The position numbers and the translations under genes are program-made. The notes below the pieces were generated by a model. The model was not told where the DNA came from. It was given only the letters and a program-made list of their open reading frames with translations, and did no database searches. A stretch of 52,787 nt of DNA, from positions 1-52,787 of the forward strand of contig JWZX01002637.1 of the NCBI GenBank assembly GCA_001275005.1. Reading direction: 5' to 3'. Positions 1-52,787 of this stretch are shown here, piece after piece (position 1 is the first letter of the stretch; each line of letters opens with the position of its first letter). This DNA comes from Chrysochromulina tobinii. Taxonomy: Eukaryota > Haptophyta > Prymnesiales > Chrysochromulinaceae.

Positions 1-3000
1 CGGCGGACGAGGAGGCCGCCGCGGCCGCCGCCGCAGCAGCGGCGGCGACTGCATCAATCGACGAGCCGTCACCGCCCTCCACTGGGTCGCGCAGCATATG
101 CCGGAGCGATACGTCGCGGCGCACTTTGGGCCAGAGGAACTCCTCGATGGCGGCCACCGAGGCGAGCGGCTCGATGAGCACTACATTGGTCGAATACTCA
201 CGCAGCGAGGCCGAGGTGCCCGGCGCGCGCTGCAGCCGCAGCTTGAAGGGCTGCGTGAGCGCCTTGAGGCCGGCCGAGGCGGTGTCCGTGGACGAGCCCT
301 CGGTGAGAAGCAGCGGCAGGCTTTCCATCAAATTAATCGCCTCCTGCAGCTTCGCCACGAGCAACCCAAAAGTGGCGCCACCCGCGCCCAGGCGGGCCGC
401 GTGCGTCACCTCTTCGTCGGTCGGTGCCTTGAGCGGCGGCGGCAGCGCCGCCGAGCGAGTAGACGCGCGCGTCTTCTTGGCGGTCAACTCGGCGACGGCT
501 GAGGCGGGCGGCGAGGGCGAGGGCGTGCCCAGGAAGAGATGGCAGAAGGCGAGCAGGCGGAAGGTGCGGCGCTCCGTGCCCAGAGCGGGCCCGCCCACGC
601 CACTCGCCGCATCGCCACTTGCCGCCTCCGCTTTTTCCGCTTCAGCGTCGGCCGTCAGGTAGGCCAGCAGCGCTTCCACGAGCCCAGACTGCGCGAACTC
701 AAAGGTGGTGATGCCCTCGGGATGCGAAGGCGAGAGCATCTGCGCCACGTCACGGAGCGCCGCTACGTCCGCGTGCGCCAGCAGCGGCGCGGCCGCCAGG
801 TTGACGAGCGGGTGCATCGTCGAGTACAGGGTCGGGTCGGAGATGCGCGCGGCAAGCGCACGCAAGCTCGCGAGCGACGCCGAGCCGTCGCCCGCCGCGA
901 GCGCGCGCGAGAGCTTCGCGTCGGTCGCGATAAACTGCGCCTTGAACTTGTGCGCACGCACCACTAGCGTTGCCGTGGCCAAGTCGGGCGTCCGGTTCGC
1001 CACCGGCGCGGCCGTGGCCGGCGGTGGTGCTGTCGACGGGGCGGCCGCTGCCGCCGGCGACGAAGCCACAGCCTTTGAGCCTGCCGCCCCGCTGCCGATC
1101 GCACCGCCGCTGCTGCCGGCCTCGCCTATGCTCGACGAGCGCGAGGCGCGGCGTGGCGCGACACTGCTGCTCGGCGCGGCGGCGGGCGGCTCGACAGCGG
1201 GCGCGGCGGGCGTCGTGGCGCCCTTGGGCGGTGCGCTTTGGGTGAGGGCATGCACTGCGTGGAAGACACCCTCGCGCAGAAAGCGCTCGTGGTAGATGTG
1301 CGGCAGCTTCTCGAGGAGCGTCTGGGCGATGCCGAACGCGGCGAGGGCCTGGCTCGGATCTTGCGCCGAGAGCAGCGACGCGATGAACGAGGCGAAGGGG
1401 AGATCGCGAAGCAGCCCTTCGAGGCCGGAAGCCGAGTGCAGGCAAACCACCTTAGAGATGGCCGAGAGACACTTGGTGCGCACGCCCGCGTTGGCCGCGC
1501 TTGAGTGCGCCTGTAGCAGCACTGGAAAGAGGTGCTCCGCATAATCGCCAAGCAGGTGGGGCTCCTCCATCAGCAGCCGCTCGCGGTCCGAGACCTTTTC
1601 GGAAGGTTCGGCGTCCTCCTCGTCACCGTCGGCCTGGCGTGATCGGCGCTTGGGGTGCGCGCTGCGCCCGCCGCCGCTCGGCGCGCTGCGTGGCGCGGGC
1701 AGCAGCTCGTTGCACAGCGAGAGGATCTGGTGCATCTGGTCTTGCGGGCGGCTGGCGGGCGCACCCACGCCTGATGCAAGCGACTCGTCGGTGAGAAGGA
1801 TGTCGCGCAGCTTGGCCGCCACCTCCTGCTGCAGCAGCTGCAGCGCCAGGTTGGGAGATCCGCGCGCGAGAGTGGCGAGCATGCGAAGGAGCATCGTGCA
1901 TGTAGAGGGCGAGAGGGTCACGTCGGCCGAGGAGGCGCCACCCGCGACCATCGTCGAGATCAGCCTGAGCAGCGCGGGGAGCAGCCCGTGCGACGCGAGC
2001 ATCTCGAGCTTGGTCGCCGAGGATGCGAAGTCGTCCACCAGCCGCGCGAAGCCCAAGCACACGTGCTCGAGTACCTTTTGGTCGTGATGGTTGAGGAGGT
2101 TGGTCATCAGCGGCACCGCTTCTTGCACCAGGTGCGCGCACTCGAGCGGCAGCCCGCGGCACATGTTGGCCGCCGTCGAGACGGCCACGCGCTGCACGCC
2201 CGTCGCGAAAAAGTCAACGTATTGTAGCACTGCGAGCATGCCACCCGCGCGCAGGATGGCGAGGGGGTGCTCGTGTGAGAGCTTCTCAAGCGCCTGGAGC
2301 GACTGCTCGGCAAGGTCGATGTACTCGATCGAGAGGAGCTTTTCGCAGAAGAGGGGCACCGCGTCGTAGTGTACGAGCGCCGCGGACGACGAGGGCAGCA
2401 CGTCCATCATGTGGCACATGGCACGCGCTGCGAGCAACATGATGTCGGCATTGTGCTCCTTGCGCATCATCTGCACGAGCAGAGGGATGAAGACGTCGAC
2501 GGACATGGAAGCCATCGAGTCCTCGGTACCTGCCGAGGGCGAGAGGGCACACGCGCGCGCGCAACGGTGACGTTATTTAGCGACCGGTGGCGGTCAAGAT
2601 GCGTGTGCAAAACGGGGGGAGGGCTTTCCGAGCACAGTCCCCCCCGATCCGCTCATGAGGGGCGGGGCGCCGCGCACCGATGGAGAGAAGCTCGCAGAGC
2701 TCGTTGAGCGCGACGAGCTGCCGGCCCTCATCGTCCGTCTTGAGTCCGGAGAGGATCACCTTGAGCTTCGAGTGTGAGGCGGAGATCGAGGGCAGGAGGT
2801 CATCGAGGCCCGCGCCCAGCTTGCGCAGCAGTCCCTGAAGGGCGCTGCTCGGCGCGCCCCAGGACTGCGCGTTGGCCGCGGCGCTCTCCTCGAGGCGCTC
2901 GAGCGCCTCCTGCTCGGCTGCCTCCTCCGCAGAGAGGGTGCGCCGCGGCGGCTCGCTGGAGCTGCCACCAGAAGACGAGCCGGCCGCGCCGCTTGCCGCG

Positions 3001-3077
3001 GCGGCCGCTTTGAGGGAAGACGCGCCCGAGCCGCCTGTGGAGGCGCCCGACGCTGCAGAGGTTTCACGATCCGACAT
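1..3077 (-). CDS. UPL3: UPL3/TRIP12-type HECT E3 ubiquitin ligase, N-terminal part (truncated by window edge)
   Basis: The minus strand is open from the window edge to 2529 and joins through one intron to a first exon ending at 2678. Exon 1 carries the family signature LQGLLRKLGAGLDDLLP followed by KLKVILSGLK and LCELLSIG. The splice restores SIGTED, as in UPL3 and TRIP12 (LSIGTEE). The intron is 2530-2677, with a GTGCGC donor and a CGGCAG acceptor. After it come armadillo-type helices (FIPLLVQMMRKEHNADIMLL, PLFCEKLLSIEYIDLAEQSL), a charged linker near 1620-1660, and near the left edge the conserved block LIEPLASVAAIEEFLWPKVR. Family members polyubiquitinate nuclear substrates through a C-terminal HECT domain, which must lie outside the window. 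I chose the ATG at 3077. The frame stays open to an upstream ATG at 3440, and the intervening stretch contains NRKRKQPA, so a longer N-terminus is possible. Confidence 0.88.
2530..2677 (-). other. Spliceosomal intron in the UPL3-like gene
   Basis: The 148-base intron begins GTGCGC and ends CTCGGCAG on the minus strand. Read through, the first exon would run into GARRPAPHERIGG, which has no family similarity. Splicing instead gives the conserved LLSIGTED junction. The splice is phase 2 (ATC-G|GT-ACC). Confidence 0.85.
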
Positions 3078-3440
3078 GGCTGGCTGCTTGCGTTTGCGGT
3101 TGGAAGAGCTGGCCGAGGAGCTCGCTTCACCGGCTCGCGCCCTGGCAAGGAGAGAAGTGGTCGAGGCGACCGTGCTGTCCGTCAGCAATTGGCATGCAGG
3201 ATGCAGGCGGACGGGCGGCCAGCGGCGCACCTCTTGGGCTGAGCGACGGAGGCGAGTGGCTCTTTCTCCTGAGCCCGCTTGCTGCGGGTCCGAGAGCTGC
3301 GAGGAGACAGGAGCGCACGAGCTGGGGTCAGGCAGGCAGAAGAAGGCAAGCGCACGGGCAACGAGTCGCGCTTTGGAGAGTGGGTGGAAGCGTATGCGCC
3401 AAAGCCGCGCAACGCGACTGGTGGGAAGAGTGCTGTGCAT

Positions 3441-4876
3441 GGGTGGTGCCGGAGGGACACGCGGGCGCTAAAAGCGTCGGGCGGTGCGGAGAGCACACCC
3501 TGACTTCTCTACAGCCGCCCTCTCCGATCGCCCGGAGCGAGTTTCCATAAGCCTGTACAGAGTGAGACGCGAGACGCGGGCCGTGAGTGATGGTGATGGC
3601 GCGGAGCCGTTTGACGTGCGGGAATGTCTGCGAAAGCGCCTGAATCGGCGGGTCGCGGCACGGGCGCGCGCCCAGGCCGTGGCTGGGCTTCCAACATGGC
3701 TATTTCTTACTGGGACCGAAGAAAATCATTTCCGTCCTTTCCCCATCAGACCACACTACCAAGCAAGCATCTGCTTCCACACCACCGTCTCAAAAGGCGG
3801 CTCCGCTCCCATCGGAGATCGGTCTAACGGTCAACACACTCAGTCTGACTCAGTCCTATCTTCAAATTCCTAAACCTAATCCGCTGAGCGGCCTGTGACT
3901 GCTGTGAAGTGTGACTGCTGTGCGCCGAGGCCGTCGAAGAAACAGGGATATCTGTCCGCACCTAAAACGGTAGCGCATGCTCGCCAAAAGCCGTCCTCAG
4001 CGCGCCATGCCGCAAGGGCCGACGATGACGTGACGCCACGTCGAAATCACGGGGAAATCACGCCTACAATTGTACTCGGTCGTCAGTCCGCCCTTGATGC
4101 AAACACATGACCAGACGCCGAGTACGACGTCCCATCCATGCCAATTATACAGCAGGAGCATTCGCGACGAGATTGGCTGCTGAGCACGCCGTCGACACGT
4201 GCGACAATGTTGCAGACTGCTGCAACCTGATCTGGGCGACCGTCGAGAGACGCGAGAGACGCGAGACACGCCACTGGTGCACCTTTGAACCATGGTCATG
4301 GCCCGTCCACCTGCTGTGCAAGCGCAAGTGAGAGCAGCGAGCCCGTGACGCAGTTGATGCTTGCAGTGGTGGCCCGCTGCTCACGAAGCGGGGCGTGCGA
4401 GCGTTCTGGCGCTCCAGCTCTTGCCCTGGCAGCAGCAGCTGGCGCCACATGCGTCGAGCTGCCTTTGGGCTTTGTCGCTGCCGCGGGTGGCTGAATGCTC
4501 GTTGCTGCTCCGAGTGGCTGCTGCACGGGCGGCATGTTCTCGAGTGGCATCCATGCGCTCGGCCCGTTCGGAGCCGGCGAGGTTACGGCTCGTGTTGCAC
4601 CATCGACGGTCGCACTGTTCCGAATTGTGGTTGATGTCCACGCGCTCCAAGCCGACGGCTCTGCTGGCTCAACTGTCGGCATACAAGTAAATCGTGGGAA
4701 ATCGGAATTCATGTTAATACACACAACACGTACAAGCACGATTCACAGATGTGGGAATCCGCACAACTCTTGTAAAACTTTCCCCGCGCTTTGCATGATC
4801 TTTTTGCCGCCGCCGCGACAATGTTTTGCCATTTTTGTCCGTCCTTCGTAAAAGATGGGGTGAGATCGGCTCGACA
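3441..4876. other. Intergenic region, no supported gene
   Basis: About 1.4 kb between the divergent UPL3-like gene and the membrane-protein gene. It is less GC-rich than the coding regions and holds only short frames of 60-147 codons on both strands, with no recognisable motif or sustained codon bias. It presumably contains both promoters and 5' leaders. Confidence 0.5.
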
Positions 4877-5494
4877 ATGACTCTGGGGCGCAACGACTCA
4901 ATCGGAGTTCTCGGTTTCAACGACGTAATCTACCCGCCCTGGACCAGCCGGCTCTTGATGGGCTCTTCGATCGTGATGGGATGCAGCTCGGCCTTTGCGG
5001 GAGTGCTCCACCAGTACATATTGTGCACGCTAAGTGGCTTGAGCGCCGTGGCCAGCATAATTTATTGGCGCAAGCCTGGCCCTGGATGCCGGCGAGATGG
5101 AGATTATTGTTTCGCGGCGCTGGCTCTGGCATACACGGTGCCTGCGTCACTGTCGCTGCGCGGGACTCCGAATGTTTGCTTCTGGGCATGCCTCATGGCC
5201 TTCTACCTATGCTTCCGCCGCAGTTTCCAGCTCAGCTCAGTCTCCAACGGCGGTGACGGTAGGTGGGCGCAGTGGCACGCGGCCGGCCACACCTTCGTTT
5301 CGATAGGCACATCGAGCGCAGCCTTGGGTGAGGTCGATAGCTGGCGCTTTGATCACTTCAACCCACTCGGCACCTTGATCTCCATGCTCATCTGCTCGAG
5401 GCTTGCGTACGACACGTGGAGGGCATACTCTCAGAACTCACGGCGTAACCAAATCAAAGAAATCGCGCTGCCATCGAGCACCGACGTGTTGTGA
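4877..5494 (+). CDS. Small multi-pass membrane protein, possible CREST-like hydrolase
   Basis: The protein has 205 residues from the ATG at 4877. Upstream in-frame codons give only a non-ATG extension. It shows about six hydrophobic segments: LLMGSSIVMGCSSAFAGVLH, LCTLSGLSAVASIIYW, YCFAALALAYTVPASLSL, CFWACLMAFYLCF, WHAAGHTFVSIGTSSAALG and LGTLISMLICSRLAY. I do not recognise a specific family. The order of polar residues in membrane segments (Ser then His in the first, Asp-Tyr at the start of the third, HxxxH in the fifth) resembles the CREST superfamily of alkaline ceramidases and PAQR receptors, which are membrane metal hydrolases. That link rests on a few residues and the protein is shorter than typical members. 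The tail (SRRNQIKE) is basic and probably cytosolic. Confidence 0.7.
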   Translation: MTLGRNDSIGVLGFNDVIYPPWTSRLLMGSSIVMGCSSAFAGVLHQYILCTLSGLSAVASIIYWRKPGPGCRRDGDYCFAALALAYTVPASLSLRGTPNVCFWACLMAFYLCFRRSFQLSSVSNGGDGRWAQWHAAGHTFVSIGTSSAALGEVDSWRFDHFNPLGTLISMLICSRLAYDTWRAYSQNSRRNQIKEIALPSSTDVL

Positions 5495-5919
5495 TCGCGT
5501 GTAAGCTGTGTGGTAAAGTGTGGACCGCCGCGGCAAATCGAGGGTGCCCGATTTCGGATTCACGTGGGGGCGACCGCGGCCGAGGCCCGAGCGGCGAGCG
5601 GCACCCGGCGGCGACCGGCGTCGACCCGGTCGAGCCGGGCAGCGATCGGGATCGCGACCGAAAAGCACGTCGCACCGAGCGGCTCGGGGTGCAGGGTGAG
5701 GCTGAGGGTCGGTCGGCGGTCGCCGATCGGGCCGGACGCGCGACGGACTCCCTCTATTCACTAATTGGTGTCAAGAGAGAGACCGGTGAACCGCACACGC
5801 ACGCGCCGAGCTCCAGCACATCTCCCCCGAGCTCACGTCATCGCATGTGGGGACCGGCAGATACGACGACTCCGCAATCACCGCGTGTAGGCGCTCCGCC
5901 AGCGTGCATGCGTGCAACC
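5495..5919. other. Intergenic region between convergent genes
   Basis: This is the 3' space shared by the membrane-protein gene and the kinase gene, which converge here. The stretch 5570-5720 is strongly GC-rich with many CGACC/GGTCG words. I see no coding signal or RNA gene. Confidence 0.5.
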
Positions 5920-7149
5920 TCATCGAGCGGAGCGCGAAGGAAACATTTTGAAAAACTTGTTTGAGGAGGTCTCCGTCTTGTCGCCCTTGGCCAGGAGCTT
6001 GAGCCCCTTGTAGAGCTCGTCCCGGTAGTCGTTCACGCTCAGCTTGGTGTCATCGTCGATGCACGCTTTGAGCGGCTCACACACATCCTGCTTGTCCTCG
6101 TCCTCCTTTCGGAATGGTTTCATCCACGCGTGCGCGAGCGCGCCGTGCACGTCCATGCGCTTGGACGGATCGACCTCGAGCATCGCGCAGACCATCTGTA
6201 TGGCCTCCTCCGGCGCGCCCTTCATCTTCTCGCGCAGCATGCCCAGCCGGTACCCCGCGGTTGCAGGCGGGTACTTATCGATGAGGTTGACGGGCTCTCT
6301 GAGCATAGTCGCCGCGTACTTGGAGCGCAGCGCCTCAATTGTCGGCGCGTCGGGCACGCCGGTTACCTCGACGATGCGCTCGATCTGGTTGATCGTCGAC
6401 GAGCCGGCAAGCAGCGGCTTTCCTATGAACATCTCGGCGATGATGCACCCCAGCGCCCACACGTCCACCGCGCGCGTGTACGACGTCGAGCCGAGCAGGA
6501 TCTCGGGCGCGCGGTACCATCGCGTCGCAACGTAATCGGTAAGCGTGCCCGCGGGTTCGGCCATGCCCTCGATCTCGTGCAGTGCGCGCGCAAGCCCAAA
6601 GTCGGCAACCTTGAGCACGCAGTCCTCGTTGAGCAGCAGGTTGGACGGCTTCAGGTCGCGGTGCAGCAATCCCGCCGTGTGGCAGTATTTGAGCGCCTTG
6701 AGCGACTGGTACACGATGAACTGCTTGTGTACGGGCTCAAGGATATTGGCGCGAACGACAGCATGCAGGTCCGTCTCCATGAAGTCGAAGACGAGGTACA
6801 CGTCCTTGTCATTCTCGGCCTTGTGAAAGTTTCGCAACTTGATGATGTTTGGGTGTGCGATGCCGCCGCTCGCCGCCACTGCCTTTGACGAAGCCGCGTC
6901 GGCGGAGCTGTTGAAGCACTGCACGCCCTGCAGCATCAGCAGGTAGGCGATCTCGCGGAAGGTACGCTGCGCGTCTGTCTGGTTCTGGAAGGCGTCAAAG
7001 ATCTTTTTGATGGCCACTACGTCCTTTGTCTTCTTGTCGATTGCCTTGAAGACCACCGCGTAAGCGCCCTTTCCGAGCTTCTGCTGGATGTCGTACTTGC
7101 GCGAGATATGCTTGTCGACTTTCTCGACGTCGTCCACTTTGTCAGACAT
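5920..7149 (-). CDS. MAPK15: ERK7/MAPK15-type MAP kinase
   Basis: This is a 409-residue Ser/Thr kinase with the complete catalytic set. The Gly loop GKGAYAVVFKA is at residues 26-36, ATP-anchoring Lys48 in VVAIKK, alpha-C Glu66, the catalytic loop HRDLKPSN with Asp165, DFG with Asp183, and a TDY activation motif at 204-206 followed by VATRWYRAPE. The run METDLHAVVRANILEPVHKQ is typical of the ERK7/ERK8 group, which localises to basal bodies and controls cilium length in animals. About 24 extra residues rich in Ala and Ser (near 76-97) sit between alpha-C and the HPNIIKL strand. The tail after the kinase domain is short (about 60 residues), unlike the long tail of animal ERK7. The gene is intronless as read and starts at an ATG at 7149. 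Confidence 0.93.
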   Translation of the reverse strand: MSDKVDDVEKVDKHISRKYDIQQKLGKGAYAVVFKAIDKKTKDVVAIKKIFDAFQNQTDAQRTFREIAYLLMLQGVQCFNSSADAASSKAVAASGGIAHPNIIKLRNFHKAENDKDVYLVFDFMETDLHAVVRANILEPVHKQFIVYQSLKALKYCHTAGLLHRDLKPSNLLLNEDCVLKVADFGLARALHEIEGMAEPAGTLTDYVATRWYRAPEILLGSTSYTRAVDVWALGCIIAEMFIGKPLLAGSSTINQIERIVEVTGVPDAPTIEALRSKYAATMLREPVNLIDKYPPATAGYRLGMLREKMKGAPEEAIQMVCAMLEVDPSKRMDVHGALAHAWMKPFRKEDEDKQDVCEPLKACIDDDTKLSVNDYRDELYKGLKLLAKGDKTETSSNKFFKMFPSRSAR

Positions 7150-7682
7150 CAGGTCAGGCCGGGTCTCGGCAGAGAGCGTTCGGCGGGTCAGAGTCTGTGC
7201 GACTTTGGGCGTTGAGGAAGTGTTCGAAACTGTGAAAAGTCAGCTGTTCGAACACTCCGCGCGTGCAATACTAGTAAGTGTTAGTCCACGCCGAGCGACG
7301 CGTCGAAGCGACGCGACCACTGCGTGGCAGTGTTTCGTGTGGTAGTGGCTGGTCGGTAACTTGTGTGTCGATTCAACTGACCCTTTCGCAATATTTATTA
7401 CAGTTCCGATTTCGCGCGCGCACAGTCACCGCGCCCCGACCCCGAGGACTCCGAGATGGAATACATGTAACCCGCCCATTGAAAGAATTTCGACGTGCTC
7501 GCTCTGCAAGCGCAAGTGCGATCCACGCTCTGAGTGTGATCCACGCCAATGACGGGAAAACAAGCCACGCGCTGCGCTTTAAGCTGCGCTCTCGGGCACG
7601 TGGGCGCCCTTCTGTAAGCGTCGTCTCGCACATAACCTACTCATCTGAGTCAAGTAATCATCTGAGCGCAAAGGCTCAGAGC
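7150..7682. other. Promoter region of the MAP kinase gene and 3' flank of the next gene
   Basis: This 533-base gap lies upstream of the kinase (minus) and downstream of the disordered-protein gene (minus). The first 110 bases hold an inverted and direct TGTTCGAA arrangement described separately. The rest shows no gene. Confidence 0.5.
7221..7254. promoter_or_regulatory. Candidate promoter element: two TGTTCGAA boxes around ACTGTGAAAAGTCA
   Basis: TGTTCGAA occurs at 7221-7228 and again inside the perfect palindrome TGTTCGAACA at 7245-7254. Between them lies ACTGTGAAAAGTCA at 7229-7242. The block starts about 72 bases upstream of the kinase ATG. The same 14-mer recurs at 9539-9552 upstream of two other genes. 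A regulatory role is inferred from position and recurrence only. Confidence 0.35.
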
Positions 7683-9365
7683 TCAGAAGAGCCGTGGCAG
7701 AGCCGCGGCCCGCGCCACGGGCCCGCCGCCGATGCACGAGCAAGGGCAGTCGTAGCACTTGAGGCACAGGCAGAGAGGCACGCCCGCGATGTGGATGGGC
7801 GATTTCTTCACGATGTGAGGCACGCGTGCGGGCGAGCTAACATGGTGCACGAAGCCGTCGGGATCCGAGGAGCACACTGAGCGGCCAATGTCAGAGAGGG
7901 GCTGGCGCGGCATTGAGGGGGACTCAACGAGGAGGTCAAGGGAGCCATTGAGGCCTTCCAGCAGCGTCGCGCCGTCAATCGTACTCCGCGCCGCGGCATA
8001 GCGCGCTGCGCTCGAAGCTGTCTCCAGCCGACCAGTCGACGGCGACCCCTGCATATATCGGCTCATGTAGTCTTGATGAGACGATTGCGTCCCTGGCGTG
8101 ACTCTGCCGGTCGCCCACGGCGATGCGCCAGCGCCGTGCGACGGCCCGGGAGAAGCGTTCATTGACGTGGTCGGCCCACCGTCGCCGTTAAAATAGGTGA
8201 CTCCCACATCTGAGTCGATGCGCGATAGAGGGGTCGGTGATCGCGGCACGCCGGCCGCAACCTCCGTGGTTGTGGCGGGTCGGTCCGAAGACGCGCGCGC
8301 CTGCAGGCGCAGCTGCGCCTCGTACTCTGCACTCGTAAGTTCAGTGACCACGCCATCTGCGAGAGTATCAGAGAGGGGCAGCGGCATTGGCAGCGACGTG
8401 CGCTGCACGCGATCGAAGAGGGCCAGACGCTCCTTCTCGCCGCCAGAGGCCGGCGCCTCAGAGGCCATCTTGAGTGCGGACGTGCTCGGTGTGCGCGCGC
8501 ATCCCCGAAGAGCAGCACGAGCAGCCTCGATGGGCGGCGGCGCCGTTCGGGTCTCCAATTCGAACGGTATGGACGATGCGTGGCTCGCCAACAGGCCCTC
8601 GCCGGCTGAGCCGCGCGAGAGTGCCGGCGCGCCGCCAAGGCTTGCCGCATAGTGCACGGCGGCGTCCATGGCATAGTTCGCCGAGGCATCAGCTGCGGCG
8701 GGCGACGAGAACGTCGCCGAATAGCTCGCGGCTCGAGGCAGCGACATCAGGCTGGGTGCTGGGAACAGCTCGCCATTTTTGAGGCTGGGCGACCCGAACG
8801 TGGGTGCATGGGAAGGTGGCGGCACCGGCGGTTTGAATGATGGGCCATGTGCGGCCGCAAACGATGTGGAGCGCGTCCGCGCCATCCAATCCGGCGACTC
8901 GCTCATTAGCGGCCTGTCCACTGGCAGCGACGCAGTGAAGGAGCTCAATGTGTTGGCCACGTCGCGGAACTCTTGTCGCCGATGGTCATCGTCGTAGGAT
9001 GGCACCGTTGACCCGCCCGATCTCAGTGATCTCAAGAACGGGGATGACGTCTCGCCGCCGACAGGATTGACGGAGATTGCCTTCGTCGCAGCTGGTGGTC
9101 GCTCGGCAGTTCTACCTGGCGTTGCTATCTTTGGCTCAGCAACCAGAGACGACGATTGCATGTTCGCAATCCCCATACGCTCGCACTCCAGCGACGTCAG
9201 CTCGGTCACGGCCTTCGCCGAAAGGAGATCGTCAGCCTGTCTATTGAGCGCAGCCATCTTCTTGCCGAGATCCACGCTCACCCGGTTCGATGGCGATGAC
9301 ATCGCGTCGGCAGCAGCCGTCATCGCCGCGAGCCTCTGGCGCGCCTGGCGGAGTGTGTCGTCCAT
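7683..9365 (-). CDS. Disordered Ser/Pro-rich protein with Cys-rich C-terminal tail, function unknown
   Basis: This 560-residue protein is intronless from an ATG at 9365. The N-terminus (about residues 1-60) is Ala-rich and could form a helix. The middle is dominated by Ser, Pro and Ala with many potential phosphorylation sites. A short motif occurs twice: VTELTSLE near residue 55 and VTELTSAE near 340. The last 50 residues differ in character: FVHHVSSPARVPHIVKKSP, then LCLCLKCYDCPCSC with six cysteines in 14 residues. The Cys cluster could bind metal or be lipid-modified. I do not recognise a family. Sustained codon bias, absence of stops and defined ends support a real gene. It shares its upstream region with the divergent transporter gene. 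Confidence 0.75.
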   Translation of the reverse strand: MDDTLRQARQRLAAMTAAADAMSSPSNRVSVDLGKKMAALNRQADDLLSAKAVTELTSLECERMGIANMQSSSLVAEPKIATPGRTAERPPAATKAISVNPVGGETSSPFLRSLRSGGSTVPSYDDDHRRQEFRDVANTLSSFTASLPVDRPLMSESPDWMARTRSTSFAAAHGPSFKPPVPPPSHAPTFGSPSLKNGELFPAPSLMSLPRAASYSATFSSPAAADASANYAMDAAVHYAASLGGAPALSRGSAGEGLLASHASSIPFELETRTAPPPIEAARAALRGCARTPSTSALKMASEAPASGGEKERLALFDRVQRTSLPMPLPLSDTLADGVVTELTSAEYEAQLRLQARASSDRPATTTEVAAGVPRSPTPLSRIDSDVGVTYFNGDGGPTTSMNASPGPSHGAGASPWATGRVTPGTQSSHQDYMSRYMQGSPSTGRLETASSAARYAAARSTIDGATLLEGLNGSLDLLVESPSMPRQPLSDIGRSVCSSDPDGFVHHVSSPARVPHIVKKSPIHIAGVPLCLCLKCYDCPCSCIGGGPVARAAALPRLF

Positions 9366-9716
9366 GGGCGCCGGCGACTGTGTTTAGCCGCAGCGCTGGC
9401 GCTCACGCAGTCCGCCTGCACCACAGGGACTTCGAGGAGGAGGGGCACGAATCTACCAGAGATTGCTGCGCCCTTTGCATCTCTTCTTTGTTTTGAATCG
9501 CGCCCGCGACGAAGCGAAAGTTTGCTACCGGTGCGCACACTGTGAAAAGTCATGTCAGTTCAATCCCATAGGACCGAATTCACGCAAGACGCAGTCCGAC
9601 TTGAGACTGCGCATCTCACGTGATCTTCGCGAAGCAAGCCAGTCAGTCACTCACGCCCTCGTGTGCTCACTGCCGTCGGGGAGTGCTCACTGCCGTCGGG
9701 GAGTGCAGCGCCAGCG
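9366..9716. promoter_or_regulatory. Divergent intergenic promoter region
   Basis: This is the 351-base space between two genes transcribed away from each other (disordered protein and transporter). It contains ACTGTGAAAAGTCA at 9539-9552, identical to the block upstream of the kinase. It also contains a tandem 20-base duplication just before the transporter start. Confidence 0.45.
9663..9706 (+). repeat. Tandem duplication, 20-base unit, 2.2 copies
   Basis: The unit GTGCTCACTGCCGTCGGGGA occurs at 9663-9682 and exactly again at 9683-9702, followed by GTGC. It ends 10 bases before the transporter ATG, so it probably lies in the 5' leader. Confidence 0.9.
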
Positions 9717-10970
9717 ATGCAGAGTGCCTTGAGCGAGCCCTTCATCACTCCTTCGAAAAGGAAAGGGACCACGGTCGTGACCGCATCTGCTGCACTCGTC
9801 AAAGCAATCGTCGGGACAGGCATCTTTGCGCTCCCACCAGCAATCCGTGCTAGTGGGTTGCTGCTCGGCTCAGCGGTCTCCTTATTGATGGGCGTGGTCT
9901 CCCTATTCACAACTTGGACCATGCTCGAGGCTGTGCGTGAGCTACGTCGCCGTGGGCACGCAAAGGATGACGACGGCCGCATCGAGTACACCGCCGTTGC
10001 TGGGCTCTACGCCCCAAGAGCGGAGCGTGTTCTCACCGTCCTTTGTATAGTCGGGCAGTTCGGCAGCTCGCTTGGCTACTTTGCCTTCATCTGCACCTCG
10101 GTGCAGCCGTTTGTCGCGTCGATGATTTCGCGCCCGCAGACCTTTGCCATCATCGCCGCAATCGAAGCCCCACTCATTCTGCTTCGCGACACATCGCACC
10201 CAGCCTTCGAGGCGGCGATGGCGTTTGGCAACGTGGCAGTCGGCCTCGCGCTTTGCACGGTGCTCTGGGGAACGGTGGTTGCACCATCCGAAGCCTACCC
10301 GCACCCTCCAATCAACGAGCTCAAGATTGTCGACCCGGGCGGGATTGGCCTACTGTTCGGTGTGACCCTCATCATGTTCAGCTGCCACCTCGAGTCGGTC
10401 TCGATTGAGGCGGACATGGCGAGCCGCGATCAATTTGATCGTGTGTTGAACCTGACGTTCTGGTCGCTCTTTGTCGTCTACATCGGCTTCGGCCTGGCCG
10501 TGTACGCGTCGCTAGGCGAGGCGACGGGGCGCGTGCACGCCAACCCGAGCGACGCCTCGTCGGCATGGATGGACGCGACAATCATGCAAAACCTCGACGA
10601 CGGAGCCTTTGTGATTGCGGTCAAGCTGCTCATGTCGCTCAACCTCGTGATGATGATGCCCATCACGCTGCTGCCCGCGTCGCGCGCCATGGAGCAAATG
10701 ATCGGCGCCGGCACGCCCGCCACGCAGGCCCTGGCGCGCCTCGCGATGATCGTCTCCCTTGCCGTCGCAGCAGCACTCTTGCCCGGGTTCGAAATGATAG
10801 TCGGGCTCACCGGTGCGCTCGGCGGTGTCACTTGCTTCACGCTCCCGGTGCTCTGCTACGCGCACTTTTGCGGCGATCGGCTGCCGACGTGGCAGCTCGC
10901 GGCGGCATACGGCGTGGCTGCGTTTGGCGTGGTCGGCACGTTGTGGAGCTTTGTGCAGCAGCTGACGTGA
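9717..10970 (+). CDS. Amino acid/polyamine transporter of the AAAP (SLC36/SLC38-like) superfamily
   Basis: The protein has 417 residues from the ATG at 9717. The extra upstream reading frame lacks an ATG and is made of the tandem duplication. After a short basic N-terminus come about eleven hydrophobic helices. The first has the family signature ALVKAIVGTGIFALPPAIRA, where the unwound GTGIFALP segment binds the amino-acid substrate in this fold. Later segments include GGIGLLFGVTLIMFSCH, LNLTFWSLFVVYIGFGLAVY and GLTGALGGVTCFTLPVLCY, typical of vacuolar or plasma-membrane H+/Na+-coupled amino-acid transporters. The substrate cannot be read from sequence. The gene is intronless and divergent from its upstream neighbour. 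Confidence 0.88.
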   Translation: MQSALSEPFITPSKRKGTTVVTASAALVKAIVGTGIFALPPAIRASGLLLGSAVSLLMGVVSLFTTWTMLEAVRELRRRGHAKDDDGRIEYTAVAGLYAPRAERVLTVLCIVGQFGSSLGYFAFICTSVQPFVASMISRPQTFAIIAAIEAPLILLRDTSHPAFEAAMAFGNVAVGLALCTVLWGTVVAPSEAYPHPPINELKIVDPGGIGLLFGVTLIMFSCHLESVSIEADMASRDQFDRVLNLTFWSLFVVYIGFGLAVYASLGEATGRVHANPSDASSAWMDATIMQNLDDGAFVIAVKLLMSLNLVMMMPITLLPASRAMEQMIGAGTPATQALARLAMIVSLAVAAALLPGFEMIVGLTGALGGVTCFTLPVLCYAHFCGDRLPTWQLAAAYGVAAFGVVGTLWSFVQQLT

Positions 10971-11690
10971 ACTGATCGCTTCGGGCGCAGGCCGATCGCC
11001 GGGCGTGCAGGCGTGCGCCCGCCGTGCGCCCGCCGGGCGTGCGGGCTTGGGCGCTGGGCGGGGCCCCGGGGCGGCTCGCCGCTCGCGTCGTACTCGCGTC
11101 TCGTTGCGCGCGCGCATCAGAGGCAACTCACAGTACCCGGTGATGTGCGGTGCACGTTAAATCCGACCACCCGAGGGATACGCAGGTGTCGTGAAACTCG
11201 TCTCGTTTCATCGATTCGACATGCGTACGAAGGGTGTACGATAGCGCCTCTCGCGCGTCGCGCGCACTGATTCCCGTACCGCGTCGCCCGCCAGCCGGGG
11301 GCTGGCCCGGCCCGGCGGGGGCAGCACGCCGCGCCGGACACGGACCTCGAGACGTCGAGAAAAAAATCTAAAAATGCACGGCGAACGTCCGCGCGGCAAA
11401 TCACCGCGACTCTCGAATGTCTAATCTGAAATCTCGTAGGCACGTGGGGCACGAGACCGCGGATATGAACTGCCCGAATCGACGACCGACGTGTAGAGCT
11501 CGATGTAGAGCCAATAATGATGTGGGGCCGACGGCGACGGTCGCGGCCGTCATCGAACCTCAAACCGGCGCGGCGGCGAGACACCGCACCCGGACCCGCC
11601 CCGCAGCGCCTCAACTCCGAGCTCCGCCGGGATGAGCGGATGAAGTCTCGAGATGAAGTCTTGGCGGCCCTTGGCGGCCCTTCACCATCT
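10971..11690. other. Intergenic region between convergent genes
   Basis: About 720 bases of 3' flank between the transporter and the FHA gene. It is GC-rich with G/C runs at 11030-11080 and 11290-11340. Short open frames lack motifs and consistent codon use. Confidence 0.5.
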
Positions 11691-13067
11691 CTACCTCTTG
11701 CGCTTCCCGCCAGACGGCGCCGCCATCCGGTATGTGAACGTCATCTTGCAGGTGCCAAGTGAGAAGGCCATGCCGTCGGAGAGCTTGACCTGCTCACTCA
11801 CGCGCCGTCCTTCCACATAGGTGCCCGAGGAGGAGCCCAAGTCGAGCAGGTAGCTCTCGCCATCCGGAGAGTGCACAACGGCCGCGTGCTGCCGCGAGAC
11901 CGAATCATCCTTCACCACGTAGTCGACATGCTGGGCCGAGCGCCCAAATGAGGTGCAGCGCGTGCGCAGCGGCAGCACCTCCTCCACGTCGCCGCCCGCG
12001 TCCAGGTGTGCCAAATATGGATTGGACACCGTGTTCGAGCGCACCTCGAGACGGCAGTCGCGCGCAGGCACATCGGCCCACGCAGGTGGCTGCCATTTCT
12101 CGACCTTCTGCGGCTCGAGGCCCGTCACGCGGAAGACTGTCGACTTGAGCGAACCGAAGCGCAGCGTGCTCCCTTCGATGAGCTTCACCGGATCCTCTCC
12201 CACCTTGACCCCCAGCCGCGGCACATGCAGCGTGCGGCCGCTCTCATCGTACCATGTTCCGTGCGCCGAGTCGAGGTCCTGGATGAAGGTGGCGCTCGAC
12301 GAGTTGATGATCACTGCGTGCTGCCGCGAAACCGTTGCGTCCATGACCACCACATCGGCCTGGGCGCCGTCGCGACCGACGAGGAACGTCGGCTGGCTCG
12401 TCAGCATCATGCTGCGCACCATTATCCCGCCCTCGAACGCCTCGAGCCGCGGCCGGTGCATCACAGGCAGCTTCGACCAGTCGGGTGGCCGCCACCGCCG
12501 CGGTGGTGGGCCAGTGGATGTGGACGCCTCATGCTCGGTGACTGCGCTTCTGCCAGCCGCCTCATCCGGATACCGCGCGGCGGTGTTTGGGAAAGCGTCG
12601 CCACCGCCACCTTGTGTGCTGGGATGAGCGGTCGTCTCATCGCCAACGTTGTCGTCAGCACCAGGATAGGGTCCAATGACTGCAGCATCGTCATCCTCGT
12701 CGTCACCATCAGGATAGGGTCCAATGACTGCAGCATCGTCATCCTCGTCGCCACCTTGTGTGCTGGGATGAGCGGTCGTCTCATCGCCAACGTTGTCGTC
12801 AGCACCAGGATAGGGTCCAGTGACTGCAGCATCGTCATCCTCGTCGTCACCATCAGGATAGGGTCCAATGACTGCAGCATCGTCATCCTCGTCGTCACCA
12901 CCAGGATAGGGCCCAACGACAGCAGCTTCGTCATCCTCGTCGTCACCACCAGGATAGGGCCCAACGACAGCAGCATCGTCATCCTCGTCGTCACCACCAG
13001 GATAGGGCCCAACGACAGCAGCTTCGTCGTCACCACTTCCGTCGGAAGACGCCATGCGAGCCACCAT
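11691..13067 (-). CDS. Protein with two FHA domains and an N-terminal acidic repeat
   Basis: This is a 458-residue protein with two forkhead-associated (phosphothreonine-binding) domains. FHA1, about residues 227-318, contains FLVGRDGAQADVV, TVSRQHAVI and LDSAHGTWYDE. FHA2, about 370-450, contains TSFGRSAQHVDYVV, SVSRQHAAVV and LGSSSGTYVEG. Both keep the Gly-Arg, Ser-x-x-His and Gly-Thr residues that define the fold, so both may bind phosphopeptides. Residues 12-140 are a tandem array of GPYPGGDDEDD-type units, strongly acidic. Between repeat and FHA1 is PPDWSKLPV, and between the domains WQPPAWADVP, two related Trp-Pro linkers, as in NIPP1/SNIP1-like nuclear proteins. The C-terminus GGKRKR is a likely nuclear signal. 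A second in-frame ATG at 13055 is an equally plausible start. Confidence 0.87.
   Translation of the reverse strand: MVARMASSDGSGDDEAAVVGPYPGGDDEDDDAAVVGPYPGGDDEDDEAAVVGPYPGGDDEDDDAAVIGPYPDGDDEDDDAAVTGPYPGADDNVGDETTAHPSTQGGDEDDDAAVIGPYPDGDDEDDDAAVIGPYPGADDNVGDETTAHPSTQGGGGDAFPNTAARYPDEAAGRSAVTEHEASTSTGPPPRRWRPPDWSKLPVMHRPRLEAFEGGIMVRSMMLTSQPTFLVGRDGAQADVVVMDATVSRQHAVIINSSSATFIQDLDSAHGTWYDESGRTLHVPRLGVKVGEDPVKLIEGSTLRFGSLKSTVFRVTGLEPQKVEKWQPPAWADVPARDCRLEVRSNTVSNPYLAHLDAGGDVEEVLPLRTRCTSFGRSAQHVDYVVKDDSVSRQHAAVVHSPDGESYLLDLGSSSGTYVEGRRVSEQVKLSDGMAFSLGTCKMTFTYRMAAPSGGKRKR
12655..13036 (-). repeat. Coding minisatellite, 48-base unit
   Basis: The array encodes repeats of 16 residues (GPYPGGDDEDDEAAVV type). 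The last copies (13036-12880) are nearly identical. The distal part alternates with a longer module containing GADDNVGDETTAHPSTQGG, itself present twice. All three minus-strand frames and a plus-strand frame stay open across it, a consequence of the repeat composition. Confidence 0.9.
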
Positions 13068-13254
13068 TACGGCGCTTTTGAACAGGCTTTCTCATGAGTA
13101 CAAGTCAGGGCAGCCACTAATTTTCAGTTGACTAGTGCGTTGCCATGGCGTGATTTTTGCCAAGTTCGAGTTTCTCCGCATAGTTCCAATTCGGTCCCAC
13201 GAAAAAACGACGAGGCGAAAAAAGTCCTCCGTGTTTTGCGCTTCTGGGTTGAGG

Positions 13255-14091
13255 ATGTCAAGCCTGGCACACCTCGACAAGGACGGAGATGGAGACATCG
13301 ATTCGAGCGAGTGGGCGGCCGGCTACGCGCAGCTTGGCGCCTCCGCGCCGGGTGTGCCCAACCCCGCCGTCTGGTACGGCACGCTGCCCGATGGCCCGGC
13401 CTTCAGGATTACGCAGATCGGCATGGACAAGCTGTACAGCGCGCCGTCCCAGCTGATCGATCACCCTGAGTACAAAGACGAGACAGGCAAGGGCGTGATT
13501 GTCGGCTATGCGGGCCACGTGCCCCGCGCGCGCGACAAGGTCGGCGGCTCGCCGCTTGGCCACCTCCCAGGAACGCCGGTCTCGCCGAACGGCAAGGTAG
13601 GCATTGACATGGAGGCGATGATGAGTGGCAAGTTCAAGCGCGAGCTGCCGGCGGGGCGCGAGAAGACGTTCGCGCAGCACGAGTGCAAGCCTGACTACAC
13701 GCCCGAGGCGCGTGACAAGGGTGTTGCGGGCACGCAGAAGCCAGCGCTGTACGGCGAGGGCATCATTCCAGGCTATGGCGGCCACAAGCAGGGCGCCAAA
13801 TTCAACTACGGCTCGACTATCTACACCAACGGCAGGCCAAAGGGCGGCTCTGCGCACGATAACTACGGCGGGCGCAACCTCGCCTCCACGGGCCACGGCG
13901 CCGATTCGCTCGCCTCGGGCGACTACAACTACAAGGACGGGCGCATCGCGGACGCGTGGATCGACGACCACGGCATGGGCGGCAAAACGGAGGTGTGGCG
14001 GCGGGATGCGCAAGGCTTCAAGGACGGCGAGAAGTACATTGAGTTCGGTGAGATGGCGCACGTCCAGGTGGGCAAGAACCGCAATCACTGA
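13255..14091 (+). CDS. CIMIP2/FAM166-like ciliary microtubule inner protein with an EF-hand
   Basis: The protein has 278 residues from the ATG at 13255. The frame extends upstream without an ATG. Residues 6-18 form one EF-hand loop, LDKDGDGDIDSSEW, with the canonical Asp/Asp/Asp/Ile/Glu calcium pattern, but no partner EF-hand is visible. Two copies of the FAM166/CIMIP2 motif follow: VIVGYAGHVPRARDKVGG near residue 82 and IIPGYGGHKQGAKFNYG near 171, with further Gly-Tyr-rich segments. Proteins of this family line the lumen of axonemal doublet microtubules. The role here is inferred from the motif. With the ERK7-like kinase, it suggests the organism is flagellated. Confidence 0.8.
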   Translation: MSSLAHLDKDGDGDIDSSEWAAGYAQLGASAPGVPNPAVWYGTLPDGPAFRITQIGMDKLYSAPSQLIDHPEYKDETGKGVIVGYAGHVPRARDKVGGSPLGHLPGTPVSPNGKVGIDMEAMMSGKFKRELPAGREKTFAQHECKPDYTPEARDKGVAGTQKPALYGEGIIPGYGGHKQGAKFNYGSTIYTNGRPKGGSAHDNYGGRNLASTGHGADSLASGDYNYKDGRIADAWIDDHGMGGKTEVWRRDAQGFKDGEKYIEFGEMAHVQVGKNRNH

Positions 14092-15015
14092 GCTCGGAAT
14101 CGCGCCCCTGGAATCGAATGGTGGAGCGGGCCGAACGTAGCCTTCGGCTGCGTTGGGTCCGCGTGACGACCCCGCAGGGGTGGGGGGAGCGGGGTGGCGA
14201 GTCGCCCTTGCCGCGGGTGTGCGGTTCGTGAGGCGAGGGCTGTCCCTTGCCCCGATGTAACGCCACGACAGGACGCTTGCGCAGGTTGTGCTGATGAATG
14301 TGCTGTGTGGACAGCGTCACAGCGAGCGGAGCGCGGCGAGTCCGGTCGCGGTGTATGTGCCCCATCCCCAATGTGTGACTTGTGTATGTGTGCGGTTGTG
14401 GCGTGCGTGGAGATATGTGAGCTATGAGCGAGATATAACTCGAGCCGCGGCGAGTCCGTTCAAAGTCTTTGTGAAAATCGAATGCGCGCCCGGTGCCGGT
14501 CCCGCGCGTCGTCGCGCGGACACGCCGCGCGCACGGGCGCACGGCAGGGCGGGGCCCACAGGCGGCGGCGGCGGCGCGCGGGGTCGCACGTCGAGGGCGG
14601 GGGCCACCGGGGCCGGCACGTCCGCTTGCGGCGCACCGCGCGCACCAGAGTCCGGACCCGCGATATCGGCCTTGTATCGGAGCCTTGTGCAACCTTCGTG
14701 TGAATCATCGCAACGGATGGCACCGCGAGGGGATATCGGGGTTCGTTACCGGCCCCCGTTCTTGTCGACGGTGCCGACCCCGCGGCCTGCGGCCACCGCC
14801 TTCTAGGTGCGACCCGCCTTTTCGTTTCCCCGCCGCTTGCCTTTCACCTGGAGTTTTGTCCCCGTGCTTGCATCTTCTCCCCCCTCCCCGCCCCGCAGTG
14901 TCCCACTGACGCGCCGGGCCGACTACGGTCCGACCCTTTCATCGAGTTCATCGAGCTCATCCTGCGTGTGGTTTCAGCCTTCAGGTGCAGCGAACGCCGC
15001 CGCACTCGGGGCAGC
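14092..15015. other. Intergenic region between convergent genes
   Basis: About 920 bases between the ciliary protein gene and COG3. The segment 14480-14660 is very rich in G and C. Several overlapping frames of 60-220 codons exist on both strands, but none has a recognisable motif. I see no RNA gene. Confidence 0.5.
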
Positions 15016-17805
15016 TTATTTGCGCGCCGCTGGCGCGCCTCCCAGCGCGTCAACGGCCGCGGCGAGACGGCTGAGCCTCTCTGGCTTGAGGCTGAGCCCC
15101 TTAGGGGCGGTGAGCTCGAAGGCGTTCAGGATGGTCTGCAGCTGGCCGAGAGCATCAATAATGGCGGCCCGAATGGGCGCGAAGAGAATGGCGCGCGTCG
15201 AAGGCTCGGGCAGATAGGCGGCCATCAGAGCGTACGCGGGCCGCAGACCGGCCTCGAGACCCTGCTCGGCCTGCGTCATCGCCGCCTCGATGGCCGGGTC
15301 GTTGGGCATGGCGGACGCGCTCGGCCCTCCGGGGGACTTCGGCATCGCTCCGTCCGCGGCGGCGGGCGGCGCGAGCGTGTGTACGAGGCTCGTGATCGGC
15401 TTGGCGACAGCGTCGGTGCAGTGACGTATGAACTCCTCGCACGCGGCGCGCAGCTCGCGGTCGAGAGCGACCTTGGCGTCACGCTGCGACTTGACGAGAG
15501 ATGGAGTGCCCTGCTGCAACAGCTCCACGACGCCGCCCAAGCCCCCGAGACGACCGCGCCGCTCGACGATCGTGCGCATCATGGCCCGCGTCTGCGTAAA
15601 GTCGAGCCCCCGATCCGTAACGGCAAAGGCCGTGTCGAAGGGGGCGATCTGCTCGCGCAGCACCAGCAGCTGGGCGATGGAGAAAAGAGTGCCGTGCAGC
15701 CGCGAGCTGTCGCGATGCTTCGCGCGCACTTGCATGGCCGCGCGCTCCACAGACGCGGCGCACTCACTCAGGATCTCCTGCGCCAAGCCCTCGAAGACGC
15801 TTCGTGGTACGCACCGGTAGAGGAGCGCGAGGCACGAGAGCGCACGTGCCACCGTCACGTACCAGCCATCCTCCATGGAGGAGCCGCGCGTCTCATCAGC
15901 AGAGGCCGGAGGCTCCTCCGCAGAGCGAGGTGGCAGGGCCGTCGCCGGCGTGGCTCCGGTCGCAGCGGTCGCAGCGGTCGCAGAGGTCGCAGCCGCGCTG
16001 GTGGCGCCCATCGGCGTGGTGGGCGGCTCGGCCGCGGAGGGTTGCATCGGTGCTCCCACCGCCACGCGAGGCCACTCGAGATCGGCGGGAGATGGCCGGA
16101 AGGCGCGAATCTCATCCCGGATGAAGGTCTGCACACGGAAGGTGAGACGCTCCTGCGCATCCTGGAGGAGGCGCTCCACAATGGGGTAGAGGGGGCGGCA
16201 CGGCGCGCCGCCGTCGCTGATTGTCGGGAGTACCTCGGTGCGGCACACGAGCACCACCTCGCACAGCAGCGATGTCTCCCTCTGGCGCAGCAGCAGAGGT
16301 CGCATGTGGTCGTAGAGGGCATAGCACAGCGCCTCGATCTCGGCCGCGAGCACCGCTGCCTCATCCTCCGCACTGCCCGCCCCGGCTGAGACGCCATCGG
16401 AGCTGACCTTTTCGGAGGCCGCGCCGCCGACGCCGTCACCGGCGCTCCGCTCCACACCCAGGCCGCCCCCGCCTCCACCCTCGTCGCCCTCTTCGGAGGT
16501 TGCGAAGAAAGCGTGGAAAAGGGCGTGCTCGTTGCGGCAGACGCGCAGCACGTGGTTGCAGCAGGCGCGCGTCTGCGCGGCCACGTCTTGCTCTCCCTCC
16601 TCCTGCGCGATGCGCCCGAGCGCCGCGCGCAAGCACGGCCCGACGCCCGTGCGCCGATGGCGCCAGTACTCCTGCCGGGTCTCGCGCAGCACCGCACCCA
16701 ACTCGGAGCCCGAGGGGGCGCCCTTGTGTGCGCCCTCGAGCTCCACAATCCAAGGACGCACGCGCAAGGCGAGCTCGCGGAAGCGCAGGTAGAGTGTCTC
16801 GGTCTCGAGCGCCTCACGCGCGGCCGCGGCGCTCTCCGATGTGGCGATCGGTGCTGCGGCACTCCCTAGTCCGTCGACGGTGGCGGAGGAGGGAGGAGCA
16901 GCCGTGGCTCCTGCGCCGGCGCCGGCGCCGGCACTGCCTCCGATGTCGGCGGCGATGGCCGTTGACTTGCCAGCTGCCGCGGGCTGCGCGGGCTGCGCGA
17001 GCTGCGTGAGCTGCGCTGTCGCGGCCAGCGTGAGCGCATCCAGTGGGCGTGTGACCAACGCGGCCGCCAGCCGCAGCGCGCGCGCACGCAGGGCGTTCAC
17101 TTGGGCGAGATGGACAGCCGAGTTGGTCCAGTGGGCATGCGCCTGCAGGTGGCGCGCGGACTTGTCGAGCGTGGCGAGTGCCTGCACGAGCGGATGCGCG
17201 GGGGAGTGCGGCGTGTCGTCGCGCCACGCGAGCCGGTCAAGCGTCGCGCCCACGGCTTTTGCCTCCTCGAGAGGTGCTAGCTGGGCATGTAGCGCCTCGT
17301 TGATGGCGGCCTGCTCGCGCAGGTTGCGCATCTGCGTGCCGACCTCCGCGAGCATCTCGGAGGTCGTACCGCGCATCAAGGCGCATTCCCGCGCCTTTTC
17401 GTCGAGCCGCCTGCGCAGCTCGTCCGCGCCCGTGGCGACTCTCACGCAACAGTCGTGCATGCCCTTGAGACGGCGCAGTTCCGCGTGATCAAGCTCGTAG
17501 AGATCCTTGCGCGTGATGGCATCGATTCGCAGTACAAACGCCTCAAGATCGCCCATCGTTCGCACCGGCGCGACAGAGCCAGGCGGCGCATCCGCTTTGC
17601 GATGGCGCACGAGCTGGGGATTTTCCGGGTCGAGAGGTGGCGCCGCGTTCGGGTCGAGGGAGTAGGCCACGTCGGCATCGTCATCATCGTCGGTGGCACC
17701 GGTGGTCTCGCTTTCGCCCGTGTTGGCCTGCGCCCAGAGTTCGAGATGCCGAATGGCGTCCAGCTGCGACGCGCTGAGCACCGCGCGGTCCGCGAAGGAC
17801 GACAT
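15016..17805 (-). CDS. COG3: Conserved oligomeric Golgi complex subunit 3
   Basis: The protein has 929 residues from the ATG at 17805. An upstream in-frame ATG at 17862 would add 19 residues. COG3 is a lobe A subunit of the COG tethering complex, which captures retrograde vesicles at the Golgi. The most diagnostic stretch is near residues 670-740: LYRCVPRSVFEGLAQEILSE, then HGTLFSIAQLLVLREQIAPF and DRGLDFTQTRAM, matching the COG3 core where the Leu-Arg-Glu-Gln-Ile-Ala-Pro-Phe run is conserved. The N-terminal third (about 100-260) is predicted coiled coil. Ala-rich low-complexity inserts near 280-350 and 580-640 make it longer than the human subunit (828 residues). It is intronless as read. 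It probably supports the glycosylation enzymes encoded further right, but not as a co-regulated unit. Confidence 0.9.
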   Translation of the reverse strand: MSSFADRAVLSASQLDAIRHLELWAQANTGESETTGATDDDDDADVAYSLDPNAAPPLDPENPQLVRHRKADAPPGSVAPVRTMGDLEAFVLRIDAITRKDLYELDHAELRRLKGMHDCCVRVATGADELRRRLDEKARECALMRGTTSEMLAEVGTQMRNLREQAAINEALHAQLAPLEEAKAVGATLDRLAWRDDTPHSPAHPLVQALATLDKSARHLQAHAHWTNSAVHLAQVNALRARALRLAAALVTRPLDALTLAATAQLTQLAQPAQPAAAGKSTAIAADIGGSAGAGAGAGATAAPPSSATVDGLGSAAAPIATSESAAAAREALETETLYLRFRELALRVRPWIVELEGAHKGAPSGSELGAVLRETRQEYWRHRRTGVGPCLRAALGRIAQEEGEQDVAAQTRACCNHVLRVCRNEHALFHAFFATSEEGDEGGGGGGLGVERSAGDGVGGAASEKVSSDGVSAGAGSAEDEAAVLAAEIEALCYALYDHMRPLLLRQRETSLLCEVVLVCRTEVLPTISDGGAPCRPLYPIVERLLQDAQERLTFRVQTFIRDEIRAFRPSPADLEWPRVAVGAPMQPSAAEPPTTPMGATSAAATSATAATAATGATPATALPPRSAEEPPASADETRGSSMEDGWYVTVARALSCLALLYRCVPRSVFEGLAQEILSECAASVERAAMQVRAKHRDSSRLHGTLFSIAQLLVLREQIAPFDTAFAVTDRGLDFTQTRAMMRTIVERRGRLGGLGGVVELLQQGTPSLVKSQRDAKVALDRELRAACEEFIRHCTDAVAKPITSLVHTLAPPAAADGAMPKSPGGPSASAMPNDPAIEAAMTQAEQGLEAGLRPAYALMAAYLPEPSTRAILFAPIRAAIIDALGQLQTILNAFELTAPKGLSLKPERLSRLAAAVDALGGAPAARK

Positions 17806-17984
17806 GTTTCGTTGCTCCCGCTTTGCCAAGGAGAAGCTGTCATTCAGAGACGCTATGAACACCCCTCATGCAAGTATCACTCACACTATCGCGTCTATGG
17901 CTCTACACATAACTAAGAGTCCCCGACTCCAGTACTTTGGGGGATGATGATGCCATGAAGAGAGATGCTGGGATCTGTTTGGGT

Positions 17985-18000
17985 GGTGTTAAAAAACACC
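17985..18000 (-). promoter_or_regulatory. Histone-type mRNA 3' stem-loop downstream of H4
   Basis: On the minus strand, starting 42 bases after the H4 stop codon, the sequence reads GGTGTT-TTTT-AACACC. This is a perfect six-base-pair stem with a four-base loop, with GG at the base and CC closing it. It is followed immediately by ACCCA and preceded by CAAACCCC. Size, loop length, position and the ACCCA flank match the replication-dependent histone stem-loop recognised by SLBP, although the inner stem bases differ from the animal consensus. Confidence 0.75.
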
Positions 18001-18041
18001 GGGGTTTGTGTTGTTGAGGGCTCTGTCGAACCTCGGGGCAT

Positions 18042-19898
<1,857 letters not shown>

Positions 19899-21599
19899 AT
19901 GGTACCGGTACTTCTGGCGGTGGCTGTGCTGTGGACTGCCAGCACCGCACAACCAGCCACCGTAGACACATGCGAGCATCACAAGGGCTTGTGCGACCAA
20001 GTCGAAACACCAATGATACGCAACCAATTGCTCGAGTGGTACGGGGTCATTCCGCCGCGAATAGCATTCCCGGAGCTGACGAATTGCACGGGGCATGGAA
20101 CCGGTATACAGTCTTTCTTGAGTTGCAGGAAGCCGGACGCGTGGTGTCCGATGCAACCATCGCAGCAGCAGGATGCGCCCCCGAGGCTGTTTGGAACCAT
20201 CCCATGCCAGCTACTCAGCACTTGCAAAGGGCTGGCAGACACCATCCGATTCTACCGCCCTAATGGGCCTTCTGGCAACCTGGAGCGCTGCTTGCGAAAC
20301 AAACGAATCGTCGCCCTGGGCGACTCCGTCTTGCAAGAGCTCACCCTGGAGCTCATGATGACGCTCGCCGAGAAGGAGCCGGTCTTCTCTCTTAAGATGC
20401 TCACCCTGGAGCACAAGTTCCGGACTGCCAATGCGCTCAAGGTCTCGCATGGGCCAGTGTCCGTGACCTATCATAACACGGGCCGCAACTACACGTTCAC
20501 GGACTCGCGGCTGAATTTCACCCTGCAGTACCTGTTTTCGGGAGGTCTCAACTTGTCAGACCACGGCGGGCTCCGTACACTTGTCGAGCCGGAGTTTGAG
20601 TCGGAGCTCCTGCGGCTCGGTCTGCACCAGACGTCCTCGCCGGCTGAGCGCCCCGACGTGCTTCTGACCGGGAACACATTCCATGACGACACGAAGATGG
20701 GTGATCTCAACAGCCAATGTGTCAGCCAGTGTGAGTGCAACAAGACCTTCTCGACACTCACTGCTGAGTACTCTCACTACGGGCGTCTTGTGGCCTTCTG
20801 GCTGCATGACGTCCAGAAGCGCGGCACGAAAGTCGTGTGGCACACTCTCTTCGGCCGCCTCAAGAAGCCGTATAATGCTCGCGTCGACCCGCTGCGCGCC
20901 GTCGTCGAGAAGCTAGCTCTTGATGCTCTCGACGCTATGGGATTCTTCGAGGCTGGCGGGCAGGCCGTCGACCTCTGGCCGCTCTACTCGGCGTACTTTA
21001 ACGAGGGGTCCAAGACACCCGTCTTTGGCGACGGCATCACTAACGGTGGCTACGGTCCCTCCTCGCTGCACCACGCGGCGCTGTCCGTCCGCGACTGGCA
21101 CATCCCGCCAGACCTGATTGCAATGCGAGTCCAGTGGACTCTGAACCTTTTGTGCAGTACCTCCTCGGCCGAGCTCTGCGGAGACGTGCGCGATGAGGAG
21201 ACCTCTTACTTCCTCCATCAGGCGGCCGCCGTCCACCGCAAGCATGCCATGTGCTCGTGCGGACCCTTTGGCATGTCGATTGCCCCAGCGTACTTTTGTA
21301 ACCCGTCGACTCCTATCGGCCGTCACGTCAACTTCCACGACCAACTCATGGTTGATCTGTCAAGGAAGTGGTCGCAGTTTAATCACTCGCGCCGCGCGAA
21401 TACTCACGCCAAGACAGCACAGAAACACGCCGGTGCAACGGCGAGTCGACTGGCACCCATGGAGGCTTCGTCGGCTTCGTCGGCTTCGTCGGCTCCCGGC
21501 AAGCGCACGGACGTGGAGGCTCTCACCAAAGAGCTCGACGAGGTGGAGGCGAAGGCGGCTTCCCTGCGTGCCAAGATCAAGAGCACTATGGAGCACTGA
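19899..21599 (+). CDS. Secreted SGNH/PC-esterase-like protein
   Basis: The protein has 566 residues. The ATG at 19899 has a strong context (CCACCGCCATGG) and opens a signal peptide, MVPVLLAVAVLWTASTAQPA. The frame upstream lacks an ATG. Near residue 140 is RIVALGDSVLQELTLELM, a GDS block with candidate nucleophile Ser143, as in PC-esterase/TBL-type acyl hydrolases that deacetylate or acetylate surface glycans. A late VRDWHIP (Asp399, His401) may supply the acid and base, though spacing is Asp-x-His rather than the usual Asp-x-x-His. Many Cys and N-glycosylation sequons (NCT, NYT, NFT, NLS, NKT, NHS) fit a secretory protein. The C-terminus has a Ser/Ala linker and a short coiled coil (VEALTKELDEVEAKAASLRA). 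Substrate unknown. Confidence 0.8.
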   Translation: MVPVLLAVAVLWTASTAQPATVDTCEHHKGLCDQVETPMIRNQLLEWYGVIPPRIAFPELTNCTGHGTGIQSFLSCRKPDAWCPMQPSQQQDAPPRLFGTIPCQLLSTCKGLADTIRFYRPNGPSGNLERCLRNKRIVALGDSVLQELTLELMMTLAEKEPVFSLKMLTLEHKFRTANALKVSHGPVSVTYHNTGRNYTFTDSRLNFTLQYLFSGGLNLSDHGGLRTLVEPEFESELLRLGLHQTSSPAERPDVLLTGNTFHDDTKMGDLNSQCVSQCECNKTFSTLTAEYSHYGRLVAFWLHDVQKRGTKVVWHTLFGRLKKPYNARVDPLRAVVEKLALDALDAMGFFEAGGQAVDLWPLYSAYFNEGSKTPVFGDGITNGGYGPSSLHHAALSVRDWHIPPDLIAMRVQWTLNLLCSTSSAELCGDVRDEETSYFLHQAAAVHRKHAMCSCGPFGMSIAPAYFCNPSTPIGRHVNFHDQLMVDLSRKWSQFNHSRRANTHAKTAQKHAGATASRLAPMEASSASSASSAPGKRTDVEALTKELDEVEAKAASLRAKIKSTMEH

Positions 21600-21940
21600 A
21601 GATGTGAGGGAGCGCTCTCAAATGGATTGATATTCATGTACAAGACCAAGTGTACAACATCGGACTGTCGAGGACCCTCAGGAGAGCTGAGTGTCTTGTG
21701 CCCCTCGGAAGTTTTCAAGTTAGTCTTAAAATGTGTGCACGTGTTCACTCCCCGTCTCTTCCGCACAGCCCGACTCACGGCGGCTGCATTGCTCCCAAGA
21801 GGCCGACGCGCCTGGTTGGGGAGCTTTCCGGATAGTCCAAGTTTTCGTGCGGTGTGGTTACATGTACAAACCTGCTTTTTGATGCGCTCGTTAATGGAAA
21901 CCCTGTGACAAACCAAGCCCTTGGGTGGCAGCTCATACAA
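21600..21940. other. Intergenic region
   Basis: A 341-base AT-richer gap between two genes on the plus strand. It probably holds the 3' end of the esterase transcript and the promoter of the following fusion gene. No motif was recognised. Confidence 0.45.
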
Positions 21941-24900
21941 ATGTCGACGGCGGCCATCAGTCTGGTGAGCGACGACGAGGGGGATAGCGCCGGCCTCCCA
22001 GCCGCGACTGCTCCGCCGCCCAAGCAGCCGCCGGCTCGCAAGCGTGCGACGGGATCATGCCCAGCAGCGACGAGCGGCAAGAGCAAGGCGGCGGCCGCAA
22101 TAAGGAAGCGTAAGGTGCGCCGTGTGGTCGCTAGCAGCGACGACGATGACGACGACGGCGGCGGCAGTGACTCACCCGACGACGACTCTGGGTCCAGTTA
22201 CAGTGACGAGGCGGCACGAGCCAAGCCTGCCAAGACAGCACGCCAGGCCGCAATGGCGGCGGCTTCAAAGCAGTTTGCCATCAAGGATGACGACGACGGT
22301 GACATGGTCGAGGCGGATGGAGCTGCAGCACCTGCAGCGATGCCAGGTGCGCCTCTCGCGCCTCTCTCGCCGCACGGCGCGCAGGCGCGAACGTCCAATC
22401 GCAGCAGCTGCCGAGCGGGTGCAAAGACGGCGTTGACGGCCGCGGCGGTCGACGACGACGACGGCGGCGGCTGCGGAACGGCTGAGCCCACCGCCGCCGC
22501 CGCCGCTCCCGCGCCTCGCGCGTCGCCCACCGATGCCGCCGTCAAGGCGTACCAGCGCGCCCGCGCGGCATCGGTCAAGCGGTGCGCTTTCGACCTTCGT
22601 TCGCTCTCGAGCGGCAGCATCAACACGGGGCGAACGATCAAGCCTCTCGCCTCGTGGAGTGGCCTGTGGCCGCCTCTGCGCGAGTTCCTCCAGAACACCA
22701 TCGACCACCTCGAGCTCTTCTCGGCTGGGGACCTCCACCCCGCCCTCACCCTCGAGGTGCGTGACGGTGCTCAAGACGGCGCGGGTGGCTCAGCCACCAC
22801 GATCGCCTTCGTGTGCGATGCTGAGGACGTGTGCGTGCTGCGCGTGCGCGCGGACGAGCTCGTCATCGAGCAGCACCACACGTACGCCCTGCACCCGCGT
22901 GCGCTTGACACGGGCGTCATTGACACGACTAAGGGCGGCGACAAGACCGCTGGAGGCTTCGGCGATGGCTTCAAAACGGCGCTGGTTTCCCTCCTCGCAC
23001 TGCCGCACGGTGCATGCCGCGCGCTCGCGTGGGACTTTTTCTGCGGCGGCCGACACGTGCGCTGGGCCTTTGCGGGCGCGCAGCGCGAGGCCGTTGGCAA
23101 CTTCGCGCGCTCGACCGTTCTCGAGGTCACCATCACGAATGAGGCCCAAGCGGACGCAGAGTGCGCTGGCATCGTTGCTCTCCACCATGCAAGGCAGCGC
23201 CTCAAGAGCATACCACACGCCGTCCGACACGAGGTCGTGCCGACACCTTGCGTGCGCGGCGACAACTTCATGGTGCAAACGTACCGCGTCGACGGGATCG
23301 GTGCCGCATTCCTTTCAGATGTGATCACGCGCTTCCAGGTCTTCTGGAGCGTGCCACGCTCGCAGACGCTCTGCATCGCACGTGGCGACTTCCTCGCTTG
23401 TGCCGAGGAGCTGCCGCCCGTGCTTCCGGCGGCCACGCTCGGCGGCACGGGCGGCGGAAGCTGTGAAGCAGTGAAGAAGCAAAGCCAGCACATGCCATGG
23501 GACTGTTCGAACTGCACGTATAAAAACGTCGCCAGCGCACGCCATTGCGAGATGTGTGACGCGCCACGGCCGGGCGGCGGTCCACCGCCCGAACCCGTGA
23601 TTGAAACGGCGGGCTCGAGCAGTCGACTGCGGCATCCGCAGCCGGGCATCTACATTCGTGGGATCTGGGTGCGCAAACCACAGCTCGAGGGGTCGGTCAT
23701 GTCCTTCCTCGGCAGTATGAACGTGTCTGGACGCGACCGGAACGACGTTGACCATGAGGAGCTCGTTGAGGCTACGTTGCACGTACTCCGTGCCACGACA
23801 CACAGCGCGCTGCGCCTGCGCCTTCTCGAGCCGCTCCGGCAGCCCAGGCTGCCGGACACGTGGCTGACGAGGAGCAGCCCCTTCCTCAACCAGCTGCTCG
23901 AGAAAGCGCGAGAGTTCTTCTTATGCGACGTCTTCAGCGTGCCTCGGGACGCCCTCTTTGTCTCGACGCGGACCACCGACTCCATGGACCAGTTCATCCG
24001 GTGGGCCTCTGCCTTCCTCGCACGCCGCGGCGCGCCGCTGCTCCCCCTCGAGCCCAATGCGAACAAGCACTTGTTCCACGAAGTGTCCGAGGCGGAGCTG
24101 AAAGATCGCTGCGTTCAAGAGCTGCTTCGTGACGCCGAGCAGAACGTCGAGCCTCAGGCCAAGCGGCTGCAGAGTGCCTTTGACAAGCTGCTGCGCGCGT
24201 GTGAGGTCAGCAAGCTCACGGTCCACTTCGGCGGCGAGATTGTCGTCGCGTTCATGCATGGCAACCACGCGTTCGTGCCGTTGCAGCCGCTCTCGCGTCG
24301 GCTGATCTTGTTGGTGCTCAGCGTGGTTCAACGCAAGGTCGGGGTCTATGAGGAGGCTTTCACCCACATGACGCAGGCCATCTTCGAGACGATGGCTGCT
24401 GACGAGGCTGTGGACGAGGCGCAGTTGGACGCTGCGATCTCGCGCGCCAAGATCGTGCAGCGTGAGGCAGCCGCCTTTCTGGGCGGTCAAAAGAATGAAA
24501 TTGAAGCCCAGCAGAAGGCGGAGCAAGAGAGGGCGCTGAAGGAGGCGGAGGCTGCCAAGTTGTTGCGGGCCAAGCGCAAGGCCGCGATGGAGCCTGCGGC
24601 CGTGACCGACCTCACGAGCGACGTCGACGAGGCGCCGCCGCCGCCGGATGCCGCGGGTGGCGGCAAGCGCCGGGGCGTGGGTGGCGGAGGCGGCGGCGGA
24701 GGCGGCGGCGCGGGCTCATCGTCGAGCGGGAACGCCGTCCTGGGCGATCAGCAGGCGCAGCTTGCCGATCAAATCGCACAGGTCAATCGGCTGCGCGGGG
24801 TGATTGGCCATAATGAGGTGCTTCCGGCCTCCGCCTTCTTCAACGATGACGGCAGCTCTTTGACAGCAGACGGCTGCGTGCAGTGTCACTCGACGCTCGT

Positions 24901-25450
24901 GCCTACCGCCGTGTGCGAGGGCGCCGGTGGTGGCCGATTGCATGCGGACCGGGGCTCGGCCTCGTACCTGCTCTCGATGCCACCCGATGCGCAGGCGGCG
25001 CTCCGAGGCATCCGTGAGGCCCTCAACCGCGCAAAGCGGCTCGTCGCGCGCGCGCTGCCCTCGGTGCAGCGTCTGCTCGCCGAGGTGGTGTGCGAGGGGT
25101 ACGACGTGGCTAACACCGGCTACCTCGGCTTCTGCACCCAGCGGCAGATCATCATCAACCTGTGCCCACTGCTCCAACGCGCGCTCGGCGCTCAGCTCGG
25201 CGCTCGTCCGCGCGCCAGCGGCGCTTCCGCGGCTGGGGCTCGCCTGCCTGGCCTGCCCGTCGATCTCGCGCACGAGATGCTGCTCACGCTGCTCCATGAG
25301 CTGGCTCACATGCTCGAGCGCGGAGGTGGGCATGGTCCGGGGTGGCGTGCCACGCAGGATCGGCTGACGCAGGCGGTGATGGCCCACGCATTCGCGACCA
25401 TAGGTGACGATGGCGTGGCGCTCTGCTGCAAGTGCTGCGACGCAGAGTGA
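21941..25450 (+). CDS. GHKL-ATPase-like / RanBP2 zinc finger / SprT-WLM-like metalloprotease fusion with two SIM-like motifs
   Basis: The protein has 1,169 residues from the ATG at 21941, and the codons upstream give only a GTG start. In order: ISLVSDDEGD at residues 6-15 fits a SUMO-interacting motif. Residues 45-230 are acidic, Lys-rich and disordered. About 240-460 resembles a GHKL (Bergerat) ATPase, with N-box LREFLQNTID (Glu248, Asn252) and G2 box TKGGDKTAGGFGDGFK (330-345). The DxGxG box is degenerate (RADELVIEQ). A RanBP2-type finger follows at 520-540 (W-D-C-x2-C-x10-C-x2-C). Helical and coiled regions lead to a second SIM-like motif, VTDLTSDVDE (888-897), and a poly-Gly linker. Near 979 is CVQCH. 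The C-terminus has HELAH (1119-1123) and His1131 in GGGHGPGW, as in SprT/WLM zinc proteases, ending CCKCC. I infer a nuclear SUMO/DNA-linked protease. Confidence 0.85.
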   Translation: MSTAAISLVSDDEGDSAGLPAATAPPPKQPPARKRATGSCPAATSGKSKAAAAIRKRKVRRVVASSDDDDDDGGGSDSPDDDSGSSYSDEAARAKPAKTARQAAMAAASKQFAIKDDDDGDMVEADGAAAPAAMPGAPLAPLSPHGAQARTSNRSSCRAGAKTALTAAAVDDDDGGGCGTAEPTAAAAAPAPRASPTDAAVKAYQRARAASVKRCAFDLRSLSSGSINTGRTIKPLASWSGLWPPLREFLQNTIDHLELFSAGDLHPALTLEVRDGAQDGAGGSATTIAFVCDAEDVCVLRVRADELVIEQHHTYALHPRALDTGVIDTTKGGDKTAGGFGDGFKTALVSLLALPHGACRALAWDFFCGGRHVRWAFAGAQREAVGNFARSTVLEVTITNEAQADAECAGIVALHHARQRLKSIPHAVRHEVVPTPCVRGDNFMVQTYRVDGIGAAFLSDVITRFQVFWSVPRSQTLCIARGDFLACAEELPPVLPAATLGGTGGGSCEAVKKQSQHMPWDCSNCTYKNVASARHCEMCDAPRPGGGPPPEPVIETAGSSSRLRHPQPGIYIRGIWVRKPQLEGSVMSFLGSMNVSGRDRNDVDHEELVEATLHVLRATTHSALRLRLLEPLRQPRLPDTWLTRSSPFLNQLLEKAREFFLCDVFSVPRDALFVSTRTTDSMDQFIRWASAFLARRGAPLLPLEPNANKHLFHEVSEAELKDRCVQELLRDAEQNVEPQAKRLQSAFDKLLRACEVSKLTVHFGGEIVVAFMHGNHAFVPLQPLSRRLILLVLSVVQRKVGVYEEAFTHMTQAIFETMAADEAVDEAQLDAAISRAKIVQREAAAFLGGQKNEIEAQQKAEQERALKEAEAAKLLRAKRKAAMEPAAVTDLTSDVDEAPPPPDAAGGGKRRGVGGGGGGGGGGAGSSSSGNAVLGDQQAQLADQIAQVNRLRGVIGHNEVLPASAFFNDDGSSLTADGCVQCHSTLVPTAVCEGAGGGRLHADRGSASYLLSMPPDAQAALRGIREALNRAKRLVARALPSVQRLLAEVVCEGYDVANTGYLGFCTQRQIIINLCPLLQRALGAQLGARPRASGASAAGARLPGLPVDLAHEMLLTLLHELAHMLERGGGHGPGWRATQDRLTQAVMAHAFATIGDDGVALCCKCCDAE

Positions 25451-25711
25451 GGAGCAGAGTGGGCGGGCGGAGCGCATCGAGGATTTGAGAGGATTAGGTG
25501 AAATGGATTGGTGAAACCCATGTATGTCACTCAATGGAATACTTTGTGTAATCGACAGACTCAGTCTCGCATTTGTGGATCGTCTCTAGTCAGACTCTGT
25601 GCGTGTGATAGTGATGAGGCACCCGAAAATCTCATCTACCGAAAACCTTCTCTACCGAAGAGAGACTACCCCACGCTGCTCACTCTCTCGACACCCGAAG
25701 ACAGCGTAGGG
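25451..25711. other. Short AT-richer intergenic spacer
   Basis: This 261-base spacer between two plus-strand genes is lower in GC than its flanks. The downstream frame is open into it, including an ATG at 25520, but the composition looks non-coding. Confidence 0.4.
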
Positions 25712-26689
25712 ATGGAGTGTTGTTATTGCATGTCCCCTGTTCAAGCCGCTCGCGTTTTGAAAAGCTGGGCGTCAAGTGTGAATATTATTGGCGAGGACGC
25801 GAGAACGCGAATGATGTGGCCGGATACTGATGGCGTCCTGCTGCGCTGCCCGCTCTGCGCGCAGAACGTTGTCGTCGCCTCGGAAGCAGAGTGCGAGGCG
25901 CACATTGCAAACTGCAAGGGCTTCCATTCAGAGTTCGGCCCTGGCACTTTACGCTCGGGGCTCGTAACGGGCTTCGAGGATGCAACATCAGCGGTGCCTG
26001 CGCCGCCAGCTCGAGCACCCGAGCCTTTGGGTTCGGACGAGCGAATGGAGAAGATCGCAGAGGCGCTGGCGCCTCTCGTGCCAGTCGCACGCGCCGAGAG
26101 CTCAGCTCACACCTTGGAGGAGGCAGTGGATCTCGTCGCCCATCTTGCAGCGGCGCTTGTGTCCTCCGCTGGTGAGGGTACGGATGAGGATTTTGGGATC
26201 GAGGAATTGGTGAGCGTGACCCTTGGCCCGTTTATAGCGCCACTCGGCGAGCAGCAGGCCAAGCATGTGCTCGGCGGCATCACCGCCGCGCTGGCAGCAT
26301 GCCAAGGAGCACCGAGTGGCTCCGTGGGCATGGGTGCTGGTGCTGCTCTGTCAGAATCGCTTCGACGCTCTCTGTTGAGACGCCACGCGCCGCCCAAGCC
26401 GCTGCCGCCGCCGGCGGCGACGACGACAGCGGCGGGGGCGGGGGCGGGGGCGGCGGGGGCGGCGGCCGTTGCCGAGCCTGGATGGCACCCTGGCGCGCGC
26501 GTATCGATCTTCGGCTTGACGAAGGCGGCGCAGCACAATGGCAAGTATGGTAGGCTGAGCGCACGTGCCCCGCCCTCGGGTGGTGGCGAGGGGCGACGGC
26601 TGGGCGTGGAGCTCGAGGAGGGTGGGACCGTGATCTCGGTGCGTTGTGAGAACCTGGTGCTTGCGCCAGTCCCAGTGGAAGGTCTATAA
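25712..26689 (+). CDS. UBZ-like C2HC zinc-finger protein with C-terminal SH3-like domain
   Basis: The protein has 325 residues from the ATG at 25712. An in-frame ATG at 25520 would add 64 residues from AT-richer DNA that looks like leader. Near the start are CCYC (residues 3-6) and CPLCAQNVVVASEAECEAHI followed by ANC. The spacing Cys-x2-Cys-x(n)-His-x3-Cys fits a Rad18/UBZ4-type ubiquitin-binding finger. Residues 100-210 form Ala/Glu-rich helices, then comes an Ala/Pro/Gly linker. The C-terminal 65 residues (PGARVSIFGLTKAAQHNGKY, ending in NLVLAPVPVEGL) resemble the small SH3-like barrel with closing Asn-Leu that occurs in many algal proteins. The gene follows the metalloprotease fusion on the same strand. 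A shared role is possible but unproven. Confidence 0.7.
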   Translation: MECCYCMSPVQAARVLKSWASSVNIIGEDARTRMMWPDTDGVLLRCPLCAQNVVVASEAECEAHIANCKGFHSEFGPGTLRSGLVTGFEDATSAVPAPPARAPEPLGSDERMEKIAEALAPLVPVARAESSAHTLEEAVDLVAHLAAALVSSAGEGTDEDFGIEELVSVTLGPFIAPLGEQQAKHVLGGITAALAACQGAPSGSVGMGAGAALSESLRRSLLRRHAPPKPLPPPAATTTAAGAGAGAAGAAAVAEPGWHPGARVSIFGLTKAAQHNGKYGRLSARAPPSGGGEGRRLGVELEEGGTVISVRCENLVLAPVPVEGL

Positions 26690-27305
26690 CCTTTTATGTG
26701 TCTCCGGGGGACACACGGGGGGCGGCCGTTTGAATCCGACATATAGTGAGCGAGTTGCGTCTTGCGTGTGGAGCCGAGCCACTGGCGCGCGTGGGCGGAG
26801 CCGCAGTCGCGCCGGATTCCCGATTTATTCTAGCAAACGAAAAGGCCTGACGTGATGGAGATCAGATGCCCATAGAATAAGGCGCTTATAGGCCGGGCGC
26901 AACGAGCATAAATCGTACAACACGCTATTCATCTCAACTCAGTTCATCAAGTGTGCACTACTGTTGTTTGCTTTTCCTTATTGGTGACGTGACGGGACCA
27001 ACGCAACATCATGTTCATGACCAACAATCATGTACTTGTACCTAGAAGTACACGCACGCACCCTAGGGCCTCACTTGGAGAACCCTGCAAGTGCACACAC
27101 AGCTCACAGGCGACTGCGTGGCACTACACCACCCCACGGCCTTCGGCCGCAGTCACGTCTCATTCCTCTCAAGTCGAGTCCCTTGAGCCGTGTGCTACAT
27201 GCAACACAAAAGATGGTCAACGTCCACGCCCCCGGCGCCTCTACTCACTCCTGCCTGTGAACCGCGGATCGCCCCAAGGACGCCCCAAGATGCACGCGCG
27301 TACCC
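26690..27305. other. Intergenic region between convergent genes
   Basis: About 600 bases, AT-richer (26840-27010 in particular). No gene, RNA or repeat was recognised. Confidence 0.45.
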
Positions 27306-30300
27306 CTACTCCTCGTCCTCGTCCTCAACGTCGTCCTCAACGTCGTCCTCAACGTCGTCCTCATCCTCGACTTCCTCCTCCTCGTCTCCTTCTCGATCTT
27401 CGTCTTCCCCCTCCCCCTCAGCCTCCTCCTCGTCGTCGTCGTCCTCCTCCTCCTCAACCTCCATGTCATCCTCGCCCTCGTCCTCGTCCTCGCCTTCGCC
27501 CTCGCCCTCCTCCTCCTCCTCGCCCTCCTCCTCCTCGCCCTCCTCCTCCTCGCCCTCCTCCTCCACCGCGCCATCTTCATCCTCGCCCTCCGCCTCCACC
27601 CCGCCATCTACATCGTCCACCTCTGCGCCCGCGTCGCTGCCAACTCGCCCGAGCCTCTCGAGCCGCCGGCGCGCTCGCGTGGCGCGCTCAAACGCCACAA
27701 CGGCTCTGTCGGGGCCGGCGGCCCCGCCCTCCTCAGCGCCCGTTCTCGTCAGCTTCGCGCACGCCGCATCCACATCACCGCCGAATGCATGCAGAGCCGT
27801 CAACGCACGCTCCAAGGCACTCGGCTTGAGCTGGCCGCCAGGCGCCGTGCAGCCGGGGTCCATGAGCATCGCCGCACGCTCCAGAAAGCCATCGAGTTTG
27901 GCGTCCGTGTGGACGGAACCGCCTAGCCCACGTGGCGTCCAGAGCAACTCGTCACCACGCTCCTCGCTCATCCGCTGCCCAGAGTCCCCCGGCATGGCCG
28001 CTTGAAAGTCGTCGCCCACGCGTGACTCCTCGTGCACCCAGATGTCCGTGTCCATGATGCGCCTCGCAACCTGGATCTTGTTGCGACTCTGAAGGCTGTC
28101 CATGAGATCCTGGTCCCGTTCCCATTGTTCGCGCTCCTTCAACTTGCGCTCGTGCTCAATCACACTCTGCACGCGCTTGCGCTGCATCTCTATCTCGAGC
28201 ACGCCCCGACCGAACATGCGCTCCTGCTCCGACAGCAGAGGCTGCACGTACTTACCTGGCGTCTTGAGCGTGCGACCCGTCCGCCCCGAGACACGCGCCA
28301 CCTCTACCTCCAGCAGGGGATCGAAGCCGTCCGCCCTCCACCTCCGCTCCCCGCCCCCTGAGGTGCCCGCCTCCCGGACTGCCGAGATGGGCTTCGAGGG
28401 CTTCGAGGGCTTGAGGATCGATCTCGACGGCTTGAGCTGCGATCTCGAGGGCTTGAGGAGCGATCTCGATGCCTCGAGCTGCGATCTCGACGGCTTGAGC
28501 TGCTTCGAGGGCTTGAGGAGATGCTTGTTGAACTTCTTCTCCTCTTTTGGAGTCCATCCCGTCAGCTTCTTCTTGTCCCAAGGCTTCATTTGCTGCTTCG
28601 GTGACGGCGAAAGTCGTCGGGGAAGTGCCTGCGGAACCGCCTTTGCGCTCGCTCGAGCTGCGCTCGGGACCACTGTCACCGAGGCGCGTGCTGCTGCCCC
28701 CGGCGTGGCGGTAGGTGCTGGAGGGGCCAGGCCCGCAATCGAGCGACCAGCGCCCACTGGATCTGGTGATTCCTCAAAGAAGCAATCGATGCCGCAGCGC
28801 ACGCAGTTGCTGCATCGCCCCTCCGAGTCGTCGCACGGGCGGCATGGCGCCTTCATGTGACGGCAGGCCATGCATGCGCCCGCTTGCAGCTCGGGCGCAT
28901 GGGCGCTTGGCTTGGGGCGCTTTGCTGCCGGGCCAGCGGGCTCGCCTTCCTTCGGGCGCAAGATGCTCTCCGCGTCCTTGCAGAGTCGCCCTACGTCCCG
29001 GTCGTCGCAGTCCCATAGCTCAGGCGCCGTCAACTTGGACGCGCAGAGCGCCGCAAGGTGAGCCAGCGCCACGGCCGCCTCAACTGCCGTCGGGTAACGC
29101 CCCAGCAGGATGCTGCGAGCGCTTACGTCCTCGCTGGATGTTGAGGATGGCTTCGCATGCATCTTGCGACGGGCGGGCGTCGTCGTCATTCCCGAGACGA
29201 CCGCACAGCACTCGACGTGCGCGTTACGGATGGCCTTCGAGCCGTGGACGAAACACTTGCCACAGTGTGGGCATGGTGCCTGCTCGTTCGGGGATTTAGA
29301 GCCGCCGTCGCCCCCGCCATCGCCGCTCCCACCGCCACTTCCGAGCCGGCTGCTCGATCGCTCGCCGGCAGGCTTGAGCTCCGCGGCTGCCGTCTTCGCT
29401 GCCGAGGAGCCGGGCTCGTCGGAGGCCTCGTCGAGGCGCACGAAGGCCAGGAACGAACGCAGAACGTTGGAGTACTGCACGCCGTAATAGCCCGTCTTCG
29501 ACCCAGGATCCATGCGCAGCTCGAAACCATCAACATGCGAGGCAAGCTTGTCCGGGCCACGGAAACCGTCAGCAAGCGTGTCAAGCTCACCCGAGGCACG
29601 TGATGGCTGCAGCAGCGACCGATGCAGACACCCCTTCGAGGTAGCTTCGTCACGCATCGACGGCATCGGAGCATTTGAGGTCAGTTGAAAGGATTTGCGC
29701 GCGGTGGGAGCGCCGGTCATCAACGATTGGAGCTGCGGCTGCGTGAAGTCCTCCACTTGCAATCGCCGCTTTCTGACTTCAGATCGTTCCTTGCGCTCCC
29801 CAGGCTCTGGCACGTGCGGAAGTTGATGCTGCGTTGGCGGCGGCGCCCTTGCCGAAGGCTGTTCGAAAAGCTTGAAGCTGACTGAGCCTGAACCAACGAC
29901 AAAAGAACGAACGCCGCCAAATGAGACTGCCGCGGGCGCACGCGCTGGAGGTGGCACGTTTGTAGACTGGCTTGAACGTGACTCGAGTTCGCCATGTGCG
30001 AATGGCTTGAAAGTGACCGTGCCAGATTCCATGACGAAAGAACCAACGTGTCCTAGTGTGACTTCGGTGGCTGCGGCCACAAGCTCTCGTGGCCGTGCCT
30101 TGGATGGCGCCGGAGGTCGCGGCGCTGGTGGCAGCATGCTCGTTGGCGCCGGAGGTCGCGGCGCTGGTGGCAGCATGCTCGTTGGCGCCGGAGGTCGCGG
30201 CGCTGGTGGCAGCATGCTCGTTGGCGCCGGAGGTCGCGGCGCTGGTGGCAGCATGCTCGTTGGCGCCGGAGGTCGCGGCGCTGGTGGCAGCATGCTGGTT

Positions 30301-33300
30301 GGCGCCGGAGGTCGCGGCGCTGGTGGCAGCATGCTGGTTGGCGCCGGAGCTCGCGGCGCTGGTGGCAGCTTGCTCGTTGGCTCTTGAGGCTGCCATGAGA
30401 GCGGCATGCTCAATGGCTCTTGAGGCTGCCATGAGAGCGGCATGCTCAATGGCAATGAAGATGACGGCCGTTTGATGGCGATGTGCTTCAGGTAACACTT
30501 GGAAGCCTCCTCCTGCGTCTCGAACATACCCAAGCAGCGAGCTGTGCCGTTCTCGCTTACATGTGCCGCGTACATGTCCTTAACTTTCGTCACGCCCTTG
30601 AAGAAGGTCTCCGAAACGGCTAGGTCTGCCACTACCGCTGCGGCCGCCAACGGACGAGCCTGCCAATGTTCGTTGACGCTGATGCGCGGCATGATCGGCT
30701 GATGGACCTCTGAACTCGCGGCCGCGGCCTCCACCGTCGCCATGTGCCCCGAAAGAACCTGCCGCGAATAATACGCCGCGAAGCTTTCAGCCGCTGGCGG
30801 CACGCTTGGCGCACTTGTAGGCAGCTTCATCATGAATACGTTGGGTTCCGAGGCGGCGGGAAGTGTCACGGCGCCGTACTGGGCGAGCGTCTGCTTCTCC
30901 AACTTCTTGCGCTCCTCCCCCGCCGCGGCCGGGCTGGCTTCATCCGCTTCAAATGACGCCCTCGCGTAGCATGAGAGCGCCTCTTCTAATGTCTCTTTGC
31001 AAGAAAGCGCCTCGTCTAATGTCTCGAAGTTGAAGCCTGTCTTACACGTACTTGACGGCACGAGCTCGAGCCCCTGGGGCGCCGCCGCGGGCGCCCTGGC
31101 CTCGTCTGCGGTGAGCACGGGCTTCTCCTGCGGCAACTGCTCGCTCGACCGCAAGGAAAGGTCCAGCTCAACCGCAGCGAGCGGACGCTGCGCATCAATG
31201 TCCAAAGCGCTGTGTTGAGCACCCCCAACGTCCAAGGGCTGCTGCGCTTCGGTCCCCACTATGTGAGGCTCCTGCTTCTCCTTGAACGAGAGCGCCAGAT
31301 GAGGCACCAGACAAGGCTCTTGGGGATCGGCGGCGAGAGGCAACATCAAGGTCGGCCGAACTGCTGGCGTGAGCGCTTCCGCTGGCGTGGGTGCCGCAGC
31401 CGCTACGTGTGCCGCAGCTGGCACGAACACTGCAGCTGATGCACGTGCTGGCGCGAACACTGCAGCTGATGCAGGTGCAGCATCTGATGCGCAGGGAGAC
31501 ACGGGTAACGATGTCAATTCCGAGACCACGAGCCCCTTCTCGATTGATGCCCCTGCTGCGCCATCATAGATCACCACGCCTTCGTCACTGGCATGCTGAC
31601 CTCTTGGCATGCGCGACATCGGCTCTAACATCGGCTCCTGGATAGAGATGTCGAACTCTCGAGCTGCCGGAGTCTGGTCGAGTCTGGTCGAGTCTGGTCG
31701 AGTCGGGTCGAGGCCGATGCACGTGGCGCCCGTCACGGCGCCATCCGTCACTCGATCTGGCGTCGGAATCGATTTGGCGACGTCGGTCGCTGCCGGTGCC
31801 GGTGCCGGCACCGCAAAGTGGCGCCGCCAAATCGAGTGGCGGACGGCTTCATACGACGGGGCTGCCAATGGCTTGGCTTTCTCCACGTGTTTGGCGACTT
31901 CCTCTGCGAGCGGGCTGTCCCGTAGGACGGCCGAGAGCACTCGGCCTTCCACCGTGAACACTCGACCTTTCAGGATGCGCGCGTCAAACTTGGGCCCTAG
32001 AAGCGGCGCCGTGGCGCTGAGCGCACCCTGCACCTCCGCTCGCACCTGCTGATGGCGGGCCACTTCCGGTGCTGTGGCCATCGTCGCGTCTTCTCCACGT
32101 CCAATGGCCGGTGCTGCGGCCATCGTCGCGTCTTCTCCACGTCCAATGGTCTCCTGCACCGCCTTCGTCAGAAGAGAGCGTTCGCCGCCGCCCATGCTCT
32201 GCACCGCTGCCCCCTGCACCGTACTCGTCTGCGGCCGCGATGGCACATAAGAAGAAGCATCACTGTAATGCTTCTTCTTATCACTGCTATGCTTCTTCAT
32301 ATGTGCCCCTAGTCCCATCAGACCTTTGCACAACTTGCCGCATTCGCGGCATGCAATGTAGCCGTTTTCTTCGCAGCGGCGCCCTCCTGGACGTTGGGCA
32401 AGGGTGTCCTCCTCAGCATCCTCGTCAGCGTCTTCCTCGGCGCCTTCCTTGGCATCATCTGCCTCCGATTCATCCTTGTCGTCCTCGTCGTCCTCGTCGA
32501 CCTCATCTTCATTCTCCTCCCCCTCGTCCTCGTCCTCGTCCTCGTCCTTCTCCTCCTCCTCCTCCTCCCCCCACTCCTCCTCCTCCTCCCCCTCGTCCTC
32601 CTCCCCGTCCAATGTTGCCTTCGTGTCGCATATCTTGGGCCGCTTGGCCTGAGGCCCGCTTCTCCAACTGCCCGGCCCGGCGCTTCTCCAGCTGCCCCCT
32701 TCCAAGGTCTCAAGCCTCTGAGCGATCTCGAGAGCCTCTTCCAGCACCGCCATTGCCTCGGCCTCCTTAGAGGCCTCGTCCTGAGCATTGCCCGGCTCAA
32801 CGGCCTCCGCCGCGGCCTCCATAGGGCCTCCACGCCAATGCACTGGCGCCTCTTGCACCTCGACCGTCTCATTTGTGGGATTGGGTTGAACCATCTGCCT
32901 GCACACGCGGTGGATGCAGCGCTGCTTCTTGACGCCAGGGCCGCCAAACTTCCGCTTGTCCTTGCAGTTGGCACACTTGCCACAGTTGGGCCGAAGGCAC
33001 GCAGGGCACTCTCGGCATGCGGTTGCATTAACCTTTGCACCAGACCGAGCGGAGTGCCCTTCATTTCCTGACCAGACAAAGCGTGGCGGTGGCGCCTGCG
33101 GCGCTTGCGGCGGTCGCGGGGACGTTCGCGCTCTTGCCGGTGGAGGTGGCCCTCTTGGACCTCCAGCTGCTTTACCAGCTGCTGCCTCTCGAGGCGTTGG
33201 TCGCGGTTCGAGGGCATGGTCTTGGCTGCGCTCGTGAACCTCTCGCTTGTGATCTCCATGCCCGGGAAAGGAAGGGAAGCGACACGCCCTGAGCTCGCAA

Positions 33301-33713
33301 GACTGCTTCTTGATATTTGGTCCGCCGAACTTGCCCTTGTCGAGACAATTCACGCACTCGCCGCAATCGGGCTGCTTGCACTTATCGCACGCGTTACACC
33401 GTTTTCCGGACCACGTCCGCATCTTGGGAAACTTCGCCCGCTTCACGAGGGATGCGTTGCTGGATTGATCGAAACTGGTGTTGGATGGCGATCGAGCAAC
33501 CATGTGGAGTGGGTCGAGCTCCTCGTGATTCTCGTCCCTCGCTTTTTCTCTGCGGCGCGCGCGATCGAGTCTCATCTTGCACGCTACGACCGAACGCCCG
33601 TTTCCGACGGCCCGCGCCGTTGCTGTCCAGTCAAGACCAGCCCCGATCGCGTCCAGCAGTCGCTCTTCTTCGTCCGCGCTCCAGCGCGGCATTGGGATGT
33701 CCTGGGTCCACAT
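27306..33713 (-). CDS. Giant chromatin protein: SANT-like, two CXXC fingers, C2H2, AP2 domains, Zn2Cys6-like cluster, acidic tails
   Basis: The protein has 2,135 residues from the ATG at 33713, in a single open frame. An in-frame ATG at 33830 would add 39 residues. Near residues 5-50 is a SANT/Myb-like helix set (PRWSADEEERLLDAIGAGL). CXXC finger 1 (about 103-146) has CNACDKCKQPDCGECVNC and KFGGPNIKKQSC. Finger 2 (about 233-273) has CRECPACLRPNCGKCANC and KFGGPGVKKQRC. The KFGG/KQ residues contact unmethylated CpG in MLL, CFP1 and KDM2. An acidic block follows (361-438), then a C2H2 finger near 450-470. One AP2 domain lies at about 1033-1075, and a second appears split (1401-1425 and 1530-1555) with a C2H2-like finger inside. 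A Zn2Cys6-like cluster lies at about 1608-1648. The last 100 residues are almost all Asp/Glu. I infer a CpG-directed chromatin regulator. Confidence 0.85.
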   Translation of the reverse strand: MWTQDIPMPRWSADEEERLLDAIGAGLDWTATARAVGNGRSVVACKMRLDRARRREKARDENHEELDPLHMVARSPSNTSFDQSSNASLVKRAKFPKMRTWSGKRCNACDKCKQPDCGECVNCLDKGKFGGPNIKKQSCELRACRFPSFPGHGDHKREVHERSQDHALEPRPTPREAAAGKAAGGPRGPPPPARARTSPRPPQAPQAPPPRFVWSGNEGHSARSGAKVNATACRECPACLRPNCGKCANCKDKRKFGGPGVKKQRCIHRVCRQMVQPNPTNETVEVQEAPVHWRGGPMEAAAEAVEPGNAQDEASKEAEAMAVLEEALEIAQRLETLEGGSWRSAGPGSWRSGPQAKRPKICDTKATLDGEEDEGEEEEEWGEEEEEEKDEDEDEDEGEENEDEVDEDDEDDKDESEADDAKEGAEEDADEDAEEDTLAQRPGGRRCEENGYIACRECGKLCKGLMGLGAHMKKHSSDKKKHYSDASSYVPSRPQTSTVQGAAVQSMGGGERSLLTKAVQETIGRGEDATMAAAPAIGRGEDATMATAPEVARHQQVRAEVQGALSATAPLLGPKFDARILKGRVFTVEGRVLSAVLRDSPLAEEVAKHVEKAKPLAAPSYEAVRHSIWRRHFAVPAPAPAATDVAKSIPTPDRVTDGAVTGATCIGLDPTRPDSTRLDQTPAAREFDISIQEPMLEPMSRMPRGQHASDEGVVIYDGAAGASIEKGLVVSELTSLPVSPCASDAAPASAAVFAPARASAAVFVPAAAHVAAAAPTPAEALTPAVRPTLMLPLAADPQEPCLVPHLALSFKEKQEPHIVGTEAQQPLDVGGAQHSALDIDAQRPLAAVELDLSLRSSEQLPQEKPVLTADEARAPAAAPQGLELVPSSTCKTGFNFETLDEALSCKETLEEALSCYARASFEADEASPAAAGEERKKLEKQTLAQYGAVTLPAASEPNVFMMKLPTSAPSVPPAAESFAAYYSRQVLSGHMATVEAAAASSEVHQPIMPRISVNEHWQARPLAAAAVVADLAVSETFFKGVTKVKDMYAAHVSENGTARCLGMFETQEEASKCYLKHIAIKRPSSSLPLSMPLSWQPQEPLSMPLSWQPQEPTSKLPPAPRAPAPTSMLPPAPRPPAPTSMLPPAPRPPAPTSMLPPAPRPPAPTSMLPPAPRPPAPTSMLPPAPRPPAPTSMLPPAPRPPAPSKARPRELVAAATEVTLGHVGSFVMESGTVTFKPFAHGELESRSSQSTNVPPPARAPAAVSFGGVRSFVVGSGSVSFKLFEQPSARAPPPTQHQLPHVPEPGERKERSEVRKRRLQVEDFTQPQLQSLMTGAPTARKSFQLTSNAPMPSMRDEATSKGCLHRSLLQPSRASGELDTLADGFRGPDKLASHVDGFELRMDPGSKTGYYGVQYSNVLRSFLAFVRLDEASDEPGSSAAKTAAAELKPAGERSSSRLGSGGGSGDGGGDGGSKSPNEQAPCPHCGKCFVHGSKAIRNAHVECCAVVSGMTTTPARRKMHAKPSSTSSEDVSARSILLGRYPTAVEAAVALAHLAALCASKLTAPELWDCDDRDVGRLCKDAESILRPKEGEPAGPAAKRPKPSAHAPELQAGACMACRHMKAPCRPCDDSEGRCSNCVRCGIDCFFEESPDPVGAGRSIAGLAPPAPTATPGAAARASVTVVPSAARASAKAVPQALPRRLSPSPKQQMKPWDKKKLTGWTPKEEKKFNKHLLKPSKQLKPSRSQLEASRSLLKPSRSQLKPSRSILKPSKPSKPISAVREAGTSGGGERRWRADGFDPLLEVEVARVSGRTGRTLKTPGKYVQPLLSEQERMFGRGVLEIEMQRKRVQSVIEHERKLKEREQWERDQDLMDSLQSRNKIQVARRIMDTDIWVHEESRVGDDFQAAMPGDSGQRMSEERGDELLWTPRGLGGSVHTDAKLDGFLERAAMLMDPGCTAPGGQLKPSALERALTALHAFGGDVDAACAKLTRTGAEEGGAAGPDRAVVAFERATRARRRLERLGRVGSDAGAEVDDVDGGVEAEGEDEDGAVEEEGEEEEGEEEEGEEEEEGEGEGEDEDEGEDDMEVEEEEDDDDEEEAEGEGEDEDREGDEEEEVEDEDDVEDDVEDDVEDEDEE
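30107..30385 (-). repeat. Coding minisatellite, 39-base unit, about seven copies
   Basis: The unit encodes TSMLPPAPRPPAP inside the large CXXC/AP2 protein. Copies differ mainly at one codon (CTCGTT versus CTGGTT). Immediately beside it (30386-30456) is a separate 36-base duplication encoding PLSMPLSWQPQE twice. Confidence 0.9.
32065..32150 (-). repeat. Coding tandem duplication in the CXXC/AP2 gene
   Basis: Two nearly identical copies encode IGRGEDATMAAAPA and IGRGEDATMATAPE. The underlying DNA word GCCATCGTCGCGTCTTCTCC occurs in each. Confidence 0.85.
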
Positions 33714-34201
33714 TGCGTTTCTCGCTCTGCGACACCGCGTGACGCTTCTTGAGAAAGGGTCACGCTTCTTGCAAAGCCCACAGCCTCGTGTTCCTAACAT
33801 TTTTGCATGCGTGTATCCGATACACGTCATCTTTCGAACGACAAAAACACCGGATTTTGGTTCTCTCGCCCCGCGGCAGTGTTACTAGTGTTTTCGCACA
33901 TTCACGTTAAAATACATCAGCTTAACACTCCACGCCAAGCACTGTGCACGGGGGTGTCGCCGCCTGTCTTGGCATACGATTGTTTTTACTTACTGTAGCT
34001 TACTTGTGACGCCGTCATGGTCGCCGTCGTCGCGCCTTGCACGCTCAACACTCTGCGCGTGCACTCTCTCTCCCCCTCTCTCATGCTGGCTCTATCGAAG
34101 TCATCATGACCACTCACGAGTCCAACTCGTGCTCGGTCTCAAATGCAGCTGGGATGCCCTGGGCTCTGAGACTGGTGGAACGTCGACGTCACTTCTCACG
34201 C
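33714..34201. other. Intergenic region
   Basis: About 490 bases upstream of the large chromatin gene and downstream of the Gln-rich gene, both on the minus strand. The frame of the chromatin gene stays open to 33830. Beyond it the DNA is AT-richer and shows nothing recognisable. Confidence 0.45.
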
Positions 34202-34906
34202 TCACGTCGTCAAGAAGTTCACCGAATTCGCAAGGAGGGTAGTGCCAACACCCGTCCGAGGATCCGCCGGGCCGGACATGTTGGGCCGGCCTCCGGCGAC
34301 TGGCCTCGCCGCCGGGTCCACGCGGCCGCGCTTTTGCTCCATCAGGGGCATCGTTTTGCGCTCATAGACATCGGGCGGGGGCGGCGGCCCATGGGCAAGG
34401 CTGATTTGTGAGGCGATCGGCTTGAAGGGAACACGCTGGCTGCGCGAGGGGCCGGCGCGCTCGAAGCCCGTGAGGACTAGCTGCTCCTCGTCGGGACGCT
34501 GGAAGGCCAGCGTGGACTCGCTCACGCCCACGCGGGCCCATTCGGGCTGCTGCACATGCGCGTTCCTTGCGTAGACCTCGCGCTGGCGATACGCGGCGTG
34601 GAAGGGCTGCTGCTGTTGCCATTGGCGCTGCTGCTCCACGCCGCCAAAGCCCGTCGCCATCGCCGCCGAGAGGGCCTCAGAGTCGCGCGCCTCCGCCTGC
34701 TCGAGTGCAGCCAAGAAGTCTTGCCTGCTCGCGAGCTCGTGCACTCGATAGTAGCCCGGGCCCTGGTCTCCTCGTTTGAATTCATAGCCCGCCTTGGGGC
34801 CTTGGAAGCCCCCCGCAGGTAAGAACTCAGACCGCAAGCCGGCGGCTTGCCGGCCGTGGCTCGGTGGTCGTGGCTCCGTGGCCGCGCGATCCATTGCGCG
34901 GACCAT
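34202..34906 (-). CDS. Gln-rich protein with a Gly-Tyr motif, function unknown
   Basis: The protein has 234 residues from the ATG at 34906. A second ATG at 34894 is equally possible, and the upstream frame has only a GTG. The N-terminal third contains FQGPKAGYEFKRGDQGPGYY, a phrase (PGY-F-x-GxxGxGYY) that recurs in uncharacterised algal and protist proteins, several of them reported as cilium-associated. The middle is helical and Gln-rich (EQQRQWQQQQPFHAAYRQRE). The C-terminal part is Pro/Gly-rich and probably disordered. I assign no function. The gene is supported by length, codon use and the motif. It is head-to-head with the CUE gene, start codons about 180 bases apart. Confidence 0.65.
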   Translation of the reverse strand: MVRAMDRAATEPRPPSHGRQAAGLRSEFLPAGGFQGPKAGYEFKRGDQGPGYYRVHELASRQDFLAALEQAEARDSEALSAAMATGFGGVEQQRQWQQQQPFHAAYRQREVYARNAHVQQPEWARVGVSESTLAFQRPDEEQLVLTGFERAGPSRSQRVPFKPIASQISLAHGPPPPPDVYERKTMPLMEQKRGRVDPAARPVAGGRPNMSGPADPRTGVGTTLLANSVNFLTT

Positions 34907-35081
34907 CGATCGCGGTCCAAAATGTGTAAAAGGTGCTCGCAAAAGCGACAGCGCGATAGGAAGACAATCACAACGTGCTTTGGTTGACACCCAGGGTTCG
35001 AGACGAAGTTATAGGGAATGTAGTGTGAAGAGACCTTCACGCTTGGTGTGAGTTTGGTTTGTGCGTGTTGGTGTGTTGTGA

Positions 35082-36209
35082 ATGAAGAGGGAAGCTTGCG
35101 CGCTTCATGCGCTTTTTCTGCACTCTCCGTCGATCGCCGGAGCGGAGAGCAGAGCGGTGATCAACATCTCTGACGTGATGATGGACAGTCTTATCGCCAT
35201 GTTTCCAGACGTGGATCCGGAGACGCTGCAGGCCGTCCTCGACAGCTGCAACGGCAATGTCGAGGCGGCAGTCGAGGTACTCCTCGGCATGACCACTGAG
35301 CGGCTGGTCGCGTCTTCGCAGCGGCCGCCAGTAGCGGTAGCGCGCCCGATTGCCGGCGAGGAGGCAGACGATGCCACCAGGGCGTGGCAGATGGCTCATG
35401 ACGAGGAGCTCGCCCAGCAGCTGGGCAGGCAGATGGCTCAGGACGAGGAGCTCGCTCGACACCTACAGGAACAGCTCATCTTCGAAGAGGAGCAGCAGCA
35501 GCGCCAGCTTCGGAGCCGACTGGAAGCTGTCGCGCGCTACCCAGGTGCCCAGCCCGCTCCGGTCTCATACCCCGGTGCCTACCCAGATGTACCGGGCTGG
35601 GCATCGGGTGGTACCCCGGTGCCCACTCAGGTCGCACGCTACGGTCCCGTACCAGCTGCCGTCACCGAAGCGGGCTACCACCCGAATGTGCATCGGCCTG
35701 CCAGCTGGGGCGTGGCCGCTCCGCCGCCGCCGCCCGCGGCCGGCGAAGAGGGCTACGGCATCGTGAGCGGCCTGTCCAGCGCCGGCTCGTCAGTTGTTTC
35801 CGCAGTAGGCTCGTTGTGGAGCTGGGCAACGGCGGCTGAGCCGGCTGCCGAGCCCAGCGCCGTGTTGAGCGCATCGAGGAGCGATGGCGGCGCACGCACT
35901 CCAAGGCATCCTGGGGACGGGGCTGAGGATGAGCCGCGCGAGATGCAAACCATTCGGAGCCGCGAGTTGAGGGGCCCTGCGCGCGAGCTCGTCTCCGTCG
36001 CTGGAGACGAGGGCACCCAGGACCACAGCGCCCTCTATGCGGCCGGAGGCAGCGGCGGAAGCTGCAGCGCCGCCGGCGGTGGTGACGGCAGTGGGGCCGA
36101 AGTACAGGTGCTGACCTCGGGCTACGCAGGCGGCAGCGGCGGCGAGGTCCGGCGGCGCCGAGGGAAGGTACCTCAAGGGGATGCAGAGCAGCACAATGAC
36201 CTCCTCTAA
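35082..36209 (+). CDS. CUE-domain ubiquitin-binding protein
   Basis: This is a 375-residue protein. Residues 33-71 form a CUE domain: MDSLIAMFPDVDPETLQAVL, then GNVEAAVEVLLGM, with the Met-Phe-Pro and terminal Leu-Leu residues that contact ubiquitin. It is followed by two repeats of an acidic helix (AHDEELAQQLGRQMA and AQDEELARHLQEQL) and a Gln/Glu-rich coiled coil. The remainder is Pro/Gly/Ala-rich and disordered, with a hydrophobic segment VSGLSSAGSSVVSAVGSLWSWA near 235-257 that may be amphipathic. The arrangement recalls adaptors such as Tollip or CUE2-type proteins, but orthology is not claimed. Residues before the CUE domain look like translated leader, so Met33 or Met34 could be the true start. 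Confidence 0.78.
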   Translation: MKREACALHALFLHSPSIAGAESRAVINISDVMMDSLIAMFPDVDPETLQAVLDSCNGNVEAAVEVLLGMTTERLVASSQRPPVAVARPIAGEEADDATRAWQMAHDEELAQQLGRQMAQDEELARHLQEQLIFEEEQQQRQLRSRLEAVARYPGAQPAPVSYPGAYPDVPGWASGGTPVPTQVARYGPVPAAVTEAGYHPNVHRPASWGVAAPPPPPAAGEEGYGIVSGLSSAGSSVVSAVGSLWSWATAAEPAAEPSAVLSASRSDGGARTPRHPGDGAEDEPREMQTIRSRELRGPARELVSVAGDEGTQDHSALYAAGGSGGSCSAAGGGDGSGAEVQVLTSGYAGGSGGEVRRRRGKVPQGDAEQHNDLL

Positions 36210-36666
36210 ACCAACGGCCCGCTCCGACTGGGTACGGGGACTGCCCCGATCCATGGCAGTGGCGGCTGTCGCGCGCTCTTAGTGTGCCACAGCTGTGGGC
36301 GCGGTTGGTAGGAGTACTTCTACTTCACGTCACGATGCGTGTGCGACGAGGAAGAAATGCTGTGCACGACGGCTGCTAGCGTGCGTTGCTGACCGCTCCG
36401 TGGCGGGGGGGTCCGCACGATTTTGTAACTGTTAAGATACACAAAAGGTCGGACATAACGAACGAAGGGCAAAGCGCGGCGGGCGCGGGGATATCGTGCA
36501 GCTGGTGTGAGTGTGCAGCTGTGCACCCTCTAGAGCGTCTAGGGTCGACTGGCACGCCCGGACCACGGCGGGGCATAGCGCTCTATAGCGCTAGCCGAGG
36601 CTCGCGAAACCGAGTGCGGCTGCCACTCACAGGCGGCGGAGGCACGAACAGCTGCATGTGCCCCCG
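36210..36666. other. Intergenic region between convergent genes
   Basis: About 460 bases between the CUE gene and elongin B. No coding signal. A run of seven G at 36404-36410 and a moderately AT-rich patch near 36420-36450 are the only visible features. Confidence 0.45.
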
Positions 36667-37221
36667 CTATGCTTCGCCTTCAGCCTTCTTGTCGCCAATC
36701 ATGACCGTTTCCCAATCATCGGACCCTGCGAGCGAAGTGAGCGAGGCGCGCGCGGTGGGGGTGCAGAATGGCAGGTCAGGCGCCGCGAGCGAGCGTGGCG
36801 TGGTTTCGGGCCATCGGGCGCGAGCATAGGCAGCACGCACCCTGAATCCGGTAGACCATGTACAACACCATGTCGTTCTCAATCTACGCAGAGGTGCATG
36901 TGGCATCCGGAAGAGGTTGGCACGGCGGGACGGCAATTTAGGAGCACGAGGCGCACGCGGCGTGGGCTGTGCTTTCGGCCCGTAGAGGGAGTGGCTCACC
37001 TTCTGCTCTTTGAGAGTCTTGTTCTCGTCGAGCAAGACCTCTCCCGATTCGTCCAGGTAGAAGCGCATTTCGGATGTCGGCACCTTGGTGACGAGGTTGG
37101 CCCGCGCCCGCAGGTCGTGAACCGTGTCAATCGGCATGTTGGCGTACAGGAAAATGGTCTGCCGCTTCCTCTTCACGCGGACATACTCAGACGACTCGGC
37201 CGTGGCTGGTACCGCGCTCAT
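36667..37221 (-). CDS. ELOB: Elongin B (ubiquitin-like), three exons
   Basis: Three exons encode 107 residues: 37221-37000 (74 codons), 36883-36841 and 36725-36667. Exon 1 is the ubiquitin-like domain: YVRVKRKRQTIFLYANMP, DTVHDLRARANLVTKVPTSE and EVLLDENKTLKEQK, matching elongin B in its IF, L-lysine-rich and D-KTL positions. Reading straight on gives 100 residues of Arg/Pro-rich nonsense. Splicing instead gives IENDMVLYMVYRIQ and then GSDDWETVMIGDKKAEGEA, the expected elongin B end. Intron 1 (36884-36999) has an AAG|GTGAGC donor and CGTAG acceptor. Intron 2 (36726-36840) has a GTGCGT donor and TCGCAG acceptor. Elongin B pairs with elongin C in the transcription elongation factor SIII and in cullin-2/5 type ubiquitin ligases. 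This spliced model is my reconstruction. Confidence 0.88.
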   Translation of the reverse strand: MSAVPATAESSEYVRVKRKRQTIFLYANMPIDTVHDLRARANLVTKVPTSEMRFYLDESGEVLLDENKTLKEQKVSHSLYGPKAQPTPRAPRAPKLPSRRANLFRMPHAPLRRLRTTWCCTWSTGFRVRAAYARARWPETTPRSLAAPDLPFCTPTARASLTSLAGSDDWETVMIGDKKAEGEA

Positions 37222-37434
37222 TTGCTTGTGGCGTCGAGTGCCACTACTAAACTCTCCGCAACGTCGGCCTGTGAATGCAAAACACGCGACCAAGTTTACT
37301 ACGACACAAAAATCCCTCCTTTCCCCACACATGGAGAGTTATTCGAGGTGTGAACGCGCGGTGTGGATTCTGAAGGAACGCGAACTTGCGCTCCCCAGGG
37401 GTAACTCTCTTTTTGGGCTGCCGGACGCGAGCAG

Positions 37435-40400
37435 ATGCCGCCGCGCACGCGGAGGCCGGACGCTCAGCAGCAGCGGCTTCTTGACCACATCGATGCAAAT
37501 GCAACGGAGATGCATCCAAAAGCAGCTTCTGCAACTCTGCCCGGTCAACCGCCAGCCCAACCAAAGAAGACGCCACAGCGAGCCTCGGCTCCCAGCGGAG
37601 CCAAACCCCGGCCACCTGGCAAGGCGAGGTTCAATGATCTCGTCGTCGAGGTGCCCGCGACGTCGCATGCCCACGGCGGCGACGAGGGCGGCGGCGAGGA
37701 TGTGTACGAGGATTTTGAGCGTGGGGATGGCGTGCAAGCGAACAACCACCACAGCGAGGACGATGTGGACGAGTCCGCCGTGCGGAACTCCTGGATCACG
37801 GCACCATGCAATTGCTGCTTGGCCCTCTGGGCGTCGCTTGGCGAGATGATCGAGGGCGGCGCTGAGCAGATCGTGGGGCTGCTCTTGTTCCCGCTCAGTC
37901 TCCTGACCTACTTCTACTTTGCCGTCTCTGACGGCGCTCTCGACCCGATGACGTGGATTGAAGGTTCGACCTGCGCGTGGCTCGGATTGATCGGTGCGGG
38001 ATGTGAAGGCGCAGGCGGCGGCGACGACGGCGACGCCGCGGGCGCGCCTCCGCCTCCGCCCTGGCACCCCAGCTGGTCAGAGCTAGCCAACGCCGCGGGC
38101 GCGACGTACGCGATGCTCCATCCCGTCCTGTACGTCGCGCTCGACATTGGACTGCTGCTGGGCATTTCGCTGCTCGTGCTCTTCGAGGCGGACCTGTACC
38201 GCTGCTACCGCGACTGTCGTAGCCGCCGGTACGAAGAGGTCGACGAGATGGACGAGGCGGAGCAAGCCGGGGCGAGTCTGTCGGCCTCGGCCAGCACCAT
38301 TCAAAAGTATGGCAAAGCTGCGGTGATGGCCGCGGCCTTTTCGAAGCCGGTGCGCATGATGCGCGAGAGGACGCTGCGGAACGAGCTGCACAAGGCCATT
38401 GACACGAGCGAGGAGCTCTACCTGCAGAAGATGGTTCGGACTCAGAGCGACGAGGACGACGAGGACGACGAGCAACTCGCGCAGCAGATGGAGGTGCAAA
38501 GGGCGCGACAATCGCAGCTGCAGGCGGCGCTCTCGCGTAACCACTCGTTCAAGACCTCGCCGGAGCGCTTCCTCAAGCGGACCAGGACGTTCAAGGGCTC
38601 GTGGTGCGACAAGATGAGACACAGCTCCTTCATTCAAGTCTTCCGCCGCTCGCTCAACGGTCTCGTTAACGTGTGGCTCTACTTTGCGGATCTGATCTCC
38701 GACATCGAGGTCACCGTGCTCCTGTTCTCATCGAGTCAATGGGCCTGGGCGAGCATCGCGTCTGTCTTCTTGTTCCTCCAATTCTTCGTCGTGTGGCTGC
38801 GCGTGCTCCCGTACCTCCACGACACCTTCGGGCCAGAGTCCGGATTGTACCGCTTCTTTGTCGTCCTTGGTTTCCCTTTGGGCATGCTCGGACTCGACTG
38901 CCTCATGTTCCTCGAGCCGTTTGGGCTGCTGCCCGTCGTGCCCTGCCTCACGGACCAGATGCGCCAGTTCATCCCGGCGTACAAGGCGACCCGCATCATC
39001 GCCGAGGTGCTCATCGAGAGCTTGCCGCAGATGATCCTCCAATCCTACATAATGGTCACGGTCTTTTCTCGCGTGCACGCGGGCATGGCGACCGCGACGG
39101 AGCTCAGCCTGCTCAACGCGTCCATCGACGGAGCGCCCTTCTCTGAGATCTTGCCGCGCTCGATTGCGATCAGCACCATCACGTCGCTCAAGGCGTGGAT
39201 CGAGCTCGTTCAGTCGGCGCGCGAAGCTGGCATCACGGTACGCGAAAAGGCCAACCAACTTCTGAAAGTTGGGTACGGTCTCCCGCTCGATGCTCTGAAG
39301 AGGGGCGCCATCTACGAGTGGTCTTGCACATACCACATTTCCGAGGTCGAAGTGCCGCCCCTGCTCGATGCGCTCATCAAGAACTCGAGCCTCACGCGCC
39401 TCAACCTGTCCATCTCCGGCTTCGAGTGGAACGGTCCGGAGGCGAGCAAGGCGTTCAGCGGCGCGCCGCTCATTGAGGCGTTGGCTGAGAGCGCCTCCGC
39501 GCTCGCCGAGTTGCAATGCCTTGTCGTGAGCCAGGAGAGCGGCTATCCCATCCCAGTGGGCAAGCTGCGCAAGGGCGGCGAGATCGCCAAGGACGCGCTG
39601 CACGAGACGCGCCTGCTGCGACCGGGGGGTCCTCGATTGCTTGAGGTCCTGCTGATCGGCGACTTACTGCGCAAGGATCGCTCCAAGTCCCTCGTCGACC
39701 AGCATAAGGTGGAGGAGTCCGCCAGCAAGGTGGTCGCACTCATCGAGCGTGCCAGGCGCGGCGAGGTGAACGTGGACGCGTGGCAGACGCAGGTGGTCGA
39801 GCTGATCGTCGCAGGGGAGCTGCGCCGTGCACACCTGAAGGGTCTCTTCACAGTGCGTGTGCTGCACGATGTCGGCTTTGAGCCGAAGCAGCTGCTGGCC
39901 CTCGGCCACCGGCCAATCGAACTCAAGGAGGCCGGGTACAGCGCCAAGGACCTGATGGACAAGTGCGACATCAAGCTGCCCGCTCTCAAGGCGCTCGGCT
40001 ACAAGGTCAAAGATCTCAAGGCGGCAGATGCGACCGTGCACGAGCTTAAGGCGCTCGGGTTTGGCGCCTCCGCCCTCAAGGACGAAGCCGGATATGGACT
40101 GCTCGATCTCAAGGACGCGAGCTTCACGCTCGAAGAGCTCAAGGCGGCGGGCTTCGGGCCGTCGGAGCTCAAACTTGTGGCCGGGTACAAGGCGCCGGAG
40201 CTGCGCCTTGCCGGCTTTACCGCGAGCGAGCTGCGCAGCACCAAAGCTTTTGTGGGTCCGGAGCTGCGGGAGGCGGGCTACTCGGCGACGGAGCTCAGGG
40301 CCGCTGGCTATGACTGCAAGTTTGTGATCAAGGCGGGCTACAACACGATCGAGGCGACCGAGGCGGGCTTCACGCTCCCGCAGCTGGTGGCGGCGGGATG

Positions 40401-41841
40401 CGAATGCAAGCCGCTCAAGGAGGCAGGCTGGAAGGCGCCCGAGATGCGAAAGGCCGGCTTCCAGCTCAACCACCTCGATTGGGCGGGTTACGATGCGCAA
40501 GAGCTGCAGGCCGCCGGGTTTGACGCGGCGCTGCTCAAAGAGAGCGGCATCGGGCTGCTCAAGCTGAAAAAGGCGGGAACGCCCATCGCCAAGATCCGTG
40601 AGGCCGGTTTCAAAGCGGACCGTCTCAAGCTGGAGGGATACAAGGCGGGCGAGCTGGCAAAGGGCGGATACTCTGCCAAGGAGCTACGTGGCTTCCGCGA
40701 CCAGCTGTACGCCGAGGGTGAGGGCGCGTACGCGGGGTACACGGCCAAGGAGATGCATGACTCGCAAGTGGAATTCTCCGCCAAGGAGCTCATAGGAGCG
40801 GGATACACATGCGCCGAGCTCCGGGACGGTGGGTACACGGCCGGTGAGTTGAAAGCCAAAGGCGCTTCGTTAGCCGAGATGCGGGGTGGCGGCTACACCT
40901 GCGCAGAGCTCCTCGAGGGTGGCTTCACCGTTGAGCAGCTCAAGATTGTCGCGAGCGCGAAGGAGATGACGGAGGCGGGCGTCAGCCCGAAGGTGCTGCG
41001 CGCGCTGGGGTACAGCGTCAACTTGCTGCGCAAGGCCGGGGTGACCGCAGCGGCGCTGCAGGCGGCAGGTTGCACCAACGACGACTTGTTCAAGGGTGGT
41101 TTCGACGCCAAGGAGCTGTGGGAGCTGGGCCTGCGTGTGCGCGAGCTCAAGGGCATCGGCGTGAGCGCGGCCGAATTGCGCCAGCTCGGCTGCAAGGCAA
41201 AGCTCCTCGGCGAGGTCGGTTTCACAGCAGCCGAGTTGATCAAGGGGGGCTTCCACCCGCGCGAGGTGGAGGCGGTGCAGACGAGCGCTGACGGCGTGAC
41301 TTCGGTCAGCGCACTGCGTGCCAAGGGCTACAGTGCGGCCGAGTTGCGAATGATCGGCTTCCAGGTGGCGGAGATGCGCAGCGGGGGGTACACGTGCCGT
41401 CAGGTGCGCGAGGGCGGGTTCACGCAAGAGGAGCTCCTCGAGGGTGGCTTCCGACAGCGCAGCGTCGATGCCACCGATGGGCGCCCCGTGTCTACGCTGC
41501 GCGTGGAGGGCAGGTATTACGCCAAGGACCTCGCTGCCATCGGCTTCACCACACAGGAAATGTTCGAGGGTGGTTACAGCACCAAGGAGCTCACCGAGAT
41601 TGGCGTGGGCGTTGCCGAGCTCAAGGCCGCGGGCGCCAGCGCCGGGGCACTGCACGAGGCGGGAGTCGCCGGTAGGGATCTCAAAGCCGCGGGCTACACG
41701 TTGCGTCAGCTGCGAGAGGGCGGGTTCGCGTGGAAAGAGCTCGTCATCTTCTTGCGCAGCACCCACGCCGAGCTGGTGGAAGCTGGCTTTGCGGGCCTCG
41801 ACCCGAAGGATATGATCTTCAAGCAGTATCGACCGGAGTAA
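37435..41841 (+). CDS. XK-related-like membrane protein with a long Gly-Tyr/Glu-Leu repeat tail
   Basis: This is a 1,468-residue protein in a single exon. Residues 1-120 are basic then acidic and disordered. Membrane segments start near 145 (QIVGLLLFPLSLLTYFYFAV) and 230 (VLYVALDIGLLLGISLLVLF). An XK-related-type region spans about 406-560, with LYFADLISDIEVTVLLF, FLQFFVVWLRVLPYL and the family signature IIAEVLIESLPQMILQSYIM. XK-related proteins include lipid scramblases. A leucine-rich-repeat-like fragment lies near 650-700 (SLTRLNLSISGFEWNG). From about 800 to 1,450 there are roughly 60 short units of the form AGYSAKELR-x-x-GFT. This tail is regular enough to form a solenoid and faces the same side as the loop after the last membrane helix. 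Such repeat tails recur in algal proteins, but their role is unknown to me. Confidence 0.83.
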   Translation: MPPRTRRPDAQQQRLLDHIDANATEMHPKAASATLPGQPPAQPKKTPQRASAPSGAKPRPPGKARFNDLVVEVPATSHAHGGDEGGGEDVYEDFERGDGVQANNHHSEDDVDESAVRNSWITAPCNCCLALWASLGEMIEGGAEQIVGLLLFPLSLLTYFYFAVSDGALDPMTWIEGSTCAWLGLIGAGCEGAGGGDDGDAAGAPPPPPWHPSWSELANAAGATYAMLHPVLYVALDIGLLLGISLLVLFEADLYRCYRDCRSRRYEEVDEMDEAEQAGASLSASASTIQKYGKAAVMAAAFSKPVRMMRERTLRNELHKAIDTSEELYLQKMVRTQSDEDDEDDEQLAQQMEVQRARQSQLQAALSRNHSFKTSPERFLKRTRTFKGSWCDKMRHSSFIQVFRRSLNGLVNVWLYFADLISDIEVTVLLFSSSQWAWASIASVFLFLQFFVVWLRVLPYLHDTFGPESGLYRFFVVLGFPLGMLGLDCLMFLEPFGLLPVVPCLTDQMRQFIPAYKATRIIAEVLIESLPQMILQSYIMVTVFSRVHAGMATATELSLLNASIDGAPFSEILPRSIAISTITSLKAWIELVQSAREAGITVREKANQLLKVGYGLPLDALKRGAIYEWSCTYHISEVEVPPLLDALIKNSSLTRLNLSISGFEWNGPEASKAFSGAPLIEALAESASALAELQCLVVSQESGYPIPVGKLRKGGEIAKDALHETRLLRPGGPRLLEVLLIGDLLRKDRSKSLVDQHKVEESASKVVALIERARRGEVNVDAWQTQVVELIVAGELRRAHLKGLFTVRVLHDVGFEPKQLLALGHRPIELKEAGYSAKDLMDKCDIKLPALKALGYKVKDLKAADATVHELKALGFGASALKDEAGYGLLDLKDASFTLEELKAAGFGPSELKLVAGYKAPELRLAGFTASELRSTKAFVGPELREAGYSATELRAAGYDCKFVIKAGYNTIEATEAGFTLPQLVAAGCECKPLKEAGWKAPEMRKAGFQLNHLDWAGYDAQELQAAGFDAALLKESGIGLLKLKKAGTPIAKIREAGFKADRLKLEGYKAGELAKGGYSAKELRGFRDQLYAEGEGAYAGYTAKEMHDSQVEFSAKELIGAGYTCAELRDGGYTAGELKAKGASLAEMRGGGYTCAELLEGGFTVEQLKIVASAKEMTEAGVSPKVLRALGYSVNLLRKAGVTAAALQAAGCTNDDLFKGGFDAKELWELGLRVRELKGIGVSAAELRQLGCKAKLLGEVGFTAAELIKGGFHPREVEAVQTSADGVTSVSALRAKGYSAAELRMIGFQVAEMRSGGYTCRQVREGGFTQEELLEGGFRQRSVDATDGRPVSTLRVEGRYYAKDLAAIGFTTQEMFEGGYSTKELTEIGVGVAELKAAGASAGALHEAGVAGRDLKAAGYTLRQLREGGFAWKELVIFLRSTHAELVEAGFAGLDPKDMIFKQYRPE

Positions 41842-42326
41842 ATTGCGTTGCAGAGAGGGTCAGAGAGGGCGTCACAGGAGAGATAGCAGATACCATAGTG
41901 CAGTACACGAAGCCTAAAATAAGAAGCTAAAACTCAACATCAACAAACGAAATCGGAGGCATGGCCATGGGCATGGCTGAATGTGAATCGAGTGACTACG
42001 AAACGTATGAAATATAACTCAGGGAGACGCGCACGGCGCGGGTACGTTTTATTGAAGATTCCGGTCGAGAACAACCGCTGCTGAGCCGCCCCGCCTCGCC
42101 TGAGCCATGATCGACCCCGGGCCTGGCGGCGGGCGGCCGCGAGCGTGCGACAGCCGACACGCGAGCCGCGGACGCCACGCTCCTCCGCGCACCCACGACC
42201 GTTCGAACTTCGAAATGCTAGACATGCGCGAACAATGTATAGAGCGAGACAACATGGCATGCGTTGTCTGCGCACCGCGTCGGTGCAGCAGCGGCTGATC
42301 ACGGAACCGGAGGTAAGAAGTACGGA
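41842..42326. other. Intergenic region between convergent genes
   Basis: About 485 bases between the XK-like gene and the repeat-protein gene. AT-rich at 41890-42030, GC-rich after. No coding or RNA feature was recognised. Confidence 0.45.
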
Positions 42327-43508
42327 TTACCTTCCGTTACCGTACTGCTGGTTGCCCATCGGCTGTTGCATGCCCGGCTGTTGCATGCCCGGCTGTTGCA
42401 TGCCCATCGGTGGCTGCATCCCGCCCATGGGCCCGGCGCCGCCCATGGGCATGCCCATCGGTGGCTGCATCCCGCCCATGGGCCCGGCGCCGCCCATGGG
42501 CATGCCCATCGGTGGCGGCATGCCGCCCATTGCGGGTGCGCCGCCCCACGTTTCCTGGGCCACGTTGCTGAATCGTGGCGCCGTGGCAGAGGACGAAGTC
42601 GCGCCGTATTGTGACGCCGGGTACCCGTTCCGAGTGGACACGACGCCCGCGCCCATGTACGGCGACGATTGGCCGTATGGGTTGGGTGAGCCGAATCGCC
42701 CATAGCGCATCGCTCGGCGTGCGGCCGCATCGCGTACGGGTTCCATGCGCCCTCCGGTGCCGAGGTACACCAGGTCACGCACGGGAGTGAGGACCGCGCC
42801 ATCGCCGGCGACGGCGTTGTTGTAGCTGAGAGCGCCGAGGACGGACTCACGTACGCTGCCTGGGCTCCCAAACTGAGGCCTCGTGTCACCGTACCCACCA
42901 AAGGCTGCGCCTCCCTGCATGCGCGACATGACAGACTCGCGGACGCCCATTCGGGGCATGCCGCCCATCGGAATGCCGCCCATCGGCCCAGCGCCCATGA
43001 GCCCGGCGCCGCCCATCGACATGCCGCCCATGGGCCCGGCACCAGGGCCACCCATCTGGCCTGGCATACCGCCGCCCATGCCGCCGGGCATCGGCATGCC
43101 GCCCATGGGCCCGGCACCAGGGCCACCCTGCATGCCAGGTCCGCCCATGCCACCCTGCGGCGGCATGCCCATCCCACCCTGCGGCGGCATGCCCATCCCA
43201 CCCTGCGGCGGCATGCCCATGCCACCCTGCGGCGGCATGCCCATGCCACCCTGCGGCGGCATGCCCATGCCACCCTGCGGCGGCATGCCCATGCCGCCCT
43301 GCGGCGGGTTGCCCTGCGGCGGTGACGGCGAACCACCACGCCCGCGCGATGAGACGAAGCCGCCAGGACTGCCCATGGCCCCCTGCATCTTCACGAAGCT
43401 TCGTGGCGTGTGCATGATCTTCATGCACATCGCCGACTTCGTTGCAGTACTGAGAGAATCGACTGGTGTAAACAGTGTGACCGCGAGGGCCACCGCGCCG
43501 AACGCCAT
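42327..43508 (-). CDS. Secreted Gly/Met/Pro repeat protein
   Basis: The protein has 393 residues from the ATG at 43508. The first 18-20 residues (MAFGAVALAVTLFTPVDSLS) look like a signal peptide. After a basic Gly/Pro stretch come seven copies of GMGMPPQG (24-base unit). A middle region is rich in Gly, Met and Pro, then a non-repetitive block (about 205-330) includes two VRESV motifs (GVRESVMSRMQGG and SVRESVLGALSYN) and TPVRDLVYLGTGGRMEPVRD. A second repeat follows (MGGMQPPMGMPMGGAGP), ending in GMQQP copies. The composition resembles matrix or surface proteins and some FxxN-like wall proteins. No enzymatic motif is present, and a plastid-targeted location cannot be excluded. Function unknown. 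Confidence 0.75.
   Translation of the reverse strand: MAFGAVALAVTLFTPVDSLSTATKSAMCMKIMHTPRSFVKMQGAMGSPGGFVSSRGRGGSPSPPQGNPPQGGMGMPPQGGMGMPPQGGMGMPPQGGMGMPPQGGMGMPPQGGMGMPPQGGMGGPGMQGGPGAGPMGGMPMPGGMGGGMPGQMGGPGAGPMGGMSMGGAGLMGAGPMGGIPMGGMPRMGVRESVMSRMQGGAAFGGYGDTRPQFGSPGSVRESVLGALSYNNAVAGDGAVLTPVRDLVYLGTGGRMEPVRDAAARRAMRYGRFGSPNPYGQSSPYMGAGVVSTRNGYPASQYGATSSSATAPRFSNVAQETWGGAPAMGGMPPPMGMPMGGAGPMGGMQPPMGMPMGGAGPMGGMQPPMGMQQPGMQQPGMQQPMGNQQYGNGR
42357..42515 (-). repeat. Coding repeats encoding GMQQP and MGGMQPPMGMPMGGAGP
   Basis: Three copies of the 15-base unit TGCATGCCCGGCTGT and two copies of a 51-base unit (GGCTGCATCCCGCCCATGGG and following) lie at the 3' end of the secreted repeat protein gene. 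Confidence 0.85.
43140..43315 (-). repeat. Coding minisatellite, 24-base unit, seven copies
   Basis: The unit CCACCCTGCGGCGGCATGCC plus CATG (plus-strand reading) encodes GMGMPPQG. Copies are nearly identical. Confidence 0.9.
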
Positions 43509-44036
43509 GGATGGAAGCGCGAGATAGTCGTCTTCGAAGGGCCGTCAAGCTTCGGAAATCTGTTTCGACTTGAAGTCCCGACACTGATATGAATCTCAGA
43601 CAGCGGGGTGTGTCAAAATGGAAAGGACGCCATTCCCTTTGGTGCGATGTGCAATATTTAAGACGCAACTACATGTACTGTTCGGTACATTCAACGGGGC
43701 GCCCGTTGGGTACGTTGAAGAAAAAAGACGAAAGCCCGAAAAAGGCATCGAGGGGAGCCGGGAGAGGTTCGTCTTAGTTTAACATACGATATGAAGTCCA
43801 AGGGTTTCTATCCAAGGGTTTGTTTATCCGAAACAGGCGTACCGACTTCATCTCGACATGTCTCCCGACACGCTGGTGCCGGGTAGCACGCCGAACAAAA
43901 TTGCATGCATTCCCAAATTCTCTTCACTCTTTGCAACAATCAGTTGCGTCGGAGTACGGAGATCACTATGTCATACTCACTTTGGATCTCTCTTAAGCAA
44001 GCGCAGCGCGCTGGTCCCAAACTGCGACCGCTATAG
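43509..44036. other. Divergent intergenic region with a duplicated coding fragment
   Basis: About 530 AT-richer bases between divergent genes. At 43826-43869 lies an exact 44-base copy of part of the downstream glycosyltransferase gene, described separately. Confidence 0.55.
43826..43869 (+). repeat. 44-base exact copy of a glycosyltransferase coding segment
   Basis: The stretch from ATCCGAAACAGGCGTACCGA to TGTCTCCCGAC is identical to 44314-44357 inside the next gene, 488 bases away in the same orientation. The flanks do not match, so it is a short duplication rather than a tandem gene copy. Confidence 0.95.
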
Positions 44037-45191
44037 ATGAGCATCGTTGGTTGGAACCAATTGCTACTACTACCCTTTTCACTGCTGCTCTTCGTTCGCG
44101 GATCAATCGCTCCCAAACTCAACGATGGTAGCCATTGGTTTCTTGAAAAGGGGAGCTATGCGTCTGAGCCACCTCGTTTTGAGCCGCGTTCTGGTGACGC
44201 ACTGTGCGATTTACCAAGCGTGCTGCATGTGGTGGCGATCTCAAATAACGCAAAGGTTTCGCTCAGCTTATTCTCTTGCTGGGTTAGCTGGATCGGCGAG
44301 ATGATCAAGAACGATCCGAAACAGGCGTACCGACTTCATCTCGACATGTCTCCCGACTCTGGGCAATCAGTCGGCAGGTTCCACAACAAGGGCAGCGAAA
44401 AGTTTCTTGGGGCGCAGTATCTTGAAGGCTCGATGGCTGGCATTCGGCGCATGCATGAGCTTCTGCACACTCAGGATTCGAACGGATCATACGTTATTCG
44501 CGAGTGCGATGCGGCCATCTTCAGCGACGTCGATGTGCTGCCGCTCCGGCCATACTCGACGTTGCTTGCACTGCCGCCCGTCGACGTACGCTTCTTCATC
44601 GAGCCGGTGAGAACCTGGCATTCAGTGCACGGCATCATTAACTCGGGCTTCTATTTGATGCGCAACAGGCCAGCGACGCGTCGGCTGCTCTCGCGCGTTC
44701 TCTTCTACATCGATACTTACGCTCGTGAGTGGAAAAAACGCAAGAAGCTCTTTGGAATCGGCAACCAGCTGCTCTTCAATCGAGCTCTCTTCTCGTCGGA
44801 CTCTGCAGGGTTGCGCTGGGGTGGTTTTGCCGTGTACCGCAGCGACATCACTGGAACTCTCATGCCCTTCGACGTCAAGTCACGCCCTCCGAGGGGGGCA
44901 CAGATAACCTTCCTTGTTGGGCGCGCTGGCCCCTTGTTCAATTCTTACCTCTATGGGAGGCACGTCTACAATTCTAGCCTCCATGGGTCCATCTTTCCCA
45001 GCCAAGTGAGCATGATCTCGAATGTCACGGTGGCATATCATGCGTGCTGCACGGCGGACAAGTGGGAGCGCCTTAATGTGGCCTCGAAGTGCTTTGGACG
45101 CTGGCAGCACGCTTGCCTGTCGCCCCCAGACACTCAGTCCTGTGGCGCCAATCCACAATCATCCACATCCAGCTTAGGCAAGATTCTATAA
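44037..45191 (+). CDS. Type II membrane nucleotide-sugar glycosyltransferase (PF03407-like)
   Basis: The protein has 384 residues from the ATG at 44037. Residues 8-20 (LLLLPFSLLLFVR) form a signal anchor, fitting a Golgi type II protein. The catalytic-like core has FSDVDVLPLRPYSTLL with a DxD motif (Asp164, Asp166) for metal and sugar nucleotide, INSGFYLMRNRPATRRLL after it, and GIGNQLLFNRALF, the order seen in nucleotide-diphospho-sugar transferases of the GT77/PF03407 type. Sequons NGS, NSS and NVT fall on the lumenal side. Late cysteines (ACC, CF, ACL, CG) could form disulfides. Donor and acceptor are unknown. It is one of three unrelated glycosyltransferases within 6.5 kb. Confidence 0.82.
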   Translation: MSIVGWNQLLLLPFSLLLFVRGSIAPKLNDGSHWFLEKGSYASEPPRFEPRSGDALCDLPSVLHVVAISNNAKVSLSLFSCWVSWIGEMIKNDPKQAYRLHLDMSPDSGQSVGRFHNKGSEKFLGAQYLEGSMAGIRRMHELLHTQDSNGSYVIRECDAAIFSDVDVLPLRPYSTLLALPPVDVRFFIEPVRTWHSVHGIINSGFYLMRNRPATRRLLSRVLFYIDTYAREWKKRKKLFGIGNQLLFNRALFSSDSAGLRWGGFAVYRSDITGTLMPFDVKSRPPRGAQITFLVGRAGPLFNSYLYGRHVYNSSLHGSIFPSQVSMISNVTVAYHACCTADKWERLNVASKCFGRWQHACLSPPDTQSCGANPQSSTSSLGKIL

Positions 45192-45283
45192 TACTATGAC
45201 TTATTTCACGGTCCCGCGCTCACCCCTCCGCCCGGCCGGCGGGTTAGGGGGGGTGTGTTATCAAGTTTGGGGGGGTTTGTTAT

Positions 45284-46384
45284 CAGGATACGTATCCTGA
45301 TGTATCTTGCTGTATCCTGCATGTATCCTGGAAGGATACACGTATCCTGATGTATCGTGCATGTATCTCAAATGTATCTTACATGTGCTCTGTTACATTC
45401 GAAGAGAATACATGTATCTTGACCTTTCATATCATTTTGACTATGATTTTGACATGTAAGATGTATCCCAAAGGAGTCCAAGATACATTTGGGATACATG
45501 TCAGATACATCAAGATACATGTACATGTATCTTGCGCACTTCCTTGGTGTCACCTTGGATACATATCAGGATACATCAGGATACGTGTATCCTAGACTGT
45601 TCATCACGATACATCAAGATACACCGAGATACAAAATCATGATACATGTGTCTTGGACGGGATACATGCGGGATACAATCTGAAATGCTTACCTCGAATG
45701 TATCCAGAGAGGTACGTAACTGAGAAGTGAGATGCAAGATACATACAAGATACATTCGGGATACATGTATCTGCAGAGGTGATCAAGATGCATACGGGAT
45801 ACATCTGAGATACATAATCAGATACATGTATCTCAAATGCATCCAGAGAGAGACGTATCTGATATGAAGGAGACATGCGGGATACATGCAAAATACATAC
45901 AGGATAAGTAACTCACTGGGGTTAATCGATGCCATCATCGTGTGTGCAGCGCACCTATCAGGCCACCCATTTGCTCCTTGTGTTGTAGTGGGTCTTCTCC
46001 ATCACAACCAGCACCCAGCAGCTCCTCCATCTTCTGCTTTGTCATGGCCACCCCAAAGGCGGAGGCGAGGGCGGTGGCGGCGAGGGCGACGGCGACCGGG
46101 CGACGGCGAAAAGAACCACCTAAGCCAGCCAAGAAGCAGAAGGGAGGCAAGGGAGCTGCTGTGGCTGCTGTGCCACCTAAGGCACCTGCCAAGGCACCTA
46201 AGGCAGCTAAGGAGGCGCCCAAGGCGTTGCCCCAGCGCGCATCCAAGCGCGCCCGCAAGTAGGGCTCGAGATACGTCTCCTTGAATGTATCCCTATCGCC
46301 TATGTATTTTATCTTGACGGGACACATCAAGATACATGCAAGATACATGCACGATACATGCAAGATACATAGGATACGTATCCT
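45284..46384. repeat. Dispersed GATACAT/ATGTATC repeat array
   Basis: By eye, about 40 copies of the GATAC/GTATC core occur in both orientations, typically as GATACATG, GATACATC or palindromes such as GGATACGTATCC. They are spaced irregularly, about 10-30 bases apart. The array is interrupted at about 45925-46265 by unrelated GC-rich DNA. Confidence 0.9.
46044..46262 (+). CDS. Possible small Lys/Ala/Pro-rich protein inside the GATACAT element
   Basis: A 72-codon frame from an ATG at 46044 encodes a basic protein (MATPKAEARAVAARATATGR, then KKQKGGKG and KAPAKAPKAAKEAPKAL, ending SKRARK). Its composition resembles histone H1 tails. It lies in the GC-rich island that interrupts the repeat array. 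With no homologue known to me and a short length, it may be a captured exon fragment or chance. Confidence 0.3.
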   Translation: MATPKAEARAVAARATATGRRRKEPPKPAKKQKGGKGAAVAAVPPKAPAKAPKAAKEAPKALPQRASKRARK

Positions 46385-46937
46385 GATAACAAACCCACCC
46401 AAATTCGATAACAACCCCCCGTCACCCCGGCCAGCTCTCCGTCCGGCTCCACCGCTCTCGGCGTGGGTCTCGGTCTAACTAACGGTCTAACACAACGAAA
46501 GTACCCCGCGCTCCCGGGGGCTAAAACGTTTCTTTAATTACCCTCACTACACAGTCACAGTCAACGTCGAGGCGCTCCTGCACATCTGCTTCCACATCGC
46601 TGCTGCCGCACTGCTTCCAGCCCGTCGCTGCCATGCCCGCGCCGCTGCCCCGTCCGCCGCTGCCACGCCCGCTGCTGCCCCCCCGCTCCGCTGCCATGCC
46701 CGCTGCTGTGGTGCTGCATGCGACTATCGCTTTACACATGCTCCTCATCAGCCCTGCTTGCTAGCCGCACCTTCCCACAAAAGTCCCCACTTCCCCCCTT
46801 CCCTCCACTATGCAGTGCATGCTCTTAGCGCCACTCTTACGCCGAAGAGGAAATCGGCTCGAGATCGACCGTGGCGTCGAGCATAAGATGGGGGGACTGG
46901 GGGAGAGAAAGAGGGGATAGGCGCCTGGCTGGCCGCG

Positions 46938-46962
46938 TTGACTTGACTTGACTTGACTTGAC
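46938..46962 (+). repeat. Pentanucleotide microsatellite (TTGAC)5
   Basis: There are five perfect copies of TTGAC, ending 15 bases before the ATG of the next gene, so probably in its leader or promoter. Confidence 0.95.
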
Positions 46963-46977
46963 TACCCCCCAAAATCG

Positions 46978-48627
46978 ATGGGAACAGAGTTGGACTTCCC
47001 ACCGTGCGCGGCATCCACCGGCAACTCGCCATTCGAGGGCGGCGACCTCGAACAGCCGGGAGTTCTCGAGGCAGCCCTTGCAGCGCGTGCTCCCAACCGG
47101 GAGCTAATCTTCCTGTCGGTGGGCGACACGCGCGATCATCGTCGGCAGTACAAGGATCCCGCGCTGCGCACCATTTCGCAGGACTTTCTGCTAAATCTGC
47201 TTGCCAACCTGAAGCAACTGGAGCTGCACAACACGTTTGTGCTCACCACCCAGCCACTGTGCCGGCAGCTGCAGAAGGTGCACTGCCTCTTTGCATGCGG
47301 ATGGACATCGCTCTGGGAGAAGCACCCGGGACTGGTGCCATGGGGCTTGCGACCGGGCGACATGTTCCTCATGTGGGCGCAGCAGTGGCACTACATCGCG
47401 CGTGCGCTGCTCCTTGGCTACAGCGTACTGCGTGCCGATACAGACGTGTACCTCGCCGAAGACCCGTACCTGGTCCTCCATGGACCGCTGCTTGCCCCGT
47501 TCTCTATGGTGGTGCAGCAAGATTTTGGCGGTCCGCTTGGAGGGCGCCCCAGGTGCGAGCGCGTCCTCGTGCCGCTCCACGCGGCCGCCCCATCGCTCAG
47601 CTCGACCGACCCTGCGCCCATAGGCAGCTGCGGCAAGCACCACGGCACAGCGCTGCTCAATATCGGTCTAGTGTACGTGCGCGCGGCGCCTCCTTCAGCC
47701 GGCAGCAATGGTGGTGGCGGCGGCGTTCTCGCCGTGATCAACGGCACGTCGCAGCGCTTCCTCGCGCAGCTCAACACGGCGCGGACCGGCGCGTCTCCTG
47801 CACAGCCTCAGCACGTTGAGTCGCTCATAGATCAACCCCTTATGCGGGAGGTCGTCTCGTCACTCTCCGTGGCCGAGCCAGCAGCACGCAAGTCTGCTCG
47901 CGCGTGGATGGTCGTGCCAGGCAGCGCAGCGCCCGTGTACGCGGCCTCGGCTTGCGCGCTGCGTGACACTCGAGCGTGCCAAGCCGTGGCATCACAGCGT
48001 GCGCGTACGGCATTCCTTGCGCAGCTCGTGCAGCCGCACAGGGGCCGCGGCCGCGCCGAGCGCATCGCGCTCGCGCCGGATTGGCTCTTTGGACGTGGAT
48101 GCCTGCTTCACGTGCGTCAGCCAATGGCGCTGCTGCAGGCCACCTCGACGGCCTATGCGAACACCCAGTGTGAGCTGCCGCCAGTTGGGCCGCGCCGCGC
48201 GATGCCCGCCCCCGGACCCGCAGTCGGTGTCCTCGTGGCCACTCATTTCGTCTACTCCATGGCGCTCAAGCGCAAGCGCTCCTTCAAGGCATTCGGCTGG
48301 GACGCGGCAGACGGGCGCAATCGCACGCGCTATCCGACGGGCATGGCGTGCTGGCGGCGCGCGCGGAAGGGCATCCTGTTTGGCCACACGTTTTTCGCGC
48401 AGACGGACGCGAAGGCGGTGCTGTGCGCGATGCCCAGTGGCGATGAGCCCGAGTGCGCGTGCTGCGCGACGCTCAAGAACCTCGAGCCGGCGGCGACCTC
48501 AGGGCTGCAAGGCGGCACCGATGGGCACAGCATGATGACGACCGGCGGTCATGCGGAGCGCTGGATGGCCTCGCGCGCGACCAAGTTGCAGGAAGGCTGC
48601 CAGGATTACCAGATGTTTTGGGACTGA
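46978..48627 (+). CDS. GT77-like glycosyltransferase
   Basis: This is a 549-residue frame from an ATG at 46978. Motifs follow the nucleotide-diphospho-sugar transferase pattern: RELIFLSVGDTRD near residue 42, HYIARALLLGYSVLRADTDV with DxD Asp154/Asp156, EDPYLVLHGPLLAPF, GTALLNIGLVYVR, and a late ATHFVYSMALKRKRSFKAFG, which resembles the C-terminal half of plant RRA/XEG113/RGXT arabinosyl- and xylosyltransferases. No signal anchor is visible at this start, although the family is Golgi-resident, so an upstream exon with the membrane segment may be missing or the true start lies elsewhere. A Gly-rich insert (NGGGGG) lies near 243. Many Cys occur in the C-terminal part. Confidence 0.77.
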   Translation: MGTELDFPPCAASTGNSPFEGGDLEQPGVLEAALAARAPNRELIFLSVGDTRDHRRQYKDPALRTISQDFLLNLLANLKQLELHNTFVLTTQPLCRQLQKVHCLFACGWTSLWEKHPGLVPWGLRPGDMFLMWAQQWHYIARALLLGYSVLRADTDVYLAEDPYLVLHGPLLAPFSMVVQQDFGGPLGGRPRCERVLVPLHAAAPSLSSTDPAPIGSCGKHHGTALLNIGLVYVRAAPPSAGSNGGGGGVLAVINGTSQRFLAQLNTARTGASPAQPQHVESLIDQPLMREVVSSLSVAEPAARKSARAWMVVPGSAAPVYAASACALRDTRACQAVASQRARTAFLAQLVQPHRGRGRAERIALAPDWLFGRGCLLHVRQPMALLQATSTAYANTQCELPPVGPRRAMPAPGPAVGVLVATHFVYSMALKRKRSFKAFGWDAADGRNRTRYPTGMACWRRARKGILFGHTFFAQTDAKAVLCAMPSGDEPECACCATLKNLEPAATSGLQGGTDGHSMMTTGGHAERWMASRATKLQEGCQDYQMFWD

Positions 48628-49073
48628 GACGAACGGTCATTTTTGCTCTCGGAGCTTCTTCCGGCGTACCGTTTCGTTTTCGTCGCGAGCTCGAGCCACC
48701 CGTCTCGTCTCGCGTTACGTCGTGGCGCCGCGCCCCGATCTCGCCCCACCGCGCTATTGCCCGGAGCTCGCTATTCCGCGGCTTTCGGAGCACGGAGGTC
48801 GCCGCGTGCGCGCGTGGCGCGTGGGGAGACCGCCGGATCGGCATCGGGGGTGCGCTCGAGGGGTGCGCGGCAGTGCATTCGCTTGAGGGTTGAGTCGAAT
48901 TGAGAGTGCATTATGTGCGGCCCACCATGCCGAAACAATACGGCATTAAATTACGAACCCACCCCTCGCCTCAAGTCTAAAGCCTCAAGGTCCCACAAAG
49001 AATGGTGTTATTCAATGGCGTCCACGGTGTGCCTCCCCGACCCTGGTTGTATAACACCAACGACATGTGCCGC
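48628..49073. other. Intergenic region between convergent genes
   Basis: About 450 bases. GC-rich up to 48890, AT-richer after. No gene was recognised. Confidence 0.45.
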
Positions 49074-49343
49074 TTACTTCTTCTTCTTGTCGTCCTTCTT
49101 GGCATCCTTCTTGGGGGCCGGCTTCGACACGGGCTTCGCCACGGGCTTGGGCGCAGCCTTGGGCTTGGGCTTGGCCGCCTCCTTCTTCGGGGCCGCCGGG
49201 GCCGCACCGCCGCGGAGCGCGAGGAGCTCGCCGTACTGTGCGGACGGCGAGACAACGACACGGCTCATCTCGATTTTCGACGGCGCCGCAGCCGACACGC
49301 CGGCGATCGCCGCGAACGCAATGGCAGCCTTGAGGAACATCAT
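49074..49343 (-). CDS. Short secreted Lys/Ala/Pro-rich protein with LRGG motif
   Basis: The protein has 89 residues. The ATG at 49343 is followed directly by a second at 49340 and opens a signal peptide, MMFLKAAIAFAAIAGVSAAA. The mature part contains KIEMSRVVVSPSAQYGELLA, then LRGGAAPAAPKK and a tail of Ala-Pro-Lys repeats ending KKDDKKKK. A Leu-Arg-Gly-Gly motif soon after the signal peptide is common in secreted proteins of diatoms and haptophytes. The polycationic tail could bind acidic polysaccharide or mineral surfaces. Function unknown. It is small but well delimited, and codon use is consistent with a real gene. Confidence 0.68.
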   Translation of the reverse strand: MMFLKAAIAFAAIAGVSAAAPSKIEMSRVVVSPSAQYGELLALRGGAAPAAPKKEAAKPKPKAAPKPVAKPVSKPAPKKDAKKDDKKKK

Positions 49344-49461
49344 GTTTATGATGAGTCTGAAAAAGTGACGTCGCGGAAAGGTTTCCTTAATTAAGGGGGC
49401 CATCTCAGAGGATTCTCCCATTCTAATGTACATCAAGAGGATTCAGGGGAATCTCCAACGG

Positions 49462-50532
49462 TCATTCCGACGACGTGTGCTTCCTCGCCATTTCTGCCGC
49501 CGTTAGCTGCACGCAACTGCGCTGGGCATCCGACATGTGCGCCCACGACGCGTTGACTCGCCGAAGCACCAAACGGCTCACCTTCGCCATGATCCCAAAC
49601 CTTCGTGAGTCGCGCCGTCGCCACGGCTGCGAGAGCGCCGTCACGTGGACCACGGTCGCGCGTGCCAGGTGTCGGTCGTACTGCGCCTCGGCTTCGTATC
49701 GAGGCAGCGGGCCGAGGTCCGCGCGTAGGTGTGAACGTAGTGCGGCGCCGACGGCCGCGTGAAGCCGGTAGCTAACCTGGCAACAATTGTAATCCCAGTC
49801 GCGTGAGCTGTAGTTGAACCAGCTCGCGCGCCACAACTTCAGGAACTCCGCATTCGGCTCCGCGAGCAGCGTCCCCGGATTCAGCTTCCGGATCTGCTCC
49901 TCTTGCTCGAAGCCGGCAATGACCGCGGCAGGGCGTGCAGGAGGCGAAGCACCCGCACAGCATCGGCGAACCGTGTCGAGGGGCTTCAGCACGTATGAGT
50001 CGTGATCAAGAAAGATGCCGCCGTGCTCCAGAAGCAGGTCATACCGCATCAGCTCGGGCCAATGCCCCATCTTGATGCGACGGCCGCGTCGCAGTGGCAC
50101 TGTGACCACTGGTTGGCGGAATGTGCACGATGCGATGGCGCAGGCACAGCTCCATTGTGGGCTGCTGCGAGGCAGTTTGTCGTAGTAGAGGACGTAGCGC
50201 TCGGGGCTCGCGACGAAACGCGCGGCAAGCATGCCGAGCAAGTGCTCCCACTTGGGCGTGTTGCCATGCAGCCATGGCTGATGAATTTGGTTTGGGATCT
50301 TGGCTGATGCAGCGCAGCTCGAGCATGGATGCCAGAGCGGCGCGGCGCGAGCCTCAAGTTCAGCTGAGAAGAATGGTGGGTCGCCAGGCGGCGCACGCAC
50401 AGGGTTGTCAAATAAGTTTGGAATAGCTGCGAGTCGGGCTTCCATGTGACCCAGGTCGCAGGTGGTGATGAGGATCTGTGCTTCCGCCCTTCCGCGCGGC
50501 GGCGGTTGATGTGGAGCGCTCGCTAAGTTCAT
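49462..50532 (-). CDS. GT32-like glycosyltransferase with DxD motif (PF04488-type)
   Basis: The protein has 356 residues from the ATG at 50532. KIPNQIHQPWLHGN near residue 79 is the usual start of the Gly_transf_sug domain (IPK-IHQ-W). ELMRYDLLLEHGGIFLDHDS follows, with the DxD pair Asp176 and Asp178 that binds the metal and nucleotide sugar. Later NPGTLLAEPNAEFLKLW and the late VVHVTALSQPW fit the end of the fold. Relatives include Och1/alpha-1,4-mannosyl- or galactosyltransferases of the secretory pathway. No N-terminal anchor is visible at this start, so a leader exon may be missing. The sugar is not predictable. It diverges from no close partner; its 5' side faces the HAD phosphatase gene. 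Confidence 0.85.
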   Translation of the reverse strand: MNLASAPHQPPPRGRAEAQILITTCDLGHMEARLAAIPNLFDNPVRAPPGDPPFFSAELEARAAPLWHPCSSCAASAKIPNQIHQPWLHGNTPKWEHLLGMLAARFVASPERYVLYYDKLPRSSPQWSCACAIASCTFRQPVVTVPLRRGRRIKMGHWPELMRYDLLLEHGGIFLDHDSYVLKPLDTVRRCCAGASPPARPAAVIAGFEQEEQIRKLNPGTLLAEPNAEFLKLWRASWFNYSSRDWDYNCCQVSYRLHAAVGAALRSHLRADLGPLPRYEAEAQYDRHLARATVVHVTALSQPWRRRDSRRFGIMAKVSRLVLRRVNASWAHMSDAQRSCVQLTAAEMARKHTSSE

Positions 50533-50742
50533 ACACTTTTTAACACTTTAGCATGCGTTGGTCCTCAAAATTTTTGTCTCGACTCACCGGCCCGTACCTA
50601 TAACGCGTCGGGCGACCATCGTGCGGCTACAGAACTCCCGATCGCGCTGTGGCGAGCGCGAGGGGCGGTTCGTTGACACCGGAGCGACCCCGCACCGCCC
50701 GGCGCACGTTCCACGTACTAAAGTCACCTATAACCAAATAAG

Positions 50743-51465
50743 CTAATGTAAAATCGCGCTGGGAGGCGGCGGAGGTACCGTTGGCGGTGAGCTTGGATGC
50801 GGCAGCGGCGGCTCTCCGCGCGCCCACGCAAGCACCGCCTCACATTCGGCGCGCTGCATGCCGCCGGTGGGCATCTCCCGAATCAGACGCCCTGTTGTGT
50901 CCGCCTGAAGAGCAGGCTTGGGCGACCGCGGCACATGTACCGTGGCCGCGCGCGGTAGCCGCAGATTCACATCTTTGATGTGCGCCAAATCATCGTCCAC
51001 GAATATGGCGTCGGCGTCCGTGACTCCCAGAGGCGTCAGGATGGTTCTGCTAATCACCGCACTCTTTCGGCTTCCGTGCTGCATACAATCGGCTCGGTCG
51101 CGGATCAGCCACTGCAGTGGCGCGTGCGTTGGATCTGCCCGAGAGAGCAGGGTGCGAACTTCAACCCCCAATTCAAAGAAAGGTAGTAAACCCACGATGT
51201 CAAGCGCGTTTCGGATGACATCACGGCTATTCATAGAGCAGATCGCCATGACGAGTCCCATGCTTTGCAGTGCCAGTAACATTTGGCTGAGTACTTCAAG
51301 GCGATCAGTGCCACCAAAGCCACGAATGGGCATGCTTGCGCGGTCGATCCACATCGAAATCTCACCAGAAGCAAGCGTCTGATCAAAATCGAAGATTGCA
51401 ACACGCAAACTATCTGTACTGCTCACCCCAAGCGCCGTCACAACAGCGCCATTTGCTTGTGCCAT
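50743..51465 (-). CDS. HAD-superfamily phosphatase
   Basis: The protein has 240 residues from the ATG at 51465, which has a good context (CCCATGGC). The frame extends to another ATG at 51636, adding 57 residues without family similarity. HAD motifs are in order: VAIFDFDQTLASGE (nucleophile Asp26, acid Asp28), motif II near MAICSMNSRDVIRNAL, a Lys in GSRKSAVISRTIL, and motif IV ADAIFVDDDLAHIKDV with acidic metal ligands. The small helical cap and the IFDFDQTL start place it near magnesium-dependent phosphatase/FCP-like small HADs. Substrate unknown. The C-terminus is a Pro-rich tail. Confidence 0.83.
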   Translation of the reverse strand: MAQANGAVVTALGVSSTDSLRVAIFDFDQTLASGEISMWIDRASMPIRGFGGTDRLEVLSQMLLALQSMGLVMAICSMNSRDVIRNALDIVGLLPFFELGVEVRTLLSRADPTHAPLQWLIRDRADCMQHGSRKSAVISRTILTPLGVTDADAIFVDDDLAHIKDVNLRLPRAATVHVPRSPKPALQADTTGRLIREMPTGGMQRAECEAVLAWARGEPPLPHPSSPPTVPPPPPSAILH

Positions 51466-51695
51466 GGGAAGGTCAGTGCTGTCAGTACTCCGATGCAAGG
51501 GACGCCAGTTGCAGCGGAAAGTCCGTCGCCAAGTCGCCCGGCCGAAGTCGACGAATAGTGAGTCGCACACACGAGAATTCGCGGGAACGGAAAGATCGAG
51601 GTGTGAAATCACACAAAGCTTTTTTGGATTCTCCATCTCTCCTACCGCGTTCCCACAAAAGCTCGCCCTTCAGCCCTAACGCAGCAGCTGTCGCA

Positions 51696-52745
51696 TCAAA
51701 TGCGCTTGCCGAAGAGATGCGGGTTGGCCAGCTTGAAGGCCTTCCATCGCCGCCCGAGCTCGCTCGAGATGGAGCTGCCGCTGAAGCCAGCTGCCACCAC
51801 ATGCGCGCGCTCGGACGAGCAAAACCTGCTGTAATCCAGCTTCGGCTCGGCGCCGCTCCCGCCAACGCTACAACTGCCGCCGCCGCCGCCGCCGCCGTCG
51901 ACCTTGGCGGCCTTTCTCGCCGCCTCTTCGCCGTCGCCAGGAGCTGCGCGCTTGCCGCCAGAGGCTGCCTTCGCGGAAGCATTCGCGGCGGGCGGCTGGC
52001 CTTCGGGCACAGTGGTGGGCTTGCTCGCAAAGTGGCTCTTCCACCAGCTCTCCCACCACGCTTGCTGCTGCTGCTGCGCTTGCTGCTGCGCCTGCTGCGC
52101 CTGCTGCGCCTGCTGCGCCTGCTGCGCCTGCTGCGCCTGCTGCGCCTGCTGCGCTTGCTGCTGGTTGAACTGCGCTTGCTGCTGCGCCGCCTGTTGCGCC
52201 GCCTGCTGTGCCGCCTGCTGCGCCGCCTGCTGCGCCGCCTGCTGCGCCGCCTGCTGCGCCGCCTGCTGCATGGCTGCGGCCCGGCGCCGCTGCTCCGCCT
52301 GCGCCCACGACGGCGGGATGCCTCGGGCAGCGGTAGCACAAGCACCAGCAGCGGCAGCGGCAGCGGCGGCGGCGGCGGCGGCGGCGGCAGCAGCAGAGCC
52401 AGGAGGACCTGGGGGCACCCCTGCACTGGCGGGTGCAGCAGGAGGGAGGCGCGGACACACGATTGGTGCGGAGAGCTTCTCCGCAAGCAGCTGCTTTGCC
52501 ATGTTCAGTCGCTGCATGGCCACTTCCATCTCGGAGCGCGTGACGTGTCCGTAAAAGAGCGCGTGCTTGTCGGGGTGCATGTACCGGGACGTCTTCCGGA
52601 ACGTGGCACAGACGCGCTCCGTGTCGACTCGCTCGCCGGGCGCGAAGCCCAGGATGGCGCACAGGGTGGCGAGAAGTGCGCGCCCAGCCTCGCTCAACAC
52701 GTCGGGCTGGTGCGCGAGCGTGAGATGCACTCCCCTGGGCACCAT
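51696..52745 (-). CDS. Gln/Ala-repeat protein with J-like N-terminus and HMG-like C-terminus (5' end may extend beyond window)
   Basis: From the ATG at 52745 the frame codes 349 residues. It remains open to the window edge, and a GGCAG just outside could be a splice acceptor, so the true start may lie beyond. Residues about 45-90 include TFRKTSRYMHPDKHALFYGH, with the His-Pro-Asp of J domains, followed by a helix (EMEVAMQRLNMAKQLLAEKL). Then come an Ala run, seven QQAA units, and a QQA/QAQ array ending in WWESWWKSHF. The C-terminus (LDYSRFCSSERAHVV, then ISSELGRRWKAFKLANPHLF) resembles a short HMG-box or YABBY-like helix pair. A nuclear co-chaperone or transcription-linked role is a guess from this composition. 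Confidence 0.72.
   Translation of the reverse strand: MVPRGVHLTLAHQPDVLSEAGRALLATLCAILGFAPGERVDTERVCATFRKTSRYMHPDKHALFYGHVTRSEMEVAMQRLNMAKQLLAEKLSAPIVCPRLPPAAPASAGVPPGPPGSAAAAAAAAAAAAAAAAGACATAARGIPPSWAQAEQRRRAAAMQQAAQQAAQQAAQQAAQQAAQQAAQQAAQQQAQFNQQQAQQAQQAQQAQQAQQAQQAQQAQQQAQQQQQAWWESWWKSHFASKPTTVPEGQPPAANASAKAASGGKRAAPGDGEEAARKAAKVDGGGGGGGSCSVGGSGAEPKLDYSRFCSSERAHVVAAGFSGSSISSELGRRWKAFKLANPHLFGKRI
52080..52275 (-). repeat. Coding Gln/Ala repeat array (12-base and 9-base units)
   Basis: A block of 12-base units encoding QQAA (about seven copies, 52185-52270) adjoins a block of 9-base units encoding QQA (about eight copies, 52085-52150). Two different unit lengths side by side suggest independent slippage events. 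Confidence 0.9.
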
Positions 52746-52787
52746 GGCACCAAACCGATCGAGCCGGCGGATCTCGGCCACCTGCCG

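What the first reader, a model, noticed from the sequence alone, without database searches (positions are those of the whole stretch)
21941..25450. Candidate new DNA-protein-crosslink or SUMO-linked protease: GHKL ATPase, RanBP2 finger and SprT/WLM-like protease in one chain
Seen in sequence: an N-terminal SIM-like ISLVSDDEGD, a GHKL-like N-box (LREFLQNTID) and G2 box (GGFGDGFK), a perfect RanBP2 zinc finger (Cys522, 525, 536, 539), a second SIM-like VTDLTSDVDE, and HELAH with a third His seven residues on. Established: Wss1 (WLM protease with SIMs), Spartan (SprT with UBZ4) and GCNA (SprT with SIMs) remove protein crosslinks from DNA, and MORC-type GHKL ATPases clamp DNA. Inference: this protein could be an ATP-gated clamp with its own SUMO-directed protease. 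I know no described protein with this order of domains, but I could not search.
Basis: partly seen in the sequence, partly recalled or inferred. Interest (0 to 1): 0.9.

Follow-up and report, generated by a model that had tools for sequence, protein, structure and literature searches.

The report
SUMO-reading protease with built-in ATPase clamp
Haptophytes and diatoms carry a conserved, unstudied protein that appears to join a SUMO-reading tail, an ATP-driven clamp of the Hsp90/MORC kind and a protease of the kind that clears proteins stuck on DNA.

The parts
21941..25450 (+). whole coding sequence, 1169 aa, single frame
   Evidence: P0003 (90% identical) starts at the same residue
21956..21985 (+). 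N-terminal SIM-like motif, residues 6-15 (ISLVSDDEGD)
   Evidence: SIM pattern in first 60 residues in 30 of 54 proteins, 2.9 expected from shuffles
22622..23449 (+). GHKL (Bergerat) ATPase-like domain, about residues 228-503
22676..22705 (+). N-box LREFLQNTID (E248 predicted base, N252 predicted Mg ligand)
   Evidence: E248, N252, D255 in 43 of 43
22871..22882 (+). place where DxGxG (G1) is expected: Q311-H-H-T314
   Evidence: Q311 and T314 in 43 of 43
22949..22975 (+). G2 box AGGFGDGFK, end of the ATP lid
   Evidence: 57 of 57
23495..23575 (+). RanBP2/NZF zinc finger, residues 519-545, insertion in a disordered loop
   Evidence: PF00641 2.6e-8; 1 of 43; pLDDT <50 at model 299-355 = residues 503-559
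23633..23860 (+). S5/transducer domain, about residues 565-640, with GRDRN loop (R598, R600, N601 invariant)
   Evidence: matches extend to model 434 = residue 638
23858..24481 (+). mostly helical middle region, about residues 640-847, function unknown
   Evidence: AF2 block means mostly above 90; W641 and W688 invariant
24542..24733 (+). flexible linker, about residues 868-931
   Evidence: pLDDT <50 at model 666-727
24602..24631 (+). second SIM-like motif VTDLTSDVDE, residues 888-897
   Evidence: [VIL].?DL[TS] in the linker 18 of 40 vs 2.06 expected, four of the 18 look like a helix start; the general SIM pattern is not enriched there
24896..25402 (+). Wss1/SPRTN-like zincin domain, residues 986-1154
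25295..25333 (+). zinc site HELAH-x7-H, residues 1119-1131
   Evidence: three His in 40 of 40 members with letters there, Glu in 39 of 40; 3 of 43 have gaps

Best explanation
It is a SUMO-directed metalloprotease, presumably nuclear, that carries its own ATP-gated clamp. The acidic N-terminal tail with its SIM (and a second one in the linker in some members) brings it to SUMO-modified chromatin proteins. The GHKL-transducer module binds nucleotide, dimerises through the lid and the transducer loop (GRDRN, probable gamma-phosphate sensor), and closes round DNA or the bound substrate. The Wss1/SPRTN-type zincin, on a flexible linker of 60 or more residues, then cuts the held protein; hydrolysis opens the clamp. 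The likeliest job is removal of proteins crosslinked or tightly bound to DNA. Shown here: one chain, both folds (as predicted models), conserved motifs, SIM enrichment in the tail, SUMO exons in the genome. Inferred: nuclear place, nucleotide binding, dimerisation, DNA binding, SUMO binding, proteolysis, substrate.
Against: No DxGxG: the position of the adenine-binding Asp is Gln in 43 of 43, so ATP use is uncertain. Foldseek gave no PDB match at E <= 0.001 for either model; its first rows for the long model were plant ABA receptors. Profile-profile with small WLM and SprT alignments was inconclusive (3.8% and 5.4%, while an unrelated GHKL control gave 6.0%). The general SIM pattern is not enriched in the linker (10 of 43 vs 12.2). 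14 of 57 family proteins do not match the zincin motif, one (P0044) by loss of the catalytic Glu. C. tobinii already has SprT-like and four WLM matches elsewhere, so crosslink repair may be covered. No DNA-binding domain was identified. No expression or genetic data.
Confidence: 0.45

Rival explanations
1. SUMO-directed chromatin regulator or silencing factor (MORC-like in role): the clamp compacts or marks chromatin of transposons or viruses and the protease trims SUMO-modified chromatin proteins; crosslinks are not the main substrate.
For: Same GHKL-transducer fold as MORC2/3/4 and SMCHD1; SIMs; one relative (P0032) has an FHA domain, by eye also a Tudor-like stretch, and no protease; the genome has other SprT-like and WLM proteins.
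Against: No CW finger in the Pfam list of P0001; the zincin is closest to Wss1 and SPRTN; nearest sequence kin found for the ATPase module is a phage family.
Confidence: 0.25
2. The GHKL part is a pseudo-ATPase: a dimerisation scaffold without an ATP cycle, and the protein is simply a SUMO-targeted protease.
For: G1 Asp absent in 43 of 43; the nine phage relatives aligned also lack it.
Against: E248, N252, K345, the G2 glycines and R598/R600/N601 are invariant in 43 of 43, hard to explain without nucleotide.
Confidence: 0.15
3. Protein-remodelling protease: an Hsp90-like module holds or unfolds clients for the zincin, unrelated to DNA.
For: The highest VIA rows are Hsp90 and TRAP1.
Against: TopoVI-B, MORC and gyrase rows are within about 1 of them in Z, so no preference for Hsp90; the SIM-bearing tail and Wss1/SPRTN-like protease point to the nucleus.
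Confidence: 0.1
4. Artefact: chance motifs in a long GC-rich frame, or two fused genes.
For: The GC-rich window gives 95 frames of 150 aa or more.
Against: Same order in 43 of 57 family proteins, four of them with a transcriptome source.
Confidence: 0.02

Closest known systems
Wss1 (WLM metalloprotease, yeast)
   Different: WLM Pfam matches only 2 of 43 members at E <= 1; Wss1 partners with Cdc48 (PMC9019546, passages) rather than carrying a GHKL module
SPRTN / GCNA (SprT metalloproteases)
   Different: Pfam listed no HMG box or UBZ for P0001; extra GHKL-transducer module
MORC / SMCHD1 / Hsp90 / TopoVI-B GHKL ATPases
   Different: No DxGxG; no CW finger listed; fused to a protease
Phage GHKL-like family phrog_6077 (e.g. 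Pseudoalteromonas phage H101 AKO60960.1) and RIIA
   Same: Profile-profile 96.6% over 231 columns; same lack of DxGxG and a similar R-D-R loop; viral Foldseek prob 1.00 (H101) and 0.99 (RIIA of Aeromonas phage 44RR2.8t)
   Different: The H101 protein is 372 aa without protease or SIM; function unknown
RanBP2/NZF fingers (YAF2, NPL4)
   Same: C. tobinii finger matches PF00641; YAF2 2d9g 8.2e-5, NPL4 1nj3 0.0028
   Different: Absent from the other 42 aligned members

Membership tests
GHKL superfamily (fold) | Bergerat fold followed by S5/transducer domain | tested here: met
GHKL superfamily (motifs) | N-box ExxxN | tested here: met
   57 of 57
GHKL superfamily (motifs) | G2 box with following Lys | tested here: met
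   AGGFGDGFK 57 of 57
Canonical GHKL ATPase | G1 box DxGxG | tested here: not met
   Q311xxT314 in 43 of 43; so called a GHKL-fold relative with an altered pocket, not a canonical GHKL ATPase
Wss1/WLM proteases | WLM fold | tested here: met
Wss1/WLM proteases | match to the WLM sequence profile | tested here: not met
   2 of 43 at E <= 1, best 0.063; hhalign 3.8%
SprT/SPRTN/GCNA | SprT-like profile over cut-off | tested here: inconclusive
   22 of 43 at E <= 1, best 4.8e-4; P0001 14.2 bits against a cut-off of 25.6; bit scores of the other members not shown
HExxH zincin | HExxH plus third zinc His | tested here: met
   His triad 40 of 40, Glu 39 of 40, 3 of 43 gapped
SUMO-targeted protein | SIM with acidic flank | tested here: met
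   30 of 54 vs 2.9 by shuffle in the N-terminal 60 residues; rows are related, so not independent
SUMO-targeted protein | binds SUMO | not testable with these tools
   needs a binding assay
MORC | CW zinc finger | tested here: not met
   Pfam lists 3 families for P0001, no CW; none among the 25 of 28 families shown for the 43 members
GCNA | C2C2 finger and two-helix HMG box | tested here: inconclusive
   no such match in the Pfam list of P0001; whether Pfam models would catch these non-canonical forms was not checked
SPRTN | UBZ4, PIP box, SHP box | tested here: inconclusive
   no UBZ in the Pfam list of P0001; PIP and SHP boxes not looked for
DNA-protein-crosslink protease (function) | DNA-dependent cleavage of crosslinked protein | not testable with these tools
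   biochemistry needed
phrog_6077 (phage) | match to the family profile | tested here: met
   P0016 1.1e-5, P0042 0.017, P0001 0.041, none for P0007 (4 tried); hhalign 96.6% and 95.8%

The most novel reading that the evidence does not exclude
A new class of DNA-protein-crosslink protease in marine algae that need not rely on Cdc48/p97: it reads SUMO, clamps DNA or substrate with its own ATP-gated GHKL module using a non-canonical (Gln-based) nucleotide pocket shared in kind with phage modules, and cuts with a Wss1-like zincin in the same chain.
Probability: 0.3. Interest if true: 0.9.

Novelty: new variant of a known kind. Interest (0 to 1): 0.72.

Why it matters
How broad-specificity crosslink proteases are confined to their substrates is an open question; those described in the passages seen lean on Cdc48/p97, ubiquitin, SUMO or DNA structure. 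A protease with a clamp and a SUMO reader in one chain would be a self-contained test case. It would also link a widespread, mostly unnamed phage GHKL family to a eukaryotic enzyme, in haptophytes and diatoms.

Tried and rejected
Chance or fused frame: rejected by 43 of 57 family proteins with the same order. RanBP2 finger as a core element: rejected (1 of 43); as an unspliced GT-AG intron: by eye the DNA at its edges does not fit one. Viral or prokaryotic origin of the whole protein: three scans of viral contigs and one of prokaryote genomes confirmed no relative, but each scan used only two to six short peptide patterns; tblastn of P0016 against phages gave 4 records, all at E about 1 or more. 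A third protein search, with the ATPase half (A3), returned 35 proteins at E <= 1, none worse than 1.9e-34, so no distant intermediate; its 24 new proteins (P0059-P0082) were not aligned or counted. Sequence-profile searches of the PDB gave no E under 0.05 for the family or either half; the best for the C-terminal half was proabylysin at the HExxH. NCBIfam matched 0 of 4 proteins tried. Searches of the own genome with HATPase_c, HATPase_c_3, SprT-like and WLM do not list this gene, so those family models miss it. Profile-profile of the C-terminal domain with WLM and SprT sequences of the same genome was inconclusive (3.8% and 5.4%; column-shuffled controls 0.0-0.3%, GHKL control 6.0%). A protease beside the phage H101 gene: no HExxH-x5-22-H frame over 80 codons in the 50 kb looked at. 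Foldseek without VIA put plant ABA receptors first for the long model and selecase/abylysin for the C-terminal one; VIA is a second look at Foldseek's candidates, so folds not listed are not excluded. Literature: GHKL with SprT, 2 papers, passages seen, neither describing a fusion; WLM with GHKL, 0 papers; in wider searches none of the papers listed showed it in title or start of abstract (3 of 3, 20 of 308, 12 of 12, 12 of 13, 8 of 13). One of these was opened for the word Bergerat: only a reference. Most subscription papers and all preprints are missing from the library.

Full report
What is there. The window is contig C1482 of a 53.15-Mb genome; the database copy of the protein is named Ctob_001464 of Chrysochromulina tobinii. 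The frame 21941-25450 (+) is open for 1169 codons from ATG, with a stop in frame at 21833. Each motif of the finding is at the stated place.

The deposited model differs at both ends. P0002 (961 aa) lacks residues 1 to about 202, with the SIM, and removes residues 1130-1155 as a 78-base stretch with GT-AG edges, which takes out the third zinc His and the conserved HGPxWR. P0003 and others keep both parts, so I use the continuous frame. RNA would settle it.

Family. A search with residues 205-760 returned 43 proteins among 7992 scored candidates, one of them the deposited copy itself. The other 42 plus the window protein form alignment A1. A second search with A1 returned 44 proteins among 7987, 14 of them new. 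A third, with the ATPase half, returned 35, of which 24 new ones were not used further. Of 57 proteins (P0001 and P0003-P0058), 57 have REXXQNXXD, 57 AGGFGDGFK, 51 [GS]R[DE]RN and 43 the full HExxHx7HxxxWR. The 14 without it: P0044 (HHIVH), P0032, P0038 and P0043 (gaps there), P0050 (C-terminus looks garbled), and nine chains of 375-634 aa. The first query did not contain the zincin, so its conservation is independent of how the family was collected; N-box and G2 counts are partly circular.

SUMO link. A SIM pattern in the first 60 residues is present in 30 of 54 proteins (58 looked at, P0002 among them; four tails too short), 2.9 expected from shuffles. In the linker the same pattern is not enriched (10 of 43, 12.2 expected); a [VIL].?DL[TS] pattern, chosen after seeing sequences, is (18 of 40, 2.06 expected), but four of the 18 look like a helix start, leaving 14. 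Rows are related, so these are not independent counts. The genome has SUMO-like exons.

RanBP2 finger. W-x-C-x2-C-x10-C-x2-C, over Pfam's cut-off, nearest by sequence in the PDB to YAF2, with RanBP2 and NPL4 further down, in a disordered loop before the transducer strands. P0003 and P0004, 90 and 87% identical overall, lack it. It may add ubiquitin reading in this species; that is inference.

Company in the genome. The same genome has SprT-like matches at C2116 and C2107 (HEMCHAA type) and four WLM matches. So the window gene is an addition to, not a substitute for, such enzymes.

How it most likely works. The chain of inference is: SIM enrichment, therefore SUMO recruitment; GHKL-transducer fold with invariant N-box, G2 and transducer loop, therefore a nucleotide-gated dimer; Wss1/SPRTN-like zincin on a flexible tether, therefore cleavage of a held protein. 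I put 0.9 on the architecture and 0.45 on the full reading. Rivals are a silencing role (0.25), a dead ATPase scaffold (0.15) and a non-DNA chaperone-protease (0.1).

Known or new. Wss1 is described as working with Cdc48 (PMC9019546, passages). I found no paper with WLM and GHKL together and two with GHKL and SprT, neither describing a fusion in the passages seen. I rate it a new variant of a known kind: both halves belong to known folds; the combination, the Gln in the pocket and the phage kinship are new as far as the searched library goes.

Noticed in passing
window 21941-25450 versus deposited model P0002: The deposited gene model misses about 202 N-terminal residues and splices out the third zinc His as a 78-base intron that relatives do not support.
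   Followed up: partly
phage locus L016:37697-38815; 95 phage records (25 listed): phrog_6077 is a widespread phage GHKL-transducer family, mostly 'hypothetical protein' in the rows listed, that lacks DxGxG.
   Followed up: partly
P0032 (eukprot g1201.t1): A relative with an FHA domain and, by eye, a Tudor-like stretch in front of the GHKL module and no protease.
   Followed up: no
P0044: Catalytic Glu of HExxH replaced by His (HHIVH): possible inactive member.
   Followed up: no
window 27306-33830 (-): 2173-aa frame with two CXXC zinc-finger stretches and an ELM2 match just over its cut-off: a large chromatin-type protein nearby.
   Followed up: no
window 37435-41841 (+): 1468-aa frame with 11 decapeptide-repeat stretches (PF25296, 2e-144).
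   Followed up: no
window 11691-13067 (-): Frame with two FHA stretches.
   Followed up: no
C-terminal tail of P0001 and of several relatives (P0005, P0009, P0014, P0016, P0019): Chains end in a CxC, CxCC or CxxC tail that could be a remnant zinc site.
   Followed up: no
G000 C2107 (loci L010, L011): SprT-like match split over two frames, with two TGA in one stretch: intron or frameshift.
   Followed up: no
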